A stretch of DNA of 64,000 nt from the NCBI GenBank assembly GCA_002772535.1, contig PFDP01000014.1:165481-229480 (forward strand), written 5' to 3'. Shown here piece after piece: positions 1 to 64,000 of the stretch. Source of the stretch: Candidatus Peregrinibacteria bacterium CG10_big_fil_rev_8_21_14_0_10_36_19 (GTDB taxonomy: Bacteria; Patescibacteriota; Gracilibacteria; UBA1369; LOWO2-01-FULL-3). Within the stretch, counting starts at the first letter, position 1; the number at the start of each line of letters is the position of its first letter. The notes beneath the pieces were generated by a model. The model was given only the letters and a program-made list of their open reading frames with translations. It had not been told where the DNA came from and ran no database searches. The position numbers and the translations under genes are program-made.

Positions 1-2405
<2,405 letters not shown>

Positions 2406-2621
2406 TTAGAGAATCAATTACTTTAACTAGTAATTGATAAAAGAAACTTATATTTTTAAAATTTGAAATTGCATTTTCAATTGTCACTAATTTTCAAAGA
2501 TCATGGATGTACCTCTGCACATCCCTTAACCTAACAAACTCCTGTTAACCTAAGGGATAAGCAGCTATTTTTCTGCATTTAGACGGTAAAAAACTTCTCA
2601 AACTCAGTCAAATGCCTAGAG

Positions 2622-2650
2622 ATTATATTTATCGCCGAGCACAAAGTCAA
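2622..2650 (-). promoter_or_regulatory. Promoter of the 23S rRNA gene
   Basis: On the minus strand there is TTGACT (2645-2650), a 17-bp spacer, then a perfect TATAAT (2622-2627). It lies about 215 bp before the 23S 5' end, leaving a long precursor leader. The -35 box sits in the block AATGTGTTGACTTTG, which recurs exactly at the 16S promoter, so both rRNA promoters look like copies of one design. The stretch 2406-2621 holds only this leader; no gene is seen in it. Confidence 0.85.
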
Positions 2651-2673
2651 CACATTTATTAAAAAAACTTTAA

Positions 2674-2907
2674 TTAGAACAAAACACCCAAAGAATTGCT
2701 TATAAATGAGTCTAAAGTACCCAAAGAATACATCAAAGAAAGAATAAAAACTCCAATAGCAAAAAGTACTATAAAGGTGTTAGTACCACCACTTCCCAAA
2801 TATTTTTCCGCCCAAGAAAAATCTCCAGTAAACATTTTGATCGCCCCCCTATACTTTAACAATAGAAAGGAAGTAACAGAACCCAATATAAGGATGAGAA
2901 ATTTCAT
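2674..2907 (-). CDS. Small two-helix membrane protein in the rRNA spacer
   Basis: A 77-residue protein beginning MKFLILILGSV. It has a hydrophobic helix at about residues 2-15, a polar central segment with WAEKYLG and a GGT turn, and a second helix at about 40-58. I recognise the general pattern (KYRG...WAEKYLG.GGT) as a small membrane protein common in CPR genomes, but its function is unknown to me. The start was set at the internal ATG, not the upstream ATG nine codons earlier, because a promoter with a TATTAT hexamer ends 6 bp before it, implying a leaderless mRNA. It lies between tRNA-Ile and the 23S promoter, in the same direction as the rRNA. Confidence 0.75.
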   Translation of the reverse strand: MKFLILILGSVTSFLLLKYRGAIKMFTGDFSWAEKYLGSGGTNTFIVLFAIGVFILSLMYSLGTLDSFISNSLGVLF

Positions 2908-2913
2908 AGATAA

Positions 2914-2942
2914 ATAATAAGAGAAATCCCCCATTCACTCAA
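2914..2942 (-). promoter_or_regulatory. Leaderless promoter of the small membrane protein gene
   Basis: Minus strand: TTGAGT (2937-2942), 17-bp spacer, TATTAT (2914-2919), six bases, ATG at 2907. It starts immediately after the terminator hairpin that follows tRNA-Ile, so this gene appears to be an independent transcription unit within the rRNA locus. Confidence 0.65.
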
Positions 2943-2946
2943 GCAT

Positions 2947-2971
2947 AAAAAAATCTCCTATATAAGGAGAT
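2947..2971 (-). terminator. Rho-independent terminator after tRNA-Ile
   Basis: Minus-strand hairpin with 7-bp arms ATCTCCT/AGGAGAT around a 5-nt AT loop, followed directly by seven Ts. It lies about 20 bp past the CCA end of tRNA-Ile and should end the tRNA-Ala-tRNA-Ile transcript before the 23S gene. Confidence 0.8.
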
Positions 2972-2992
2972 GGATTTAATGTGACTATAAAA

Positions 2993-3071
<79 letters not shown>

Positions 3072-3099
3072 ATTTCAAATCACGCGCTTGATTTAAATG

Positions 3100-3176
3100 T
3101 GGTGGAGCTGAGGAGAGTCGAACTCCTTACCTCCGCGGTGCAAACGCGGCGCTCTAGCCAAATGAGCTACAGCCCC
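3100..3176 (-). tRNA. tRNA-Ala (TGC)
   Basis: Cloverleaf on the minus strand with acceptor GGGGCTG/CAGCTCC, anticodon stem CCGCG/CGCGG, loop TTTGCAC (anticodon TGC), T-loop GTTCGACTC, discriminator A and an encoded CCA. It is transcribed ahead of tRNA-Ile, from a promoter of its own about 25 bp upstream. Confidence 0.95.
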
Positions 3177-3200
3177 ACAATTTCTAAATAAGCGACGCTA

Positions 3201-3229
3201 ATAGTAATAAATTTGAAACCTAAATGCAA
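3201..3229 (-). promoter_or_regulatory. Promoter of the tRNA-Ala-tRNA-Ile unit
   Basis: Minus strand: TTGCAT (3224-3229), 17-bp spacer, TACTAT (3201-3206); predicted start of transcription near 3194, 18 bp before tRNA-Ala. It is divergent to the promoter of the receiver gene, which shows that the tRNAs do not depend on read-through from the 16S gene. Confidence 0.65.
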
Positions 3230-3247
3230 GACAAATATAATAGATAT

Positions 3248-3275
3248 TTGACAAAAACAAATAAAAACATATAAT
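3248..3275 (+). promoter_or_regulatory. Leaderless promoter of the receiver-domain gene
   Basis: Plus strand: consensus TTGACA (3248-3253), 16-bp spacer, TATAAT (3270-3275), then eight bases to the ATG at 3284. The expected transcription start coincides with the start codon. This is a strong promoter pointing against the surrounding rRNA genes. Confidence 0.75.
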
Positions 3276-3283
3276 AAAACATT

Positions 3284-3733
3284 ATGGAAAAGCACAGCAA
3301 AACAAATAGCATAATTATAATAGATGATAATCCAGAAATCAGATTATCAACCATTATAAATTTAGCGAAAATAATTCCAAAAGGGTGGGACATCGTCGCG
3401 CCAACCAATTTATACGATGCAATCGAACTAATAGAAGATGACACCAGAATAAAAATAGCAATCATAGATAACAATCTCAACTCTAATGGGTTTCAAGAAA
3501 TGAAGTCAGATGGAGACTACAGAGATTACAGAGGGTGGCAACTCGCACAAAATATTGCATCAAAACAGGACACAAGAATTATCTCATACTCAATTTCAGG
3601 TGGAATATACATGACAAATTCAACCCCATACCACTTCAAAAGAAAACTAGAAATACTAAATGGAAACGAAGATGCAATAAAAGAATTACAAGAATTAGTT
3701 AGAAGCCTTATTGCACAAACAAAAAAGAGCTAA
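3284..3733 (+). CDS. Stand-alone response-regulator receiver domain protein
   Basis: A 149-residue protein matching the CheY-type receiver fold. The acidic pair is D14-D15 in IIIIDDNPE, the phospho-acceptor candidate is D62 at the end of a hydrophobic strand (IAIIDNN), S101/S103 follow the next strand (RIISYS), and K119 in YHFKRK fits the conserved lysine. There is no output domain, so it would act by protein contact; no histidine kinase lies nearby. It is unusual in position: it lies between the 16S gene and tRNA-Ala on the strand opposite to both. Its mRNA is probably leaderless. Assignment as a receiver is good; the regulated process is unknown. Confidence 0.75.
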   Translation: MEKHSKTNSIIIIDDNPEIRLSTIINLAKIIPKGWDIVAPTNLYDAIELIEDDTRIKIAIIDNNLNSNGFQEMKSDGDYRDYRGWQLAQNIASKQDTRIISYSISGGIYMTNSTPYHFKRKLEILNGNEDAIKELQELVRSLIAQTKKS

Positions 3734-3748
3734 TAAATTAACTCTTTT
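3723..3748. terminator. Bidirectional terminator between receiver gene and 16S gene
   Basis: Inverted repeat AAAAGAG/CTCTTTT with a 12-nt loop that includes the receiver stop codon. Read on the minus strand the arm is followed by extra Ts (CTCTTTTTT), suited to stop 16S transcripts; on the plus strand it could end the receiver mRNA. The stem is A/T-rich, so strength is uncertain. The rest of the gap to the 16S 3' end holds a short dyad (GATCTCAT/ATGAGATC) likely to be part of the 16S precursor. Confidence 0.45.
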
Positions 3749-3872
3749 AATTTAACATCCAGAATGTAATAGAGACACTGACTTCGGCCCCGACTAGCGG
3801 GACATTTGTGATCTCATAAATGAGATCTCGACCATTGCCTACTGAAATAAATCAGTGGCTATGTTTCCTATT

Positions 3873-5342
<1,470 letters not shown>

Positions 5343-5488
5343 AAAAGTTGTAATCTCAGTCTCGTCTATAAAACTTCAAAGTTTCAAGACTAAACGAAAA
5401 AAATATTTGAATTTAATCCCATCAGTCTCTCTACTACATTCTAAATGTTAAAGATCAATCTCGCTCTAACTTCAATTAAAGCCTATGC

Positions 5489-5517
5489 AGTGTATTTAAT
5501 CTCAAAAGCAAAGTCAA
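5489..5517 (-). promoter_or_regulatory. Promoter of the 16S rRNA gene
   Basis: Minus strand: TTGACT (5512-5517), 17-bp spacer, TACACT (5489-5494), about 145 bp before the 16S 5' end. The -35 region sits in the same AATGTGTTGACTTTG block as the 23S promoter. The 5343-5640 gap otherwise holds the 16S leader and the clpP promoter region (TATAAT at 5610-5615); no further gene is seen. Confidence 0.75.
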
Positions 5518-5640
5518 CACATTTTTTACAAATATTTAATAACCATAATTAACAAACCAATAATACCATTAGTCAACCACTAAAAGCTGCCTTAAAAGCT
5601 AAGTTTTGGTATAATTAATATGATAAACTAACAAAATATA

Positions 5641-6267
5641 ATGATAACAAATAAATCAACAAAAGGGCATGACCCTATAACAAATTCAATCCTAGTACCA
5701 ACTGTGATTGAAAAAACACATCAAGGAGAAAGATCCTTTGATATTTATTCACGGTTATTAAAAGACCGTGTAATTTTTGTAGGATCACAAGTTGAACCAC
5801 ACATGGCTAACCTTATAGTGGCACAATTGTTATTCCTAGAAAATGACGATCCAACTAAAGACATTATAATGTATATAAATAGTCCGGGTGGGCACGTTAC
5901 TGCAGGACTAGCAATATATGATACGATGCAATACATCAAACCAGATGTTTCAACAGTATGTTTGGGAATGGCCGCTTCAATGGGAGCAGTACTACTTGCT
6001 GGAGGGGCAAAAGGAAAAAGATTCTGTCTTCCAAACGCAGAAGTAATGATTCACCAACCACTTGGAGGAGCCGAAGGTCAAGCATCTGACATCAGTATTC
6101 AAGCAACTCACATCCTTAAAACAAAGGACAGATTAAATCAAATGTTAGCAAAACACACCGGAAAACCTCTTAAAACACTAGAAAAAGATACAGACCGCGA
6201 CAATTACATGAGCGCAGAAGAAGCAAAAGCCTACGGTCTTGTAGACCACATCCTTACAAAAAGATAA
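5641..6267 (+). CDS. clpP: ATP-dependent Clp protease proteolytic subunit
   Basis: ClpP, the serine peptidase barrel that degrades proteins fed to it by Clp ATPases in the cytoplasm. Its 208 residues match the family length. The catalytic triad is visible: Ser in [11 protein letters not shown], His in VMIHQPLGG and Asp in the DTDRDNYMS segment. The N-terminal part has the typical [14 protein letters not shown] and YINSPGG motifs. No Clp ATPase gene lies adjacent. A TATAAT hexamer at 5610-5615 precedes the ATG by 25 bp and no ribosome-binding site is present. It runs convergently into the RimK-like gene with a 2-bp gap. Confidence 0.96.
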
Positions 6268-6269
6268 AA

Positions 6270-7184
6270 CTAACGGCTAGTATGTTGGATATGTCGATGA
6301 GCAAACTCAACGGCATATTCAACAATAGTCTTTGCAACATTAACGCCAGTAACCTTTTGAAGCTCCTTAAATCCTGGATTAGAATTAACCTCTAAAACAA
6401 GGGGGCCATTTTTAGATCTCATAATATCAACTCCACCATAATTTAAATCTAAAGCCTGCACAGACCTCAAAGCAATTGAAGCTTCTTCATCTGTAATTTC
6501 AACTGGTCTACCAATTCCACCAAGTTCAATATTAGATCTAAATTCACCTTTTTGAGCAGATCTCATCATTGAACCAACCACTTTACCATTTACAACAAAT
6601 ACACGCATATCTTGCCCTTTCGCATATTTAACATACTGTTGCAAAAGATACATTGGCTTATCCCAAAGCAAAACAGATTTTAAAGCACGCATACTTTCAA
6701 CAATTGTAATACCATTACCATAAGAACCAACAGGCTGCTTTACAATTAAAGGAAACCCTCCAACCAATTTAGCACCACTCACTAAATCTTCCGGACGAGA
6801 TACAAAAACGGTTTTTGGAATTGGAATACCATAATGATCTAAAATCTGCATTGTTTTAACCTTGTTCTTAGCATTCAAAATTGCATCATAATTATTAAAC
6901 AACAAAATACCTGCCATTTGCATTTGATCAATCAAAGCACAATATAAATCTACACTCTTTAATACAGATGGACGTGTAATTACAACATCGCACTTCGGAA
7001 AAGCCTTACCATCATACATAATCCAAGGTGAAGTTTGATTATAAACTAATTGAAACTTTTTAGCCTTATATATTTTCGCAGTATGCCCCAATTCTCTTGC
7101 AGCTTTTTGCATCAGAATTTCTTCTGGCGCTGCCTTACTTTCTGTCCCCTTAAACGATAAAATACCGATTTTTAGCTTTTTCAT
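6270..7184 (-). CDS. RimK-family ATP-grasp ligase
   Basis: A 304-residue protein of the RimK alpha-L-glutamate ligase family, which uses ATP to join glutamate-like amino acids to a carboxyl group of a protein or cofactor. The N-terminal part (1-100) has the pre-ATP-grasp fold. The ATP-grasp core follows with PLIVKQPVGSYGNGI (glycine-rich loop), LLQQYVKYAKGQDMRVFVV, and the metal-binding end GVDIM...GPLVLEVNSNPGF. It is near the usual 300 residues of RimK. The substrate cannot be told from sequence; bS6 tail modification is the E. coli role. Its start shares a short divergent region with the lipoprotein gene. Confidence 0.88.
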   Translation of the reverse strand: MKKLKIGILSFKGTESKAAPEEILMQKAARELGHTAKIYKAKKFQLVYNQTSPWIMYDGKAFPKCDVVITRPSVLKSVDLYCALIDQMQMAGILLFNNYDAILNAKNKVKTMQILDHYGIPIPKTVFVSRPEDLVSGAKLVGGFPLIVKQPVGSYGNGITIVESMRALKSVLLWDKPMYLLQQYVKYAKGQDMRVFVVNGKVVGSMMRSAQKGEFRSNIELGGIGRPVEITDEEASIALRSVQALDLNYGGVDIMRSKNGPLVLEVNSNPGFKELQKVTGVNVAKTIVEYAVEFAHRHIQHTSR

Positions 7185-7240
7185 AACCTTTCTTAAAAAA
7201 TGCTAGCAAAGTCTATATAGATTCATGCTAAAATGCAAAT

Positions 7241-7783
7241 ATGAAAAAAATTACATACATTTTAGCTACAACAATATTATTAACAGGCTGTTTTGGAATC
7301 GGAAATGCGCCTATAACAGAAGCGCCTCTTGGCTACCAAATTTTCGAAAATAATGAACTCCAAATTACATACCCAGAAACTTGGGAAGTATTAACACAAG
7401 AAAATTTCAATAATCAGGTACCAAACAGCACGATTGTATCAATTCGCAACAAAATAAAAAGCGACATATTTACTGCAAATTTAAACATCACAAGTGGACA
7501 AGTAAAAGACATGACAGCAAATGATCTTCAAAAAGCTAACATTGAAAAACTAAAAAACAGCCTACTTAATTTTGAATTAACTGAAACAACGAAAAAAGAT
7601 AACGGCAATCTTATTAGGTTTAGTGGTAAGAAATCTGCAAATGAAGCGATTATTAACTTTGCGCAACTAATCACAACAAACCAAGATATGAGTTATATAG
7701 TTACAACAAGCCACATACCTGGCGAAGATGAAAGTGTTGTCAAAGACCTAGATGAGATGCTAGACTCATTTTCGTTGAAATAA
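7241..7783 (+). CDS. Predicted lipoprotein with PsbP-like domain
   Basis: A 180-residue exported lipoprotein. The N-terminus MKKITYILATTILLTGC is a lipoprotein signal with the lipobox LLTGC (Cys17 lipidated). The mature part contains ITYPETWEV followed by alternating strands, which resembles PsbP/PsbP-like folds found in many bacterial surface lipoproteins; that domain call is tentative. A TAAAAT hexamer with an upstream TGC (extended -10) lies 6 bp before the ATG, so the mRNA is probably leaderless. Function unknown. tRNA-Cys follows 8 bp after the stop. Confidence 0.75.
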   Translation: MKKITYILATTILLTGCFGIGNAPITEAPLGYQIFENNELQITYPETWEVLTQENFNNQVPNSTIVSIRNKIKSDIFTANLNITSGQVKDMTANDLQKANIEKLKNSLLNFELTETTKKDNGNLIRFSGKKSANEAIINFAQLITTNQDMSYIVTTSHIPGEDESVVKDLDEMLDSFSLK

Positions 7784-7791
7784 TACTTCAC

Positions 7792-7866
7792 GGCGCCATG
7801 GCCAAGTGGTAAGGCAGAGGTTTGCAAAACCTTTATTCCCCAGTTCGAATCTGGGTGGCGCCTCCA
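7792..7866 (+). tRNA. tRNA-Cys (GCA)
   Basis: Cloverleaf with acceptor GGCGCCA/TGGCGCC, anticodon loop TTGCAAA (anticodon GCA), T-loop GTTCGAATC, and encoded CCA. The discriminator base is T, the expected U73 identity element of cysteine tRNA. It may be co-transcribed with the lipoprotein gene just upstream. Confidence 0.95.
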
Positions 7867-7942
7867 TTCAAACAAGAAAAACTACCATATTGTAGACAAA
7901 AAATGTTACAATAAGTTCACCTTATTCTTAAACCATTTTAAT

Positions 7943-8329
7943 ATGGAAAACGCACAAGCAATTGCCCTGATTATCGGGCCTATTTACGCATTGTTCGGCC
8001 TATCAATGCTAATTTATGCTTCACAATGGCAAAAAGTTATTAAAGGATGGACAAAAGACCACTTCTCTTTAATACCATTAATTATGTTCTCAATGGTGCT
8101 TGGTCTAATAATTATTCACACATACAATGTTTGGACATGGCACATTTGGCTACTAGTAACAATTTCAGGATGGGCAATGTTCCTAAAAGGAGCTGCTTAT
8201 TTACTACTTCCAGGAAGTGTACTTAAAGCAATAATTTCAATGAAACAAAATCTAGGAATGATTTACTTAGGAGGACTAATTGGAACACTAGCAGGTGGAG
8301 TTCTAACTTATTACTCATACTTCGCATAA
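7943..8329 (+). CDS. Small four-helix membrane protein, function unknown
   Basis: A 128-residue, strongly hydrophobic protein with about four transmembrane helices: near residues 7-27, 44-62, 66-86 and 104-125. Trp-rich central segment (TYNVWTWHIWLL). I do not recognise a family with certainty; it resembles short integral membrane proteins of unknown function in reduced genomes. It ends 11 bp before a strong terminator hairpin, so it forms a unit of its own, possibly with tRNA-Cys. No ribosome-binding site is seen. Confidence 0.6.
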   Translation: MENAQAIALIIGPIYALFGLSMLIYASQWQKVIKGWTKDHFSLIPLIMFSMVLGLIIIHTYNVWTWHIWLLVTISGWAMFLKGAAYLLLPGSVLKAIISMKQNLGMIYLGGLIGTLAGGVLTYYSYFA

Positions 8330-8340
8330 ATTAAATAAGT

Positions 8341-8375
8341 AAGGGCTTTCCATTGCGAAGGCCCTTTTATTTTTG
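8341..8375 (+). terminator. Rho-independent terminator overlapping the next promoter
   Basis: Hairpin arms AAGGGCTTTC (8341-8350) and GAAGGCCCTT (8357-8366), 10 bp with one G-U pair, loop of six, then TTATTTTT. The -35 box (TTGCGA, 8353-8358) of the following oxidoreductase gene lies in the loop and distal arm, and its TAAAAT is at 8377-8382, so terminator and promoter are interleaved. Confidence 0.85.
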
Positions 8376-8388
8376 CTAAAATCTCAGC

Positions 8389-9087
8389 ATGTTGAAAAAA
8401 GCCACAGTAACAGATCATAAATACTTAACAGACGATGTAGTAGAATTAACCTTTAAAGTAGAAGGAAATTTTAATTACGCAGCTGGTCAATTCACAACTA
8501 TTCGCATACAAGACAACAATCCTACACCTTGTTTTAGAGCATATTCAATTTCTTCTGCTCCAAGCTCCCTCCCTGGACACTTTCAAACTTGCCTCAAAGT
8601 AGTTGAAGGAGGCAGAGGCTCTAACTGGCTAGCTTCACTCAATGTGGGAGACGAAATAAACTTTCTAGGACCAAGTGGAAAATTTCTTTTCACAACGCCA
8701 AAAGAAAAAACTGCCGTATTTGTTGCAACAGGAACAGGAATTACTCCTTTTCTATCAATGATTAATGAAGAACTAAACAAAGGATCAACACAAAAATTAC
8801 ATCTATTACTCGGACTAAGACACATTAAGAATGTATTTTATACAGAGGAATTAGAAAAACTTAGTACAGAACATGAAAATTTCAGCTACAACATAACACT
8901 TTCTCGTCCAGAAAATGAATCATGGCAAGGAAAAACAGGAAGAGTTACAGAACACCTAGACAATCTAAATCCAGAAACAACCGAAATTTATATTTGCGGA
9001 CTGAAAGAAATGATAGATGCAGTAATAGAAAAACTAAAAAATCTCGGATTCAAAGAAGAAAATATTCACTTCGAAAAATACGATTAA
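8389..9087 (+). CDS. Ferredoxin-NADP reductase-like flavoprotein
   Basis: A 232-residue flavin reductase of the ferredoxin-NADP+ reductase superfamily. The N-terminal FAD-binding barrel ends with RAYSISSAP (the RxYS motif that contacts FAD). The NAD(P)-binding half has the GTGITPFLSM glycine motif and YICGLKEMI near the end, where a Cys-Gly pair contacts nicotinamide. It ends in a short tail HFEKYD as in single-domain reductases with no iron-sulfur cluster. The electron partner is unknown. The TAAAAT hexamer lies 6 bp before the ATG (leaderless). The stop overlaps the end of the convergent gene by 4 bp. Confidence 0.88.
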   Translation: MLKKATVTDHKYLTDDVVELTFKVEGNFNYAAGQFTTIRIQDNNPTPCFRAYSISSAPSSLPGHFQTCLKVVEGGRGSNWLASLNVGDEINFLGPSGKFLFTTPKEKTAVFVATGTGITPFLSMINEELNKGSTQKLHLLLGLRHIKNVFYTEELEKLSTEHENFSYNITLSRPENESWQGKTGRVTEHLDNLNPETTEIYICGLKEMIDAVIEKLKNLGFKEENIHFEKYD

Positions 9088-9578
9088 GCTTTTAGCATAT
9101 TCAAAACAGCTGTTTTTATAGCTTTATCAACAGAATAAACCGGTCTTTCAATCACCAAATTTTCAACACCAACTGCTTTTAAAACAGCTTTCCATACATC
9201 ATCTACATCACTAACCATAAAATTAGCAGGACTTGCTAAACCGACTTTTGAAACTGCCTGCAAAGCACTCCTAACATCATCAATTCTATCAATCAAAACA
9301 TCCAAAGAATGAATCATATTAATAGCAAAACCAGCTTGATCTTCCCAATATTGAGTTAAAACAAGCCCCTCATCTTTAAAATCTAAATCGCGAAATCCGT
9401 ATCTACCTCCACCTTTAACCCAATCTGATTTTTTTTCAGCCAATACTAAGTCATTATATAAACTTTCTCTCCATTCAACAAAAGCGGTCTTTAAACTATC
9501 ATTATTTGGGAACGGTATAATTTCAGCGTCAATGCCGTTATTATCCACATCACTAGTAATTAATTTTAAACTGTTCAT
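9084..9578 (-). CDS. Hypothetical protein
   Basis: A 164-residue soluble protein beginning MNSLKLITSDVD, with no signal peptide or membrane helix and a mostly helical second half (SLDVLIDRIDDVRSALQAV). I do not recognise the family. It is acidic and valine/aspartate-rich, like other minus-strand genes here. The gene stands between the convergent flavin reductase and tRNA-Leu; no operon partner is visible and no ribosome-binding site precedes the ATG. Confidence 0.55.
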   Translation of the reverse strand: MNSLKLITSDVDNNGIDAEIIPFPNNDSLKTAFVEWRESLYNDLVLAEKKSDWVKGGGRYGFRDLDFKDEGLVLTQYWEDQAGFAINMIHSLDVLIDRIDDVRSALQAVSKVGLASPANFMVSDVDDVWKAVLKAVGVENLVIERPVYSVDKAIKTAVLNMLKA

Positions 9579-9641
9579 ATCAAAAAATTATTAGATATGA
9601 TTTTAATGTAATAATTTAAAAAAGTCAATAGAGGGTTTTTG

Positions 9642-9728
9642 TGGTGCCCGGGGCGGGAATCGAACCCGCACTCCGGTAAAGGAACAGGATTTTAAGTCCT
9701 GCGTGTCTACCAATTCCACCACCCGGGC
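9642..9728 (-). tRNA. tRNA-Leu (TAA)
   Basis: Class II tRNA of 87 nt with acceptor GCCCGGG/CCCGGGC, anticodon stem CAGGA/TCCTG, loop CTTAAAA (anticodon TAA), a long variable arm as expected for leucine, T-loop GTTCGATTC, discriminator A and encoded CCA. It is transcribed divergently from the lysozyme/SGNH gene. Confidence 0.95.
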
Positions 9729-9791
9729 ATTACTTACAAACATTCTTCATTTTTTTCACAATAAAATCAATAAGTTTTCACCTAACGCTAA

Positions 9792-9820
9792 TTGCAAAAA
9801 AGCCATATTTCTGCTATAAT
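9792..9820 (+). promoter_or_regulatory. Promoter of the lysozyme/SGNH gene
   Basis: TTGCAA (9792-9797), 17-bp spacer ending in TGC, TATAAT (9815-9820), then 12 bp to the ATG. The leader would be only about five bases long. Confidence 0.75.
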
Positions 9821-9832
9821 AATAGGATAATT

Positions 9833-11602
9833 ATGACAAAACCAACACAAAATCCAGAACAATATCAAGAACAAGAAAGCACAGAAAATGCTCCAGATCC
9901 GCGTACAGAAGTTCAAAACAACACAGAAAATGCACTTGGTAAGCTAAGAAAACAAACTGAAAGAAATAAAATAAAACCTACCGAATTCAAAATCGGCACT
10001 TTACACACTCAGTACCAAGAAAAAGTCGGTAAATATACTAACGAAAAAATTACAGAAAATCGCAATATACTAGCAAATGCATCAATAAAAGATATTATTT
10101 CTCGCAACGATTTATTATCAGAAGAAGGCAACATCCACGAAAAGCTAGAAAGCAGTTCATCAGCTCGCCTATCCGCATACACCAGCTCACACGAGGGAGA
10201 ATGGTACACATTAGACTACAAACAGGTTGGAGGAATGAAGCATGAGTTAAACATAGGGCTTGCAGATGTAATCACAGATCCAGCAGTTGAGAATGTACTA
10301 ATCATGAAAGACGGCGAAACAATCAAAGCCCACAGAGATATAGTAAAATCAGGAAAACACCAAGGCCGTGTAGGTTTTGTAAACGACGAAACAGGTGAAT
10401 ACATCGCAACTTACACAGGAGATAAATTTCAAATTCTAGACAATAAACTAGAAATAGATGAAGCCACAGAAGAAGATTATCAAAAAGTTGCAGAACAAGA
10501 AGCAATAGCTCGTCAAAAATTTGCAGAAACATTTAAGGAAGTAACAACAAGTACAGAAAACCCTTCAATGTATGACGTAGTTCTTGAAGAAAAATCATTA
10601 TATGACCAAGTAAATCTAAATCACATAAAAGAAGAAAACACTGAGAAGGTTAAAAATAACATCAAGATCATTGAAGACACCTTCATCGCCAATGGATATT
10701 CTAAAAAAATTGCAGCTGCAGCAATTGCAAACGCTTGGGTAGAATCTGGAGGCTTAAATGAAAACGCAGTTGGAGATGGTGGACACTCAGTAGGACTTTT
10801 CCAATTAAATGATAGAGGAGCAGGAAAAGGACTTTCAGAAGAAGAACGAAAGGATCCAAAAAAGAATACTGAATACATCATCAGTAGATCAAAGAGATCA
10901 CTAGACAGATTAGTTGAAGCAGAAAAAAACGGAGCTTCATTACCAGAACTCGTAATACTATTTTCAAAATATGTAGAAAGACCAGGAATTCCACACAACG
11001 ATCAAAGAATAGCAGCACTATACAACCTTTTCCCAAATAAAGTTCTAAAAGAAAACCTAAAGGACTTTACTACGCCAGAGGGACTACCTGCACTTATAAG
11101 TCTCAAAGAAAACGAACCAGCCATTTTTGGCAGCTCAACAGCTAGAAACTTAGCAGATAAAACAAATGTATTTGGGATTGGAGGAGCTGGACCAGAAGTT
11201 TTTCTAAAAAATCTAAAATTCCTTTGGCCACAAATAGAAAAACAAAAACCATCTAAAGTTATTTTGGCTGGATTAGCTGTAAATGGACTAAAACAAAAAG
11301 GCAAAGATACCGTAGAACAGCAACTATCAAAATACATGGAAATAGTAGGCTTTTTAGAAGCGAAAGGAATAACTGTAAAAATTTCAACACTACAACCGTA
11401 CAAACCAAAAAAAGAAACAATTCTAGCCTTCAACACCGAGCTTCGCACAAACCCTAAATACTCAAAATACATTGTTGATACAGCCGCAAGCATCACAACA
11501 GCCAATAACGAGTGGAAAGAAGGAATGAATGCCTCAGATAATCTTCACATGAGCTCACAAGGAGAAAAAGCCTTCATGGAAACAGTAAACAACCAAGCTT
11601 AA
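9833..11602 (+). CDS. Lysozyme-like and SGNH-hydrolase two-domain protein
   Basis: A 589-residue protein. Residues 1-60 are Gln/Glu/Asn-rich and probably disordered. Around 285-400 there is a phage-tail-lysozyme-like domain: FIANGYSKKIAAAAIANAWV, ESGGLNENAVGDGG, SVGLFQLNDRG. The C-terminal 160 residues resemble an SGNH hydrolase: FGSSTARNL (nucleophile serine block), LAGLAVNGLKQ (Asn block) and ASDNLHMSSQGE (Asp-His block). Together this suggests peptidoglycan cleavage plus de-esterification, or an inactive binding version. No signal peptide is visible, so export is unclear. Domain calls rest on motifs only. Not in an obvious phage context. Confidence 0.65.
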   Translation: MTKPTQNPEQYQEQESTENAPDPRTEVQNNTENALGKLRKQTERNKIKPTEFKIGTLHTQYQEKVGKYTNEKITENRNILANASIKDIISRNDLLSEEGNIHEKLESSSSARLSAYTSSHEGEWYTLDYKQVGGMKHELNIGLADVITDPAVENVLIMKDGETIKAHRDIVKSGKHQGRVGFVNDETGEYIATYTGDKFQILDNKLEIDEATEEDYQKVAEQEAIARQKFAETFKEVTTSTENPSMYDVVLEEKSLYDQVNLNHIKEENTEKVKNNIKIIEDTFIANGYSKKIAAAAIANAWVESGGLNENAVGDGGHSVGLFQLNDRGAGKGLSEEERKDPKKNTEYIISRSKRSLDRLVEAEKNGASLPELVILFSKYVERPGIPHNDQRIAALYNLFPNKVLKENLKDFTTPEGLPALISLKENEPAIFGSSTARNLADKTNVFGIGGAGPEVFLKNLKFLWPQIEKQKPSKVILAGLAVNGLKQKGKDTVEQQLSKYMEIVGFLEAKGITVKISTLQPYKPKKETILAFNTELRTNPKYSKYIVDTAASITTANNEWKEGMNASDNLHMSSQGEKAFMETVNNQA

Positions 11603-11604
11603 AC

Positions 11605-12657
11605 TTATTTTTGCAAATGCAAAGTTTGTGTAGGAAAAGCAAATTCAATCTTTTCTTTTTCTAAAGCATCTTTAATAGCAAAGTTTATTTCCTGCTGCTT
11701 GTCCATATAAACATTATAGTCATTACTCAAAACATAATAGACAACCTCAAAGTTCAAACTAAAATCACCAAAATTTTTAAAATGTGATCTGGCAAATTCC
11801 ACACCTTCCACTCCCTTCACAACATCTTCAACAATCTTATTAACTTTTTGCAGTTTCTTTGAAGAAGTATCATAAACAAAAGCTAAAGTCATAAGAACTC
11901 TTCTTCTTCGCATTTTTTTGTAATTCTGAACTCTTGCATTTGTAAGATCATTATTAGCTAAAACCAACTCTTCACCACTCAAAGTTTCCAAACGAGTAGT
12001 TTTTAAACCTATTCTTTTAACTGTCCCCATATATTCCCCAATCACAATAAAATCACCTACCTTAAAGGGTTTATCAAAATAAATAGAAAAAGAACTAAAC
12101 ATATCACCCAAAATATTTTGTACAGCAAGTGCAACAGCAATTCCACCGATACCTAAACTAGCGATTAAAGAATTAATATTTACGCCTAAATTTGCCAAAG
12201 CAAGCATAATACCTAAAACCCAAATCACAATATTAGCAATTAAGCCAAGTCCATGAGCAGCAACATCTGCCTCTTTATCCTTTTGTTTTGAAACATGAAC
12301 TGTCATAGCAAAAGCAACCAAGTTTTGCGCGATTTTTATAAGGTTGTAAAAAAACAAAATCACAAACAAAACTCTAAACCAGTGAGCAACAAAATCACCA
12401 ACATCCAAGTATTTCAAAGGGAAATAAACAGCAACCAAAAAATATAAATAACCAGGAATTTCTTCAACAATATTTAATAATTCATCATCAAAAACATTTT
12501 TAGTATGTGAAGCCATTTTTTTAAGCCTACCCACCAACACAGATTTAAAAACCTTAAAACCAATTAAAATCGCAAAAAATACACCAAGAGCATACAAATA
12601 AGTACTTACAGTATTAGTTCCAAACTGATAATTCAAAATTTGTTCGAAGTTTTGCAT
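11605..12657 (-). CDS. mscS: MscS-family small-conductance mechanosensitive channel
   Basis: A 350-residue membrane channel that opens under membrane tension to release solutes. Helices lie near residues 15-35, 60-80, 85-110 and 130-200. The pore helix and beta domain are typical: ASLGIGGIAVALAVQNILGD, then FDKPFKVGDFIVIGEYMGTV and the strand TTRLETLSGEELVLANN. The start is set at MQNFEQIL rather than an upstream TTG 12 codons earlier, since that TTG is itself the -35 box and TATACT lies 8 bp before this ATG. It meets the upstream convergent gene after 2 bp. Confidence 0.9.
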   Translation of the reverse strand: MQNFEQILNYQFGTNTVSTYLYALGVFFAILIGFKVFKSVLVGRLKKMASHTKNVFDDELLNIVEEIPGYLYFLVAVYFPLKYLDVGDFVAHWFRVLFVILFFYNLIKIAQNLVAFAMTVHVSKQKDKEADVAAHGLGLIANIVIWVLGIMLALANLGVNINSLIASLGIGGIAVALAVQNILGDMFSSFSIYFDKPFKVGDFIVIGEYMGTVKRIGLKTTRLETLSGEELVLANNDLTNARVQNYKKMRRRRVLMTLAFVYDTSSKKLQKVNKIVEDVVKGVEGVEFARSHFKNFGDFSLNFEVVYYVLSNDYNVYMDKQQEINFAIKDALEKEKIEFAFPTQTLHLQK

Positions 12658-12665
12658 ATGATGTA

Positions 12666-12693
12666 AGTATAGCAAGATATCAGTATCTATCAA
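12666..12693 (-). promoter_or_regulatory. Leaderless promoter of mscS
   Basis: Minus strand TTGATA (12688-12693), 16-bp spacer, TATACT (12666-12671), 8 bp, ATG at 12657. It fixes the mscS start codon. Confidence 0.65.
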
Positions 12694-12702
12694 CCTTAAG
12701 GT

Positions 12703-13645
12703 CTATCTAGATGGATAAGTCTTTACAAGCTCCATAGCTAATTGTTGAATTTTATCAGCAGCCCTTTGACCTGCAGCCGTATTATCATGATGATCATGTA
12801 AACCAAAGGCTGGATTTGTAACCAATGCTATATGTGAAAAAGGAATTCCCTCTGCAGTCGCAGCAAAAGCTTCAATTCCACTCATACCAACAACATCACA
12901 ACCATCAGCTCTCATTCTCTTTTTAGTACTTGGAGGTTCAAAATCCGGCCCCATATAAAAAGCCAAAACTGCTCTAGCCGCATCTCCTTGAACCTTCCTT
13001 AAAGCATCAATTGCCAATTTCATATAACGGCCATCTTCACGAAGATAACCACTATTATGTAAGTCCAAAAACTCACCTACAGAACCCAAAAGTGGCTTAC
13101 CTTGAGCGGGCAAATTTCTAAAATCTGCACCAGAAACAACAACTAAATCACCAACTTTATGCTCTTCTCTAGGATGCATACGGAAAATGTCACCTAAGAT
13201 ATCAAGCGCCATTCCGTCGCTTACAGAACCGTCGGAATTTATAACATCTCCCTGCAAAACTACCAACACCATTTGTAACAATCACACCATCAATTCTATC
13301 TCTCAAAGCTGCCATTACAACACGTACAGCAAATGGCGCACCTTCATAAGGGTGCATTCTACCTAATCTTAAAACACCTCTCCCATCAATATCACCAATT
13401 GCCAATCTCTTTTTATGACCAGCAACTCCTCCACCACTGCTAACACCAGGCAATGCCAAAGCACTCTGATCGTTATAAGTATCACTTTCACCATAAGAAA
13501 ATTTTGCACTCTCATTAAAAACACCATCCAAAGCAGTAGGCCACCCCGTACCTTCAACTATAGCCAAATACTTTTCATCACCAACCTCAGGAACTAACAA
13601 CTCAGATACACGCTCCACATGATCATCAAATTCAACTTTATTCAT
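12703..13645 (-). pseudogene. Purine nucleoside phosphorylase, frameshifted
   Basis: Two overlapping frames together make one purine nucleoside phosphorylase, which splits purine nucleosides with phosphate. The first frame (13645 down to about 13256) has VEGTGWP, GMHPYEG-like RMHPYEGAPF and GVIVTNGVGS; the second frame (to 12703) continues with LQGDVI, GPDFEPPSTK, GMSGIEAFAA and HIALVTNPAFG. The junction is the four-A run at 13256-13259 (TTTT in the coding strand); removing one T restores NGVGSLQGDVI. Either the gene is recently broken, frameshifting occurs, or the assembly has a homopolymer error. All later motifs are intact, which argues against long decay. Confidence 0.8.
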
Positions 13646-13656
13646 AATAACAAACT

Positions 13657-13956
13657 TTAAGAAATATCTTCCAAAACTTTAAGGGCATCTTCCCTACCCA
13701 TATTTGTAACTACAGAACCGTTTTTAGAATCAATAAAAATAGCATCAAGAGACCTTCCTCCAACACCAGGAAAATTAACCCCTACATACAAACCACCATC
13801 TGCCTTCAATAACGAAACACCAACACTTCCTGCACTCATATCCAAATCCACATTATTATCATCACCCATTCTCCCCTCAAGCTTAACCAAATACTCAAAA
13901 CCATCCACACCATCAATAGGTTCCAAACCTAACAAAGATTGAATCTCACTCATCAT
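13657..13956 (-). CDS. Hypothetical protein upstream of the phosphorylase
   Basis: A 99-residue acidic, glycine-rich soluble protein (or 98 residues from the second Met). It begins MMSEIQSLLGLEPIDG and ends ALKVLEDIS. No recognised domain, signal or membrane segment. It is 11 bp upstream of the phosphorylase reading frame on the same strand and probably shares its mRNA. A TATAAA hexamer lies about 35 bp before the ATG. Confidence 0.5.
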   Translation of the reverse strand: MMSEIQSLLGLEPIDGVDGFEYLVKLEGRMGDDNNVDLDMSAGSVGVSLLKADGGLYVGVNFPGVGGRSLDAIFIDSKNGSVVTNMGREDALKVLEDIS

Positions 13957-14012
13957 ATATTTTTGATTTAAAAATAGGAGAGTTTTATACCACTAGCACA
14001 ATTAAAAATCAA

Positions 14013-15848
14013 TTAATTCAAATAACCAAAGATAGATTTTGCATCCCTAATAACACGCTGTAAATCTTTAACTTTTCTTGCCTCATTAAAAACAGAACTC
14101 AAATCACCACTCTCAATATATGGTAAATCTAAGACATCTAAAACCCCTGCAACCTTTAGATTATAAGCATATCCTCCAACTTTACAATCAGCCAAGACTC
14201 CAGCAATTAAAAAATGTAACCTCATACCCACGGCATATTCACAACCATTTAAAAGCTCAATTAAACTATTAAAATCACTAGGATAAACAACCTCACCAAA
14301 TTCTTTCATCATCAGCACATCCATAGGCTCCATAGCCACAAAAACAAGCTCATACCCCTGAGAACGCAAATCGTTAATAAACTCCCCATAATCAACCTTT
14401 TCCTTTAAAGGTCGCACATTTATCGCCACTTTTTTCTTAGACACATTCTCAATAGGCTCACAAAACAAAATCACAGGATCAAAACCAACCACCACACCAA
14501 ACTCACCAAATTTTAAAACCTCTTTTTTAGACAACTCATCTCTCAATATTATTTTCTCACAAGCCTTTAAAACTTTTTTCACCACCAGTTTAGCAAATAA
14601 GCCATTTACTGGCCCAAAAGAGTTAGCAAAAAGATAAACAGGCTTCCCAAACATACGAGCAATAAAAACATGCCAAGCCCAAAGATAAACAGCTTTGGAA
14701 GAATAACTATCAGTAAAAAGACCACCTCCACCAAGCAAAACCAAAGAAGACTTCCTCAAAAATTTCAAACTTTTTAACCACCCGAAACTTAAAAAAGATC
14801 TCACACCAAATGGCAAATGAGGAGCAACTTTAACCCCATGCCTGCGCTTTGTGTCAGCAACATCACCACTCAAAACTCTCCTCTGGTAATTAACCGGTAA
14901 CTCCCTCAAAATAACCTCCAACATAGCCTCATCACCCAAATTACCAGCACCATAGGAACCAATAATCAAAACAGACTTTTCTGCAGAAGCCAAAGCAACT
15001 CCCTCTAGAAAATGTTTCTTAACTTTAGCATACCAACCCCACTCTTTTCTTAAAACAAACAAAAAGCCACTAAAAAAAGCTAAAACCTTAAAAACAAACA
15101 ACTTAATCCCACTTGGCAAAACCCCACAATTAGGAAATTTCTCATTAAACAAAACCGCAGACTCTCCTATTTTCCTCATTCTGTCAGGAAAAAAGTCAGA
15201 CTCCTTTAAAGCATGATGATGCCACGCAACCGCCTTTTCCAAGTAAAAAATTTTAATACCATTTTTAGACATCCTATAACCCAACATAATATCCTCAAAA
15301 CCATAACCTTTAAAATCTTCATCAAACAAAAACCTCTTAAAAAGCCCTTTAGGCATAGAAATATTGCCAGTAAAAAAATGCCAAAAATCAGTTTCCTCAT
15401 TATCTTTAAGACCCTCAAAAGTAAGTGCAATCCCCTTTTCCTCAAGAAACTTTCTAAATCTATCTTTGGCTAGCTCGGGAGACCATGTCATAAAACCAAC
15501 AGCCACCGCATTCACAGCATTACGATGAAATTTTGCATGCTCTTTCATCCACCCTTTACTAACCAAAATATCGGCACCAATAAACAAAATAATATCTCCA
15601 GAACACATCTCAACTCCCCTATTTCTCGCAGCCGCCGCACCAAGATTTTCTTGCGACTCAAACCTAAGTTCAAAATTTTCAGCTTTTCTTTGCCAATTCA
15701 AAAGAACCTCAACAGTATTATCCGTTGACCCATCATCAATAACCACAACCTCAAAAACCTCATCAAAATCCACTTCTTCCAAATGACGCAAGCAAAGATC
15801 CAAAACTTTAGCATCATTATAAGCCGGAATAACAACAGAATATCTCAT
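14013..15848 (-). CDS. Fusion of family-2 glycosyltransferase and CsaB-type pyruvyltransferase
   Basis: A 611-residue two-domain enzyme. Residues 1-230 are a GT-A glycosyltransferase: MRYSVVIPAYN, VVIDDGSTDNT, ENLGAAAARNRGVE. A hydrophobic segment at about 250-275 (FVFKVLAFFSGFLFVL) links it to a polysaccharide pyruvyltransferase domain from about 290: VLIIGSYGAGNLGDEAM, VLLGGGGLFTD, YLFANSFGPV and GMRLHFLIAGVLADC. CsaB enzymes add pyruvate ketals to secondary cell-wall polymers, the ligand of SLH domains. The first ATG of the frame is rejected; ATG 15848 follows a promoter by 6 bp. GT acceptor and polymer are unknown. Confidence 0.85.
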   Translation of the reverse strand: MRYSVVIPAYNDAKVLDLCLRHLEEVDFDEVFEVVVIDDGSTDNTVEVLLNWQRKAENFELRFESQENLGAAAARNRGVEMCSGDIILFIGADILVSKGWMKEHAKFHRNAVNAVAVGFMTWSPELAKDRFRKFLEEKGIALTFEGLKDNEETDFWHFFTGNISMPKGLFKRFLFDEDFKGYGFEDIMLGYRMSKNGIKIFYLEKAVAWHHHALKESDFFPDRMRKIGESAVLFNEKFPNCGVLPSGIKLFVFKVLAFFSGFLFVLRKEWGWYAKVKKHFLEGVALASAEKSVLIIGSYGAGNLGDEAMLEVILRELPVNYQRRVLSGDVADTKRRHGVKVAPHLPFGVRSFLSFGWLKSLKFLRKSSLVLLGGGGLFTDSYSSKAVYLWAWHVFIARMFGKPVYLFANSFGPVNGLFAKLVVKKVLKACEKIILRDELSKKEVLKFGEFGVVVGFDPVILFCEPIENVSKKKVAINVRPLKEKVDYGEFINDLRSQGYELVFVAMEPMDVLMMKEFGEVVYPSDFNSLIELLNGCEYAVGMRLHFLIAGVLADCKVGGYAYNLKVAGVLDVLDLPYIESGDLSSVFNEARKVKDLQRVIRDAKSIFGYLN

Positions 15849-15854
15849 AGCGAC

Positions 15855-15883
15855 ATTCTGGCAGCAAAAAAAGCGAATGGCAA
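15855..15883 (-). promoter_or_regulatory. Leaderless promoter of the glycosyltransferase fusion
   Basis: Minus strand TTGCCA (15878-15883), 17-bp spacer, CAGAAT (15855-15860), 6 bp, ATG at 15848. The -10 is weak but the spacing equals that of the other leaderless promoters here. Confidence 0.5.
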
Positions 15884-15891
15884 GATGTGGC

Positions 15892-15936
15892 ATCCTTTAT
15901 TTTGGAAGCGTTGAAACCTTTTTTAAAGGTTTCAAA
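15892..15936. repeat. 45-bp direct repeat, copy 1
   Basis: Identical over 45 bp to 16059-16103 in the same orientation. Each copy ends in a dyad TTGAAACCTTT...AAAGGTTTCAA that could form a hairpin. The copies bracket a foldback segment; together with tRNA-Lys they fill the gap between the fusion gene and the DUF4153-like gene. Confidence 0.9.
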
Positions 15937-16058
15937 TTAATTGTCGCTAATAAGTATGAATAAAAACATTCCGACCAAGCGTAGTAAATTTTTTGCAGTA
16001 GGTCTCGTGGTTTCCTACAAGAAAAATACGAAGCTAGGGAGGAATCGTTTTTATGAGT
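15937..16058. other. Foldback (hairpin) element between the direct repeats
   Basis: A 122-bp segment with nested complementary arms: AAAAACATTCC near 15963 against GGAATCGTTTTT near 16042; ATTTTTTGCAGTAGG against CCTACAAGAAAAAT around the centre. It could be a structured RNA, a miniature inverted-repeat element or a recombination scar next to tRNA-Lys. A short ORF through this area on the minus strand looks accidental. Which explanation holds is unknown. Confidence 0.55.
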
Positions 16059-16103
16059 ATCCTTTATTTTGGAAGCGTTGAAACCTTTTTTAAAGGTTTC
16101 AAA
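16059..16103. repeat. 45-bp direct repeat, copy 2
   Basis: Second copy of the 45-bp repeat, ending 5 bp from the CCA end of tRNA-Lys. Its terminal dyad could act as a processing or termination hairpin for the tRNA, but no T-run follows it on the minus strand. Confidence 0.9.
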
Positions 16104-16108
16104 CTTCA

Positions 16109-16184
16109 TGGTGGGTCAGGTGGGATTCGAACCCACGACCAATTGGTTAAGAGCCAAGTGCTCTACCGACTGAGCTACTGACCC
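16109..16184 (-). tRNA. tRNA-Lys (CTT)
   Basis: Cloverleaf on the minus strand: acceptor GGGTCAG/CTGACCC, D-arm TAGCTCAGTCGGTAGAGC, anticodon loop CTCTTAA (anticodon CTT), T-loop GTTCGAATC, discriminator A and encoded CCA. The outer pair of the anticodon stem is mismatched (C-U), as is tolerated in some tRNAs. Confidence 0.93.
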
Positions 16185-16234
16185 ACATTCTTAAACAAGA
16201 GAAAACTTACCAAAACCACTTCAACATGGCAAGC

Positions 16235-18019
16235 CTACTTCATGTTAAATTTCATACGACCACTAACATAGCTATTAGAACCTGAGTTCAAACTTAAAGA
16301 TTCAATCTCTAGTTTTCCTGTTATATCAACCGTATCAACATCAAATGTTAAATCAGCACCAGGAACAGAATCATTCTTATTTTTTAGTAAATGGTTAAGT
16401 GAAAATCTTTGTTCACCATTTTTAGATTTAAACACAAGTTCATTACCATCAATTCCCAAAGTAAAACCAAATTCATCTTTTCCATTAAATTTAGCACCAT
16501 CATAAGAATAAATATTAGCTAAAAAGAAATCATAACCCTTTACATCAACCAAACAACCATTTTCTCTACAAAAATCAGCATTATTAAAATATCTTCCACG
16601 AGCCCAGCCCTCAACACTTTTTCGATTACCAGTAAACATCAATTCCAAAACACTATCAGGTCCATAATACCAACCATCTTCAGCAAAAACTTTTTCATCA
16701 AAATAATCCTTAAGTTCATCTTTTCCATGAACACTAGCCAAATAGTTCACCACAGAATAAATGTTTTCATAATCATTATAATCTACCAAATCAGCATCAA
16801 CAGCTACCACCTTTCCATTAACCAACAAATTATTTTCACTCAACAAAAATTCAAATCTATTCATTTGACTCCACTTTGAAACACCCACCGCCCCCCAAGG
16901 GCCAACCATAGAAAACAACAAAGCAACCATTAATGAAAAAGCGAAAATCTTCAAATCTTTCACGCGACTAAACAAGAAGTATAAAGCATTAAAAAGCAAC
17001 AAAACACCAGCAAGAACAACAAAATAACGAGCTTCAGTTACACCATACTGACCAATACGAATACCGATTGCCATGAACAGAACAATTAATTGAGGTACTA
17101 ATGCCCAAAAATACAATTTCTTAAAAGGCTCTACATAAGGCAAAAAATCCTCTTTTTTAGATGCAAAAAAGTAAGTTAAAACCCCAACCGCAGAAAAAGC
17201 AATAATCCAATTAGCCACATCACCATTTGGCCAATTCCATGTAAAAACAATTTTACCAGTATACGCATAAAGCACCACAAAATAAGCAAAAACCAAAGGA
17301 ACAAGCAAATACTGAGTTAAAAATTTCAAAATTGTAGGATAGTATTTTTGTTTTTCTAAAGCATTCCAATTATCAGGCATACCGGAAAGAACATACATAG
17401 GCGCCAAAATACCAGCCAAAACAAGCCAAACATCAAAATAATATTCACCATCAATAGTAACTTCAAAAAGAAAGTCCACGGACTGCATTAACATCGCAAT
17501 TCCTAAAAACAAAACACCGTAAAGAAACATTGATGTCAATATCCTAGCCACTAAAGAAACAGTATGATTCCAAAACCCAAGAAATTTATCTTTTACAAAA
17601 AACGGAGCTATAAAAATACCAACAAGAACAATAACAAACATCAAAATAGCAGTAATTTCCTGCCAGCCCAACCACTCATTTACATGTCTAAACAAAAACC
17701 AATAAGAAATACCAACAATTGCTAAAACCAAAAGTCTACTTAAAGATTTTTTACCATCATCAGCCCCACGAGATTCCATAAATAAATCAACTGCAACACT
17801 CAACAAAAATCCAAACCCAAAAGAAATCACAGCAGAAAGCCACTCTTCTTTCGCAGCATAGTCTAAATGATTCGTATAAATTGCTAAAAAGGAAAACATA
17901 AAAGAAAAAAGCACAGACAAAGGATACTTTTGAGCCGGCTTTCTAAACATTTCCCAAAAGTGTGACAATGAAAGAATTTTCATAAATTTTTGGTTATTTA
18001 AGACACTACCAAAATACAT
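16235..18019 (-). CDS. DUF4153-like multi-pass membrane protein
   Basis: A 594-residue membrane protein. About 10-11 hydrophobic helices fill residues 30-400. The hydrophilic C-terminal part (from about 400) begins NRFEFLLSENNLLVNGK and continues IYSVVNYLASVHG, a pattern I associate with DUF4153 proteins, whose role is unknown. The C-terminal 180 residues are Asp/Gly/Asn-rich and probably outside the membrane. Start is uncertain: the first ATG follows TATATA by 8 bp, but the internal ATG at 17983 (MKILSLSHF) is also possible. It is divergent from the glycosyltransferase gene at 18042. Confidence 0.7.
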   Translation of the reverse strand: MYFGSVLNNQKFMKILSLSHFWEMFRKPAQKYPLSVLFSFMFSFLAIYTNHLDYAAKEEWLSAVISFGFGFLLSVAVDLFMESRGADDGKKSLSRLLVLAIVGISYWFLFRHVNEWLGWQEITAILMFVIVLVGIFIAPFFVKDKFLGFWNHTVSLVARILTSMFLYGVLFLGIAMLMQSVDFLFEVTIDGEYYFDVWLVLAGILAPMYVLSGMPDNWNALEKQKYYPTILKFLTQYLLVPLVFAYFVVLYAYTGKIVFTWNWPNGDVANWIIAFSAVGVLTYFFASKKEDFLPYVEPFKKLYFWALVPQLIVLFMAIGIRIGQYGVTEARYFVVLAGVLLLFNALYFLFSRVKDLKIFAFSLMVALLFSMVGPWGAVGVSKWSQMNRFEFLLSENNLLVNGKVVAVDADLVDYNDYENIYSVVNYLASVHGKDELKDYFDEKVFAEDGWYYGPDSVLELMFTGNRKSVEGWARGRYFNNADFCRENGCLVDVKGYDFFLANIYSYDGAKFNGKDEFGFTLGIDGNELVFKSKNGEQRFSLNHLLKNKNDSVPGADLTFDVDTVDITGKLEIESLSLNSGSNSYVSGRMKFNMK

Positions 18020-18041
18020 AATACACCTATATAATCACAAC

Positions 18042-19157
18042 ATGAAACGAATTCTATTTTATACAGACACAACACAAATCGGCGGCGCAGAGCTACAAAT
18101 GTTCCTTCTAGCAAAGTTTCTAAACAAAGAACTTATTACACCCATAATCGCCTGTTCAGCGGATACAAAATTAGACAGTTGGTGCTTAAAATTTGCCGAA
18201 GAAAACATTCATGTAATTCGTATGAATGTAAAACACAAACACGACCCAAATCATTACAAAATTCTAAAAAAAATCATTACAGAAAACGGGATAGATATAC
18301 TTCACGCTCATGTATGGAATCCGGCAAGCTGTAGATATGCATTTATGCAAAATATTCCATTAATAATCACAGAACACGACCCGTTTAAACTAAATCCAAT
18401 TAAAAACATTTTCAAAAAGATTGCCCTTAAAAAAACAAAAAAAATAGTTACAGTTTCACAGGAAAACGCCAAATTAATAAAAAAACTCTACCCAGACCAA
18501 AAAAATAAAGTTTCAGTTATTCACAATGGTTTAGACCTTACATGGTGGAATTCTCAACTACTAAGATTTACAGAGGAAGATTTAGAAGACATAAAAGTTC
18601 ACACATTCGAAGCTCACAAAGACACCTTGATCATTACAACAATAGCAGAACTACACCCAAGAAAAGGAATTAAGTACCTAATTGCAGCAATGCCAAAAAT
18701 TATCGAAAAATACCCGAATGTAAAACTTATTATTATTGGAGAAGGCGAAGATAAAGAAAGACTCGAAAAGCTCACAGAGAACTTGAAAATAAATAATTGT
18801 GTTAAATTTTTAGGACGCAGAAAAGAAATTGCTAAACTCTTAAAAGCCTCAAACATCTTCGTACTACCATCAATTCGAGAAGCTTTTGGCATGGTAAATT
18901 TGGAAGCAATGTATACACCACTTCCAATAGTTGCCAGTAAAGTTGGCGGTATACCAGAAATAATAGAAGACGGAAAAACAGGCATCTTAGTACCAAAAGA
19001 AGACACAATGGAGTTAAGGATAGCCTTAGAAAAACTTATCAAAAATCCAGAGCTCAGAAACAAAATGGCAAATGCTGGAAAAGAAAGACTTCAAAAAGAA
19101 TTTTCAGCAAAAAAAATGGCTGAAAAGTACGAAAAAATATACAAAAACATAAATTAG
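18042..19157 (+). CDS. Family-4 glycosyltransferase
   Basis: A 371-residue GT-B glycosyltransferase. The N-terminal half has TQIGGAELQMFLLAKFLN and ILHAHVWNPAS; the C-terminal half has the Glycos_transf_1 signatures ITTIAELHPRKGIKYLI, IIGEGEDKERLEKL and PSIREAFGMVNLEAM, where the E-x7-E pair contacts the nucleotide-sugar. It would transfer a sugar onto a surface glycan or lipid. TATAAT (18030-18035) lies 6 bp before the ATG, so the mRNA is leaderless. It is followed by radA, which has its own promoter. Confidence 0.9.
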   Translation: MKRILFYTDTTQIGGAELQMFLLAKFLNKELITPIIACSADTKLDSWCLKFAEENIHVIRMNVKHKHDPNHYKILKKIITENGIDILHAHVWNPASCRYAFMQNIPLIITEHDPFKLNPIKNIFKKIALKKTKKIVTVSQENAKLIKKLYPDQKNKVSVIHNGLDLTWWNSQLLRFTEEDLEDIKVHTFEAHKDTLIITTIAELHPRKGIKYLIAAMPKIIEKYPNVKLIIIGEGEDKERLEKLTENLKINNCVKFLGRRKEIAKLLKASNIFVLPSIREAFGMVNLEAMYTPLPIVASKVGGIPEIIEDGKTGILVPKEDTMELRIALEKLIKNPELRNKMANAGKERLQKEFSAKKMAEKYEKIYKNIN

Positions 19158-19158
19158 C

Positions 19159-19187
19159 TTGACGGTGAGTGTACGCTCACCTATACT
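19159..19187 (+). promoter_or_regulatory. radA promoter with palindromic operator in the spacer
   Basis: TTGACG (19159-19164), 17-bp spacer, TATACT (19182-19187), 6 bp, ATG at 19194. The spacer is filled by the dyad GGTGAGTGTACGCTCACC (19164-19181), 6-bp perfect arms with near-symmetric centre. A repressor bound here would block RNA polymerase directly. An SOS-type repressor is a natural candidate given that RadA acts in DNA repair, but the site does not match a LexA box I know. Confidence 0.75.
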
Positions 19188-19193
19188 AATGAC

Positions 19194-20507
19194 ATGAAAC
19201 TAAGAACTGTGTACATCTGCGGAGAATGCCAACATGAAAGCCAAAAATGGCTTGGCAAATGCCCAGAATGTAACGCCTGGAATAGCTTTTCAGAAGATGT
19301 CATTGATGTCAAAAAAGGCCTTTCTAAAACTCCTCGGCTGTCCGCCGCCTCCCCCCTTCCAATATCGAAGCCACTTTCCACCCAAGAAAGAACTTCTTCA
19401 AAAATAGACGAGTTTGATCGCGTCATGGGAGGCGGCATAGTTCCAGGTAGCTTAACTTTATTAAGCGGAGAACCAGGTATAGGAAAATCAACACTTACAT
19501 TACAAATTGCCAGCAATATAGCTCAAACAAAAAATGTATTAATAATTTCAGGCGAAGAGTCAGTAGAACAAATATGCGCAAGAGCACAACGACTCAAAAG
19601 CACTCCTGAAAAACTAAAAGTACTCAATGAACACAATTTAGAAAACATTTTAGAAACAATAAAATCAGAAAATCCAGATTTTGTAATAATAGATTCCATA
19701 CAAGTAATTTCTTCTGAAGATTTCCCATCGGCCGCAGGATCAATCACACAGGTAAGATATTGCACAGAAAGAATCATGGAACTCGCAAAAACAAAAACAA
19801 TTTCCACAATGCTCATCGGGCATGTAAACAAAGACGGAAACTTAGCAGGACCAAGAGTACTAGAACATTTAGTAGATACAGTTTTACATCTAGAAGGAGA
19901 TAGATTTCAGAATTTTAGAGTACTAAAAACCGCAAAAAACAGATTTGGATCATGCAGCGAAATAGGAATTTTTGATATGAATGAAAATGGAATGCACGAA
20001 ATTAAAAACCCCTCCGCTCACCTACTTGATGGCAGAAAAGAAAACGCCATAGGATCATCAATAAACATCACCATTGAAGGAACACGCCCAATACTTATAG
20101 AAGTACAAGCATTGGTATCAAAAAGCAATTTTGGATATCCTAAAAGAACCTCAAATGGGTTTGATTTAAACAGGCTACAAATATTAATAGCCGTTCTTCA
20201 AAAACACGGAAACTTAAATCTAGAAGATCAAGATGTTTTTGTAAATGTTGTTGGAGGAATCAAACTCACAGAACCAGCTGCAGATCTCGCAGTACTAACA
20301 GCAATAGCCTCATCACTACTAAAAAAACCTCTTCCAAAAAACTCAGCAATATTTGGAGAAGTAGGGCTATCCGGAGAGTTAAGAAGAGTAACTCAAAACG
20401 AAAAACGGGTTAAAGAAGCACAAAAAATGGAATTTAGTGAAATCATCAGTCCTAACGAACACAAAGATGTTAAATCAGTTTTGGAAAAAATTTCTCGGTA
20501 TTATTAA
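19194..20507 (+). CDS. radA: DNA repair protein RadA
   Basis: RadA/Sms, a RecA-related helicase that promotes branch migration during recombination. The 437 residues have the standard order: a four-Cys zinc finger (CGEC...CPEC, residues 10-27), a RecA-like ATPase with Walker A GEPGIGKST (about 90-98), the RadA-specific KNRFGS motif (about 246), and a C-terminal Lon-like domain with GGIKLTEPAADLA and FGEVGLSGELR. The start is fixed by the leaderless promoter. The 3' end overlaps tatD by 38 bp in convergent orientation. Confidence 0.96.
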   Translation: MKLRTVYICGECQHESQKWLGKCPECNAWNSFSEDVIDVKKGLSKTPRLSAASPLPISKPLSTQERTSSKIDEFDRVMGGGIVPGSLTLLSGEPGIGKSTLTLQIASNIAQTKNVLIISGEESVEQICARAQRLKSTPEKLKVLNEHNLENILETIKSENPDFVIIDSIQVISSEDFPSAAGSITQVRYCTERIMELAKTKTISTMLIGHVNKDGNLAGPRVLEHLVDTVLHLEGDRFQNFRVLKTAKNRFGSCSEIGIFDMNENGMHEIKNPSAHLLDGRKENAIGSSINITIEGTRPILIEVQALVSKSNFGYPKRTSNGFDLNRLQILIAVLQKHGNLNLEDQDVFVNVVGGIKLTEPAADLAVLTAIASSLLKKPLPKNSAIFGEVGLSGELRRVTQNEKRVKEAQKMEFSEIISPNEHKDVKSVLEKISRYY

Positions 20508-21234
20508 AAGCAAACTCTTCCACTTCACCCAAAGGTATACCTTTTAGTTCTGCAATTTTTTTAGCAACTTCTACTACAAAAGAAGGCTCGTTTCTCTTTC
20601 CCCTATGCGCCTGCGGCGCCAAAAACGGACAATCAGTCTCTATCAAAAATCTATCCATAGGAACTTCTTTCACAATCTCACAAAGTTCAGCAGCATTAGG
20701 GAAAGTTATTATCCCCGTAAATGAAGTATAAAATCCAGCCTCCCAGGCATCTCTTGCAACCGTAACATCACCACCGTAACAATGAAAAACAGCATCAACA
20801 GTATAATCTTTTAAAATATCTAAACATTCTCTTTCAGCACCTCTAGAATGCACAACTACAGGAAGACTAGTTGCTTGAGCTAACTCAAGCTGCATGCGAA
20901 AAGCCTTCTCCTGCACACTTCTATCAACCTCCGTCTTCACAAAATCAAGCCCACACTCCCCAATTCCAATAACCTTAGCACTATTTTCAATTATCTTTTT
21001 CCAATCATTCATCACAGAGTCTGTAGCATTTTTAGCCTCATAAGGATGAAAACCAAATGTAGCAAAACAACCATCAAATTCATGAGCTAACTCCAAAGCC
21101 TGAGCAGAACTCAACTCATCCATTCCAATATTAATAATACGCTCCACACCAGCATCTTTAGCGCGCAATACAATATCAGAAACCTCTCCCTCAAACTGTT
21201 GCATCATTAAATGTGCATGAGTATCGATAAACAT
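20470..21234 (-). CDS. tatD: TatD-family metal-dependent deoxyribonuclease
   Basis: A 254-residue TIM-barrel hydrolase of the TatD family (3'-5' exonuclease/deoxyribonuclease, often linked to DNA damage). Metal and catalytic motifs are FIDTHAHL at the start, GECGLD, VVHSRGAE, VFHCYGG and LIETDCPFLAP. Start set at MFIDTHAHL, the universal beginning of the family; the longer frame upstream starts at a non-ATG codon and adds nothing recognisable. Possible promoter TTGATG-17-ATAACT with 6 bp to the ATG. Its end lies inside the end of radA. Confidence 0.93.
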   Translation of the reverse strand: MFIDTHAHLMMQQFEGEVSDIVLRAKDAGVERIINIGMDELSSAQALELAHEFDGCFATFGFHPYEAKNATDSVMNDWKKIIENSAKVIGIGECGLDFVKTEVDRSVQEKAFRMQLELAQATSLPVVVHSRGAERECLDILKDYTVDAVFHCYGGDVTVARDAWEAGFYTSFTGIITFPNAAELCEIVKEVPMDRFLIETDCPFLAPQAHRGKRNEPSFVVEVAKKIAELKGIPLGEVEEFAFNNTEKFFPKLI

Positions 21235-21246
21235 AAAAATAGTTAT

Positions 21247-21275
21247 TTGACAGAGCCATTTTACATCAATAACAT
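21247..21275 (+). promoter_or_regulatory. Promoter of the aroB-aroA-MFS-aroK operon
   Basis: TTGACA (21247-21252), 17-bp spacer, TAACAT (21270-21275), 22 bp before the aroB ATG. It is divergent to and partly overlaps the tatD promoter region. Confidence 0.7.
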
Positions 21276-21297
21276 GAAACCACAATAAATCTAAAAA

Positions 21298-22326
21298 ATG
21301 GCGCTAATCAAAGAAATAAAACTCTCAACAGAATCCTACAAAATTTTCATTAATGAAAACATAGAATCCTTTTTCAAAAAAAACAAAATTGGGCAAAAGT
21401 ATGCCATCATAACCGATGACAAAGTTAAAAAACTTTACGCAATAAAACTCAAAAACGAACTTCAAAAAAACAAAATCGAAGCTGAAATTTTTTCATTTAA
21501 AAACGGTGAAAAACAAAAAACAATCAACACCCTAGAAACCTTAGCTAACCAAATGGTTGAAAAAGGATTCGACAGAAAAGACGCCATTATTGCATTGGGT
21601 GGTGGCGTAGTTGGTGATTTAGCGGGATTTTTAGCATCAACATATATGAGAGGCATCCCCTACATACAAGTACCAACAACCTTACTCGCAATGGTGGACT
21701 CAAGCATTGGAGGAAAAACAGGCGTAGACATCTCATCAGGCAAAAACCTACTTGGAACATTTCATCAACCACAAGCTGTTTTAATAAACACAAATTACCT
21801 ACAAACACTTTCACAACAACAAATAAAAAATGGTGTAGGAGAAATTATTAAATATGGAGTGATATCTAGTAAACAATTGTTTGAATATCTTGAGAAAAAC
21901 ATGCAAAACATTCTTGATTTAAAAGAAGAAAATATCAATTACATAATCAAAAAATCAGTAATAATAAAAGCAGAAATTGTAGAACAAGATGAAAAAGAAT
22001 CAAATATAAGGATGATTCTAAATTATGGCCACACATACGGACACGCTATCGAGAAAATTTCAAATTACAAATTATTGCACGGCTACGCAGTAGCAATCGG
22101 CATGGTAATTGCCAATAAAATTGCTGTAGAAGAAAAAATACTCAAACAGACCGATTCAGAGCGTATTAAAAATCTAATTAAACTAGCAGGTCTACCAACA
22201 ACAACTCTTCACAAACCAAAACTAAAAGACCTTCTATCAGACAAAAAAAAGGAAGGCAATTTCATCAGCTTCATACTTCCAACAAAGATAGGAGAAGCTG
22301 TCATAAAAAAAACTCAATGCCAATAG
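21298..22326 (+). CDS. aroB: 3-dehydroquinate synthase
   Basis: AroB, second step of the shikimate pathway: DAHP to 3-dehydroquinate, using NAD+ and zinc. The 342 residues match the family. NAD-site motifs: ALGGGVVGDLAGFLAS and YMRGIPYIQVPTTLLAMVD, with DSSIGGKTG. Metal ligands: Glu in GVGEIIKYGV, His in LNYGHTYGHAIE and His in LLHGYAVAIGM. First gene of a tight operon; its end overlaps aroA by 10 bp. Confidence 0.97.
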   Translation: MALIKEIKLSTESYKIFINENIESFFKKNKIGQKYAIITDDKVKKLYAIKLKNELQKNKIEAEIFSFKNGEKQKTINTLETLANQMVEKGFDRKDAIIALGGGVVGDLAGFLASTYMRGIPYIQVPTTLLAMVDSSIGGKTGVDISSGKNLLGTFHQPQAVLINTNYLQTLSQQQIKNGVGEIIKYGVISSKQLFEYLEKNMQNILDLKEENINYIIKKSVIIKAEIVEQDEKESNIRMILNYGHTYGHAIEKISNYKLLHGYAVAIGMVIANKIAVEEKILKQTDSERIKNLIKLAGLPTTTLHKPKLKDLLSDKKKEGNFISFILPTKIGEAVIKKTQCQ

Positions 22327-23531
22327 AAATAAATATTCCAGGTTCAAAAAGTATTTTAAACAGGGTTTTAATACTCGCAGCACTTTGCGAAAAACCAATC
22401 AAAATTGAAAATGCAATTTTTTGTGAAGACACAGAAGCAATGATACAAGGACTCAAAAAACTAGGACACGAAATCAAAACAACTAACACAGAAATATACC
22501 TAACAGGAAAAATTAAATCTCAAAAAAAGGAGATAAAAATATTTACAAACAATGCAGGAACAACCACCCGCTTTCTTACAGCCTTAAGCACACTAAAGAA
22601 CCAAAATATAAAAATAGAGGGCAACCAAAGAATGAATTCCAGACCAATACAACTCCTTGTAAATGCTTTAAATGAAATTGGTGCAAATGTAACAAGCATA
22701 AACAACTGCCCTCCAGTACAAATATCACCATCAAATCCAACGGGAGGAAAAATTAAAATACCAGGCAACATAAGTAGCCAATACATATCCGCCCTAATGA
22801 TGATCGCACCATTTACAAAAAATGGACTAGAAATAGCCATTGAAAATGAAATTTATTCAACTCCATACATAAAAATGACAGCTTCAATAATGCAAAATTT
22901 TGGACTTAAAAGCACAATAGATGAAAATAAAATCACAATAAAAGGACAACAAAAACCAACCCCACCATCATCTTACACTGTTGAAGCAGATGCATCATCA
23001 GCCTCATATTTTGGGGCAATAAGCGCACTAACCAAAAAAGAAATAAAATTAAACATCACAGAAAAGTCCCTACAAGGAGATATAGAATTCCTAAATTATC
23101 TAAAAAAAATGGGCTGCAAAATAAACAAAAACACAATAACTAGGGAAGGAGAACTCAAAAGCTTAGGGGAAATAGATATGAATAAAACACCAGATCTTGT
23201 AATGACATTCGCCGTACTTGCAATGTTCACACCAGGAAAAACCACAATCACAAACATCAGCAATTTAAAAATAAAAGAAACAGACCGCATAGAAGCCCTC
23301 AAAAATGAAATTGCGAAATTTGGTATAAAAGTAGAAACTGGTGAAGACTTCATTGAAATAACAGGAAATCCAGAACTAGAAATACCAGAAATAGAAATAG
23401 AGACATACGAAGACCACAGAATTGCAATGGCCTTTGGAATTCTACCAAATGTAAAAATTAAAAACCCAAGCTGCGTAAACAAAAGTTTTCCAAGCTACTG
23501 GCAAGAACTTAAAAAAATCAAAAATGTTTAA
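22317..23531 (+). CDS. aroA: 3-phosphoshikimate 1-carboxyvinyltransferase (EPSP synthase)
   Basis: AroA joins phosphoenolpyruvate to shikimate-3-phosphate. It has 404 residues, slightly short for the family, with IPGSKSILNRVLILAA at the start, NNAGTTTRFLTAL, GNQRMNSRPI, KETDRIEALKNE and YEDHRIAMAFG near the end. These hold the substrate-binding Lys, Ser, Asp and Arg residues. It overlaps aroB upstream and the MFS gene downstream by 8 bp, indicating coupled translation without ribosome-binding sites. Confidence 0.96.
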   Translation: MPIEINIPGSKSILNRVLILAALCEKPIKIENAIFCEDTEAMIQGLKKLGHEIKTTNTEIYLTGKIKSQKKEIKIFTNNAGTTTRFLTALSTLKNQNIKIEGNQRMNSRPIQLLVNALNEIGANVTSINNCPPVQISPSNPTGGKIKIPGNISSQYISALMMIAPFTKNGLEIAIENEIYSTPYIKMTASIMQNFGLKSTIDENKITIKGQQKPTPPSSYTVEADASSASYFGAISALTKKEIKLNITEKSLQGDIEFLNYLKKMGCKINKNTITREGELKSLGEIDMNKTPDLVMTFAVLAMFTPGKTTITNISNLKIKETDRIEALKNEIAKFGIKVETGEDFIEITGNPELEIPEIEIETYEDHRIAMAFGILPNVKIKNPSCVNKSFPSYWQELKKIKNV

Positions 23532-24660
23532 ACTATCACTTTTCAACAGTTTCATACGCAGCTTCAACATGATGCTCACCTTCTTTCTAGGTATACATTT
23601 TGCCACAATAGGACTAAGTGGAGCACAAATCGGAATCATTTTTGCGTTATATAGTATAATGAACTTAATCACAATCATTCCCTCAGGCTTTTTCAACGAC
23701 AAAATTCATTCAAAAACTTTAATCCTAATTGCACTAATTCTTTCAGGTACTCGACTTCTAGGATATGCCTACACTACATCTTTTATTCCACTAGCAGCAT
23801 TAAGTATTCTAGGAGGAATGGGTACAGCAATCTATAAAACCTCAGCAGAAAGCCTATTTCATAAAGTTTCAGAAAAAAAGGAAGTATCAAAAAAAATCGC
23901 AGTATATCAAGGAATACTCTACACAGGAATGGCTGGTGCAATGATACTTTCTGGCTACTTACTAGAAATCAATTATACCTTCAACCAACTCTTTAAAATA
24001 ATTGGAACACTTTTTATTTTAAGCGGACTATTATCAATATTTATTCTACCAAAAAACGACACAATCAAACTGGAACTTTTAGAATACAAAAAAGAGCTCT
24101 GGCAAAAAAAAGTAATAGCATTTCTAACAATCATATTTATTTTCTCATTACACATTGGAGCAGAGGTCACAAGTTATGGGCTATTCCTAAAAGAATATCT
24201 ACAACTAAACTCTCTACAAATTGGCTCCTACATGGGTATAGCAATATTTTTCATGGGAATAACCGTAATTTTAATAGACAAACATCTCAAAAAAATAACA
24301 CCAAAATTGGTAGTAATATTAGGCCTTTTAATAAGTGGTATCTTTCACACAATAATGATAGTTAAAAACCCTTATCTTTCTTTTGTATTCAGAACACTTC
24401 ATGAAATTGGTGATGCAGCAGTATTTTTTGCAATTTATTACATAATTAATAACTTCTTTAATCTCAAAAGAATTGGTGGACTCAACGCAATCCAACTTTT
24501 AATCCTAAATATTGGAATTACTATTGGCTCCCTAATTTTTGGACCAATTGGAGAAATGTATGGTTACCATATTGCAATGGCAACAGGCGGACTCAGCATA
24601 TTACTATCGCTATTTGTAGCCATTCCCTACATAAACATCATTACAAGCGAAAAAGAATGA
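23524..24660 (+). CDS. Major facilitator superfamily transporter in the aro operon
   Basis: A 378-residue transporter with about 11-12 membrane helices and a polar loop in the middle (residues 175-200). Between helices 2 and 3 is the MFS-type loop PSGFFNDKIHSKTL, a variant of GxLaDrxGrr. The substrate is not predictable. Its place between aroA and aroK, with overlaps on both sides (4 bp into aroK, ATGA type), suggests an aromatic compound or pathway intermediate, which is inference only. It ends in TGA. Confidence 0.85.
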   Translation: MFKLSLFNSFIRSFNMMLTFFLGIHFATIGLSGAQIGIIFALYSIMNLITIIPSGFFNDKIHSKTLILIALILSGTRLLGYAYTTSFIPLAALSILGGMGTAIYKTSAESLFHKVSEKKEVSKKIAVYQGILYTGMAGAMILSGYLLEINYTFNQLFKIIGTLFILSGLLSIFILPKNDTIKLELLEYKKELWQKKVIAFLTIIFIFSLHIGAEVTSYGLFLKEYLQLNSLQIGSYMGIAIFFMGITVILIDKHLKKITPKLVVILGLLISGIFHTIMIVKNPYLSFVFRTLHEIGDAAVFFAIYYIINNFFNLKRIGGLNAIQLLILNIGITIGSLIFGPIGEMYGYHIAMATGGLSILLSLFVAIPYINIITSEKE

Positions 24661-25172
24661 ATCTAATACTAGTTGGACTTAGAGGAAGTGGAAAAAGCAC
24701 CCTAGGAAAAAAGTTAGCAGAAGTTAAAAAATGTAATTTTGTTGATACAGATACATTAATTGAAATCGAAGAAAATAAAACTATAGCAAAAATAATTGAG
24801 GAAACAGGATGGGATTATTTTAGAAAAATTGAAAACAAAGTAATCAACAACCTAAAGAACATAAAAAATTCAGTCATAGCAACAGGGGGAGGAGTGATAC
24901 TAAACCAAGAGAATGTTTCAACCTTAAAAAGACTCGGCAAAATAATATATCTGCACAGAACACCAGAAGAATGCTTAATATACACAGAAAACGACTCAAG
25001 CAGACCAGCACTTACAAACCACAGTTCACAACTTAAAGAACTCGAAGAGATTTATAAAATTAGAAATGAAAAATACAAAAAATCCTCAAACTCAATTTTA
25101 CAAAGAACAAATGATATCGAAAAAGATTTAGAAGAGTTAATAAAAATATGGACTAACCTTGAAAAAACATAA
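24657..25172 (+). CDS. aroK: Shikimate kinase
   Basis: AroK phosphorylates shikimate at the 3-hydroxyl with ATP. The 171 residues show Walker A GLRGSGKSTLG (8-18), the shikimate-binding DTDTLIEIEE and WDYFRKIENKV, ATGGGVIL (substrate glycine loop), and the lid segment SSRPAL. Last gene of the aro operon. Together with aroB, aroA and aroC in this window it covers all but DAHP synthase, dehydratase and shikimate dehydrogenase. Confidence 0.94.
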   Translation: MNLILVGLRGSGKSTLGKKLAEVKKCNFVDTDTLIEIEENKTIAKIIEETGWDYFRKIENKVINNLKNIKNSVIATGGGVILNQENVSTLKRLGKIIYLHRTPEECLIYTENDSSRPALTNHSSQLKELEEIYKIRNEKYKKSSNSILQRTNDIEKDLEELIKIWTNLEKT

Positions 25173-25187
25173 AAATTTCGTTATAAA
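25159..25187 (+). promoter_or_regulatory. Leaderless promoter of trhO
   Basis: TTGAAA (25159-25164) inside the end of aroK, 17-bp spacer, TATAAA (25182-25187), 8 bp, ATG at 25196. Confidence 0.65.
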
Positions 25188-25195
25188 ACTACAGC

Positions 25196-26230
25196 ATGAC
25201 AACACTAAGAAACTTAATAAATAAAGAAGAGTTAAAAAAGAAACTCATGGAAGAACCGTTCAAAAGAACGACAATTTCATTTTACAGATATACCAAACTC
25301 GAAAATCTCCCAGAACTAAGAGATCAATTATATTTAGAATGGTCAAATTTAGGAGTTTTTGGAAGAATCTATATAGCAGAAGAAGGAATTAATGCTCAAT
25401 TCTCAGTTCCTACTCATAATCTAGATAAATTCCGTGCAAACTTAGAATCTCGCACAGAATTTAAAGATATGCCATTCAAAATAGCAGTTGAAGATGATGG
25501 AAAATCATTTTACAAATTAGACATAAAGATCAAAACTAAAATAGTCGCAGACGGTTTAAATGATAAAGCATTCGATACAAGCAATGTTGGAAAACATCTT
25601 ACAGCAGAAGAATTCAACGCAGAATTAGAAAAGGGAGCAATAGTAGTAGACATGAGAAACCAATATGAAAGTGAAGTTGGGCATTTTGAAAATGCTATTT
25701 GTCCAGATGCTGATACTTTCAGAGAAGAATTACCAATGGTAGTAGAACAACTCAAGGACAAAAAAGACCAAAAAGTTCTATTATACTGCACTGGTGGAAT
25801 TCGTTGCGAAAAAGCATCTGCATATCTTAAATATCAAGGATTTACAGATGTAAATCAATTGCATGGTGGAATCATAGATTACTACCGTCAAATTAAAGAA
25901 AAAAAACTTCCATCAAAATTTAAAGGGAAAAATTTCGTTTTCGATGAAAGAATGGGAGAAAGAATCAGTGAAGATATTATTTCAGAATGTCATCAATGCA
26001 ATAACCCATGTGACGACCATACAAACTGTGCAAACAAGGCTTGTCACCTACTATTTATTCAGTGTCAAAACTGCAAAAATAAGCTAGAAAATTGTTGCAG
26101 TAAAAAATGCCAAGAAATTATAAACCTTCCAGAAGAAGAACAAATTAAAATAAGAAAAAACTTCAAAGTAGAAAATTCACTACAAGTTTATAAAAGCCGT
26201 CTTCGTCCAAAATTGCAGGAGACAAATTAA
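25196..26230 (+). CDS. trhO: tRNA uridine(34) hydroxylase, rhodanese-related
   Basis: TrhO (formerly YceA) makes 5-hydroxyuridine at the wobble base of certain tRNAs with oxygen. The 344 residues have an N-terminal acylphosphatase-like domain ([19 protein letters not shown]), a rhodanese domain with catalytic Cys in [14 protein letters not shown], and a Cys-rich C-terminal part ([27 protein letters not shown]) likely to bind zinc. Family length is usual. Oxygen use in a probably anaerobic-leaning host would be noteworthy; prephenate-dependent hydroxylation is the alternative route by other enzymes. Confidence 0.92.
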
Positions 26231-26234
26231 ATAA

Positions 26235-27695
26235 ATGCAAACTAACTTTTTAGTAATCGGCTCCGGAATTTCCGGCCTTAACTTTGCCCTCAACGCAGCC
26301 TCAAAAGGCAAAGTTATTATAGCCACAAAAAAGAAAATTGTTGATTCCAACACAAACTATGCCCAAGGTGGAATAGCAGCCGTTTTGAACAAAACAGACG
26401 ACATTAAAAAACATATAGAAGACACCCTCAAAGCAGGCGCCTACCACAACAAAAAATCAGCCGTAAAATTTCTAGTAGAAAATTCCGCCCAAGCCATCTA
26501 CCACCTCATAAACCTTGGGGTTGAATTTGAAAAAGAAAACGGAGAACTAAAACTTACAAAAGAAGGTGGACACTCCCAAAGACGCATCGCCTATGTAGGC
26601 GATTTTACCGGCAAAGAAATCGAACGCATTCTTATAAAACGCGTTAAAGAACATCCAAACATTACAATTCTACAAAACACCTTTGCACTAGATCTCATAA
26701 CAAAAGAAGAATCATGCTACGGCGCCTACATCATTCACAAAGGTAAAGTCGAAGCCATACTAGCAAATCAGACCATCCTTGCCACAGGAGGAATTGGACA
26801 ACTCTACACATCAACAACAAATGCAAAAATAGCAACAGGCGACGGAATTGCCATGGGGATTAGAGCAGGACTTAAAGCAAAGGACATGGAATTCATCCAA
26901 TTCCACCCAACAGCTCTAGACGTACAAAGTTTTCCCCGCTTCCTAATTTCAGAAGCAGTAAGAGGAGAAGGCGCAAAACTTTTAAACCACCAACACAAAG
27001 AATTCACAGACCCCCTCGCCCCAAGAGATAAAGTTTCCAAAGACATTTACCAAGAACTAAAAAAAGGCCCCGTTTATCTAGACATAACCTCCAAATCAAA
27101 AAGCTACCTCTTGGGCCGCTTCCCACAAATCTACGCACACCTCACCCAAAAAGGCTACCACATGGAAAAAGATCTAATTCCTGTCACACCAGCGGCCCAC
27201 TACCTCTGCGGAGGAATATCCACAGACCTCCACGGCCGCACAAAAATCAAAAACCTATATGCCTTCGGAGAAGTTGCTCACACTGGAGTACACGGGGCAA
27301 ATCGTCTCGCCTCCAATTCACTTCTCGAAGCCCTAGTTTTCAGCAATCAAATTTTAAAAAATCTCAAAACCAGCAAAATACCAGCACTAAAACTACACTC
27401 ACCAAAACTTTCAAACGAAACAAAATTAGCCAAAAAAGCTAAAAAAGAAATCCAAAAAATAATGTGGAATTACGCAGGAATTATCAGAAATACAAAACAA
27501 ATTCAAAACATAGCAATACCAAAAATGAAACAAATCATTAAAGACCTAGAAAAAATAAAAGGCACAAATCAAGACCTCGCAGAAGCCCGAAACATGGCAA
27601 AATGCAGTCACGAAATCCTTAACGCCGCCTCCAAAAGAAAAAAAACCTTAGGCTGTCACACCATAGAAAGATTAGGAACAAAATCCAACAACTGA
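26235..27695 (+). CDS. nadB: L-aspartate oxidase
   Basis: NadB, an FAD enzyme that oxidises aspartate to iminoaspartate for NAD synthesis. The 486 residues contain VIGSGISGLNFAL (FAD site), NYAQGGIAAVL, EGGHSQRRI, HPTALD, EAVRGEGAKL, PAAHYLCGGI and GVHGANRLASNSLLEALVF, which together separate it from succinate dehydrogenase flavoproteins. No nadA or nadC lies adjacent. The last 13 codons run antisense through the 95-bp repeat that also encodes the kinase tail. It follows trhO by 4 bp, probably in one mRNA. Confidence 0.93.
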   Translation: MQTNFLVIGSGISGLNFALNAASKGKVIIATKKKIVDSNTNYAQGGIAAVLNKTDDIKKHIEDTLKAGAYHNKKSAVKFLVENSAQAIYHLINLGVEFEKENGELKLTKEGGHSQRRIAYVGDFTGKEIERILIKRVKEHPNITILQNTFALDLITKEESCYGAYIIHKGKVEAILANQTILATGGIGQLYTSTTNAKIATGDGIAMGIRAGLKAKDMEFIQFHPTALDVQSFPRFLISEAVRGEGAKLLNHQHKEFTDPLAPRDKVSKDIYQELKKGPVYLDITSKSKSYLLGRFPQIYAHLTQKGYHMEKDLIPVTPAAHYLCGGISTDLHGRTKIKNLYAFGEVAHTGVHGANRLASNSLLEALVFSNQILKNLKTSKIPALKLHSPKLSNETKLAKKAKKEIQKIMWNYAGIIRNTKQIQNIAIPKMKQIIKDLEKIKGTNQDLAEARNMAKCSHEILNAASKRKKTLGCHTIERLGTKSNN

Positions 27696-27750
27696 TCGAC
27701 TTCCTCCATAGTTTTCGGCCTCGCATTTGGATTAATATTCAAACCGGCAA
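27656..27750. repeat. 95-bp direct repeat, copy A (kinase tail)
   Basis: Identical over 95 bp to 28693-28787. It encodes the last 31 residues of the kinase and ends exactly at its stop codon; on the other strand it contains the end of nadB. Confidence 0.9.
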
Positions 27751-28690
27751 GCATAAACTCTACCAAACCAGCAACTTCTCTATGTTGAGATTCAGGAAAA
27801 CCAATCATCTTCCTTAATCCTGCTTTCACATTTTCAACCTCATCTCTATCTTCAGAAAAAAGGCCATCACACCGACGATGATACCCACCTCCAAAATGAG
27901 CCAACCCCACATCATCAAATAATCCTAAAATATCAGCAAGTGTAGATGCTAAACCAAAAACGTCATTAGTGATATGCAAGTTACCACACAAATGTTCAGG
28001 TGCCATAAAAGGTGGGGTACCAAATACAAATCCATCAGTAGAAGCATCAACTTCTGTAATAAAATCACAGTCCAAAAGTAAAAATCTATTATCAATATAA
28101 TCAAACATTACATTAGATGGTTTCACATCACGATGCACAAGACCTTGAGACATAAGAAATTCTAAAACCCCAAAAATATTTCTTACAAAAAATTTCCTCA
28201 GAGAATCACAACCTTCTGGTATACTCTCTAAATCTATTGAGTAGCCAAAATCACTTACATCACGATAAATAAAGTAATTAGACATAAGAGATTCCAAAAA
28301 CTTAAAAAAATTTCTTCCAAAAAAATTTCTCATAAAACCAACATCATCCTGCATTCCCATTAAATTCACCGAATAACTAAAATCAAAATCCCCCAAATCT
28401 TCTCCATAAACATATTTCATAACAGAATGCTTTAAAACACCCTCTCTAATTTCACAACGAATAGGCGTAACAATATCAACACCTGAAACTTCCAAACCTA
28501 CAGCTCTTTCCAAACATGCAGCCAATCTAAGTTTAAAACGAGGATCAAGATTTTCAAAATAATCCTTTATAACGACAGGTAAACCACTTACAGAATCAAC
28601 AGACCTATACAAATGCGCGCACCCACCTCTGGTCAAATATTCACAATCCTTATACTCAACACCATCAATAACAAATTTATTTTTCTTCAT
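27656..28690 (-). CDS. Serine/threonine protein kinase-like protein (second of pair)
   Basis: A 344-residue Hanks-type kinase. A glycine-poor N-loop (LTRGGCAHLYRSVD), VVIKDY (ATP-binding Lys), the catalytic loop VHRDVKPSNVMFD, LLLDCDF in place of DFG, and GTPPFMAPEHL (APE) are present; an insertion with YRDVSDF lies before the catalytic loop. Replacement of DFG by DCD keeps the metal-binding Asp. Activity is likely but unproven. No membrane helix or sensor domain. Start set at the ATG 2 bp after the stop of the first kinase. Targets unknown. Confidence 0.82.
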   Translation of the reverse strand: MKKNKFVIDGVEYKDCEYLTRGGCAHLYRSVDSVSGLPVVIKDYFENLDPRFKLRLAACLERAVGLEVSGVDIVTPIRCEIREGVLKHSVMKYVYGEDLGDFDFSYSVNLMGMQDDVGFMRNFFGRNFFKFLESLMSNYFIYRDVSDFGYSIDLESIPEGCDSLRKFFVRNIFGVLEFLMSQGLVHRDVKPSNVMFDYIDNRFLLLDCDFITEVDASTDGFVFGTPPFMAPEHLCGNLHITNDVFGLASTLADILGLFDDVGLAHFGGGYHRRCDGLFSEDRDEVENVKAGLRKMIGFPESQHREVAGLVEFMLAGLNINPNARPKTMEEVDQLLDFVPNLSMV

Positions 28691-28692
28691 AA

Positions 28693-28787
28693 TCACACCA
28701 TAGAAAGATTAGGAACAAAATCCAACAACTGATCGACTTCCTCCATAGTTTTCGGCCTCGCATTTGGATTAATATTCAAACCGGCAA
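28693..28787. repeat. 95-bp direct repeat, copy B (kinase tail)
   Basis: Second copy of the 95-bp repeat, forming the 3' end of the first kinase gene including its stop. The two kinases differ strongly elsewhere, so identity limited to the tail points to recent gene conversion. Confidence 0.9.
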
Positions 28788-29610
28788 TAATAAACTCAAC
28801 CAAGCCGGCAATTTCGTTACGAACTTCCTCGGGATATCTTCCCCAATCACGCAAAACTCGCAAGGCAGGCTCCTTATCAGAAGCGAAAAGACCATTTGTC
28901 CGACAAATAACAGTAGAATTCAATAAACCCGTATGTTCTCGTACAGATTTGATTGAACTAGATATTTCCACAGCCAATGCAAACACATCAACAGTTGAGC
29001 TAATATACTTTTTTGAATAATATTCGGGAGCCATTGAAAAAGGAGTACCAACAATATAAGACTTCTGCTTACCACTCCTACTAAATACATCAAAATCAAT
29101 CAAACCAAAATTCATAGTTTTCTCATCGAATACAACATTTGAAAATTTAAAATCTCCATGTACAACACCAACATCAATCAATTTTACCAACTTGGCAAAA
29201 AGATCATAAACAGCCAGTCTTAAAAAGGAAACCAAATCCACATCACTTTTTGGAAATAACAAACTATCAGAGTCATCCAAATCAGAACCCTTTAAAAGAT
29301 TCATTACCACAAATTTAACAACACCATTTACCTGTTCCACCGCTTCAGGTAAAGCACATTCAAAAGGTGACAGAGTGGCAACATCACGACGCAATGAAAA
29401 AGCATCCAACAAAAGGCCACTAGTACGTTCACCCACTTCATGATAAATCTTCAAAGCCTTCACATTCAAATCAGGATCAAAAGCTTCATACACCGCACCA
29501 AAACCACCACTCCCCAAAAACCTACCGAGGCCATACTTACTCCCTTCAACCTCAACAACATCACCAAAAGCATACTCAACACCACCAACCTTAAAAACAC
29601 ACTGGGCCAT
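28693..29610 (-). CDS. Serine/threonine protein kinase (first of pair)
   Basis: A 305-residue Hanks-type kinase with the glycine loop LGSGGFGAVYEA, ALKIY (ATP-binding Lys), catalytic loop VVHGDFKFSNVVFD (HGD in place of HRD), GLIDFDVF (DFD for DFG) and GTPFSMAPEYY. The tail NPNARPKTMEEVDQLL is identical to that of the neighbouring kinase. No membrane segment. The start is placed at MAQCVFKVGG because TATATC precedes it by 6 bp. Probably co-transcribed with the second kinase. Related signalling proteins in the window are the STAND ATPase and the receiver, but no link is shown. Confidence 0.85.
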   Translation of the reverse strand: MAQCVFKVGGVEYAFGDVVEVEGSKYGLGRFLGSGGFGAVYEAFDPDLNVKALKIYHEVGERTSGLLLDAFSLRRDVATLSPFECALPEAVEQVNGVVKFVVMNLLKGSDLDDSDSLLFPKSDVDLVSFLRLAVYDLFAKLVKLIDVGVVHGDFKFSNVVFDEKTMNFGLIDFDVFSRSGKQKSYIVGTPFSMAPEYYSKKYISSTVDVFALAVEISSSIKSVREHTGLLNSTVICRTNGLFASDKEPALRVLRDWGRYPEEVRNEIAGLVEFIIAGLNINPNARPKTMEEVDQLLDFVPNLSMV

Positions 29611-29679
29611 CTTTTGGATATAAATAATTAAGACCAAATTAAAACACTAAAACCAACAAAAGTCAAATTAGCATCACCT

Positions 29680-30747
29680 CTAAGCAGTATATTTCACAAG
29701 CTGTTGCTCCTGATCCTCTTTAATCAATGCATCAATAATATCACCAATATCCCCTTCCATAATCCCAGGCAAATTACTCCAACTCTCCTTAATTCTATGA
29801 TCAGTAACTCTATCTTGAGGAAAATTATAAGTACGAATTTTTTCACTTCTATCACCAGTACCAATTTGGCTCAATCTCTCCTCTCCACGCTCAGCCGCCA
29901 ACTTCTCTTCCTCAATTGCATAAAGCCTAGCCCTCAAAACATTCATCGCCTTATTTCTATTTTTTAATTGCGATTTTTCATCCTGACAACTCACCACAAG
30001 CCCCGAAGGAATATGAGTAATACGAACAGCAGAATCGGTAGTATTAACAGATTGACCACCATTTCCACCCGCTCTAAAAGTATCAATACGCAAATCCGCA
30101 TCTTTAATCTCAATATCAACCTCTTCAGCTTCCGGCAAAACCGCCACAGAAGCAGTTGAAGTATGTACACGCCCCTGACTTTCAGTCACAGGAATTCTTT
30201 GCACTCTATGAACACCACTCTCATATTTCATAAGCCCATAAGCCCCATCACCACGCACCGCAAAAATCATTTCTTTAATCCTGCCAGGACTACCCTCACT
30301 TTTTTCAATCAACTCAATTTTCATCCCCTTTGCTTCAGCAAATCTCATATACATTCTACCAAGTTCTCCTGCAAAAATACCGGCTTCATCTCCACCTGCG
30401 CCAGCTCTCACTTCTATAATACAATCCTTCGCATCATTCAAATCCTTTGGTAAAAGTTCAACTTTAGCTTTTTCTTCTAAAGCTGGTATCAACTCATTCG
30501 CCTCGTTTAACTGATCCTGAGCCAGCTCTTTCATTTCCGCATCACCAGAAGCCAAAATTTCCTCAGCTTCAGTTTTAGCATCAACAGCTTGTCTTAGTTC
30601 AGTAGCCAATTTTGCCGCACTTTCCAAAGTTTTATATTTGCGTGATAAATCACGATACTTATTTTGATCCGCAATAATTTCAGGATCAGACAACTGCCCC
30701 TGAAGCTCCAAATATTCTGATTTTAATCTTTCCAATTTATCTAACAT
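29680..30747 (-). CDS. prfA: Peptide chain release factor 1
   Basis: RF1 ends translation at UAA and UAG. The 355 residues carry the catalytic GGQ motif in [21 protein letters not shown], near residue 230, and the typical [14 protein letters not shown] block. The PxT-type stop-recognition region lies in the domain-2 segment near [17 protein letters not shown] is used as a stop here, so an RF2 gene must lie elsewhere. It is 18 bp downstream of prmC, whose product methylates the GGQ glutamine, a common pairing. A leaderless promoter inside prmC may add separate expression. Confidence 0.96.
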
Positions 30748-30753
30748 GCAAAC

Positions 30754-30782
30754 ATTTAAACATATTTACCCTCTAACTACAA
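30754..30782 (-). promoter_or_regulatory. Possible leaderless promoter of prfA
   Basis: Minus strand TTGTAG (30777-30782), 17-bp spacer, TTAAAT (30754-30759), 6 bp, ATG at 30747. The boxes are imperfect; spacing equals that of other leaderless promoters. Confidence 0.45.
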
Positions 30783-31602
30783 ACATACGCTCAATACCAG
30801 CCAGATCTTTTACAATCTGCCATCTATCCACAAAAAATCTATTTAACAACGCAGCCATTTCATCAGACTGTCCAAAACCAAATTCCCCAACCAAAAGTCC
30901 AAATTTTATATTCTTTCCACTTAATTCTAAAAACATTTTTTCATAAAGTTCCAAACCACCCTCCCCACCAAATAAAGCCATTTTAGGCTCATAGTCAAAA
31001 GTAGCAGCATCCACAAATCTATTTCTAACTTCACCAATATAAGGAAGATTAGCCACTATCACATCAAACTCTTCATGCTCATCGATAACATCAAGCAAAT
31101 CACTAATAGCTAGTTGCACTCTATCTTCCACCCCATGCTGCTCAACATTCAAACGAGCAACATCAAGAGCATCCTCACTTAAATCTAAAGCCAAAACCTC
31201 GCATTCATCACACCCTTTAGCCACAGAAACAGCAATACAACCACTACCGGTTGCAACATCCAAAACCTTACCACTCCCACCATCTAAGTATTTTAAAACC
31301 TCTTCAACTAAAGCTTCTGTCTCAGGCCTAGGAATCAGAACCCTCTTATCAACATAGAAATTCAAACCATAAAACTCCTTTTCACCAGTAATATAAGCCA
31401 AAGGCTCACCATCAGAAACCCTATCTAAATATTTTTCATATAATGCCACTAAATCTCCATCAACAAGATCTTCACTATGTGCAAACAAATATTCACGACC
31501 AACCCCCAAAACATAAGCCAACAAAACTTCAGATTCTAAAAGACCAGTCTTCCTCTCATGAAGAAAACTGGTCCCTTTTTGTAACAATTCAGCAATTTTC
31601 AT
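30766..31602 (-). CDS. prmC: Release factor glutamine methyltransferase
   Basis: PrmC (HemK) methylates the glutamine of the GGQ motif in release factors with S-adenosylmethionine. The 278 residues have the N-terminal helical domain, PLAYITGEKEFYGLNF, the SAM motif VLDVATGSGCIAVSVA and the substrate motif VANLPYIG (NLPY in place of the usual NPPY). Start set at the ATG one base after the rpsU stop (TAG-A-ATG), so it is translated in step with rpsU. The longer upstream frame overlaps rpsU and is unlikely. Confidence 0.93.
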   Translation of the reverse strand: MKIAELLQKGTSFLHERKTGLLESEVLLAYVLGVGREYLFAHSEDLVDGDLVALYEKYLDRVSDGEPLAYITGEKEFYGLNFYVDKRVLIPRPETEALVEEVLKYLDGGSGKVLDVATGSGCIAVSVAKGCDECEVLALDLSEDALDVARLNVEQHGVEDRVQLAISDLLDVIDEHEEFDVIVANLPYIGEVRNRFVDAATFDYEPKMALFGGEGGLELYEKMFLELSGKNIKFGLLVGEFGFGQSDEMAALLNRFFVDRWQIVKDLAGIERMFVVRG

Positions 31603-31603
31603 T

Positions 31604-31813
31604 CTATTGGTAAAATTTACTCTTAGAACGTTTTGCACGATAAAATTCACGCATTATCGCAGATTGACGTATTTTACCCTTAGTTAAAGAGCGAGCATGG
31701 TATCTATTTCCACGAATTTGTGGGACTTTTCTACTAGATTGAACAGCTTTGTTAAATCTAGCAATACATCTTTCATTTGATTCCTTATCTGTTTTTACGA
31801 TATGTACTTTCAT
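31604..31813 (-). CDS. rpsU: Ribosomal protein bS21
   Basis: A 69-residue basic protein of the small subunit that sits near the 3' end of 16S rRNA. The pattern SNERCIARFNKAVQSS followed by basic, helical RQSAIMREFYRAKRSK matches bS21. It is the first gene of rpsU-prmC-prfA. Unlike its neighbours it has a real leader of about 35-40 nt and a long Shine-Dalgarno sequence, suggesting control through the 16S tail. The protein ends KFYQ, with aromatic residues that could contact the tail; that contact is inference. Confidence 0.88.
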   Translation of the reverse strand: MKVHIVKTDKESNERCIARFNKAVQSSRKVPQIRGNRYHARSLTKGKIRQSAIMREFYRAKRSKSKFYQ

Positions 31814-31820
31814 ATGTTTT

Positions 31821-31831
31821 TCACCTCCTTC
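31821..31831 (-). promoter_or_regulatory. Extended Shine-Dalgarno sequence of rpsU
   Basis: GAAGGAGGTGA on the minus strand, complementary over 10-11 bases to the 16S tail TCACCTCCTTTC, with 7 bases to the ATG. No other gene start that I examined in the window has a comparable site. Confidence 0.9.
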
Positions 31832-31855
31832 ACTAAAGTTAAAAAATTCTATGGC

Positions 31856-31883
31856 ATTATAAAGCCAAAATTCTAAAATGCAA
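31856..31883 (-). promoter_or_regulatory. Promoter of rpsU-prmC-prfA
   Basis: Minus strand TTGCAT (31878-31883), 16-bp spacer, TATAAT (31856-31861); predicted start near 31849, giving a leader of roughly 36 nt. Confidence 0.8.
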
Positions 31884-31889
31884 GAGAAA

Positions 31890-33809
<1,920 letters not shown>

Positions 33810-33856
33810 TTAAAAAACCTTCGAGACTTTATCACATGAAAGAAAAAATGTGAAGA

Positions 33857-36094
33857 CTACCTTGGCAAACCAGACTTAGAAATTGCTAAATTACCGCTCA
33901 AAGCCATTTTATAAAGATCATTAAGCTCAAATTCTCCTTCAATAACCACACCTTTACCTTCAGATTTCAAATAAACATTACTAGCAAGCTCACCGTTCAT
34001 TTTAAAATCAAACAACAACTCTAAATCTTTCTTATCTTTAAGCATAACTTTTTCTACTCTATAAATAGCATTCAATTCATTTACAACAGATACATTTTCA
34101 AGCTTCAAAACAAACCCCGCTCTTTCAAGTTTTTGCAATACATAGGCTCTCGCAACCCTTTGAGCATAAGTTTCACCAGGAGTTTCCTCATCAATTTGAG
34201 CAGGCTCAAATGTAGCAAATTTTTGTTTTAAAAGGTCAAGCAGACTATCCAAAGAAATAGAATCTTCATAAACCAATTCACCAAAAGCGTAAACCTCCTT
34301 GAGCCACCCCTTATCTCTATCATAATCAGCCTGAAATGGATAACCACCTATGCTTCCAGCAACAGGGATAAACCTTTGATCAGCGCTTTCAACCTTTATA
34401 ACCTCAAACTCTGTAAGATCCTTATTAGAGTCAAAAGCTTTCTCAACTTCAGCCTGTACATCCATTACTGATAATTCACCTCTTTTATAATTACCCAAAA
34501 CATCTTCTTGGATATTTATAAAGCTCCAAACCCTATCCTTATCATTCAAATAACTCGCATATCTTTCCTTATGATTTTTTCCATAAGTTTTAGAAACATG
34601 ATACTCAGGACTAGAAAGATAACCCCAAAAATCACCTATATCATCTAACTGACTCTCAAAAATTTCAATAACAGCAACATTAGAATCACCATCAGGCATT
34701 AAATCATTAACTTCAGAAACCAACTTACTTAACATTTCTTTTGCTTCGTTTACACTAAATTTTTCCTCAAAAAAGAACTTCATTAAGCGCTTCAAAAAAT
34801 CAATCTTATTACTAACAAAAGATTGTCTTAACTCTTTCTTTTGATCAAAATCATTCTCCAATCTCAACATCTCCTGTTCAAGACTATGTTTTGCATCAAA
34901 ATATTTATCACCATAAAAAAGTGAGTATCTTAAAAACAAATTATCCATTAACTGATTTTGATATGCTATAAAAATTTTATACTTTTCATCATCAGTACCA
35001 AACATTTGACTTAAATATTGGTAATAATTATCAAAAGCTTCCATACCTTTAACATTACTAATATTCATACCTCTATAAACATCTCTCCAAAAATTCTCAA
35101 CAACTTGAATCTTATCACCATTAACAAATCGCTCTTTTAAAAGCTCACGATAAACCTCATATTGATAAGAATCAGGAGCAAAAACAAACAACTCATTAAA
35201 GTAATCATCCGAAATAGCAAAATTTGATAATGGCGTTTTTACAGTATCAGAAACGGTTCTCGAATATATGGCATTATTTAGAGTAGCAAAAGTATCAAAA
35301 GTTGAATTACCTAACCTTTTTTCTGGGAAAAAAGTTAAACTATCACGCAAAAAAGAAACCAATACACCATTAGTACTAAATTCTCCCCTATCTATAATAT
35401 TAGAAATAACGTTTTGTTTAATTTTCTCGAAATATTTTTTATCCTGATTCAAGTTAAACTTAGCCCAATCAGAAGAGCTTTCAGATAAATCTACAGCAGA
35501 ATATTTAAACTCCTTTCCAAGTTTTAAATAAAGAAGTTTTTCAATCCTAGAATCCACTTTGGACATAGGTATAGTAACCGAGCTACCCCTAGGAACCAAC
35601 ATGGTTTGCAAAAAAAGTTCATCATATTGATCAGCTTTTTTTGTATAATCTATATCCTCGGGAAGAAATCCAACATAAACATCACCGTCGTAAACATTCA
35701 AAAAGACTCTACCATCATGAAAATCAACATCAAAAATTGCATTTTTAGGAATTAAAACCAATCTATCTAGTAAAATGTTAATAGTATTTGGGTCAACCAT
35801 ACTATTAACCCACACCCTTCCACTTTTTAGCTCATAAACCCCATCATCTTCAGCAAAAACAGAAAAATCATTATCATCACCGGAAAACCTAAGAACTAAA
35901 CCATTTTCAAGCTCATTAGATTTTTTATAATCCACAGCAACATTTTCCATATCAACAGAGGTAGAATCGGCAGAAATAGCACTCTCAAGCCAGAAATTAG
36001 CCACAACAACAAGCAAAGAAATCAAAGCAAATGCCACAGACTTCAAAGCCCTTCTAGAAACATCCACTCCAAACTGTTTTTTAAATTCAATCAT
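33857..36094 (-). CDS. Large single-pass membrane protein with FecR-like segment
   Basis: A 745-residue protein with one N-terminal membrane helix (about 15-36) and a long outside part. Residues 60-170 resemble a FecR-type beta domain: VYELKSGRVWVNS, LIPKNAIFDVDFHDGRVF and NVYDGDVYVGF. The rest is helical and acidic with no family I recognise. Start set at MIEFKKQF because TATAAT precedes it by 6 bp; the earlier ATG lies upstream of the transcription start. FecR domains often read or transmit surface signals; here no sigma factor gene is near. Function unknown. Confidence 0.65.
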   Translation of the reverse strand: MIEFKKQFGVDVSRRALKSVAFALISLLVVVANFWLESAISADSTSVDMENVAVDYKKSNELENGLVLRFSGDDNDFSVFAEDDGVYELKSGRVWVNSMVDPNTINILLDRLVLIPKNAIFDVDFHDGRVFLNVYDGDVYVGFLPEDIDYTKKADQYDELFLQTMLVPRGSSVTIPMSKVDSRIEKLLYLKLGKEFKYSAVDLSESSSDWAKFNLNQDKKYFEKIKQNVISNIIDRGEFSTNGVLVSFLRDSLTFFPEKRLGNSTFDTFATLNNAIYSRTVSDTVKTPLSNFAISDDYFNELFVFAPDSYQYEVYRELLKERFVNGDKIQVVENFWRDVYRGMNISNVKGMEAFDNYYQYLSQMFGTDDEKYKIFIAYQNQLMDNLFLRYSLFYGDKYFDAKHSLEQEMLRLENDFDQKKELRQSFVSNKIDFLKRLMKFFFEEKFSVNEAKEMLSKLVSEVNDLMPDGDSNVAVIEIFESQLDDIGDFWGYLSSPEYHVSKTYGKNHKERYASYLNDKDRVWSFINIQEDVLGNYKRGELSVMDVQAEVEKAFDSNKDLTEFEVIKVESADQRFIPVAGSIGGYPFQADYDRDKGWLKEVYAFGELVYEDSISLDSLLDLLKQKFATFEPAQIDEETPGETYAQRVARAYVLQKLERAGFVLKLENVSVVNELNAIYRVEKVMLKDKKDLELLFDFKMNGELASNVYLKSEGKGVVIEGEFELNDLYKMALSGNLAISKSGLPR

Positions 36095-36100
36095 CCAAAC

Positions 36101-36129
36101 ATTATAGCACAAAAAAGCCAAAAAATCAA
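36101..36129 (-). promoter_or_regulatory. Leaderless promoter of the FecR-like gene
   Basis: Minus strand TTGATT (36124-36129), 17-bp spacer ending TGTGC, perfect TATAAT (36101-36106), 6 bp, ATG at 36094. Confidence 0.8.
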
Positions 36130-36184
36130 TAATCCAACGCTTCCAACAGATACAAATAGAGAGTATGATGTAAGCACAAAATGC

Positions 36185-36213
36185 TTGACAAAACCAACAA
36201 AAAGATCTAGATT
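36185..36213 (+). promoter_or_regulatory. Promoter of the STAND ATPase gene
   Basis: TTGACA (36185-36190), 17-bp spacer, TAGATT (36208-36213), 18 bp to the ATG at 36232. Divergent from the FecR-like gene. Confidence 0.65.
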
Positions 36214-36231
36214 AGAACCTTATTTTTACAT

Positions 36232-39200
36232 ATGTCAAACAAGGGAGATAAAAAAACTAGAATAACAGAACCATATGTTCCGCAAACGGAAATACTTCCT
36301 ATTACAAATGCTCCCATTCCAAGACCAATAACTCCAAGTGCAATTGTACTTACAAGTGAAACTGTAGCGAATCTCACAGGCGACACAACAGATCGTACAA
36401 GAAAAATAGCAGAACTAACAGGAGCAGTTACAGACGAAATGCCAGTAACACCACCAAGAGGAACACCAAGCCCAGAGCTCAGTGCGACAGGCTTTTTAGC
36501 AGGACTACAGCCAAAAGCAACCACAAACCCAAAACACCAAGCATTCCTTGCAAGTAGACACGAAACACCAGGAAAAGAACAAATTCAAGCAGCAGATATT
36601 TTAGCTGACATGTGGGGAGAAATAAGCGACAATGATGCAACAAGAGCAGCCAGAGATAAAAAAGAAAATCCTCAGGATACAACAAACCCAAAAGACAGAA
36701 CCAGCATTTTAAAGAGCTACCGAGAATTTCAAAACATAACCAAACTCCAAGACTTAGGCTTAACTCTAATTTCGCTAGAAATAGATAAAAAAACCACATT
36801 TCAAGAAATTGAAGATATTCGCAACATTGATCCAGGCGCTTACTTAATAGCTAGCACTATCAATGTATCAAACGGCAATCCCATATTGCATTTCATAACT
36901 GAAGTGCAATATAGCAACACCCTAAACTCAGCATCATCAGTAAACAAAAAAGTTTTAAGCTCTATAAATAATGGAGGCAATATTTTTGTTAAAGCAACAG
37001 AATACGGAATAACATTAGTTGATGAAAAAATTGGAATCATATCTGAATCATTTCACACACCAACACTTAGCAACAAAAAAACATTTATGTTTGCCGTGGA
37101 ACTTCCAGAAGATTTAACCACAGAGCAAGTCATAGATTTCACAGAAAAAGCAACACAAGCCGCATTCACAAAGTATAAATGTCATTCAAAATCCATAGGA
37201 AATAAAATACTGTTTTTTGAACAAAGCGAAAGACCAACGGCAATCACAAACACTATCCAAGATATAACCACATTACTAAAAGAGTTAAATATAAGTGCAA
37301 AAATGAAACTAGTGCACGACGACCTCAAAACAAATGACCTAACACACACAACCAATATTCAAGGGAAAGCCCTAGTAAAAGCACTACACCCAGCAACATC
37401 AGCACCCAATGAAATAGAAATCAGCCAGGCAGAACTTGTAAAATTCACAACTTCTCGTTACTGGGATTCAGGAATCAACATAGCAGAAAGAAAAAATGCA
37501 GATGGAGACAGTTACTGGATTTTAGAATCATTAGGAAAAACAACTAAGATCATGAAGCGCGGATATGTTGGCAGAGAAAAAGAAGTAAAGGAAATTCAAA
37601 GATGGCTCCAAAATTCCGAAGAAGGAGCAGTAGTTACAGCAGTTTTTGTAGGAGCAGTATTGAGCCCAGCAGGAGGAGGAAAAACTGAACTACTAAGACA
37701 AACTCTTCCAGAAAACAGTATATTTATAAGGCCAACAACAGAAGATGGAACAGGAAGAAACAAAGAAGAACTAGTCCAATTAGGTAAAAGAATTGGCGAA
37801 CTATCTCAAACATTAAATATTGAAAACGATGATTATTTTGAAACACTTTCAGCAGACACCTGCAATACCGTCGAATTTAAAGAAAAAATATTAGAGAACT
37901 TAAGAAAAATTTCACTAAAATTAAGAGAAAAAGACCAAAAAATAGGAATAGTAATAGATGATATCGATGGACTTACTCCAGACTCCCTATCAGTAATCGT
38001 AGATTTAATTCCAGAAATAAAATCTAATCCAAATTTTGCCAACATTGTATTTTGCCTTACCTGCAGAAATGACGTTCAGTATTCAGAGGACATGCAAAGA
38101 ACAGACAAAAAAGATAATGCAGACTCAAATGCATCATATGTCGCGATCAACAGCTTACTAAACTATCATGTTAGAGAAAACCAAATCACACTTTCATTAC
38201 TAAGACTTGGTAATGAAAAAACAAACCTAGAATATGCAGATTGGATGGGAGATTTCGCCGTTGGCCACACTGTAGACATTTTAAACTTAGACTTATCAGA
38301 AGAAAAAATAAACGCCATAAAAATAAAAAATCCAACACTAATTGGAAATATTTACTTTAGCAAAGTCGGCAGAAAACAAGCACCTTCAAAACCAATTATA
38401 GAAATTATAGCAGATGAATATGGAGATGAAAGTTTACACCAAGCTCTAAACTTAGCAGATAGTGCCAAAATAACTCCTGCAGAATTCTGGGATAATTTTG
38501 CACAAGAATACGGAACTACAAAATTCATAGAGTTAGTAAAAAAGTTAATTAAAGCAAAAAAAGTCGGCCTTTCAGAAATAGAATTATACGATGTAGAAGA
38601 AGACCTCAACATAGATCTATCATCATACAAAAACCAAGGATTAATCTCCTTTGATATTGCAAACGCAAGAAGAATTGGAATGTGGGAATCAGACCAAACA
38701 ATTCTAATTGATTTGGCAAAGAAAAAATATGGCGATGGAGACATTGTCGCAACTCCATACGATTTAGCCCATGTAACACATGAATTGGTAAAGTTAGGAA
38801 TCATAACTTACAACAAAGAGACAAACGAAATAGAAGTTGATTACGACGCAGCCATGGCAGCAGAAATAACAACAGAACCAGAAGACCAAGCCGCAAAACA
38901 ATTTGAAAGACTTAATAAAAGAGAACAAAAAGCAATTCTTCTCGGAGCTCTATTACAAGGAGTAAAAACAGCAAATATCGAAAAACTACAATCAAGAATA
39001 ACAACTTTACAAACATTAGAATCTCTCAAAAACAGAGACATCTTTGAACATGGAGAAAAAGTTTCAATGCCACCAAGATGGAGACAATTTACAACGAAAT
39101 ATCTTGCAGAAAATCCAGAAATGAAAATTGCACTCAGCAAAGAAATTGCAATCGCTTTAGTTGCCATAAACACAATAGTAAAAACTGAACCATCAAAACT

Positions 39201-40722
39201 CTTTGAACTACTATATGAAATAGCAAAAACAACAAATCCACTCGAAGACGAAGAAGAATACGAAACAATTTTAGAACAAATGGTGAACATTTCGCCTCTA
39301 GCAACATTTGAAGCATTAGAAAGCTCTAGATATCAAGATGCACTAAAATCAGCAAAAATTTATTTCAAATGCCCACCCGAATTAAAAAATTACGATCTAT
39401 CAAGTAAAGAAGTAGAAATGCACCTAGCAACAGCACAAGCACATATTTTTACTTCACAATTTGAAGAAGCAAAAGAACAACTAAGCGAAGCCAACCAAAA
39501 AGCAATTACAAATAGAGAAAAACAACTACTAGCAGAATTAACACTCAAGTATTACGATTTATACTTCAAATCACTGCTATTAACACGAAAACCCCTAAGA
39601 AGTGTTGTATTCCAAGAATTCACTAATTATATAGAGCAAGCCACTCCAATTCTAAACACATTACCATATGGTAGAGCACTTATTGCACATTACAAAGCAA
39701 TAGCAAATAAAGATGGTAAAGCTGCAGGACTTGCAAATACAGAAGTTAGCTTTGAAACAGCACATCAAAACGCATTACAAGCAAAAAATGAGCTAGATAA
39801 CGTAGATCACCTTGGAAGAAAACTATCTCAAACACTCATAACAGCAAACACCTATCTCCTTGCTCTCACCTTAATAGAGCCACTTAAAATTAGATTCAGC
39901 GGCGATTACCACACACTAATCAAAGCAGCAGCAAGCCATTCCGAACCACAAATAAATGCTACACTCACAGAAGCTGAAATATACGCAAAGCAAAGTTTAA
40001 GATATGCCACAGAGTTCAACATCGACGACTCTGAGACAAAAGCAAGGGCCGCATTCACATACGCAGCAGCAGTAATTATCAATGGAAAAGATTTAAACAC
40101 AATTATTAATGCTTTAAATTCTGCACAAGCTTATGCAGGCTTTGCCCACCCAAGTATTAGAACTAATATTTTTATACATTTAGCAATCTTGGCTGGAGAT
40201 TATTGCAAAGCAAAACTAGATTTAGATCAAAAAACAAGATCAACAATGATAAAAACTAACTATGAATTAAATTCATATTTATACAAACTAGATCCAGAAT
40301 CTCCATTCAATGCACTTAACATATCAGAGTCTGTCACCCTAAACTTGGCACAAATGGTAGAAAATAATGAAAATATAGACATTATTAAATCACAAATAAT
40401 ATTAAGCTTAGCCACTATAAAGAAAAATAGACAAGTATGTATAGAAAACTTCCCAGAAGAATTCGTCACAATAATTGCTCAACACTTTGCAATAGTGAAT
40501 TCACTAGACCCACAATTCGCACAATCACTACAAAGTGAGTACAAAGAACTTATAACTAAAGAACAGTTACAAGAACATAAACCAAAAATTCCAGAAAACA
40601 CATCAACAGTATCCGAAAAAGATATTTACTATGGAACTAGCACAAGCCCAGCAAATTCAATTCCAAACCTAATAAGACAAGGTAAAAAAACTCAAATTGA
40701 ACACTTTGAAAGAATAATTTAG
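36232..40722 (+). CDS. Large STAND-type ATPase with cyclase-like N-terminal part and TPR-like C-terminus
   Basis: A 1496-residue protein, the largest in the window. Residues 1-150 are Thr/Pro-rich and probably disordered. Residues 160-440 look like one or two degenerate class III nucleotide cyclase folds; the stretch ending SLGKTTKIMKRGYVGREKEV fits the usual cyclase-to-ATPase junction, but I see no clear metal-binding Asp pair. The ATPase follows: Walker A SPAGGGKTEL near 480 and Walker B IGIVIDDIDGL near 571. From about 1060 the sequence is helical with TPR-like repeats. This order is that of STAND signalling ATPases. Trigger and output are unknown. Confidence 0.7.
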   Translation: MSNKGDKKTRITEPYVPQTEILPITNAPIPRPITPSAIVLTSETVANLTGDTTDRTRKIAELTGAVTDEMPVTPPRGTPSPELSATGFLAGLQPKATTNPKHQAFLASRHETPGKEQIQAADILADMWGEISDNDATRAARDKKENPQDTTNPKDRTSILKSYREFQNITKLQDLGLTLISLEIDKKTTFQEIEDIRNIDPGAYLIASTINVSNGNPILHFITEVQYSNTLNSASSVNKKVLSSINNGGNIFVKATEYGITLVDEKIGIISESFHTPTLSNKKTFMFAVELPEDLTTEQVIDFTEKATQAAFTKYKCHSKSIGNKILFFEQSERPTAITNTIQDITTLLKELNISAKMKLVHDDLKTNDLTHTTNIQGKALVKALHPATSAPNEIEISQAELVKFTTSRYWDSGINIAERKNADGDSYWILESLGKTTKIMKRGYVGREKEVKEIQRWLQNSEEGAVVTAVFVGAVLSPAGGGKTELLRQTLPENSIFIRPTTEDGTGRNKEELVQLGKRIGELSQTLNIENDDYFETLSADTCNTVEFKEKILENLRKISLKLREKDQKIGIVIDDIDGLTPDSLSVIVDLIPEIKSNPNFANIVFCLTCRNDVQYSEDMQRTDKKDNADSNASYVAINSLLNYHVRENQITLSLLRLGNEKTNLEYADWMGDFAVGHTVDILNLDLSEEKINAIKIKNPTLIGNIYFSKVGRKQAPSKPIIEIIADEYGDESLHQALNLADSAKITPAEFWDNFAQEYGTTKFIELVKKLIKAKKVGLSEIELYDVEEDLNIDLSSYKNQGLISFDIANARRIGMWESDQTILIDLAKKKYGDGDIVATPYDLAHVTHELVKLGIITYNKETNEIEVDYDAAMAAEITTEPEDQAAKQFERLNKREQKAILLGALLQGVKTANIEKLQSRITTLQTLESLKNRDIFEHGEKVSMPPRWRQFTTKYLAENPEMKIALSKEIAIALVAINTIVKTEPSKLFELLYEIAKTTNPLEDEEEYETILEQMVNISPLATFEALESSRYQDALKSAKIYFKCPPELKNYDLSSKEVEMHLATAQAHIFTSQFEEAKEQLSEANQKAITNREKQLLAELTLKYYDLYFKSLLLTRKPLRSVVFQEFTNYIEQATPILNTLPYGRALIAHYKAIANKDGKAAGLANTEVSFETAHQNALQAKNELDNVDHLGRKLSQTLITANTYLLALTLIEPLKIRFSGDYHTLIKAAASHSEPQINATLTEAEIYAKQSLRYATEFNIDDSETKARAAFTYAAAVIINGKDLNTIINALNSAQAYAGFAHPSIRTNIFIHLAILAGDYCKAKLDLDQKTRSTMIKTNYELNSYLYKLDPESPFNALNISESVTLNLAQMVENNENIDIIKSQIILSLATIKKNRQVCIENFPEEFVTIIAQHFAIVNSLDPQFAQSLQSEYKELITKEQLQEHKPKIPENTSTVSEKDIYYGTSTSPANSIPNLIRQGKKTQIEHFERII

Positions 40723-40726
40723 AAAA

Positions 40727-40999
40727 CTATCTTCTTTTCATAGGCGGCGTAACACCACCAACAGGATTTACAAAAGACTCACTTTCAAAAGATCCACTTT
40801 TAAAATCATCACCAACCTTCATTGGAGGTGTAACACCACCAACAGGCTCACCCTGCTCTACCTTACACCTACTAAAATTCCATCTAAACGAGTTCACAGA
40901 ACCCTCATCAGTATTTCCATTTATATACAAAACACCAAATAGCATAGCTGCTCCGAAAAACACACCAGCTACAAAAGTTAACATCATTTTTCTATTCAT
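40727..40999 (-). CDS. Small membrane protein with a duplicated PVGGVTPPMK peptide
   Basis: A 90-residue protein with a membrane helix at about 7-26, then a polar tail. The decapeptide PVGGVTPPMK occurs twice, at 52-61 and at 79-88, the second just before a C-terminal RR. Identical repetition in so short a protein suggests a binding or processing motif. I do not recognise a family. It is convergent with the STAND ATPase gene (4-bp gap) and has no ribosome-binding site. Confidence 0.6.
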   Translation of the reverse strand: MNRKMMLTFVAGVFFGAAMLFGVLYINGNTDEGSVNSFRWNFSRCKVEQGEPVGGVTPPMKVGDDFKSGSFESESFVNPVGGVTPPMKRR

Positions 41000-41109
41000 A
41001 TATTTTTGTTTTAATTTTTAATAACTAAATTATAACATAAAAACAACAATTGAGCAACTTGTCTAATCAAAAAAGAAGCATATTATATCAACACTTAAAA
41101 ACCAAACAT

Positions 41110-42765
41110 ATGAAAAATATAACCAAAATTATTACAAGTTTAATAATATTTCTAATCAGTTCAACTCAAGCTTTAGCCTTCTACAGCGACGTAAACAGCA
41201 CTACACCATACTACGAATCAATCAAAAAGATGTATGAGGCTGGTCAGTTACCAGAATCGGCAAACTTCCAACCAAATGCAAAAATAACCACAGACGATCT
41301 TAAAGAGATACTAGAAAGCTACGGCAAACAAGAGCTAAACAAAAGCATCAAAATCAACTCATGGAGAAAAGATAAAGTACTAGTAAAACATCAAGCACTA
41401 AAAATAATTTTTGATGTCCTAGGCATTGGATATTCAAACTTTTTTGATAAAACATCATTTCCTTTCAAAGATCTAAACCCAGAATCACCTATTGCCGCAA
41501 TTGCGCAAAAGGCATCAGAAATTGGAATTTTGGAAAGCGACAACACTGCAATGTTTCGCATGGCAAAAACAGTAACAAAAGCCGAAATAATAGACTACAT
41601 TCAAAAAATAAAAACCTTTGATCCTAAAGCAGTTCCACAAACAACAACACCAAAAGCAATTACAATTCAACTAACACCATCAACAAACAACCTAAGCCAA
41701 ACAGACCAAGAACTACTAAACAATCCAAACTTCAAAACATTCCTTGATGTATGGAAAAAGTTAAAAACAGAATACTACTACAAAAACGACGCCGATTTCG
41801 ACAAACTAATCCTTAACGCAACAGAAGGCCTAGTAAAAGACAATGGCGACATCTACACAGTCTTTCAAAAACCAGACGATGCCCACAAATTTCTCCAAGT
41901 ATTATCAAACGAATACGAAGGAGTAGGAATGAGCCTAGAAATGATTGATGAACACGCCACAATAGTTTCACCTTTCATAGGTTCACCAGCCGAACAAGCA
42001 GGCCTACAAGCAGGAGATATTATTATAAAAATTAATGACGAAGACATCAGGGGTCTAAATCTTCAGACAATTGTAAATAAAATTAAAGGACCAGCAAACA
42101 CCTCAGTAAAAATAACCATTACCAGAAATGGAGTAGAACAAACTTACAATGTAAAACGCCAACTCATTAACTACAAAGATGTTCAATACAAAACAATAGA
42201 AAAAAATGGCAAAAAAATTGGATACATCCAAATTACAACATTCTCACAAAGCACTTACAACAATTTTGTTGAAGCAATAAAAGATCTCAATAATCAAAAC
42301 ATTAGCGGTTATATAATAGACTTAAGAAACAACCCAGGAGGATATCTAGATAGCGCAATTCACATAATTGGAACATTTGTAGGACGCGATAAAAAAGCAG
42401 TAGAACTACACTATGCAAACGGGACTATAGAACCATATACAACCAACACAGAAAAAATTGTTAAAGACTTACCAATAAAAATTCTTATCAACAAAGGAAG
42501 CGCATCAGCCTCAGAAATACTAGCTGGAGCACTCAAAGACTACAACATTGGCCAAAGCATAGGGGCAACCAGCTTTGGAAAAGGAAGCGTACAACAACTA
42601 TACACATACAAAGATGGATCTCTATTCAAATTCACAATCGCAAAATGGTTTACACCAAATGGCACATCAATAGATAAAAACGGGCTCAAACCAAACATCA
42701 CAATCGAAAGAAGTGAAACTGGAGACAATCAGTTAGAACAAGCACTAAGCCTTATTGCGAACTAA
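41110..42765 (+). CDS. S41 carboxyl-terminal processing protease with SLH-like repeats
   Basis: A 551-residue exported serine protease. Signal peptide 1-23 with cleavage after ALA. Residues 24-180 hold two segments like S-layer homology repeats: FYSDV..YYESIKKMYEAG and FKDLNPESPIAAIAQKASE, each followed by a TxxE/D..I pattern. Next come a PDZ domain (GSPAEQAGLQAGDIIIKIN) and the S41 core: IDLRNNPGGYLDSA, INKGSASASEILAGAL with the catalytic Ser, and SFGKGSVQ with the catalytic Lys. It would cut or mature exported proteins at the surface. Start at ATG 41110 gives a proper signal peptide; the earlier start is non-ATG. It overlaps the end of the convergent VirB4-like gene by 14 bp. Confidence 0.88.
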   Translation: MKNITKIITSLIIFLISSTQALAFYSDVNSTTPYYESIKKMYEAGQLPESANFQPNAKITTDDLKEILESYGKQELNKSIKINSWRKDKVLVKHQALKIIFDVLGIGYSNFFDKTSFPFKDLNPESPIAAIAQKASEIGILESDNTAMFRMAKTVTKAEIIDYIQKIKTFDPKAVPQTTTPKAITIQLTPSTNNLSQTDQELLNNPNFKTFLDVWKKLKTEYYYKNDADFDKLILNATEGLVKDNGDIYTVFQKPDDAHKFLQVLSNEYEGVGMSLEMIDEHATIVSPFIGSPAEQAGLQAGDIIIKINDEDIRGLNLQTIVNKIKGPANTSVKITITRNGVEQTYNVKRQLINYKDVQYKTIEKNGKKIGYIQITTFSQSTYNNFVEAIKDLNNQNISGYIIDLRNNPGGYLDSAIHIIGTFVGRDKKAVELHYANGTIEPYTTNTEKIVKDLPIKILINKGSASASEILAGALKDYNIGQSIGATSFGKGSVQQLYTYKDGSLFKFTIAKWFTPNGTSIDKNGLKPNITIERSETGDNQLEQALSLIAN

Positions 42766-45010
42766 CATCAGATGATGTTGATGCAGAAGAGTCATCCTGT
42801 CTTTTCTGTAAAATAGCCTCAGGATTTGTAGTCACAATCTTATCCTCCGTATAAGAAGCTATCACCTGTATAGCAACATGCTTTTGACCAGCAAAGAAAA
42901 GCCCTTGCCCAACACCACTATTCAAAAGTACATATTTTTCGCCTTCTGTAAGGTTAAAAATCTGCGCCAAAACGTCCACGGCAGAAGGCGCCTGCTTCAA
43001 AAGCAACTGAATAGAAGAATTCGTAATAATAGGTTTTCCATAATCACTTTTAACGAAATCCTCAACATCCTGAGTAATAGTAGAAACTCCCAAGTAATAT
43101 TTACGAGCACGCTTCACAAGACCAAACAAGAATTTTGCACTATCTTCATGCTGCATCATTGTCCAGGCCTCATCAACCACCAATACACGCTTTTTAAGCT
43201 CACTACGAACCTGATTCCAAATATAATTAAGAATTATATACATGGCCGTAGGTCTTAAAGCATCTTCCAAATCTCTAATACAGAAAACCATCATTCCACC
43301 ACTCAAATCCACATTTGTAGGCTTATTAAAGATTCCAGAATAAGAACCCTCTGTATATTTAGCAAGCCTTTGAACCAAAGACTCCGCCCCTTGCATAGAA
43401 CCCAAAATTTGATACAAATCCTGCATTGTAGGCGGCTCAAAATCACCAGGATTTACTTGTTCCATAGTAATTCCCTTTAAAGCATAAACATCAAGCAATG
43501 CCTTATCCAAAATCCCCTCTTCCTCAGGAGTAAGACCACCAAGCATCAATTTAAGAAGACCCATCAATGTAATAACATTAGATCTCAAAATATCACCAGG
43601 CTGAACATCATCACCATCAAAAGACTTAGGCAAATCAAAAGGATTGATACGTCTATCACTATTCAAACTTAGCTTCAAATAAGATCCTCCAACAGCATTA
43701 GCTAAAGCCTCATACTCGTTTTCTGGATCAACAACAATCACATCCGTCCCCATCATCATTAAACGCAAAATTTCAAGCTTCACAGCGTAAGATTTACCGG
43801 CACCAGACTTAGCAAAAATAACACTATTCGCATTTTCAAGTGCAAACCTATCAAAAATTACCAAACTATCATTATGGCGATTAAGACCATACAAAATACC
43901 TTTATCAGAAGTTAAATCTGAAGAAGTAAAAGGAAAAGTTGTAGAAAGTGGACCAGTGTTCATATTCCTAATAGTGTAAAGCTCGTCTAAACACATAGGA
44001 ATTGAAGAGTTAAATGCCTGTTCGGCTTGCAATTGCGCTCTTTTAGTCATCACAAGTTTACCAGCCAGCAAACTTTCAAGCTGTTTAGCAACCTTTTCCA
44101 GCTTCTTTTTATCATCAGAATACATTGTAAAATACAAAGCAAACTGGAAAAATTTTTCTTGACCTCTCTGAATTTGAGTTCTCAAAGTTTCCGCATCCTC
44201 TAAAGCAGTTTCCAAGGCAGGATCGCGCACTTGCCCCTTTTCGGCATTCATTCTCATACTAGATTGCATCTGAGCAACCTTCTTTTTCAAAGTTTTCATA
44301 ATTTGCTCAGAACTAATTGGATATATAAATTGAGATATATCCATAGTCACATCAAAATTAATCACAGGAGAAAGCCAATTTGCATCCAGATAACGAGGAT
44401 AAGCATATACATAAAAACTTTGTGTATAAACACCATCTATTTTAATAGAATCATATCTAATATCCATTGACGAAGGAGAAATCAAATCTTTAATAGAAGA
44501 AAGACCCTCTTGATAGATTTTTTCAGCTTCCAAATACTCTTTTTTCTCCTTTTCACTTATCGAACCACTTGCATTATCTACTTTATCAGCAATGTTTTTA
44601 TTTTTTGAATCACTAATAGAAAACAAACCTTTAACTTTATCAAACACAGACTGTTTTTTTAAAGCCTCAGGATCAACATCTTTTTTAATATCAGCAGAAA
44701 CTTTCATACCAGTATTAGGATCATAACCAGCTTCTTTAAGCTTAAATGCAGCGTCCTCATTAGCTTTCTCAACCACCTCTAAAGATGGTGTTACTTCAAT
44801 TGTAGACGAAGGATCATTCCCAAGTTCAGTAGCAGTAGGCTTATCAGCACGCAAATCTAACCCAGCAATTCCAAGGTCAGAAGTTTTATCAGCAGCATCA
44901 GCAAGCCAAGCCGGCGTAGAAGAATCTTCACTCAAATTACGTGTAAAAACCGCATTATCCTTCTTCAATTCACCAGTATTGTTTTGTGTTTGTGTTTGTT
45001 TTGTATCCAT
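42752..45010 (-). CDS. VirB4/TraC-like conjugation ATPase
   Basis: A 752-residue protein of the VirB4/TraC ATPase family, which powers type IV secretion and conjugative pilus assembly. The first 150 residues are charged and low in complexity. Walker A is IFAKSGAGKSYAVK near 405, followed by DPENEYEALA; Walker B is RVLVVDEAWTMM near 611, and the C-terminal motif TQDVEDFV is also typical. No VirB6, VirD4 or other type IV partners are next to it, so it may serve a reduced DNA- or protein-moving machine. A TGC-TATAAT promoter (45032-45037) lies 21 bp before the ATG. Confidence 0.88.
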   Translation of the reverse strand: MDTKQTQTQNNTGELKKDNAVFTRNLSEDSSTPAWLADAADKTSDLGIAGLDLRADKPTATELGNDPSSTIEVTPSLEVVEKANEDAAFKLKEAGYDPNTGMKVSADIKKDVDPEALKKQSVFDKVKGLFSISDSKNKNIADKVDNASGSISEKEKKEYLEAEKIYQEGLSSIKDLISPSSMDIRYDSIKIDGVYTQSFYVYAYPRYLDANWLSPVINFDVTMDISQFIYPISSEQIMKTLKKKVAQMQSSMRMNAEKGQVRDPALETALEDAETLRTQIQRGQEKFFQFALYFTMYSDDKKKLEKVAKQLESLLAGKLVMTKRAQLQAEQAFNSSIPMCLDELYTIRNMNTGPLSTTFPFTSSDLTSDKGILYGLNRHNDSLVIFDRFALENANSVIFAKSGAGKSYAVKLEILRLMMMGTDVIVVDPENEYEALANAVGGSYLKLSLNSDRRINPFDLPKSFDGDDVQPGDILRSNVITLMGLLKLMLGGLTPEEEGILDKALLDVYALKGITMEQVNPGDFEPPTMQDLYQILGSMQGAESLVQRLAKYTEGSYSGIFNKPTNVDLSGGMMVFCIRDLEDALRPTAMYIILNYIWNQVRSELKKRVLVVDEAWTMMQHEDSAKFLFGLVKRARKYYLGVSTITQDVEDFVKSDYGKPIITNSSIQLLLKQAPSAVDVLAQIFNLTEGEKYVLLNSGVGQGLFFAGQKHVAIQVIASYTEDKIVTTNPEAILQKRQDDSSASTSSDVSSQ

Positions 45011-45089
45011 TTATTTGAAATTTATCTCATTATTATAGCAAAAAAACACATTTTTTACAATAGAGATAAAGTGGAAAAAACAACAAGAT

Positions 45090-45496
45090 GACAAAAACGG
45101 TCATGCGTAGGGGTGGTGGCGCGCTATCAGCGCGCCACCACCCCCCGCATATGTAGACAAACACCTTTCGACGCCCGTCTACACCCCCCCTCACCCTTTT
45201 AGTCAGGCGAGGAAAGTTTTGTGAGGGGAGCTGCGAAAAAACCGCAGCTCACAGTGCAGACCTGCGAAAAAATCGCAACAGTACACACTGGTGTTGGAAC
45301 TTCATCAGAAGCTCTACAACAGCACCCTCGATCGATACCAACAAGGTTGGTTTATCAATCATCAAAATTTGATAACTAATAAACCAACCCTGAAATTTTC
45401 ATCATCTTGTTGTCAAAACTGTAAATGGTGTATACAGATCAGTCATCAAGACAACCAGCATAACAAACCACAATCAGTACTGAGCAAAACTCAGTG
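45090..45496 (-). ncRNA. Candidate structured non-coding RNA of unknown family
   Basis: A 628-bp gap before gyrA holds no protein gene. Its minus strand has a consensus promoter and, from the expected start near 45495, at least seven hairpins in order: ACTGAG/CTCAGT, an 11-bp stem GGTTGGTTTAT/ATAAACCAACC, TGCGA/TCGCA, GAGCTGCG/CGCAGCTC, CCCTCAC/GTGAGGG, GTAGAC/GTCTAC and a 15-bp GC-rich hairpin, then a T-run. Base composition is much more GC-rich than the neighbours. RNase P RNA, tmRNA and SRP RNA signatures were looked for and not found. Ends are inferred. Confidence 0.6.
45103..45150 (-). terminator. GC-rich hairpin ending the candidate ncRNA
   Basis: Perfect 15-bp stem (45110-45124 with 45130-45144) around the loop TGATA, extended by ATGCG/CGCAT, in an otherwise AT-rich genome. 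On the minus strand a TTTTT run follows about 12 nt later (45093-45097), so it is a non-standard terminator or a stable 3' domain. Confidence 0.55.
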
Positions 45497-45501
45497 CAAA
45501 G

Positions 45502-45530
45502 AATATAAAAACAAAAACAAAAAATGTCAA
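45502..45530 (-). promoter_or_regulatory. Promoter of the candidate ncRNA
   Basis: Minus strand TTGACA (45525-45530), 17-bp T-rich spacer, TATATT (45502-45507). The expected start falls at the base of the first hairpin. Confidence 0.75.
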
Positions 45531-45638
45531 CCCCTTTCACACACAGCATTATTCACTCACCCGCTACTTTACTATACAATCAAAGTCCAATATGATAGCA
45601 TCGGACCAAGATAAAATAGCAAATAAACACTAATATTC

Positions 45639-48278
45639 ATGGCTAACCAAGACGAAAATAAGCACAACCCCGAAGAAAAAGATCAACAAGAAAACGACGA
45701 AATAGAAGAAACAGAAGAGGATATTGACGATCAAGAACCAGAACTATTTACAGGAAATCAAGAAGCCGGAGGCAACCTACACGATGCCAACATTACCAAT
45801 GAAATGGAAAACTCTTATCTAGAGTATGCCATGAGCGTAATCGTATCCAGAGCCCTTCCAGATGTAAGAGACGGTCTCAAGCCAGTTCACAGGCGTATTC
45901 TTTATGCCATGAACGATATGGGATTAAGATCCTCAAGTTCATTCCGCAAATCAGCATCTGTAGTCGGAGAAGTGTTAGCAAAGTACCATCCACACGGTGA
46001 TTCCGCTGTATACGACTCAATGGTAAGAATGGCTCAGGACTTTTCAATGAGATATGAGCTAGTACGCGGACAAGGAAACTTTGGATCAATAGACGGAGAC
46101 GGCGCAGCCGCAATGCGTTACACAGAGGCAAAAATGGAAAAAATTACGGACGAAATGATGGCAGACATCGATAAAGAAACCGTAAACTGGAGAGATAACT
46201 ATGACGGAAGATATAAAGAACCAGTAGTACTACCAACAAAAGTACCTCAATTATTATTAAATGGTACAACAGGAATTGCGGTTGGTATGGCCACATCAAT
46301 CCCCCCTCACAACCTAGGAGAGCTAATTGATGGAGTTATGCACCTATCAAATCACCCCGAAGCAACAATCGACGACCTTATGCAATACATCAAAGGTCCA
46401 GATTTCCCAACGGGAGGTTTAATATACTCAACAGCAGACATAAAAACTGCATACGCAACAGGGCGTGGCGGAATGGTTTGTAGAGCAAAAACAGAAATTC
46501 AAGAAAGAAAAGGTGGTAAATACGCAATAATTGTCACAGAAATACCGTATCAAGTAAACAAATCAAACTTAGTAAGCAAAATTGCCGACCTAGTTCGTGA
46601 TAAAAAAGTACTCGGTATCACAGATATCAGAGATGAATCTAACAAAGACGGTATTAGAGTTGTTATTGAACTAAAAAAGGACAGCTACCCTAAAAAAATT
46701 CTAAATCAACTTTTCAAATACACTCAATTACAAAGTTCATTCAACATGAACCTAATTGCACTAGTAGACGAAATACAACCTCACCTACTAGATCTTAAAC
46801 AAGTACTCGAACACTTTATTTCACACAGAAAAGAAGTAATCACAAGACGCACAATTTACGACCTCAAAATAGCAAAAGCTCGTGCACATATCCTTGAAGG
46901 ACTAAAAATTGCACTAGATTCAATTGATGCAGTAATTGCAACAATCAGAAAAGCACCAACAAAAGAAGATGCTCTTTCAGCATTAATGAAACAATTCAAA
47001 CTTTCAGAAGAACAAGGTAAAGCCATTCTTGAAATGCGTCTACAAACACTTGCAGGGCTTGAAAGACAAAAAATTGAAAACGAATTAGCAGAAAAACTAG
47101 CACTGATCACAGAATTAGAAGGAATACTAGCAGATACAGGAAAAGTACTAAAAATAATGCAAGATGAACTAGCCGAAATAAAAGAAAAATACAACGACGA
47201 ACGCCGTACAGAAATAATTCCAAACGCCGTAAACAGCATTTCACAAAAAGACACAATTCCAAACGAACCAATGATCGTAATGTTAAGCCGTGAAAACTAC
47301 ATTAAGCGTATACCTCCAAGCACATTTAAAGCACAAAACCGTGGAGGAAAAGGAGTTATAGGCGGAAAAACAAAGGAAGAAGATGAAATCAAACTTATAC
47401 GCCAAGCCAATAATCATGATGAACTTCTATATTTCACAAATAAAGGAAGAGTTTTCAAACTACCAGTATACGAAATACCAGTAGCATCAAGACAAGCAAA
47501 AGGACAAGCAGTCGTAAATCTACTTCAATTACAAGAAGATGAGTATGTGACAGCAATATTAAATGCAAAAGAGAACTTCACAGGTGAATTCTTAATCATG
47601 GCAACAACCACAGGTACAATCAAAAAAACGCCAGTAAAAGATTTTGAAAACGTAAGAAAAACCGGACTTATAGCAATTAAATTAAGAGATAATGACTCAC
47701 TTGAATGGGTAAGAGAAGTATCCCCTGGCAATGAAGTTATAATCATTACCAAGAGCGGAAAAAGCATTAGATTTAACGAAGACGATGCACGCTCAATGGG
47801 CAGAGCCTCAATCGGAGTAAGAGGAATACGCCTAAGAAGTGACGACACAGTAGTAGAAATGGATGTAATTGATGACCCAGAAAACACCTCCTTACTAGTT
47901 GTTATGGAAAATGGGCTTGGAAAAATGACAAAAATTACCGATTACAGAATTCAAACAAGAGGCGGAACAGGTGTAAAAACCGCAAATGTAACAAACAAAA
48001 CAGGACAAGTTATAGGTGCAAAAGTAATAGCAAAAACAACAGATGCAGATCTAATTATGATTTCTAAAAGCGGACAAGTAATACGCCTTCACTCACAACA
48101 CATTCCTTCACAGGGGCGTGCAACGCAAGGAGTTTACCTAATGCGCCTAAGACCAACGGACAAAGTTGCCTCAATATCACTTATGCAAAGAGAAATTGAA
48201 GACGACGAGGCTCTAAACGATGCACAATCATCAATAATTATCGATCAAGAGGAAGACACATCAATAGCTAACGCTTAA
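45639..48278 (+). CDS. gyrA: DNA gyrase subunit A
   Basis: GyrA forms the DNA-cutting core of gyrase with GyrB. The 879 residues begin with an acidic extension of about 40 residues, then [28 protein letters not shown] and the catalytic tyrosine in [10 protein letters not shown]. The C-terminal beta-pinwheel contains QNRGGKG, a GyrA-box variant, which favours gyrase over topoisomerase IV. A short acidic tail ends the protein. A TAAAAT hexamer lies about 25 bp before the ATG; no ribosome-binding site. Confidence 0.96.
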
Positions 48279-48291
48279 TAAAATTCCTAAA

Positions 48292-49524
48292 ATGAACAAC
48301 TTAACAAAAAGCATCAGCTTTCTGGCATGCTTTATAAGCCTAACCTCAACAGTTTTTGCATACACCGGTGACATCGCCATAAATCAACAAAATATTCGCT
48401 TTTCCACAAGCACATTCCAAGAGGGGCAAGCAGTAAGAATTTACGCAAGTGTAAGCAACAATAGCTCAAAAGACCTCCTTGGTGTTGTAAAATTCTACAT
48501 CAACGATCAGCAACTTGGAGCAGACCAAGCGATTTCCATATTTGGCAACAAAACAGACGACGTTTTTATAGACTGGGTACCAGGATATGGTTCACAAAAA
48601 GTTGCTGTAAAAATATTCCCATGGAATCCAGAAATCGATGACCCATCAAACAATCACATTGTAAGTAACATTTTTTCAATACAAGACACTGATCACGACG
48701 GAACACCAAACGATAAAGACACAGACGATGATGGAGATAATGTTCCAGACACAGAAGACGATTTCCCTCTAAACAAGAACGAACAACACGACACAGACGG
48801 AGATGGGCTTGGAAATAACACCGACAAAGACGACGATAACGATGGAGTACCAGACAATCATGACGACCTCCCACTAGACCCAAACGAAACAACAGATACC
48901 GACCAAGATGGCATTGGAAATAACGCAGACAACGACGACGATAATGACGAACTCACAGACGCCGAAGAAGAAAACATAGGAACAAATCCACTAAATGAAG
49001 ACACAGACGAAGACGGAACAATCGACGGCCAAGATGCATTTCCATCAAACAAAAACGAACAATTAGACACTGACAAGGACGGGATAGGAAACAATATAGA
49101 CACTGATGATGATAACGACGGTATAAAGGATGAAACAGACCCATTTCCCCTCAACAAAGAGCCTGTACTCAAAATCAAAGCAATTGATCCAAACGATATC
49201 AAAGTAAATTTAATGCAAAAAAACACTTTTGACGCATCACCATCGTACGATGACGATGGAGAAATTGTAAGCTATCAATGGGATATTGATGGACAAACAT
49301 ACGAAGGACAAACCCTCAACCACGTTTTTACAAAATTAGGAAAAACACCAGTAAAACTAACTCTCACAGACGACAAAGGCCAGTCAATAAGCCAAGAATT
49401 TCAAGTTAACGTACTTAACACCAGGCTTTACAAAGAAATTTTTGCTACTTTAATAGCAATTCTACTTGCATTAGTCATATACATGAAGTATATTAGGCAG
49501 GCTAAAAATTCAAGCCACAAGTAA
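48292..49524 (+). CDS. Surface protein with calcium-binding repeats and PKD domain
   Basis: A 410-residue exported protein. Signal peptide at 1-23 (TSTVFA), a CARDB/Ig-like domain at about 25-130, then seven or more thrombospondin type-3-like repeats with DTDxDG motifs (131-290) expected to bind calcium, a PKD domain at 310-375 with YDDDGEIVSYQWDIDG, and a C-terminal membrane helix (382-398) followed by a basic tail. It would stand off the cell membrane as an adhesin or structural protein. It follows gyrA by 13 bp and may share its mRNA, an odd pairing. Confidence 0.82.
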   Translation: MNNLTKSISFLACFISLTSTVFAYTGDIAINQQNIRFSTSTFQEGQAVRIYASVSNNSSKDLLGVVKFYINDQQLGADQAISIFGNKTDDVFIDWVPGYGSQKVAVKIFPWNPEIDDPSNNHIVSNIFSIQDTDHDGTPNDKDTDDDGDNVPDTEDDFPLNKNEQHDTDGDGLGNNTDKDDDNDGVPDNHDDLPLDPNETTDTDQDGIGNNADNDDDNDELTDAEEENIGTNPLNEDTDEDGTIDGQDAFPSNKNEQLDTDKDGIGNNIDTDDDNDGIKDETDPFPLNKEPVLKIKAIDPNDIKVNLMQKNTFDASPSYDDDGEIVSYQWDIDGQTYEGQTLNHVFTKLGKTPVKLTLTDDKGQSISQEFQVNVLNTRLYKEIFATLIAILLALVIYMKYIRQAKNSSHK

Positions 49525-49534
49525 CAAAGTACAA

Positions 49535-49837
49535 ATGAAAACAGGAATTCACCCACAAATGAACGATGTAGTATATATTGATGCTTCAAGCGGAGCACAA
49601 TTTATAACTCAATCTACATCAAAATCTGATGAAAAAATGAAGATTGGAAACAAAGAATACTTCGTTATTAAACTTGATGTAACTTCAGATACTCACCCAT
49701 TCTACACAGGTAAACAAATGCTTCTTGATACAGCAGGACGTGTTGATAAATTCCGTGCTAAAATGGAAAAAGCTCAAAAAATCAAAGCAGCAGCTAGTTC
49801 TGAAGAAAGTTCTGAAGAAGAAATGACAACAGTATAA
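49535..49837 (+). CDS. rpmE2: Ribosomal protein bL31 (cysteine-free form)
   Basis: A 100-residue bL31 of the large ribosomal subunit: KTGIHPQMNDVVYIDASS and HPFYTGKQMLLDTAGRVDKF. It lacks all four zinc-binding cysteines, so it belongs to the zinc-independent (type B) group. An acidic tail SSEESSEEE of about 15 residues is added. Its codon use is less A-biased than the neighbours, as expected for high expression. A dyad follows the stop. No ribosome-binding site is seen despite expected high expression. Confidence 0.93.
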   Translation: MKTGIHPQMNDVVYIDASSGAQFITQSTSKSDEKMKIGNKEYFVIKLDVTSDTHPFYTGKQMLLDTAGRVDKFRAKMEKAQKIKAAASSEESSEEEMTTV

Positions 49838-49871
49838 ACTACAGAGACAGAATCTGCAGAGTAGTTTATAC
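49832..49871 (+). terminator. Hairpin after rpmE2
   Basis: 11-bp perfect arms GTATAAACTAC/GTAGTTTATAC with an inner CAGA/TCTG pair, overlapping the rpmE2 stop. No T-run follows, so it may be a processing or stabilising hairpin rather than a true terminator. Confidence 0.55.
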
Positions 49872-49898
49872 TTCAAATATAAACAATATTTAAAAAAT

Positions 49899-50963
49899 AT
49901 GCCTGCAAATACTTTCGGCTCAAACTTTGTCGTTAGCACATGGGGAGAATCTCACGGAGAAGCTCTTGGAGCTATAGTTGACGGTTGCCCAGCAGGAATA
50001 AAATTAAGCGAAGCAGACATTCAAAAAGAACTAAACCGTAGAAGACCAGCAGAAAAATCAAAAGTTTCAACCACAAGAAGAGAAAAAGACGAAGTTAAAA
50101 TACTTTCGGGGGTTTTTGAAGGTAAAACCACAGGCACTCCAATATCAATGATAGTATTTAACAAAGACACAAGGTCACAAGATTATAGCAATATAAAAGA
50201 CAAATTCAGACCAGGGCACGCAGATTACACATATCACATCAAATACAACGGCCATAATGATTATCGAGGAGGAGGCAGATCATCAGGACGCGAAACAATT
50301 TCACGAGTTATGGCAGGTGCAATTGCAAAAAAGGTACTAAAAGAAAAATATAATATTGAAATTTTTGGACACACACTCCAAATTGCAGAAATAAAAGCCA
50401 CCAACTTCAACAAAGCTTTTATAGAAAAAAATGAACTTAAGACCGCAGACCAAAAAGCATACAAAGAAATGATTAAAAAAATTGAAGAAGTACGCTTCAA
50501 AAGTGGAGATACACTAGGAGCAACAATCGAAATAATAGTAAAAAACGCTCCAGCGGGACTAGGAAATCCTGTTTTCGATAAACTCGATGCTGATCTAGCG
50601 AAAGCCATGATATCAATTGGAGCAATAAAAGGAATAGAGTTTGGATCAGGTTTTGATTCAGTAAACATGACAGGATCAGAACATAACGACCAAATGAAAA
50701 TAAAAGGATCAAAAATAGATTTCTTAAGTAACCACGCAGGAGGTATCTTAGGAGGAATATCAACAGGAGCAGATATCACAATGCGCCTAGCAGTAAAACC
50801 AGTACCATCAACAAGTATTGAGCTACAAACAATCACAGAAAATGGTAAAAATACAACAATCAAAACCCTTGGGCGCCACGACTGCTGCCTTGCACCAAGA
50901 ATAATTCCAGTTGCCGAAAGCATGGCCGCAATAGTAATACTAGACAAAGCGTTACAGTGTTGA
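49899..50963 (+). CDS. aroC: Chorismate synthase
   Basis: AroC makes chorismate from EPSP using reduced flavin, the last step of the shikimate pathway. The 354 residues carry GESHGEALGAIVDGCPAG, RRRPAEKSKVSTTR, GTPISMIVFN, DYRGGGRSSGRETISRV and GRHDCCLAPRIIPVAE near the end. The rest of the pathway genes seen (aroB, aroA, aroK) lie 25 kb away. It is the first gene after the rpmE2 hairpin. A reduced-FMN source is needed; the flavin reductase in this window is a possible supplier (inference). Confidence 0.97.
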   Translation: MPANTFGSNFVVSTWGESHGEALGAIVDGCPAGIKLSEADIQKELNRRRPAEKSKVSTTRREKDEVKILSGVFEGKTTGTPISMIVFNKDTRSQDYSNIKDKFRPGHADYTYHIKYNGHNDYRGGGRSSGRETISRVMAGAIAKKVLKEKYNIEIFGHTLQIAEIKATNFNKAFIEKNELKTADQKAYKEMIKKIEEVRFKSGDTLGATIEIIVKNAPAGLGNPVFDKLDADLAKAMISIGAIKGIEFGSGFDSVNMTGSEHNDQMKIKGSKIDFLSNHAGGILGGISTGADITMRLAVKPVPSTSIELQTITENGKNTTIKTLGRHDCCLAPRIIPVAESMAAIVILDKALQC

Positions 50964-50987
50964 CAAATGCGGAGATTTTGATATAAT
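50960..50987 (+). promoter_or_regulatory. Promoter of the hypothetical gene after aroC
   Basis: TTGACA (50960-50965) overlapping the aroC end, 16-bp spacer, TATAAT (50982-50987), 19 bp to the ATG at 51007. Near-consensus, so strong expression is expected. Confidence 0.8.
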
Positions 50988-51006
50988 AAAAGACTAACCA
51001 AAGAAC

Positions 51007-51579
51007 ATGTTTAAAACTATAGGAAACGCACTAAAAAAAGGACAAGAATATACAATAAAAGGCTTAGATTGGACATTAGGAAAATCTTCAGCTATAACAG
51101 CTTCCGCTCAAAACGGAGTTAATTTTGTTGAACAATACACTAGAGACGGTCAACTAGAAGCTGTAGAAACTGGCAACACAATAACATCAATTATTAAAGC
51201 TACAGGAGAGGCAATTGACGGAACACTAGGTACAGCCATCAGAACAACAAAAGATTACTCAAGAGCAGCATTAGGCATGGTAGATGGAGTAATAGACTTT
51301 GCCACATTGGTACCATCTGTAATTTTGCAGCCTATAGAGTCAATTAAACACCCTATAAACACCATTACGAATATCACAAGAAAGTCACTAAAATTAACCT
51401 CAAAAACCCTATCAGCAGGAAAAACAGTAATAACATCAGTTCCAAAAGCTATAGACCAACTTCATGAAAGAGCAATTGTTAGAGCAAATCAACATCTAAA
51501 CGTTGTTATCAAAGACACACGCACCGCAATAGAAACCATACTATCCCCAATTGATTGGCTAGAGAGTAAACTTGCCTGA
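51007..51579 (+). CDS. Hypothetical protein with strong promoter
   Basis: A 190-residue protein that I do not recognise. It is rich in Thr, Ile and Ala, starts MFKTIGNALKKGQEY, has no signal peptide, and contains mildly hydrophobic amphipathic stretches (ALGMVDGVIDFATLVPSVIL, residues 88-107) that may touch membranes. Predicted helical repeats with periodic Thr/Ser suggest an elongated or coiled structure. A near-consensus promoter precedes it, so it is probably abundant. tgt follows with its own promoter. Confidence 0.6.
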   Translation: MFKTIGNALKKGQEYTIKGLDWTLGKSSAITASAQNGVNFVEQYTRDGQLEAVETGNTITSIIKATGEAIDGTLGTAIRTTKDYSRAALGMVDGVIDFATLVPSVILQPIESIKHPINTITNITRKSLKLTSKTLSAGKTVITSVPKAIDQLHERAIVRANQHLNVVIKDTRTAIETILSPIDWLESKLA

Positions 51580-51600
51580 GACATAAAAAACCGCTAGATT
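51572..51600 (+). promoter_or_regulatory. Leaderless promoter of tgt
   Basis: TTGCCT (51572-51577) in the end of the preceding gene, 17-bp spacer, TAGATT (51595-51600), 6 bp, ATG at 51607. It rejects the GTG two codons upstream. Confidence 0.65.
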
Positions 51601-51606
51601 GTGGGC

Positions 51607-52731
51607 ATGTTTGAATTTCAAATACACAGTAAAGACGGCCTTTCCCGCACAGGAACATTAAATACTCCACACGGAACAATAAAAACTCCAGTATTTATGC
51701 CAGTAGGCACACTTGGAAGTGTAAAAGGCCTAACACAAGAAGAACTTTTAGCGATAGATGCAGAAATCATACTTTCAAACACCTATCACCTTTTTTTAAG
51801 ACCAGGAGAAAAACTCATTAAAGAAAATGACGGCCTACATAAATGGATCAATTGGCCTAAACCAATGCTAACCGATTCAGGAGGATATCAAGTCTTTTCA
51901 CTAGGTGGAAAACGCGGACAATCCAGAGTAAAAATTGATGAAAATGGAGTAAAATTCACTTCACACATTGATGGCTCCAAGCACTACCTAACTCCAGAAA
52001 AAGCAATACAAATACAGCACGACCTAGGAGCAGATATCATCATGGCATTTGACGAGTGCGCGCCAGCAGATTCAACAAAAGAATATTTCAAAAAAGCACT
52101 AACAAGAACTCACAACTGGCTAGAACGCTGCGTAAAAGAACACAAGGGGCATGAAGAAAAACAAGCACTATTTGGCATCGTTCAAGGCGGACTATTTGCA
52201 GATTTAAGAAAAGAATCAGCAGAATTTGTAAACTCACTCAATCTACCAGGAAATGCAATTGGAGGACTTTCTGTAGGCGAAAGCAAAGAAGACATGGACG
52301 CAATGATCAAAGCAACAATCCCCCATTTATCAGAAAATAAACCAAGATACTTAATGGGAGTTGGCACACCGGAAGATTTACTAAATGGTGTAGAACAAGG
52401 AATAGACATGTTTGATTGCGTAAATCCCACCCGCATTGCTCGCCACGGAACTTTCTACAATTTTGACGGACAATTCAGCATCAAAAATGAACAATTTAAA
52501 AACGACACTTCCCCACTCTGCCCAGAGCTAGAATACCCAGGCAATCATTATTCACGAAGTTATATCAGACACCTATTTAGAGAAAAAGAAATGTTAGCAT
52601 TAAGACTCTTATCTATTAACAATCTCAAATTTTTGATAAACTTAATGCAACTCATTCGTGCAAATATAGAACAAGGCACATTCCAAGAGTTCAAAACAAC
52701 ATTCCTAGAACGCTTTAACAGCAAAAAATAA
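51607..52731 (+). CDS. tgt: tRNA-guanine transglycosylase with degenerate zinc site
   Basis: Tgt exchanges guanine-34 of certain tRNAs for a queuosine precursor. The 374 residues show TDSGGYQVFSLG (first Asp), GIVQGGLF, GGLSVGE and MFDCVNPTRIARHG with the nucleophile Asp and the recognition loop. The usual zinc ligands CxCxxC...H are mostly gone: the segment reads PLCPELEYPGNHYSRSY and the histidine of LTIHNL is Asn (LSINNL). Catalytic residues are intact, so it is probably active without zinc. No other queuosine gene is in the window. Confidence 0.92.
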   Translation: MFEFQIHSKDGLSRTGTLNTPHGTIKTPVFMPVGTLGSVKGLTQEELLAIDAEIILSNTYHLFLRPGEKLIKENDGLHKWINWPKPMLTDSGGYQVFSLGGKRGQSRVKIDENGVKFTSHIDGSKHYLTPEKAIQIQHDLGADIIMAFDECAPADSTKEYFKKALTRTHNWLERCVKEHKGHEEKQALFGIVQGGLFADLRKESAEFVNSLNLPGNAIGGLSVGESKEDMDAMIKATIPHLSENKPRYLMGVGTPEDLLNGVEQGIDMFDCVNPTRIARHGTFYNFDGQFSIKNEQFKNDTSPLCPELEYPGNHYSRSYIRHLFREKEMLALRLLSINNLKFLINLMQLIRANIEQGTFQEFKTTFLERFNSKK

Positions 52732-52740
52732 CAAAGAAAA

Positions 52741-53301
52741 ATGATTGCATACCTTAAGGGTAAAATTATCAAAAAAACGCCACGCGGAGCAATAATCCAA
52801 ACCGGTGACATTGGTTACATGGTTTTTTTAACACAAAATCTTCTTGGTAACCTCACAGATTCAGCAGAACTTTTTATACACCACCAAGTAAAAGAAGATG
52901 CTTCAGACCTATACGGTTTTCAAAACTACGAGCAACTAGAATTTTTCAACCAATTAATCAACATAAGTGGCATTGGACCAAGACTCGCTCTCGATATCCT
53001 CAATGCCCCAGAAGAACAAATCAAGTCAGCAATCATCAATGGGGATGATGCCTTCATTTGTAAAATCCCAGGAATAGGAAAAAAAACAGCTCAAAGAATA
53101 ATAATAGAATTAAAAGATAAATTAGAGGTAACAAATCTTGATCGTGAATATCAAGGAATCAAAGACATTAACAATGAAGCCATAGAAGCACTCACAAAAT
53201 TGGGGTACCAAAGAAAAGAAATCCTCAACACTTTAAAAGACATACCTTCTGAAATCACAAAAACAGAAGAAATCATTACTTATTTCCTCAAATATGCCTA
53301 A
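52741..53301 (+). CDS. ruvA: Holliday junction branch migration protein RuvA
   Basis: RuvA binds four-way junctions and loads the RuvB motor. The 186 residues have the OB-fold start MIAYLKGKIIKKTPRGAII, two helix-hairpin-helix motifs (ISGIGPRLALDIL and IPGIGKKTAQRII), and the small C-terminal RuvB-binding domain ALTKLGYQRKEIL. ruvB is not in the window; ruvC lies 4.6 kb downstream. It follows tgt closely and overlaps the M24 peptidase gene by 8 bp. Confidence 0.96.
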   Translation: MIAYLKGKIIKKTPRGAIIQTGDIGYMVFLTQNLLGNLTDSAELFIHHQVKEDASDLYGFQNYEQLEFFNQLINISGIGPRLALDILNAPEEQIKSAIINGDDAFICKIPGIGKKTAQRIIIELKDKLEVTNLDREYQGIKDINNEAIEALTKLGYQRKEILNTLKDIPSEITKTEEIITYFLKYA

Positions 53302-54328
53302 AAACTTTCTCATAACATCCCCATCCAACGTTACATATCTATCAAACTTCACTGGCTCAAATGGATTCATGCTCATCACCCCAAGACAACAATATCTTTT
53401 TACCGATTCACGCTACATAGAAAGAGCAAAAGCAAGCATTAAAAAGGGTATAGAAATAGTAGATACAACAAGAATGTGGCGCAACCCAGTAGATCTCAAA
53501 AAAAATTGGCAAGGCATAATTAAAAAACACAAAATAACAACATTAGGAGTTGAAGAATCAGATCTTACAGTTTCACGCTACAAAAGATTTAAAAAAATCA
53601 CCCCAAAAGTGAAATTTGAAGATATTTCTGGACATTTCGAAGAAATCAGAATGATCAAATCAAAAGCTGAAATTAAACTATTAGAAAAAAGCCAACAAAT
53701 AAATGAAAAAGTATTTAATGAAATCAAAAAGATTGTCGATAAACGAGAAGGTCATACCGAACTGGAAATAGCATGGAAAATAAAAGAATTAGGTAATAAA
53801 TTCGGTGCCGAAGATGTTTCATTTGACCCAATAGTAGCCTTTGAAAAAAACAGTGCAATCCCCCATCACGCACCAGGACATTCCAAACTGAAAAAAAATG
53901 ACATTGTCTTAATAGACATGGGAATGAAATATAAGGGATACTGCTCAGACATGACACGCATGATACTTCCACCAAAACCAACAAAAAAACACTTAGAAAT
54001 TTACAATTTAGTCCTAAAAGCTCAAATACATGCCATTGAAAACATCAAAGAAGGGATCACAGGAAACGCAGCCGATGCACTTTCAAGAGATATAATCAAA
54101 GAAGCAGGCTACGGAGAAAACTACGGCCATGCAGGAGGCCACGGCATTGGACTTGATATACATGAAACCCCATCACTCGCAGAAGGGTTTAAAAAAACCC
54201 TCAAAGCAAATACAGTTGTAACTGTAGAGCCAGGTATTTATTTACCAGGAGAATTCGGAGTAAGAATAGAAGATATGATACTAATAACAAAAAATGGCAA
54301 TAAAAACCTTACAAAAATAAAAAAGTAA
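53294..54328 (+). CDS. M24-family Xaa-Pro aminopeptidase/dipeptidase
   Basis: A 344-residue metallopeptidase with an N-terminal creatinase-like domain (1-120) and the pita-bread catalytic domain. Metal ligands: Asp in VLIDMGMKYKGYCSDMTR (two Asp), His in GHAGGHGIGLDIHE, Glu in VTVEPGIYLPGEFG and Glu in VRIEDM. This is the usual five-ligand set for two metal ions. It removes N-terminal residues before proline or splits X-Pro dipeptides; the two cannot be told apart here. Probably in an operon with ruvA. Confidence 0.93.
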   Translation: MPKNFLITSPSNVTYLSNFTGSNGFMLITPRQQYLFTDSRYIERAKASIKKGIEIVDTTRMWRNPVDLKKNWQGIIKKHKITTLGVEESDLTVSRYKRFKKITPKVKFEDISGHFEEIRMIKSKAEIKLLEKSQQINEKVFNEIKKIVDKREGHTELEIAWKIKELGNKFGAEDVSFDPIVAFEKNSAIPHHAPGHSKLKKNDIVLIDMGMKYKGYCSDMTRMILPPKPTKKHLEIYNLVLKAQIHAIENIKEGITGNAADALSRDIIKEAGYGENYGHAGGHGIGLDIHETPSLAEGFKKTLKANTVVTVEPGIYLPGEFGVRIEDMILITKNGNKNLTKIKK

Positions 54329-54334
54329 GGAGAT

Positions 54335-54616
54335 TTAAGCCAAATCTTCTAAAAAATCACAAACAGTATTAATATCTGGCCAAACTCTATTAATAATAAG
54401 CCCACCATCTTCATTTACAATAAAGGAACAATACATTGTTCCATCTAGTTTATTAACAAAAAAATGACTCATAGTAGGCTCAACAGCACACAAAACATAG
54501 CTTTCACCACAAGATTCCACTTCTAGCTTGCGCACATTCAAAGACATCAACTTCCTATACCATTCAGAAGTTCTCAACTCTGAAACATTACCTTTTTGTA
54601 CACCAAACTTTTCCAT
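54335..54616 (-). CDS. Hypothetical protein
   Basis: A 93-residue soluble protein starting MEKFGVQKGNVSELR and ending FLEDLA, with two cysteines in the middle and a beta-rich pattern (SYVLCAVEPTMSHFFV, GTMYCSFIVNEDGGLII). Not recognised. It stands alone on the minus strand between the M24 peptidase and glmS genes and has its own promoter: TTGACA (54659-54664), 16 bp, TAATAC (54637-54642). The leader holds a dyad AATACTT/AAGTATT right at the start codon, which may affect translation. Confidence 0.6.
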   Translation of the reverse strand: MEKFGVQKGNVSELRTSEWYRKLMSLNVRKLEVESCGESYVLCAVEPTMSHFFVNKLDGTMYCSFIVNEDGGLIINRVWPDINTVCDFLEDLA

Positions 54617-54727
54617 AATACTTTTTAAGTAAACAAGTATTACAACTTAAATCAAAAATGTCAAGACTTTGCCCTCCACATTTCCCAAAATATCAACTAA
54701 AATGCTGCTCGTTGCAAACAAATATAT

Positions 54728-56506
54728 ATGTGTGGAATATTCGCCTATTTAGGCCCAAAAAATACAGCTTCAGAAATGGTTATTGAAGGCCTTAAAAGAC
54801 TTGAATACCGTGGATACGACTCTTGGGGCATCGCCTCAAAAACAGAACAAGGAATTGAAATCCACAAAGAAGTAGGAAAAATTGGAGAAATCAAACCTAC
54901 AGATTTAAATCTCTCAAGCTCAAATCTAGCCATAGGACATTCACGCTGGGCCACACATGGAGGCGTAAACAAAAGAAACGCACATCCACATTTTTCAGAA
55001 AACAAAGAGATCGTTTTAGTACACAATGGTATTTTTGAAAATTATCTAGAAATAAAAAATCATTTAAAAAAAATTGGACATAACTTCGTTTCAGAAACAG
55101 ATACAGAAGTTATTGCTCATTTAATCGAAGAATACTCAAAAGTTCACACGTTTGAAGAAAGCGTACATCTAGCAACTAAAGAAATTGAAGGGAGATATGC
55201 TATCGTAGTAATTAGCAAAGAAGAAAATAAAATCATTGCAGCAAGAAAAGGATCACCACTTATAATTGGAGTTGGAAATGATCCAAATGAATACTATATA
55301 GCATCAGATATTCCTGCGTTTTTACCATACACAAAAAAAGTTATATATCTCGATGATAATCAAATGGTAACCCTCACAAATGAAGAGTTAAAATTTATAG
55401 ATTTTGAAAAAGAACAAGAAATTGAAAAACGCATTATTGAAATAGATTGGGACATAGAAAGTGCAGAAAAAGGAGCCTTCCCGCACTTCATGATCAAAGA
55501 AATCATGGAACAAAAAGACACACTATCAAGAGCAATAAACCAAGAACAAGACGATATTAAAAAAGTAGCTAAAGAGATAGAAAAAGCTGAACGAATCTAC
55601 TTAGTTGGATGCGGAACAGCCGGAAAAGTCTGCATGGTTGGAGAATATCTTTTTGCAAAAATACCTAAAATTAAAGTTAATTTTGCATTTGGATCAGAAC
55701 TACAAAATTTCAAAGAATTTATTACAAAAAAAACACTTTTAATCTGCGTATCTCAATCAGGAGAAACCGCAGACACCTTAGAAGCCATTGAAATAGCAAA
55801 AGAAAAAGGCGCAAAAGTTGTTTCTATTGTAAATGTAGAATCTTCAACAATGGCTAGAGCATCAGACATAGTTTTGCCAATAAAAGCTGGTCCAGAAAAA
55901 GCGGTAGCATCAACCAAAGCAACAACTTCACAACTCGCAATTCTTACAATGCTCGCTCATGCTTGCAATGGAGGAATTCAAAACGGAAAACAACTTTTAA
56001 TAAACACAGCAAGTCAAATAAATGACATGCTAAATCCACGCTATGAAGAATATATTCACAACCTAGCAGAAGAAATAAAAGATGTAGAATCAATGTATAT
56101 AATCGGCCGTGGTTCAAACTACCCTATCGCACTTGAAGCAGCTATCAAACTTCAAGAAGTTTCATACATCCATGCAGAAGGATTTGCAGCAGGAGAGTTA
56201 AAACACGGACCTATCGCCTTAATCTCAGAAAATACTCCCGTAATCACTCTTGCCCCAAACGATGAACTTAGAAAAGAAATCATCTCAAATGCGACAGAAA
56301 TAAAAGCAAGAGGCGGCTATATAATAGGAATTTCCCCAACAAATCACGAAGTCTTTGATTTTTGGATCAGAGTACCAGATGTTGGCCACAGTTCACCAAT
56401 TGTAAATATCATACCAATACAAATTTTAGCCTACCAATTAGCAGTTCTAAGAAAAAATAACCCAGATATGCCACGAAATCTTGCAAAGTCTGTAACAGTG
56501 AAATAA
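54728..56506 (+). CDS. glmS: Glutamine-fructose-6-phosphate aminotransferase
   Basis: GlmS makes glucosamine-6-phosphate, the entry to peptidoglycan sugars. The 592 residues start MCGIFAYLG with the N-terminal Cys nucleophile, have HSRWATHGGVN, HNGIFENY and SETDTEVIAH in the amidotransferase half, and two SIS sugar-isomerase domains with VSQSGETADT and GRGSNYPIALEAA, ending in the typical LAKSVTVK. No glmS ribozyme is evident in the short leader. A TAAAAT lies about 20 bp upstream. Confidence 0.97.
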   Translation: MCGIFAYLGPKNTASEMVIEGLKRLEYRGYDSWGIASKTEQGIEIHKEVGKIGEIKPTDLNLSSSNLAIGHSRWATHGGVNKRNAHPHFSENKEIVLVHNGIFENYLEIKNHLKKIGHNFVSETDTEVIAHLIEEYSKVHTFEESVHLATKEIEGRYAIVVISKEENKIIAARKGSPLIIGVGNDPNEYYIASDIPAFLPYTKKVIYLDDNQMVTLTNEELKFIDFEKEQEIEKRIIEIDWDIESAEKGAFPHFMIKEIMEQKDTLSRAINQEQDDIKKVAKEIEKAERIYLVGCGTAGKVCMVGEYLFAKIPKIKVNFAFGSELQNFKEFITKKTLLICVSQSGETADTLEAIEIAKEKGAKVVSIVNVESSTMARASDIVLPIKAGPEKAVASTKATTSQLAILTMLAHACNGGIQNGKQLLINTASQINDMLNPRYEEYIHNLAEEIKDVESMYIIGRGSNYPIALEAAIKLQEVSYIHAEGFAAGELKHGPIALISENTPVITLAPNDELRKEIISNATEIKARGGYIIGISPTNHEVFDFWIRVPDVGHSSPIVNIIPIQILAYQLAVLRKNNPDMPRNLAKSVTVK

Positions 56507-56545
56507 AACCTGCTATAATCCCCTCGAATTCTCTCATTCCAATCA

Positions 56546-57934
56546 ATGCAGAAAAATACAAAGATCGTATGCACTTTAGGGCCATCTAGCGATTCTGTTA
56601 GTGAAATAACTAAGCTCATTCAAGCAGGAATGAATGTTGCTAGACTAAATTTTTCACACGGCACATACGAGCATCACAAAAAAATAATCAATAATCTCCA
56701 TAAGGCAGAAAAAGCAACCAATAAAACAATTGGAATTATTCAAGATTTACAAGGGCCAAAAATTAGAATCGCCAATCTAGAAAACCAACTCACACTCAAA
56801 AAAGGACAAAAAATAACCTTCTCAAGCAAAGAAGATTCAAACATTTTTATAAATTACAAAGATCTCACAAAAGATGTAAAAAAAGGACATCGCATCTTCA
56901 TAAACGACGGATTAATAGAAACAGAAGTAATCCAAACATCACCAAAAAACCATATAGTAACTGCAAAAGTTATATATGGAGGCGAGATAAAAAATGGTAA
57001 TGGAGTTAATTTTCCCGACTCAAACATATCAATCCCTACAATTACAGAAAAAGACAAAAAGGATCTCAAATTTGGATTAAAAAATAATGTAGATTTCATA
57101 GCATTATCATTTGTAAAAGACGCAAACGACATCAAACAACTTAGAAAAATAATCAAAGGACAAAAAATTATCGCAAAAATTGAACGACACGAAGCTGTTA
57201 AAAATTTAAAAGAAATCATCAAAGAAGCAGATGGAATTATGGTCGCAAGAGGCGATTTAGGAACAAATATTCCACCAGAACAAGTGCCAATAATTCAAAA
57301 ACTCATCATCAAGCTAGCGAACAAATATTCAAAACCGGTAATAACAGCAACTCAAGTTTTACAATCAATGGTTACAGAATCACGAGCCACAAGAGCAGAA
57401 ATATCCGACGCAGCTAACGCAATTTTCGACCATACAGATGCAATAATGTTATCGAACGAAACAGCCGTTGGGAAATACCCATTCAAGGCCACAAAAACAC
57501 TAACAAATGTAGCAATAGCAACAGAAACAGAATTACAAAAACACAATGAACTCATAGAATATGTAAAAAATTCACACCAAACAACAGCCCTTAATGCCGC
57601 ATGCCAAAACGCTTGTGAACTAGCACTCAGCACAAAAGCAAATGCAATCATTCTTTACACTGAAGATGGATATACACCGGCACACATAGCACGCCATAGA
57701 CTTTATATTCCAACCATTACAATCACACCAAAACAATCCACCAAAAGGCAACTCACTCTAAGCTGGGGAATCAACAATATATTAGTCAAAAAATTCAGTA
57801 ACAATAACTCAAAAAAAGTACAAGAAATTACTGATTACCTTAAAAAAGAAAAAATAGTTAAAAAGGGACAAAAAATTGTAATTCTTTGTAACGCCAGTCA
57901 AAAAGAAAGCATTATTTCATCAATTAAAATATGA
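56546..57934 (+). CDS. pyk: Pyruvate kinase
   Basis: Pyruvate kinase makes ATP and pyruvate from phosphoenolpyruvate, the last step of glycolysis. The 462 residues contain IVCTLGPSS, MNVARLNFSHG, IIQDLQGPKIR, the active-site segment KIIAKIERHEAVKN, IMVARGDLGTNIP and NAIFDHTDAIMLSNETAVGKYP, plus a C-terminal allosteric domain. A TGC-TATAAT promoter (56514-56519) precedes the ATG by 26 bp. It overlaps ruvC by 4 bp, so ruvC is translated in step. Confidence 0.96.
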   Translation: MQKNTKIVCTLGPSSDSVSEITKLIQAGMNVARLNFSHGTYEHHKKIINNLHKAEKATNKTIGIIQDLQGPKIRIANLENQLTLKKGQKITFSSKEDSNIFINYKDLTKDVKKGHRIFINDGLIETEVIQTSPKNHIVTAKVIYGGEIKNGNGVNFPDSNISIPTITEKDKKDLKFGLKNNVDFIALSFVKDANDIKQLRKIIKGQKIIAKIERHEAVKNLKEIIKEADGIMVARGDLGTNIPPEQVPIIQKLIIKLANKYSKPVITATQVLQSMVTESRATRAEISDAANAIFDHTDAIMLSNETAVGKYPFKATKTLTNVAIATETELQKHNELIEYVKNSHQTTALNAACQNACELALSTKANAIILYTEDGYTPAHIARHRLYIPTITITPKQSTKRQLTLSWGINNILVKKFSNNNSKKVQEITDYLKKEKIVKKGQKIVILCNASQKESIISSIKI

Positions 57935-58428
57935 CGCGTATAATAGGCATTGATCCAGGAACAGCAATTACAGGCTACTCAATAATAGATTCGCAAAAAG
58001 GGAAAATTACCCTAGTAGATTATGGATGTATAAGAACACAAAAAGGACTTTCACAAGGAATTAGACTCAACCAAATAGCACAAGACATAACCACACTCAT
58101 TAAAAAATACAAACCAGATCAAGCCTCAATAGAAAAACTTTTCTTTAAAAATAATGTTACAACAGCAATGACAGTCTCAGAAGCCAGAGGAGTTATAATG
58201 CAAAAACTTGCAGAAGAAGGAATAAATCCAGAAGAATTCACACCACTACAAATCAAAACCGCCGTTTGTGGATATGGCAAAGCAGATAAAAAAATGGTCC
58301 AAGAAATGGTAAAAATCATAACAGGACTAGAAAAAACACCACAACCAGACGATGCCGCCGATGCAATTGCAGCAGCAATATGCCTAGCAAATTCCCTACC
58401 ATTACTACAAAAGAAAAATGAACAATAA
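57931..58428 (+). CDS. ruvC: Holliday junction resolvase RuvC
   Basis: RuvC cuts Holliday junctions symmetrically. The 165 residues match the family: IIGIDPGTAITGYSII with the first catalytic Asp, ASIEKLFFKNNVTTAM with Glu, and QPDDAADAIAAAIC with the last acidic pair. It overlaps pyk upstream and the TPR gene downstream (11 bp), forming a compact operon. Confidence 0.95.
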   Translation: MTRIIGIDPGTAITGYSIIDSQKGKITLVDYGCIRTQKGLSQGIRLNQIAQDITTLIKKYKPDQASIEKLFFKNNVTTAMTVSEARGVIMQKLAEEGINPEEFTPLQIKTAVCGYGKADKKMVQEMVKIITGLEKTPQPDDAADAIAAAICLANSLPLLQKKNEQ

Positions 58429-59839
58429 ACTACTTGCAACATTGTGGATTATAATTACAGCCGGATCTGTATTCATATTAGCAAATCTTACAAAACCAGA
58501 ATCAGTCCAAGAAAATCCTCCAGACTATAAACTTACAGAACAAACAGAAGTAATTGAGAACCAACCAGCCAACTACGCCGAATACATCAGTGCAGGAGAT
58601 AATTTTATAAACCAAGGTAATTTTCAGAAAGCTATAGAAAATTATCAAAAAGCAGCCAGTATCAATAACTCATCTGCAGACCCATTAATAAAACTAACTC
58701 AAGCATACCTTAAAAACAATCAAGCAAAAGAAGCACAATCCACAATAAGCAGAGCACAAGAAATAAGAAAAAATGACACCAACATTCAACTATTATTAGC
58801 TCAATCATTTATAGATCAAAGAAATTTCCCAGCCGCAAAATCACTCATAGATAAGTTAGATCAAACAAATCAGGAAGTTTTGTATTACAGTGGCATACTA
58901 CAAATACTAAATAAAGATTTCTCAAAAGCAAAAGAAACATTTAAAAACATTCAAAAACCTGAAGCAGAAAACTTCCGCAATGCTTACTCTAAATTTGAAT
59001 ATTTCAAAGAAGGCGAAAATCTACATTTACAAGTATTACTTGCAAAAGCACTAACAGAAGTCGGGCAATACCAGGCATCAATCCCCCTTTTGTTTGATGT
59101 AATTAACAACAAAAAAAATTACTTAGATGCTTGGATAGTACTTGGATATGCCTACCTAAACATCAACCAATCTCTAGATGCAGTAGATGCTTTAACAAAT
59201 GCAAAAGACTTAAATCCAGACAAACCAGAAACTCTTTTCTTTCTAGGATTAGCATATTTCTCAAACAACGATATTGAAAAAGCAATATTTTTCCTAGAAA
59301 AAGCTGATGCATCTGGCTACGAACCAAAAGAACAAATAGATCTCAAGCTAGCAGATCTCTACCTACTACAAGAAAAATATCAAGAATCAGAAAAAAAATT
59401 CACCGAAGTTTTATCACAAAACACAAACAATTTAGATATATTCACAAGAGTAGTGTGGCTTAATATAGATAAACTAAGTAATCCAGAAAAAGCCCTAAAC
59501 ATAGCACAAGCAGCCCTCACTAGCCACCCGGACACAGCCATGAGTTATAATCTAGTAGGATGGTCACTCACAGCTAACGGAAATTATTCAGAAGCAAAAA
59601 CATATCTCGAAAAAGCAATTAGCATGGAACCCACACTGGATGCCGCACATTTAAACATGGGCTGGCTCTACGAACTAAAAGGACAAGAAAACAAAGCAAA
59701 AGATTACTACAAACAAGCTTATAACTTAGGAACAGGCAACTCAATTGCAAATCTCGCTGCACAAAGATTTAATAACATTGCAGAAAAAGAGGTTGATACC
59801 TATTATAAACAAGTAAACATCTCATCCCCAAGCCTATGA
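58418..59839 (+). CDS. Membrane-anchored TPR protein
   Basis: A 473-residue protein with an N-terminal membrane anchor (about 3-20, LATLWIIITAGSVFILA) and at least ten tetratricopeptide repeats, seen in segments such as AEYISAGDNFINQGNFQKAIENYQ, PETLFFLGLAYFSNNDIEKAI and YNLVGWSLTANGNYSEAKTY. Such proteins are assembly scaffolds. Its place directly before the prepilin peptidase gene (overlap of 4 bp) suggests a role in type IV pilus or secretion assembly, by inference. Confidence 0.82.
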   Translation: MNNKLLATLWIIITAGSVFILANLTKPESVQENPPDYKLTEQTEVIENQPANYAEYISAGDNFINQGNFQKAIENYQKAASINNSSADPLIKLTQAYLKNNQAKEAQSTISRAQEIRKNDTNIQLLLAQSFIDQRNFPAAKSLIDKLDQTNQEVLYYSGILQILNKDFSKAKETFKNIQKPEAENFRNAYSKFEYFKEGENLHLQVLLAKALTEVGQYQASIPLLFDVINNKKNYLDAWIVLGYAYLNINQSLDAVDALTNAKDLNPDKPETLFFLGLAYFSNNDIEKAIFFLEKADASGYEPKEQIDLKLADLYLLQEKYQESEKKFTEVLSQNTNNLDIFTRVVWLNIDKLSNPEKALNIAQAALTSHPDTAMSYNLVGWSLTANGNYSEAKTYLEKAISMEPTLDAAHLNMGWLYELKGQENKAKDYYKQAYNLGTGNSIANLAAQRFNNIAEKEVDTYYKQVNISSPSL

Positions 59840-60663
59840 ATTTATTTATAATTAGCATTTTATTCCTATTAGGAGCTTCTATCGGCAGCTTTCTAAGCGT
59901 AGTCATATATCGCGTAAAGCATAAAATTCCTGGAATATTTTTTGGAAGATCAATTTGTATAGATACAAAAAAATCACTGAAGCCATGGCACCTAATACCA
60001 ATCCTAAGCTACATCTTTTTACGAGGAAAAAGTCCTTATAGTGGTAAAAAAATATCAATACACTACTTACTACTTGAAATAAGCATGGGATTACTATTTG
60101 TAGCAGCCTTTCTAAAATGGAACTTCCTAACACAAACACCAACAATAACAGACCCAAGCATTATTTTATACTCTATCAATTGGAATATTCTTGAAACTTT
60201 CACCTATCAAACAATTCTTCTAAGTTTTTTAATGGCAATTTTTTTCTACGACTTGTTTTACAAAATCATTCCAGATCGCTTTTCGCTACCGACACTCGCA
60301 ATAGCATTAGCAGCAGGATTAATAAACGGAACTCCAGAAATATTAGACATGGCACTTGGAGGAATATTGATATTTTCATTTTTTGCACTACAATTCTTTC
60401 TTTCAAAAGGAAAATGGATTGGCGGTGGTGATCTAAGACTTGGAGCAGTTATGGGTATAATACTTGGAGCAAAGCTAGGCCTTATTGCCCTAATGCTAAG
60501 CTATATAACAGGATCAGTGATTTCAATAGCACTTTTAGCAGGTAAAAAAGCAACAAGAAAAACTCAAATTCCTTTTGGGCCATTTCTAGTAACAGGAACC
60601 ATAGTTACAATGTTTTTTGGCAACGAAATTCTAAACTGGTATCTAAATATTTTCACAATCTAA
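59836..60663 (+). CDS. pilD: Prepilin peptidase, A24 family
   Basis: A membrane aspartic protease that cuts the leader of type IV pilin-like proteins. The 275 residues have about seven helices, GASIGSFLSVVIYR at the start, and the two catalytic aspartates in FFYDLFYKIIPDRF and GGGDLRLGAVMG. The cytoplasmic loop that usually holds two CxxC pairs keeps only one Cys (GRSICIDTKKSL ... GKSPYSGKK), so zinc binding is lost; N-methylation may also be. It shares its last base with the start of manC. Confidence 0.9.
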   Translation: MNLFIISILFLLGASIGSFLSVVIYRVKHKIPGIFFGRSICIDTKKSLKPWHLIPILSYIFLRGKSPYSGKKISIHYLLLEISMGLLFVAAFLKWNFLTQTPTITDPSIILYSINWNILETFTYQTILLSFLMAIFFYDLFYKIIPDRFSLPTLAIALAAGLINGTPEILDMALGGILIFSFFALQFFLSKGKWIGGGDLRLGAVMGIILGAKLGLIALMLSYITGSVISIALLAGKKATRKTQIPFGPFLVTGTIVTMFFGNEILNWYLNIFTI

Positions 60664-61622
60664 TGAAAGCAGTAATCCTAGCAGGCGGTGGGGGAACAAG
60701 ACTATGGCCATTTTCAACAGAAGAAAAACCAAAACAATTTCTAAAACTCTTTTCTAATAAAACCCTAATTGAAGAGACCATAGAAAGATTAGATTTTTTG
60801 CAAAAAAGCGATATTTACATTTCTATCAATAAAAATCACCTATCACTTACAGAAAAAATTTGTGAAAATTTAAAAATTCCAACATCAAACATTATAACCG
60901 AACCAGACAAACGAGACACCGCCTCAGCTATAGGATACGCAGCAGCAATCATTGAAAAAAATCACCCAGGAGAAGTAATGGCGCTTATTTCTGCAGATCA
61001 CTACATTGGAAATAAAGAAGAATTTCAAAAAAAATTACAAAAAGCAGTACAGATTGCAAATAACGAAAACACCTTAAACATAGTAGAAGTTATAGCAAAA
61101 ACCCCTAATACAAATTTTGGTTACGTAAAACTTGGCAAACAAATAGATGAAGACACCTACGAAATTGATAAATTTACGGAAAAACCAGATTTAAAAACAG
61201 CAGAGGAATTTTTAGAATCAGGCAATTACCTTTGGAACACAGGAATGTATGTATGGAAAGCGTCTGTACTACTTGAGCAGTATAAAAAATTAAAACCAGA
61301 AACCTACACAAAACTAACAGAAATAGTCGAAAATCCAGAAAAAACAGAAGAAATATACCCAACTTTAGAAAAAATCTCTATCGATTACGCCATTATGGAA
61401 CGAGTTGATCCAAAAAAGATTCGTATCATCAAAGCTGACATAGACTGGATGGACATTGGCAATTGGCACACTCTATACGATATATTAAAAAACCAAAACA
61501 CAACCGGCGATGTTCATATCGTTTCAGCACAAGAAATGAATCAAAAAAAGCACGAAAAACATCAAGCAGATGACATAACAATATGCATTGACAATAATCA
61601 GGCCTATTTGACTAAAACATAA
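60663..61622 (+). CDS. manC: Mannose-1-phosphate guanylyltransferase
   Basis: ManC makes GDP-mannose from GTP and mannose-1-phosphate. The 319 residues start with the signature VILAGGGGTRLWPFSTEEKPKQFL, have ISADHYIG and FTEKPDLKTAEEFL, and WNTGMYVWKAS. It has only the nucleotidyltransferase part; the isomerase (cupin) half of bifunctional enzymes is missing and may be supplied by the cupin gene 0.9 kb downstream. GDP-mannose would feed glycosyltransferases such as those at 14-19 kb. Confidence 0.94.
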   Translation: MKAVILAGGGGTRLWPFSTEEKPKQFLKLFSNKTLIEETIERLDFLQKSDIYISINKNHLSLTEKICENLKIPTSNIITEPDKRDTASAIGYAAAIIEKNHPGEVMALISADHYIGNKEEFQKKLQKAVQIANNENTLNIVEVIAKTPNTNFGYVKLGKQIDEDTYEIDKFTEKPDLKTAEEFLESGNYLWNTGMYVWKASVLLEQYKKLKPETYTKLTEIVENPEKTEEIYPTLEKISIDYAIMERVDPKKIRIIKADIDWMDIGNWHTLYDILKNQNTTGDVHIVSAQEMNQKKHEKHQADDITICIDNNQAYLTKT

Positions 61623-61658
61623 ATATATTGTATAATATGAAAAATAAAAACAAAATAA

Positions 61659-62459
61659 ATGAAGGGCCTTCCTATAATCATAAGTGCACCACACGCAAAA
61701 AGCACTATTGAAGACAAAGAAATCCGTAATCGAATAAAACTTAGTGATTACGAGATTTGGAAATGCTCAGATCCCTTTACTGGACAACTAACAGAATTTA
61801 CAAGCGCATCATATAAAATAGTTGGAAAAACACACAGACTTGTATGTGATCTAAACAGAGCCCCAAATGAACAAGCCTTCCATAAGTTTGATTTTTTTCA
61901 CCGCAAAGTTTTTAACCATAAGCAAGGATTTAACAAAAAAGAAAAAAAAGATATCTTAAAAAATCACTGGCTACCCTATCACGACCAAATAGCAACAAAA
62001 ATACTAGAGCTAGATTCAAAAAAACCACCAGCAATCTTAGTTGTAGAATATCATAACACATCTGGCGACCACCCTCTCAACAAGTCAAAACAATACATGC
62101 CCTCAATAATACTTTCAAACCTAGGAACACCAAAAACAGGAGGCAAAGGCAAAGAAAAAAACACACCATCTTTACCAGGGCCACAAATGCAATTTCTCAA
62201 AAAAACTATTCAAGAAGAATTAAACCTATCAGTCAAAATAAACGAAATATTCCAAGGCGGATACAATACAAAGTGGATCAGCCAATTACACAAAAAACTT
62301 AAAACAAACGCAAAAGTGTATGCAGTTCAAATAGAGTACAATTTAGACATCATATATAACCCAATAAGCAAGCGCAGAGATAAAAAAGCGATGCAAATAA
62401 TGCAAACGGCACTAAACAAAGCCATAGTAAAACTCTACAACTCCCTTGCAAACAATTAA
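61659..62459 (+). CDS. N-formylglutamate amidohydrolase-family protein
   Basis: A 266-residue protein that fits the FGase fold (zinc amidohydrolase family): PIIISAPHAKS with a possible metal His, KLSDYEIWKCSDPFTGQL, HRLVCDLNRAPNE and ILVVEYHNTSGDHPL. The natural substrate is uncertain; histidine-degradation genes are absent, and the sugar-nucleotide neighbours suggest a cell-envelope or peptidase-like role (inference). A TATAAT (61631-61636) lies about 22 bp before the ATG. Confidence 0.7.
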   Translation: MKGLPIIISAPHAKSTIEDKEIRNRIKLSDYEIWKCSDPFTGQLTEFTSASYKIVGKTHRLVCDLNRAPNEQAFHKFDFFHRKVFNHKQGFNKKEKKDILKNHWLPYHDQIATKILELDSKKPPAILVVEYHNTSGDHPLNKSKQYMPSIILSNLGTPKTGGKGKEKNTPSLPGPQMQFLKKTIQEELNLSVKINEIFQGGYNTKWISQLHKKLKTNAKVYAVQIEYNLDIIYNPISKRRDKKAMQIMQTALNKAIVKLYNSLANN

Positions 62460-62495
62460 AGTAAATCTCTTTCAAAATACGTCAAATTCGAGTAT

Positions 62496-62520
62496 ATTAC
62501 CGGCAATAATAACCGGAAAT
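62496..62520 (+). promoter_or_regulatory. Dyad between promoter and start of the cupin gene
   Basis: ATTACCGG (62496-62503) and CCGGAAAT (62513-62520), near-perfect inverted arms with a 9-nt loop, directly before the ATG and overlapping a TATATT hexamer (62493-62498). Possible operator or translation-start hairpin. Confidence 0.4.
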
Positions 62521-62521
62521 A

Positions 62522-62929
62522 ATGTTAAACGACGAAGAAGTACAGATAAAACTAAAACCTTGGGGCAAGGAGGTTTGGTTTGCACATACAGAAAAGTATG
62601 CTGGAAAAATACTTCATATAACAAAAGGCCATCGCTATAGCCTGCAATATCACGAAAAAAAACGTGAAACACAATTCATATATAGCGGAAAAGTTAAACT
62701 TATCTACGGTACAAGCCAGGACAATTTGCAAGAGAAAATCTTAAATTCTGGTGACAAAATAGAAGTACATCCATATACTATCCACCGCTTAGAAGCATTG
62801 GAAGATAGTCAGGTATTTGAAGTATCAACACCAGAGCTAGATGATGTCGTAAAACTAGAAGACGACTACGGACGCTCAGGAAAAGGTAACGACGAAAACC
62901 TAGACATAAAATTACATAACCAAAAATAA
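62522..62929 (+). CDS. Cupin, mannose-6-phosphate isomerase type II-like
   Basis: A 135-residue single cupin domain: KPWGKEVWFAHTEKYAGK, ITKGHRYSLQYHEKKRET with metal-binding His, FIYSGKVKLIYG, and PYTIHRLEALEDSQVFEVSTPELDDVV with the last His. This matches the isomerase half of bifunctional mannose-1-phosphate guanylyltransferases. With manC it would restore the fructose-6-P to mannose-6-P and GDP-mannose functions, though phosphomannomutase is not seen. secD follows after 1 bp. Confidence 0.85.
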   Translation: MLNDEEVQIKLKPWGKEVWFAHTEKYAGKILHITKGHRYSLQYHEKKRETQFIYSGKVKLIYGTSQDNLQEKILNSGDKIEVHPYTIHRLEALEDSQVFEVSTPELDDVVKLEDDYGRSGKGNDENLDIKLHNQK

Positions 62930-62930
62930 G

Positions 62931-64000
62931 ATGAAAAATTTCTTTTCATGGAAAAACATCCTAATACTGCTAATTGCAGCAACACTGGGAGTTTACGATC
63001 TACCAACATCAATTCAAGAATCTTTACCTCTACCACAAAGTTTTAAAGATGCAAAAATCCAATTAGGCCTAGACCTACAAGGAGGTTCACAACTTGACTA
63101 CAAGCTGGATCTAAGAAAAGTACCTCAAGCTGATCAAGCATCAATCATTGAGGGTGTAAGAGAAGTGCTTGAAAAGCGTGTAAACGGACTCGGAGTAGCT
63201 GAACCAAACATTTACATCTCAAATGTTGCAGATGAAACTCACATCATTGTAGAACTTGCAGAAACGGCAAATATAACACAAGAGGACATCAAAACATACC
63301 TAGGTGGAGACAAAACAATAGAAACACTTACAGATGATGAAAAAAAACTTGTAAGTCTTGAAAAAGCAAAAGCAACAGTAGGAAAAACAATCCAATTAGA
63401 ATTCAAAGAACAAAAAGCAGAATTAGACCCAGAAGAATCAAAGAAAATTAAAGAACAAGCAGAACAAGCACTAAGCAAAATAAATAACGGATCATCTTTC
63501 TCAGTAATAGGACAAGAAGAGCAACAAGCTAATCCAGGAAAAGTAACATACGAAACTTCAGAATATGTTTTCGAAAGTGACCTCAAACCATCAATAAAAG
63601 ATGCAATCACTAAGCTAGAAAAAAACGCTTACACTAAAAATCTAATTGAAGTAACTGGAGATTTTGTTCTTACAGAAAGTGGAGAAGTAAAACAAGATAC
63701 AAGCCTTTCACTATTCAAACTCCTAGATAAAAAGGAAGAGCTAAAAAGCAATAAAGAGGTTGCAACAAGCCACATCCTAATAGCTTGGAAGGGGTCAGAA
63801 GGTGCAAACGACAAAACAACTAGAACAAAAGAAGAAGCTCTAGAATTAGCTAAAGAACTAAAAGTAAAACTACTAGCCGGTGAAGAATTTGGAAAATTAG
63901 CCAAAGAATACTCAGATGACGCCAGCAATAAAGACCAAAACGGAACTCTAGCAGAACCAGTAACTGGTGCTGGAACATATGTATACGAATACGAACAAGC
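62931..64000 (+). CDS. secD: SecD with inserted parvulin-type PPIase domains (3' end outside window)
   Basis: The open frame runs from ATG 62931 to the window edge (356 codons). It begins with a membrane helix (9-22) and the SecD signature IQLGLDLQGGSQLDYKL, followed by VLEKRVNGLGVAEPNIYI of the P1 domain. SecD aids protein export through SecYEG from the periplasmic side. From about residue 130 the sequence departs from SecD: residues 145-240 look like a partial parvulin domain, and from about 280 VATSHILIAWKG ... EALELAKELKVKLLAGEEFGKLAKEYSDD is a clear PpiC rotamase. Such an insertion is unusual. Confidence 0.85.
   Translation, partial: MKNFFSWKNILILLIAATLGVYDLPTSIQESLPLPQSFKDAKIQLGLDLQGGSQLDYKLDLRKVPQADQASIIEGVREVLEKRVNGLGVAEPNIYISNVADETHIIVELAETANITQEDIKTYLGGDKTIETLTDDEKKLVSLEKAKATVGKTIQLEFKEQKAELDPEESKKIKEQAEQALSKINNGSSFSVIGQEEQQANPGKVTYETSEYVFESDLKPSIKDAITKLEKNAYTKNLIEVTGDFVLTESGEVKQDTSLSLFKLLDKKEELKSNKEVATSHILIAWKGSEGANDKTTRTKEEALELAKELKVKLLAGEEFGKLAKEYSDDASNKDQNGTLAEPVTGAGTYVYEYEQ

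Follow-up and report, generated by a model that had tools for sequence, protein, structure and literature searches.

Autoregulation of bS21 has been described in F. johnsoniae and other Bacteroidota (McNutt 2023, PMC9976891; see also Jha 2021, as cited in PMC9976891). In Flavobacterium, bS21 contacts the anti-Shine-Dalgarno (ASD) sequence of 16S rRNA in a pocket to which bS6 and bS18 also belong, and an extended Shine-Dalgarno (SD) site on rpsU is defined in Bacteroidota by a duplex energy under -13 kcal/mol (PMC9976891). The Chlorobia resemble the genome described here in that their genomes largely lack SDs and none of their genes has a stronger one than rpsU, but they represent another lineage, the mechanism there has only been predicted and repeated change of the ASD is undescribed for them (PMC9976891). 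Ca. Peribacter riflensis and SR1 (Absconditabacteria) have been listed in a survey as lacking CCUCC, which does not appear to link the loss of the ASD in these groups to rpsU.

The locus analyzed here shows the pattern known from Bacteroidota (PMC9976891), as a previous sequence-only reading had proposed: the genome is poor in SDs, and rpsU is the single gene with a very strong, extended SD under -13 kcal/mol. Natural covariation between ASD and SD is likewise common to both groups, being found in the Bacteroidota in Chryseobacterium and relatives (UCUCA). By contrast, the Peregrinibacteria are part of the CPR phylum, their bS21 is too divergent for the Pfam cut-off, they compensate several different ASD changes and they have lost the SD many times alongside ASD drift. 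The sequestration pocket formed by bS21, bS18 and bS6 is known from Flavobacterium and would be a prediction for the Peregrinibacteria.

The rpsU gene, its leader and its neighbors

The window, i.e., the whole stretch of 64,000 nucleotides that was analyzed, contains rpsU on the minus strand (31604..31813), with a predicted product of 69 aa. The source genome is that of a Ca. Peregrinibacterium (Gracilibacteria, CPR). When searched alone, the rpsU product reached 16.5 bits against Pfam S21, which is below the cut-off. Pfam S21 was matched by 10 of the 14 members of its protein family, however, with a best value of 4.7e-8, and a profile built from this family retrieved Pfam S21 and the bS21 chains in the PDB; the open reading frame (ORF) therefore encodes a divergent bS21. 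Three genomes with a completeness rating of 99-100% (G032, G043 and G056) gave no bS21 match, which could reflect gene loss, extreme divergence or an assembly gap.

On the minus strand the leader reads ...GTGAAGGAGGTGA-AAAACAT-ATG, with the start codon at 31813 and the extended SD site, GAAGGAGGTGA, 7 nt before the ATG (31821..31831, minus strand). A perfect TATAAT further upstream (31856..31861, minus strand) probably represents the -10 box of an rpsU promoter, and would predict a 5’ UTR of about 35 nt; TATAAT is also found upstream of rpsU in many relatives, and a strict promoter scan did not include the TATAAT of this window among its listed promoters. Folding of the leader revealed no special structure (z -0.34), an Rfam search gave no credible match, and neither a leader structure nor an Rfam element offers an alternative mechanism for rpsU. 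In the order to which the source genome belongs, rpsU leaders also show a run rich in T and A 12-20 nt upstream of the SD; its conservation is weak, with TTTAAC or TTTAAT as frequent forms.

Downstream of rpsU, the ATG of prmC (30766..31602, minus strand; PrmC_N and MTS domains) lies one base past the rpsU stop codon, followed by prfA, encoding RF1 (29680..30747, minus strand; identified by reading the translated ORF), the next gene of a presumed rpsU-prmC-prfA operon. The conserved upstream neighbor is gyrB (31890..33800, minus strand). Among 66 loci of the order this arrangement is conserved, with gyrB upstream in 60/66 and prmC downstream in 65/66, and translational coupling from rpsU to prmC is plausible from the gene arrangement. 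A fusion of rpsU and prmC, which had been suspected from long open frames, was rejected; rpsU has its own stop codon in the loci that were read.

Pairing with the 16S tail and uniqueness of the site

The sole 16S rRNA gene of the genome is located in the same window and carries the ASD tail GATCACCTCCTTTC (3873..3886, minus strand), the 3’ end of this single copy being GGATGGATCACCTCCTTTC. With this tail the rpsU SD forms 10 Watson-Crick pairs and one G-U pair, with a duplex energy of -18.3 kcal/mol, so that the pairing over 10-11 bases, 7 bases before the ATG, noted in the earlier reading is borne out both in sequence and in position. A single strong match among many starts could in principle arise by chance; the frequency of random 21-mers from the source genome that pair as strongly as -18.3 is 7.7e-5, and about 0.03 such sites would thus be expected among some 400 starts. 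This explanation is refuted by conservation, as the site is found at the same gene and with similar spacing in 35 of 52 genomes of the order, and its probability can be considered negligible.

SD strength was ranked de novo with the genome’s own 16S tail for 405 ORFs from stretches totaling 457 kb (about 43%) of the 1.07 Mb genome, the remainder being covered by pattern search only. The rpsU site ranked first at -18.3; the next site reached -11.0, and the runners-up include doubtful ORFs. The search of the whole genome for AAGGRGGT-N-ATG gave 7 matches, as compared to 17 for a reversed control. Among the six matches besides rpsU, only the one at C12:2313 precedes a plausible start, and there the motif falls in the final codons of the gene before it. 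No SD signal was detected at the other genes relative to composition-matched shuffles (341 genes, -1.91 versus -1.93). The claim that no other start has a comparable site holds for the starts ranked here. Depletion of SDs at other genes, hinted at by an upstream mock window, was a composition effect that disappeared against the shuffles. An internal site of -18.6 in L082 was also rejected, as it lies in frame inside an hsp20-like ORF with no start there.

Rankings against their own tails in two further genomes gave the same picture, with rpsU first at -16.6 and the next gene at -10.7 among 213 ORFs (G013), and rpsU first at -18.0 and the next at -9.8 among 338 ORFs (G081). Ranking by SD strength, which the sequence-only reading had suggested for all genes, thus identifies rpsU as the outlier among the sampled ORFs of the source genome (G000) as well as of G013 and G081. 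One other member of the class (G168, family f33) seems to use SDs more broadly, and covariation in that genome is therefore not specific to rpsU.

Conservation and covariation of the rpsU site

With 16S tails taken from pattern matches and rpsU leaders from the loci, 52 genomes of the order had both. The duplex energies were bimodal, with 35 genomes at -14.6 or lower, and thus within the Bacteroidota limit of -13 kcal/mol, 17 at -5.9 or higher and none between. All 24 genomes with the canonical tail UCACCUCC carry the rpsU site, at -16 to -21, and none of the 8 genomes with a broken CUCC core does (Fisher p 3.2e-5, a value that ignores phylogeny). Relatives without the site, which had been named as evidence against the proposal, do exist; within the order, however, all such genomes with a known tail have a changed 16S tail too, no genome combines the exact canonical tail with a site-less rpsU, and the presence of the site in all 24 members with the canonical tail supports the proposal. 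In the wider class, seven genomes from families f22, f27, f30 and f31 have the exact canonical tail without the rpsU site.

Some genomes with a site-less rpsU have kept the CCUCC core, namely G007 and G019 (tail UUACCUCC), G031 and G087 (tail AUACCUCC) and G039, G052 and G062 (tail CCACCUCC), and two more, G058 and G061 (tail CCAUCUCC), have kept most of it. These site-less members of the order, in which most of the core persists, could have lost the site recently or may use the tail for something else. Retention of CCUCC in such genomes (G007, G019, G031, G039 and G052) is what would be expected if the ASD were kept for another ligand, e.g., an assembly factor, with rpsU merely exploiting the tail. 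Era has been shown to bind GAUCACCUCC (PMC10582724); among the matches listed, the Era-model matches in the order comprise the GTPase domain only, which makes Era an unlikely keeper of the 16S tail. As the absence of the rpsU site from all 8 genomes of the order with a broken CUCC core also argues against a separate ligand, we consider this explanation improbable.

In site-bearing genomes with an altered tail, the rpsU site has typically changed to match. The tail CAUCUCC of genera g12 and g15 is accompanied by GGGGATGA at rpsU, and the tail UUACCUCC in G081, G082, G075 and G073 by GGTAA, GGTAAT or GGTAG; in the class, UAUCUCC is found opposite GGATAG or GAGATAG, UUAUCUCC opposite GGAGATAA and AAUACCUCC opposite GGAGGTATTT. 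Across the class, the pairs of tail base and SD base were 30 C:G, 5 C:A, 0 T:G and 11 T:A at tail position 3, and 44 C:G, 3 C:A, 1 T:G and 10 T:A at tail position 5. A genome’s own tail paired better than the mean of differing, swapped tails in 59 of 60 site-bearing genomes. On a tree of the order built from gyrB, prmC and bS21 (66 genomes; a quick method that left many of the forks weak), an SD change from G to A was present in 6/6 sites facing a C-to-U change in the ASD and in 0/25 otherwise, among the 31 rows for which both a site and the tail are known, and 4 ASD changes were matched by 4 SD changes. These sequence comparisons provide strong evidence for compensatory change between the 16S tail and rpsU. 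Because the site covaries with the tail, rpsU genuinely uses SD-ASD pairing, and the ranking of starts shows it to be essentially the sole SD client of the genome.

The same data bear on the idea that the site is a relic, i.e., an ancestral SD that has not yet decayed. Its repeated loss and its presence in other CPR groups suggest that the site may be old, but a relic would erode, and yet no intermediate strengths were found; compensatory changes that follow the 16S tail in 6/6 cases largely refute this explanation, which we regard as very unlikely. On this tree the SD state has changed 11 times or more and the ASD core at least 4 times; such frequent change shows that the circuit is dispensable, which counts against the feedback reading discussed below, as does the CCUCC core kept in several site-less genomes. 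Loss of the SD and loss of the exact tail went the same way in 3.4 independent pairs and opposite ways in 0 (median p 0.25, with only 4 to 6 pairs available, too few for significance). The correlation between the two losses is suggestive of ASD decay following SD loss, an order of events that we infer.

The 16S tails and rpsU starts of the class present several further features. In family f21 (G093, G105, G137, G150, G188 and others) the 16S core is mostly CCGCC or UCGCC and rpsU lacks an SD; in several members a -10-like box precedes the rpsU ATG by about 12 nt, suggesting a leaderless mRNA. Family f25 has 16S 3’ tails such as GATAGACCACCATTCTAAC, in which the ASD core is strongly degenerate, and several members of families f25, f27 and f29 have an in-frame TGA in bS21, as expected if TGA is read as an amino acid. 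The MAG G003 has two distinct 16S 3’ ends, on contigs C16 and C40; one is of the f4 type, and contamination is the probable cause. In G001, G018 and G012 (L139, L141, L142 and L151-L153) the 16S genes break off where a contig ends, or close by, and do so at the same model position (about 800) in all three, which would fit an insertion or repeat that interrupts the assemblies.

Proposed bS21 feedback and its possible occurrence in the CPR

Since rpsU is essentially the sole client of the ASD, and given the experiments in F. johnsoniae (PMC9976891), feedback by bS21 probably best explains the unique rpsU SD, by analogy with Flavobacterium. In this mechanism bS21 would adjoin the 16S 3’ tail on the 30S subunit. 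In complete subunits the tail would be hidden or unneeded, and ordinary SD-less mRNAs would be translated; in subunits without bS21 the exposed tail could bind the extended rpsU SD, so that bS21 would be made until the subunits are complete. prmC and prfA may be co-regulated through coupling. In lineages that drop the rpsU site, the ASD would then drift and its core would be lost. The genes for bS21, bS18 and bS6 are all present in the genome (bS6 and bS18 by tblastn, L005).

The covariation proves pairing and says nothing of regulation, and the strong site could also be a ribosome binding site that ensures high expression of the rpsU-prmC-prfA operon and is retained for yield without any bS21 feedback. 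The probable promoter of rpsU and its position in the operon would suit such simple expression needs. However, no other sampled gene is so equipped, even though other ribosomal genes need equal amounts of protein, and rpsF and rpsR have no SD; a pairing of 9-12 bp exceeds what a plain ribosome binding site needs, and the one client is the gene for bS21, which in Flavobacterium contacts the ASD. We therefore consider a role in yield unlikely, while giving it some weight, and favor bS21 feedback.

Of 27 rpsU leaders sampled from outside the class, 14 reached -13 or lower when scored against the canonical tail, which may not be their own. Extended SDs of the AGGAGGTGA type occur in other CPR groups at L344, L350, L351, L355-L359, L362, L364-L366, L368 and L370; the start codon of these rpsU genes is often a weak TTG or GTG, which may mark regulated initiation. 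The presence of extended SDs elsewhere in the phylum suggests that the rpsU site may be an old CPR trait. The suggestion that the logic of the Bacteroidota recurs in an unrelated lineage is therefore correct in that the same pattern is found in another phylum, but its wording may mislead, as extended SDs also precede rpsU in these 14 of the 27 leaders sampled elsewhere in the phylum.

A search of open-access papers found no report of an rpsU/bS21 circuit in CPR. Circuits of this kind are already known from Bacteroidota and have been suggested in Chlorobia; within the papers searched, there seems to be no precedent for one in CPR, for the repeated compensatory change or for the loss of the site in parallel with the decaying 16S tail. 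Tentatively, with the chances close to even, the ASD of Peregrinibacteria may be kept by selection for one mRNA, that of rpsU, such that rpsU compensates when the ASD mutates and the ASD decays when the site is lost; bS21 feedback would then be old and widespread, and visible where general use of SDs has faded. This would extend the clearest bacterial case of specialized ribosomes to another phylum, where it is perhaps independent or ancestral. The many lineages that have retained, compensated or lost the rpsU site represent a natural experiment, and it becomes possible to test why an element of rRNA that is assumed to serve the entire genome persists where almost nothing uses it. For the hard-to-culture CPR bacteria, the circuit provides a concrete hypothesis on translation control.

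Follow-up and report, generated by a model that had tools for sequence, protein, structure and literature searches.

What does the DNA between virB4 and gyrA encode in this 1.07-Mb Patescibacteria genome? To judge by its nearest virB4 relatives, most of which bear that name, the bacterium is Peregrinibacteria-like. In the window, by which the whole 64-kb stretch analyzed here is meant, the gap measures 628 bp. The first-pass annotation had placed in it, at 45090-45530, a structured RNA of roughly 400 nt belonging to no known family, enriched in GC and devoid of an ORF, with a VirB4-like gene downstream on the same strand and a divergent gyrA. The neighbors could be identified as genes for a VirB4/TraC-type ATPase (minus strand) and gyrase A (plus strand), and the composition was as described: the GC content of the element is 0.45, compared with 0.34-0.38 nearby, and no ORF of at least 60 aa is present on the minus strand of the gap. 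The sole listed ORF in the gap is a 107-aa GTG frame on the strand opposite to the RNA. The best reading of the locus remains close to the original one, namely a structured RNA of approximately 420 nt that has no match in Rfam and shows compensatory changes in its relatives. We consider it fairly likely that the gap carries a free-standing gene for this non-coding RNA and that the RNA belongs, as the small member, to a new family of very rare RNAs.

A predicted RNA gene on the minus strand

Judged by its sequence, the minus strand of the gap looks like an independent transcription unit running from approximately 45496 to 45075. It starts behind the consensus promoter TTGACA-17-TATATT that had been reported earlier, which is indeed present at 45530-45502, is of the sigma-70 type and has 11 of 12 consensus matches; a promoter of equal quality occurred in 1.7 % of dinucleotide shuffles of the gap. 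We infer that the RNA gene is transcribed. The original placement of the RNA held, but its 3' end had to be moved from 45090 to approximately 45075, because the closing arm and a U-run lie there. The features of the locus, all on the minus strand except gyrA, are as follows.

42752-45010, minus: neighboring gene for the VirB4/TraC-type ATPase
45032-45060, minus: virB4 promoter TTGTAA-17-TATAAT, separate from the RNA promoter and downstream of the RNA end
45075-45496, minus: predicted RNA gene, its start placed from the promoter and its end from the closing helix and the U-run
45075-45079, minus: U-run after the closing helix, a possible terminator tail judged from sequence
45080-45091, minus: 3' arm of the closing helix, UCAUCUUGUUGU, pairing with 45402-45413
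45104-45150, minus: H9, GC-rich hairpin near the 3' end with a perfect 16-bp core and a 5-bp extension
45152-45183, minus: H8, 14-bp hairpin with a GAAA loop, 5 G-U pairs and 0 A-C mismatches
45185-45216, minus: H7, predicted hairpin in which CUUUCCUCGCCU pairs with AGGGUGAGGGGG
45228-45250, minus: H6, GAGCUGCG hairpin with a U-run in its loop
45252-45290, minus: H5, predicted hairpin with a U-run in its loop
45292-45321, minus: H4, predicted hairpin
45342-45392, minus: H3, 24-bp hairpin with 4 G-U pairs
45402-45419, minus: GUUUUGACAACAAGAUGA, containing the 14-mer identical in the g14 RNAs (see below) and the 5' closing arm (45402-45413)
45418-45478, minus: H2, multi-part helix whose basal ACUG-CAGU pairs stop right at UUUUGACAACAAG
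45479-45495, minus: H1, predicted 5' hairpin ACUGAGU-UUU-GCUCAGU
45502-45530, minus: sigma-70 type promoter of the RNA
45639-48278, plus: gyrA, the divergent neighbor

Folding of the minus strand from 45090 to 45492 yields -192.9 kcal/mol, against -118 +/- 5 kcal/mol in shuffled sequences (z = -13.8), while the plus strand of the element reaches only -137 kcal/mol. When both strands between 5.5 and 63.6 kb, a range outside which the rRNA genes lie, were scanned in 400-nt windows at 200-nt steps, the element ranked first with -192.6 kcal/mol, the best other site being at -120.5 kcal/mol.

From 5' to 3', the RNA consists of H1, H2 ending in CAGU, the sequence UUUUG, the closing arm ACAACAAGAUGA, hairpins H3 to H9, the 3' arm and the U-run. 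Where seven or more hairpins had been claimed, eight local ones (H1 and H3-H9) were counted in addition to the multi-part helix H2 and a long-range closing helix. The two hairpins with poly-U loops were found again as H5 and H6, and the terminal GC hairpin with extension, thought to be of 15 bp, turned out to have the slightly longer core of H9. The closing helix had gone unnoticed before. It joins 45402-45413 to 45080-45091 and encloses most of the hairpins; a Watson-Crick helix of 12 bp spanning at least 300 nt was obtained in 4 of 20000 shuffles.

Two further observations concern the window. The 5' closing arm can also pair with sequence upstream of it, within 45402-45454 on the minus strand, by means of 15 Watson-Crick and 3 G-U pairs with 4 mismatches. 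At 40727-40999, likewise on the minus strand, a 90-aa ORF with a repeated VGGVTPPMK motif is present.

Stems in the DNA were also searched with a strand-symmetric score, in which G-T and A-C mismatches weigh equally. Read on the minus strand, the stems of the element contain 12 G-U pairs and 0 A-C mismatches (p = 0.0002). Taking the window RNA together with the three g14 homologues described below, the numbers are 81 and 14 (p about 6e-13). At a stricter setting, the corresponding numbers in a control region of the window were 14 and 27. The excess of G-U over A-C points to RNA rather than to a DNA palindrome, and an imbalance of this kind would be the expected trace of selection acting on a minus-strand RNA. 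A terminator or a simple cluster of DNA palindromes, considered as a candidate, would have no strand preference and was rejected on the counts for the window.

Proposed homologues at the same locus and their distribution

The virB4-gyrA arrangement is conserved across the family. In three genomes of another genus, g14 (L062, L078 and L063), the gap is 1.3-1.6 kb long and holds a structured region of 0.9-1.1 kb, with the RNA on the same strand as in the window and a folding energy of about -0.42 kcal/mol per nt. Upstream of the RNA, all three have the promoter-like sequence TTGACT-16-TATGAT, identified by direct reading. These homologues were found by reading the syntenic gap and not by a DNA similarity search; their homology to the window RNA is proposed on the grounds of short sequence identity and anatomy.

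The common framework, at an identical locus and on the same strand, is a helix directly 5' of UUUUGACAACAAGR, together with a closing helix from this sequence to YCUUGUUGU. The 14-mer GUUUUGACAACAAG occupies the same structural position in both groups, and the 3' arm CUUGUUGU is also common to them. The 14-mer alone is not decisive, as 14 of 3000 shuffles reach a length of at least 14; a common 13-mer that also pairs at least 250 nt downstream was seen once in 20000 shuffles. The g14 RNAs likewise have a hairpin immediately 5' of H2 and a GC-rich hairpin close to the 3' end. These comparisons support a common framework of H1, H2, UUUUGACAACAAGR, the closing helix and the GC-rich 3'-end hairpin.

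The earlier proposal to look for covariation in relatives bore fruit both in the helices common to the window and g14 and within g14. An A-U pair of the closing helix in the window is G-C in g14, and the base of H2, ACUG-CAGU in the window, has the counterpart CCUG-CAGG at the same position in g14; in each case both partners have changed and the pairing is retained. In a reciprocal fold test of L062 versus L078, two-sided pair-preserving changes were above, and broken pairs below, those in shuffles (p = 0.0045 or less), for the whole RNA as well as for the part outside the ORF that the g14 RNAs contain. The same comparison of L062 with the more divergent L063 was not significant, perhaps because the interior aligns poorly.

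A covariance model built from the g14 5' domain alone gave its best score in the 64-kb window at 45404-45498 on the minus strand. This ranking of the predicted place is supportive only: the window RNA scored 18.7 bits and the next, unrelated site 17.3 bits, and the model misses the window RNA in genome-wide searches.

The interior of the g14 RNAs is longer than that of the window RNA and includes a small ORF.

L062:901-1185, L078:2035-2319 and L063:2090-2362, inside the g14 RNAs: ORF of 90-94 aa

Its dN/dS is about 0.5 and its C-terminal part is conserved (DGHLVTTFKPDGG / NGHKVVLFRPDGG). No convincing family match was obtained for it, and searches of phages, plasmids and viral contigs yielded no relative. 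In L063, at about 2650-2720, the stretch that separates the g14 RNA from the virB4 promoter contains another TTGAC-like box, with a GC hairpin and a T-run behind it; a sequence akin to this is also present in L062 and L078.

Most relatives with a readable gap have only about 110-280 bp between the two genes and lack the element. In a VirB4 tree the window sequence is nearest to that of the genome G016, with modest support (81/80), and the gap in G016 is empty, at about 130 bp. Since the apparent nearest relative lacks it, the RNA is dispensable in the wider lineage. Either the RNA has been lost repeatedly or it has moved between the two genera. In two other relatives the gap contains unrelated genes with GGEEF motifs (L064:1910-2866 and L104:2137-2973), which indicates that it tolerates insertions. 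Two further loci were discarded: the gap of L060 holds small ORFs and not this RNA, and L005 was an unrelated promoter match.

The RNA occurs in one copy per genome, always at the same locus and on the same strand. DNA similarity searches with the window RNA against plasmids, phages and 89 genomes of the order returned only short matches at chance level. The pattern TTTTGACAACAAGR was found in 25 of 353 genomes of the class, little above its reversed control; the matches in the window and at the three g14 loci were the only ones with a fitting 3' arm and the expected surroundings. In the same 353 genomes, the g14 5' motif without mismatch was confined to g14. Viral contigs contained neither of two g14 motifs; 120 matches of a 15-mer in such contigs were examined and rejected, having no clear extended closing arm. 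A covariance-model search of 380 genomes of the phylum and 30 of the family yielded no member beyond the window and g14, although divergent members would be missed, since the model misses the window RNA itself.

A probable free-standing RNA and its alternatives

In the reading we prefer, the RNA would be driven by its own promoter and would end before the separate virB4 promoter. What is constant in it would be the 5' domain together with the closing helix; the variable insert would consist of the hairpins in the window RNA and of the longer interior and its small ORF in g14. Acting in trans, the RNA may serve as a folded scaffold or as the core of a ribonucleoprotein; this role, suggested with low confidence, is a guess drawn from analogy to other large orphan RNAs. 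The family is probably a new and very rare one of large structured bacterial RNAs. A broader proposal is offered more tentatively, at somewhat less than an even chance: these RNAs would represent a new class among the large bacterial RNAs, known to date from only two genera of one Patescibacteria family. A constant frame of 5' domain and long-range closing helix would surround an exchangeable interior, which would consist purely of RNA in one lineage and carry a small gene in the other.

Constant ends around interiors of differing size, with a small ORF in g14, could also belong to a mobile or decaying element with structure at the RNA level, intron-like or otherwise, whose insertion site is the virB4-gyrA gap and whose cargo varies. 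The patchy occurrence, the empty gaps of relatives and the unrelated genes found in some of them would fit such an element. Its single copy per genome, at an unchanging locus and strand, does not, nor does the lack of an Rfam match, introns included, or of relatives of the g14 ORF in phages, plasmids and viral contigs. We regard this explanation as unlikely.

Slightly less likely still is a cis-acting leader or attenuator, in which transcription from the RNA promoter would enter virB4 and the fold would control that gene, the closing arm possibly switching between its upstream partner and the 3' arm. The element does lie directly upstream of virB4 on the same strand, and the alternative pairing of the closing arm within 45402-45454 would permit a conformational switch; this pairing was not seen in the g14 relatives. 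Moreover, virB4 is present without the RNA in most relatives and has its own promoter past the RNA end, which lies approximately 15 nt ahead of the -35 box; by inspection, the promoter sequence resembles that in short-gap relatives lacking the RNA. It is because the RNA and virB4 have separate promoters that we infer a free-standing and not a cis-acting RNA. A DNA-level element, that is, a hairpin cluster for gyrase binding, a transfer origin or replication, for which the many inverted repeats between gyrA and a VirB4/TraC-type gene might speak, is very improbable given the one-strand excess of G-U over A-C, unexpected for a DNA palindrome, and the promoter on that same strand.

Retention of a 420-nt RNA in a genome of about 1 Mb suggests a function worth its cost. 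Few large structured bacterial RNAs of unknown function have been described, and our literature searches returned no paper joining non-coding RNA terms with these bacteria. A family with members of two sizes allows a simple comparison of constant and variable parts, for which the g14 genomes supply testable alignments.

Comparison with known large RNAs

Rfam 15 covers OLE, ROOL and GOLLD as well as group I and II introns, 6S and SRP RNA. At its gathering thresholds no match was found in the window gap or in the g14 loci, in keeping with the earlier assignment to no known family; at E-values up to 5 only partial hairpin matches appeared, far below gathering. RNase P RNA and tmRNA are similar in length to the element, but no tRNA-like or RNase P match is present there. 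That neither could be recognized had already been noted, and both were located elsewhere in the genome. RNase P RNA (RF00010), suspected from GAGGAAAGT on the plus strand, normally occurs once per genome, and the copy of this genome lies outside the window, at G000:C3:352355-352711. The marks of a tmRNA are tRNA-like ends and a tag frame; ARAGORN finds none at the locus, and the tmRNA (RF00023) of this genome is at G000:C10:26637-27042.

Like the element, GOLLD and ROOL are large, elaborately folded bacterial RNAs, and assembly into RNA-only cages is a trait of theirs. Their function is unknown, and both are described as RNAs of phages and prophages that often lie close to tRNA islands; in GOLLD, a linker able to hold tRNAs accompanies a conserved and a less conserved region (PMC12286853). 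In contrast to their phage or prophage setting, the element lies in a chromosomal virB4-gyrA gap and has no Rfam match. The nearest tRNA in the window is 29 kb away, and ARAGORN detected no tRNA in the loci checked.

OLE RNA, too, is a large structured orphan RNA whose precise biochemical role, like that of the element, is unknown. It is about 600 nt long, occurs mostly in Gram-positive bacteria and has known protein partners (PMC9723947, PMC12286853), in all of which it differs from the element, which is also without a match to it in Rfam. The element belongs to none of these three families, from which it differs in setting and sequence, but OLE, ROOL and GOLLD are the RNAs nearest to it in kind (PMC12286853).
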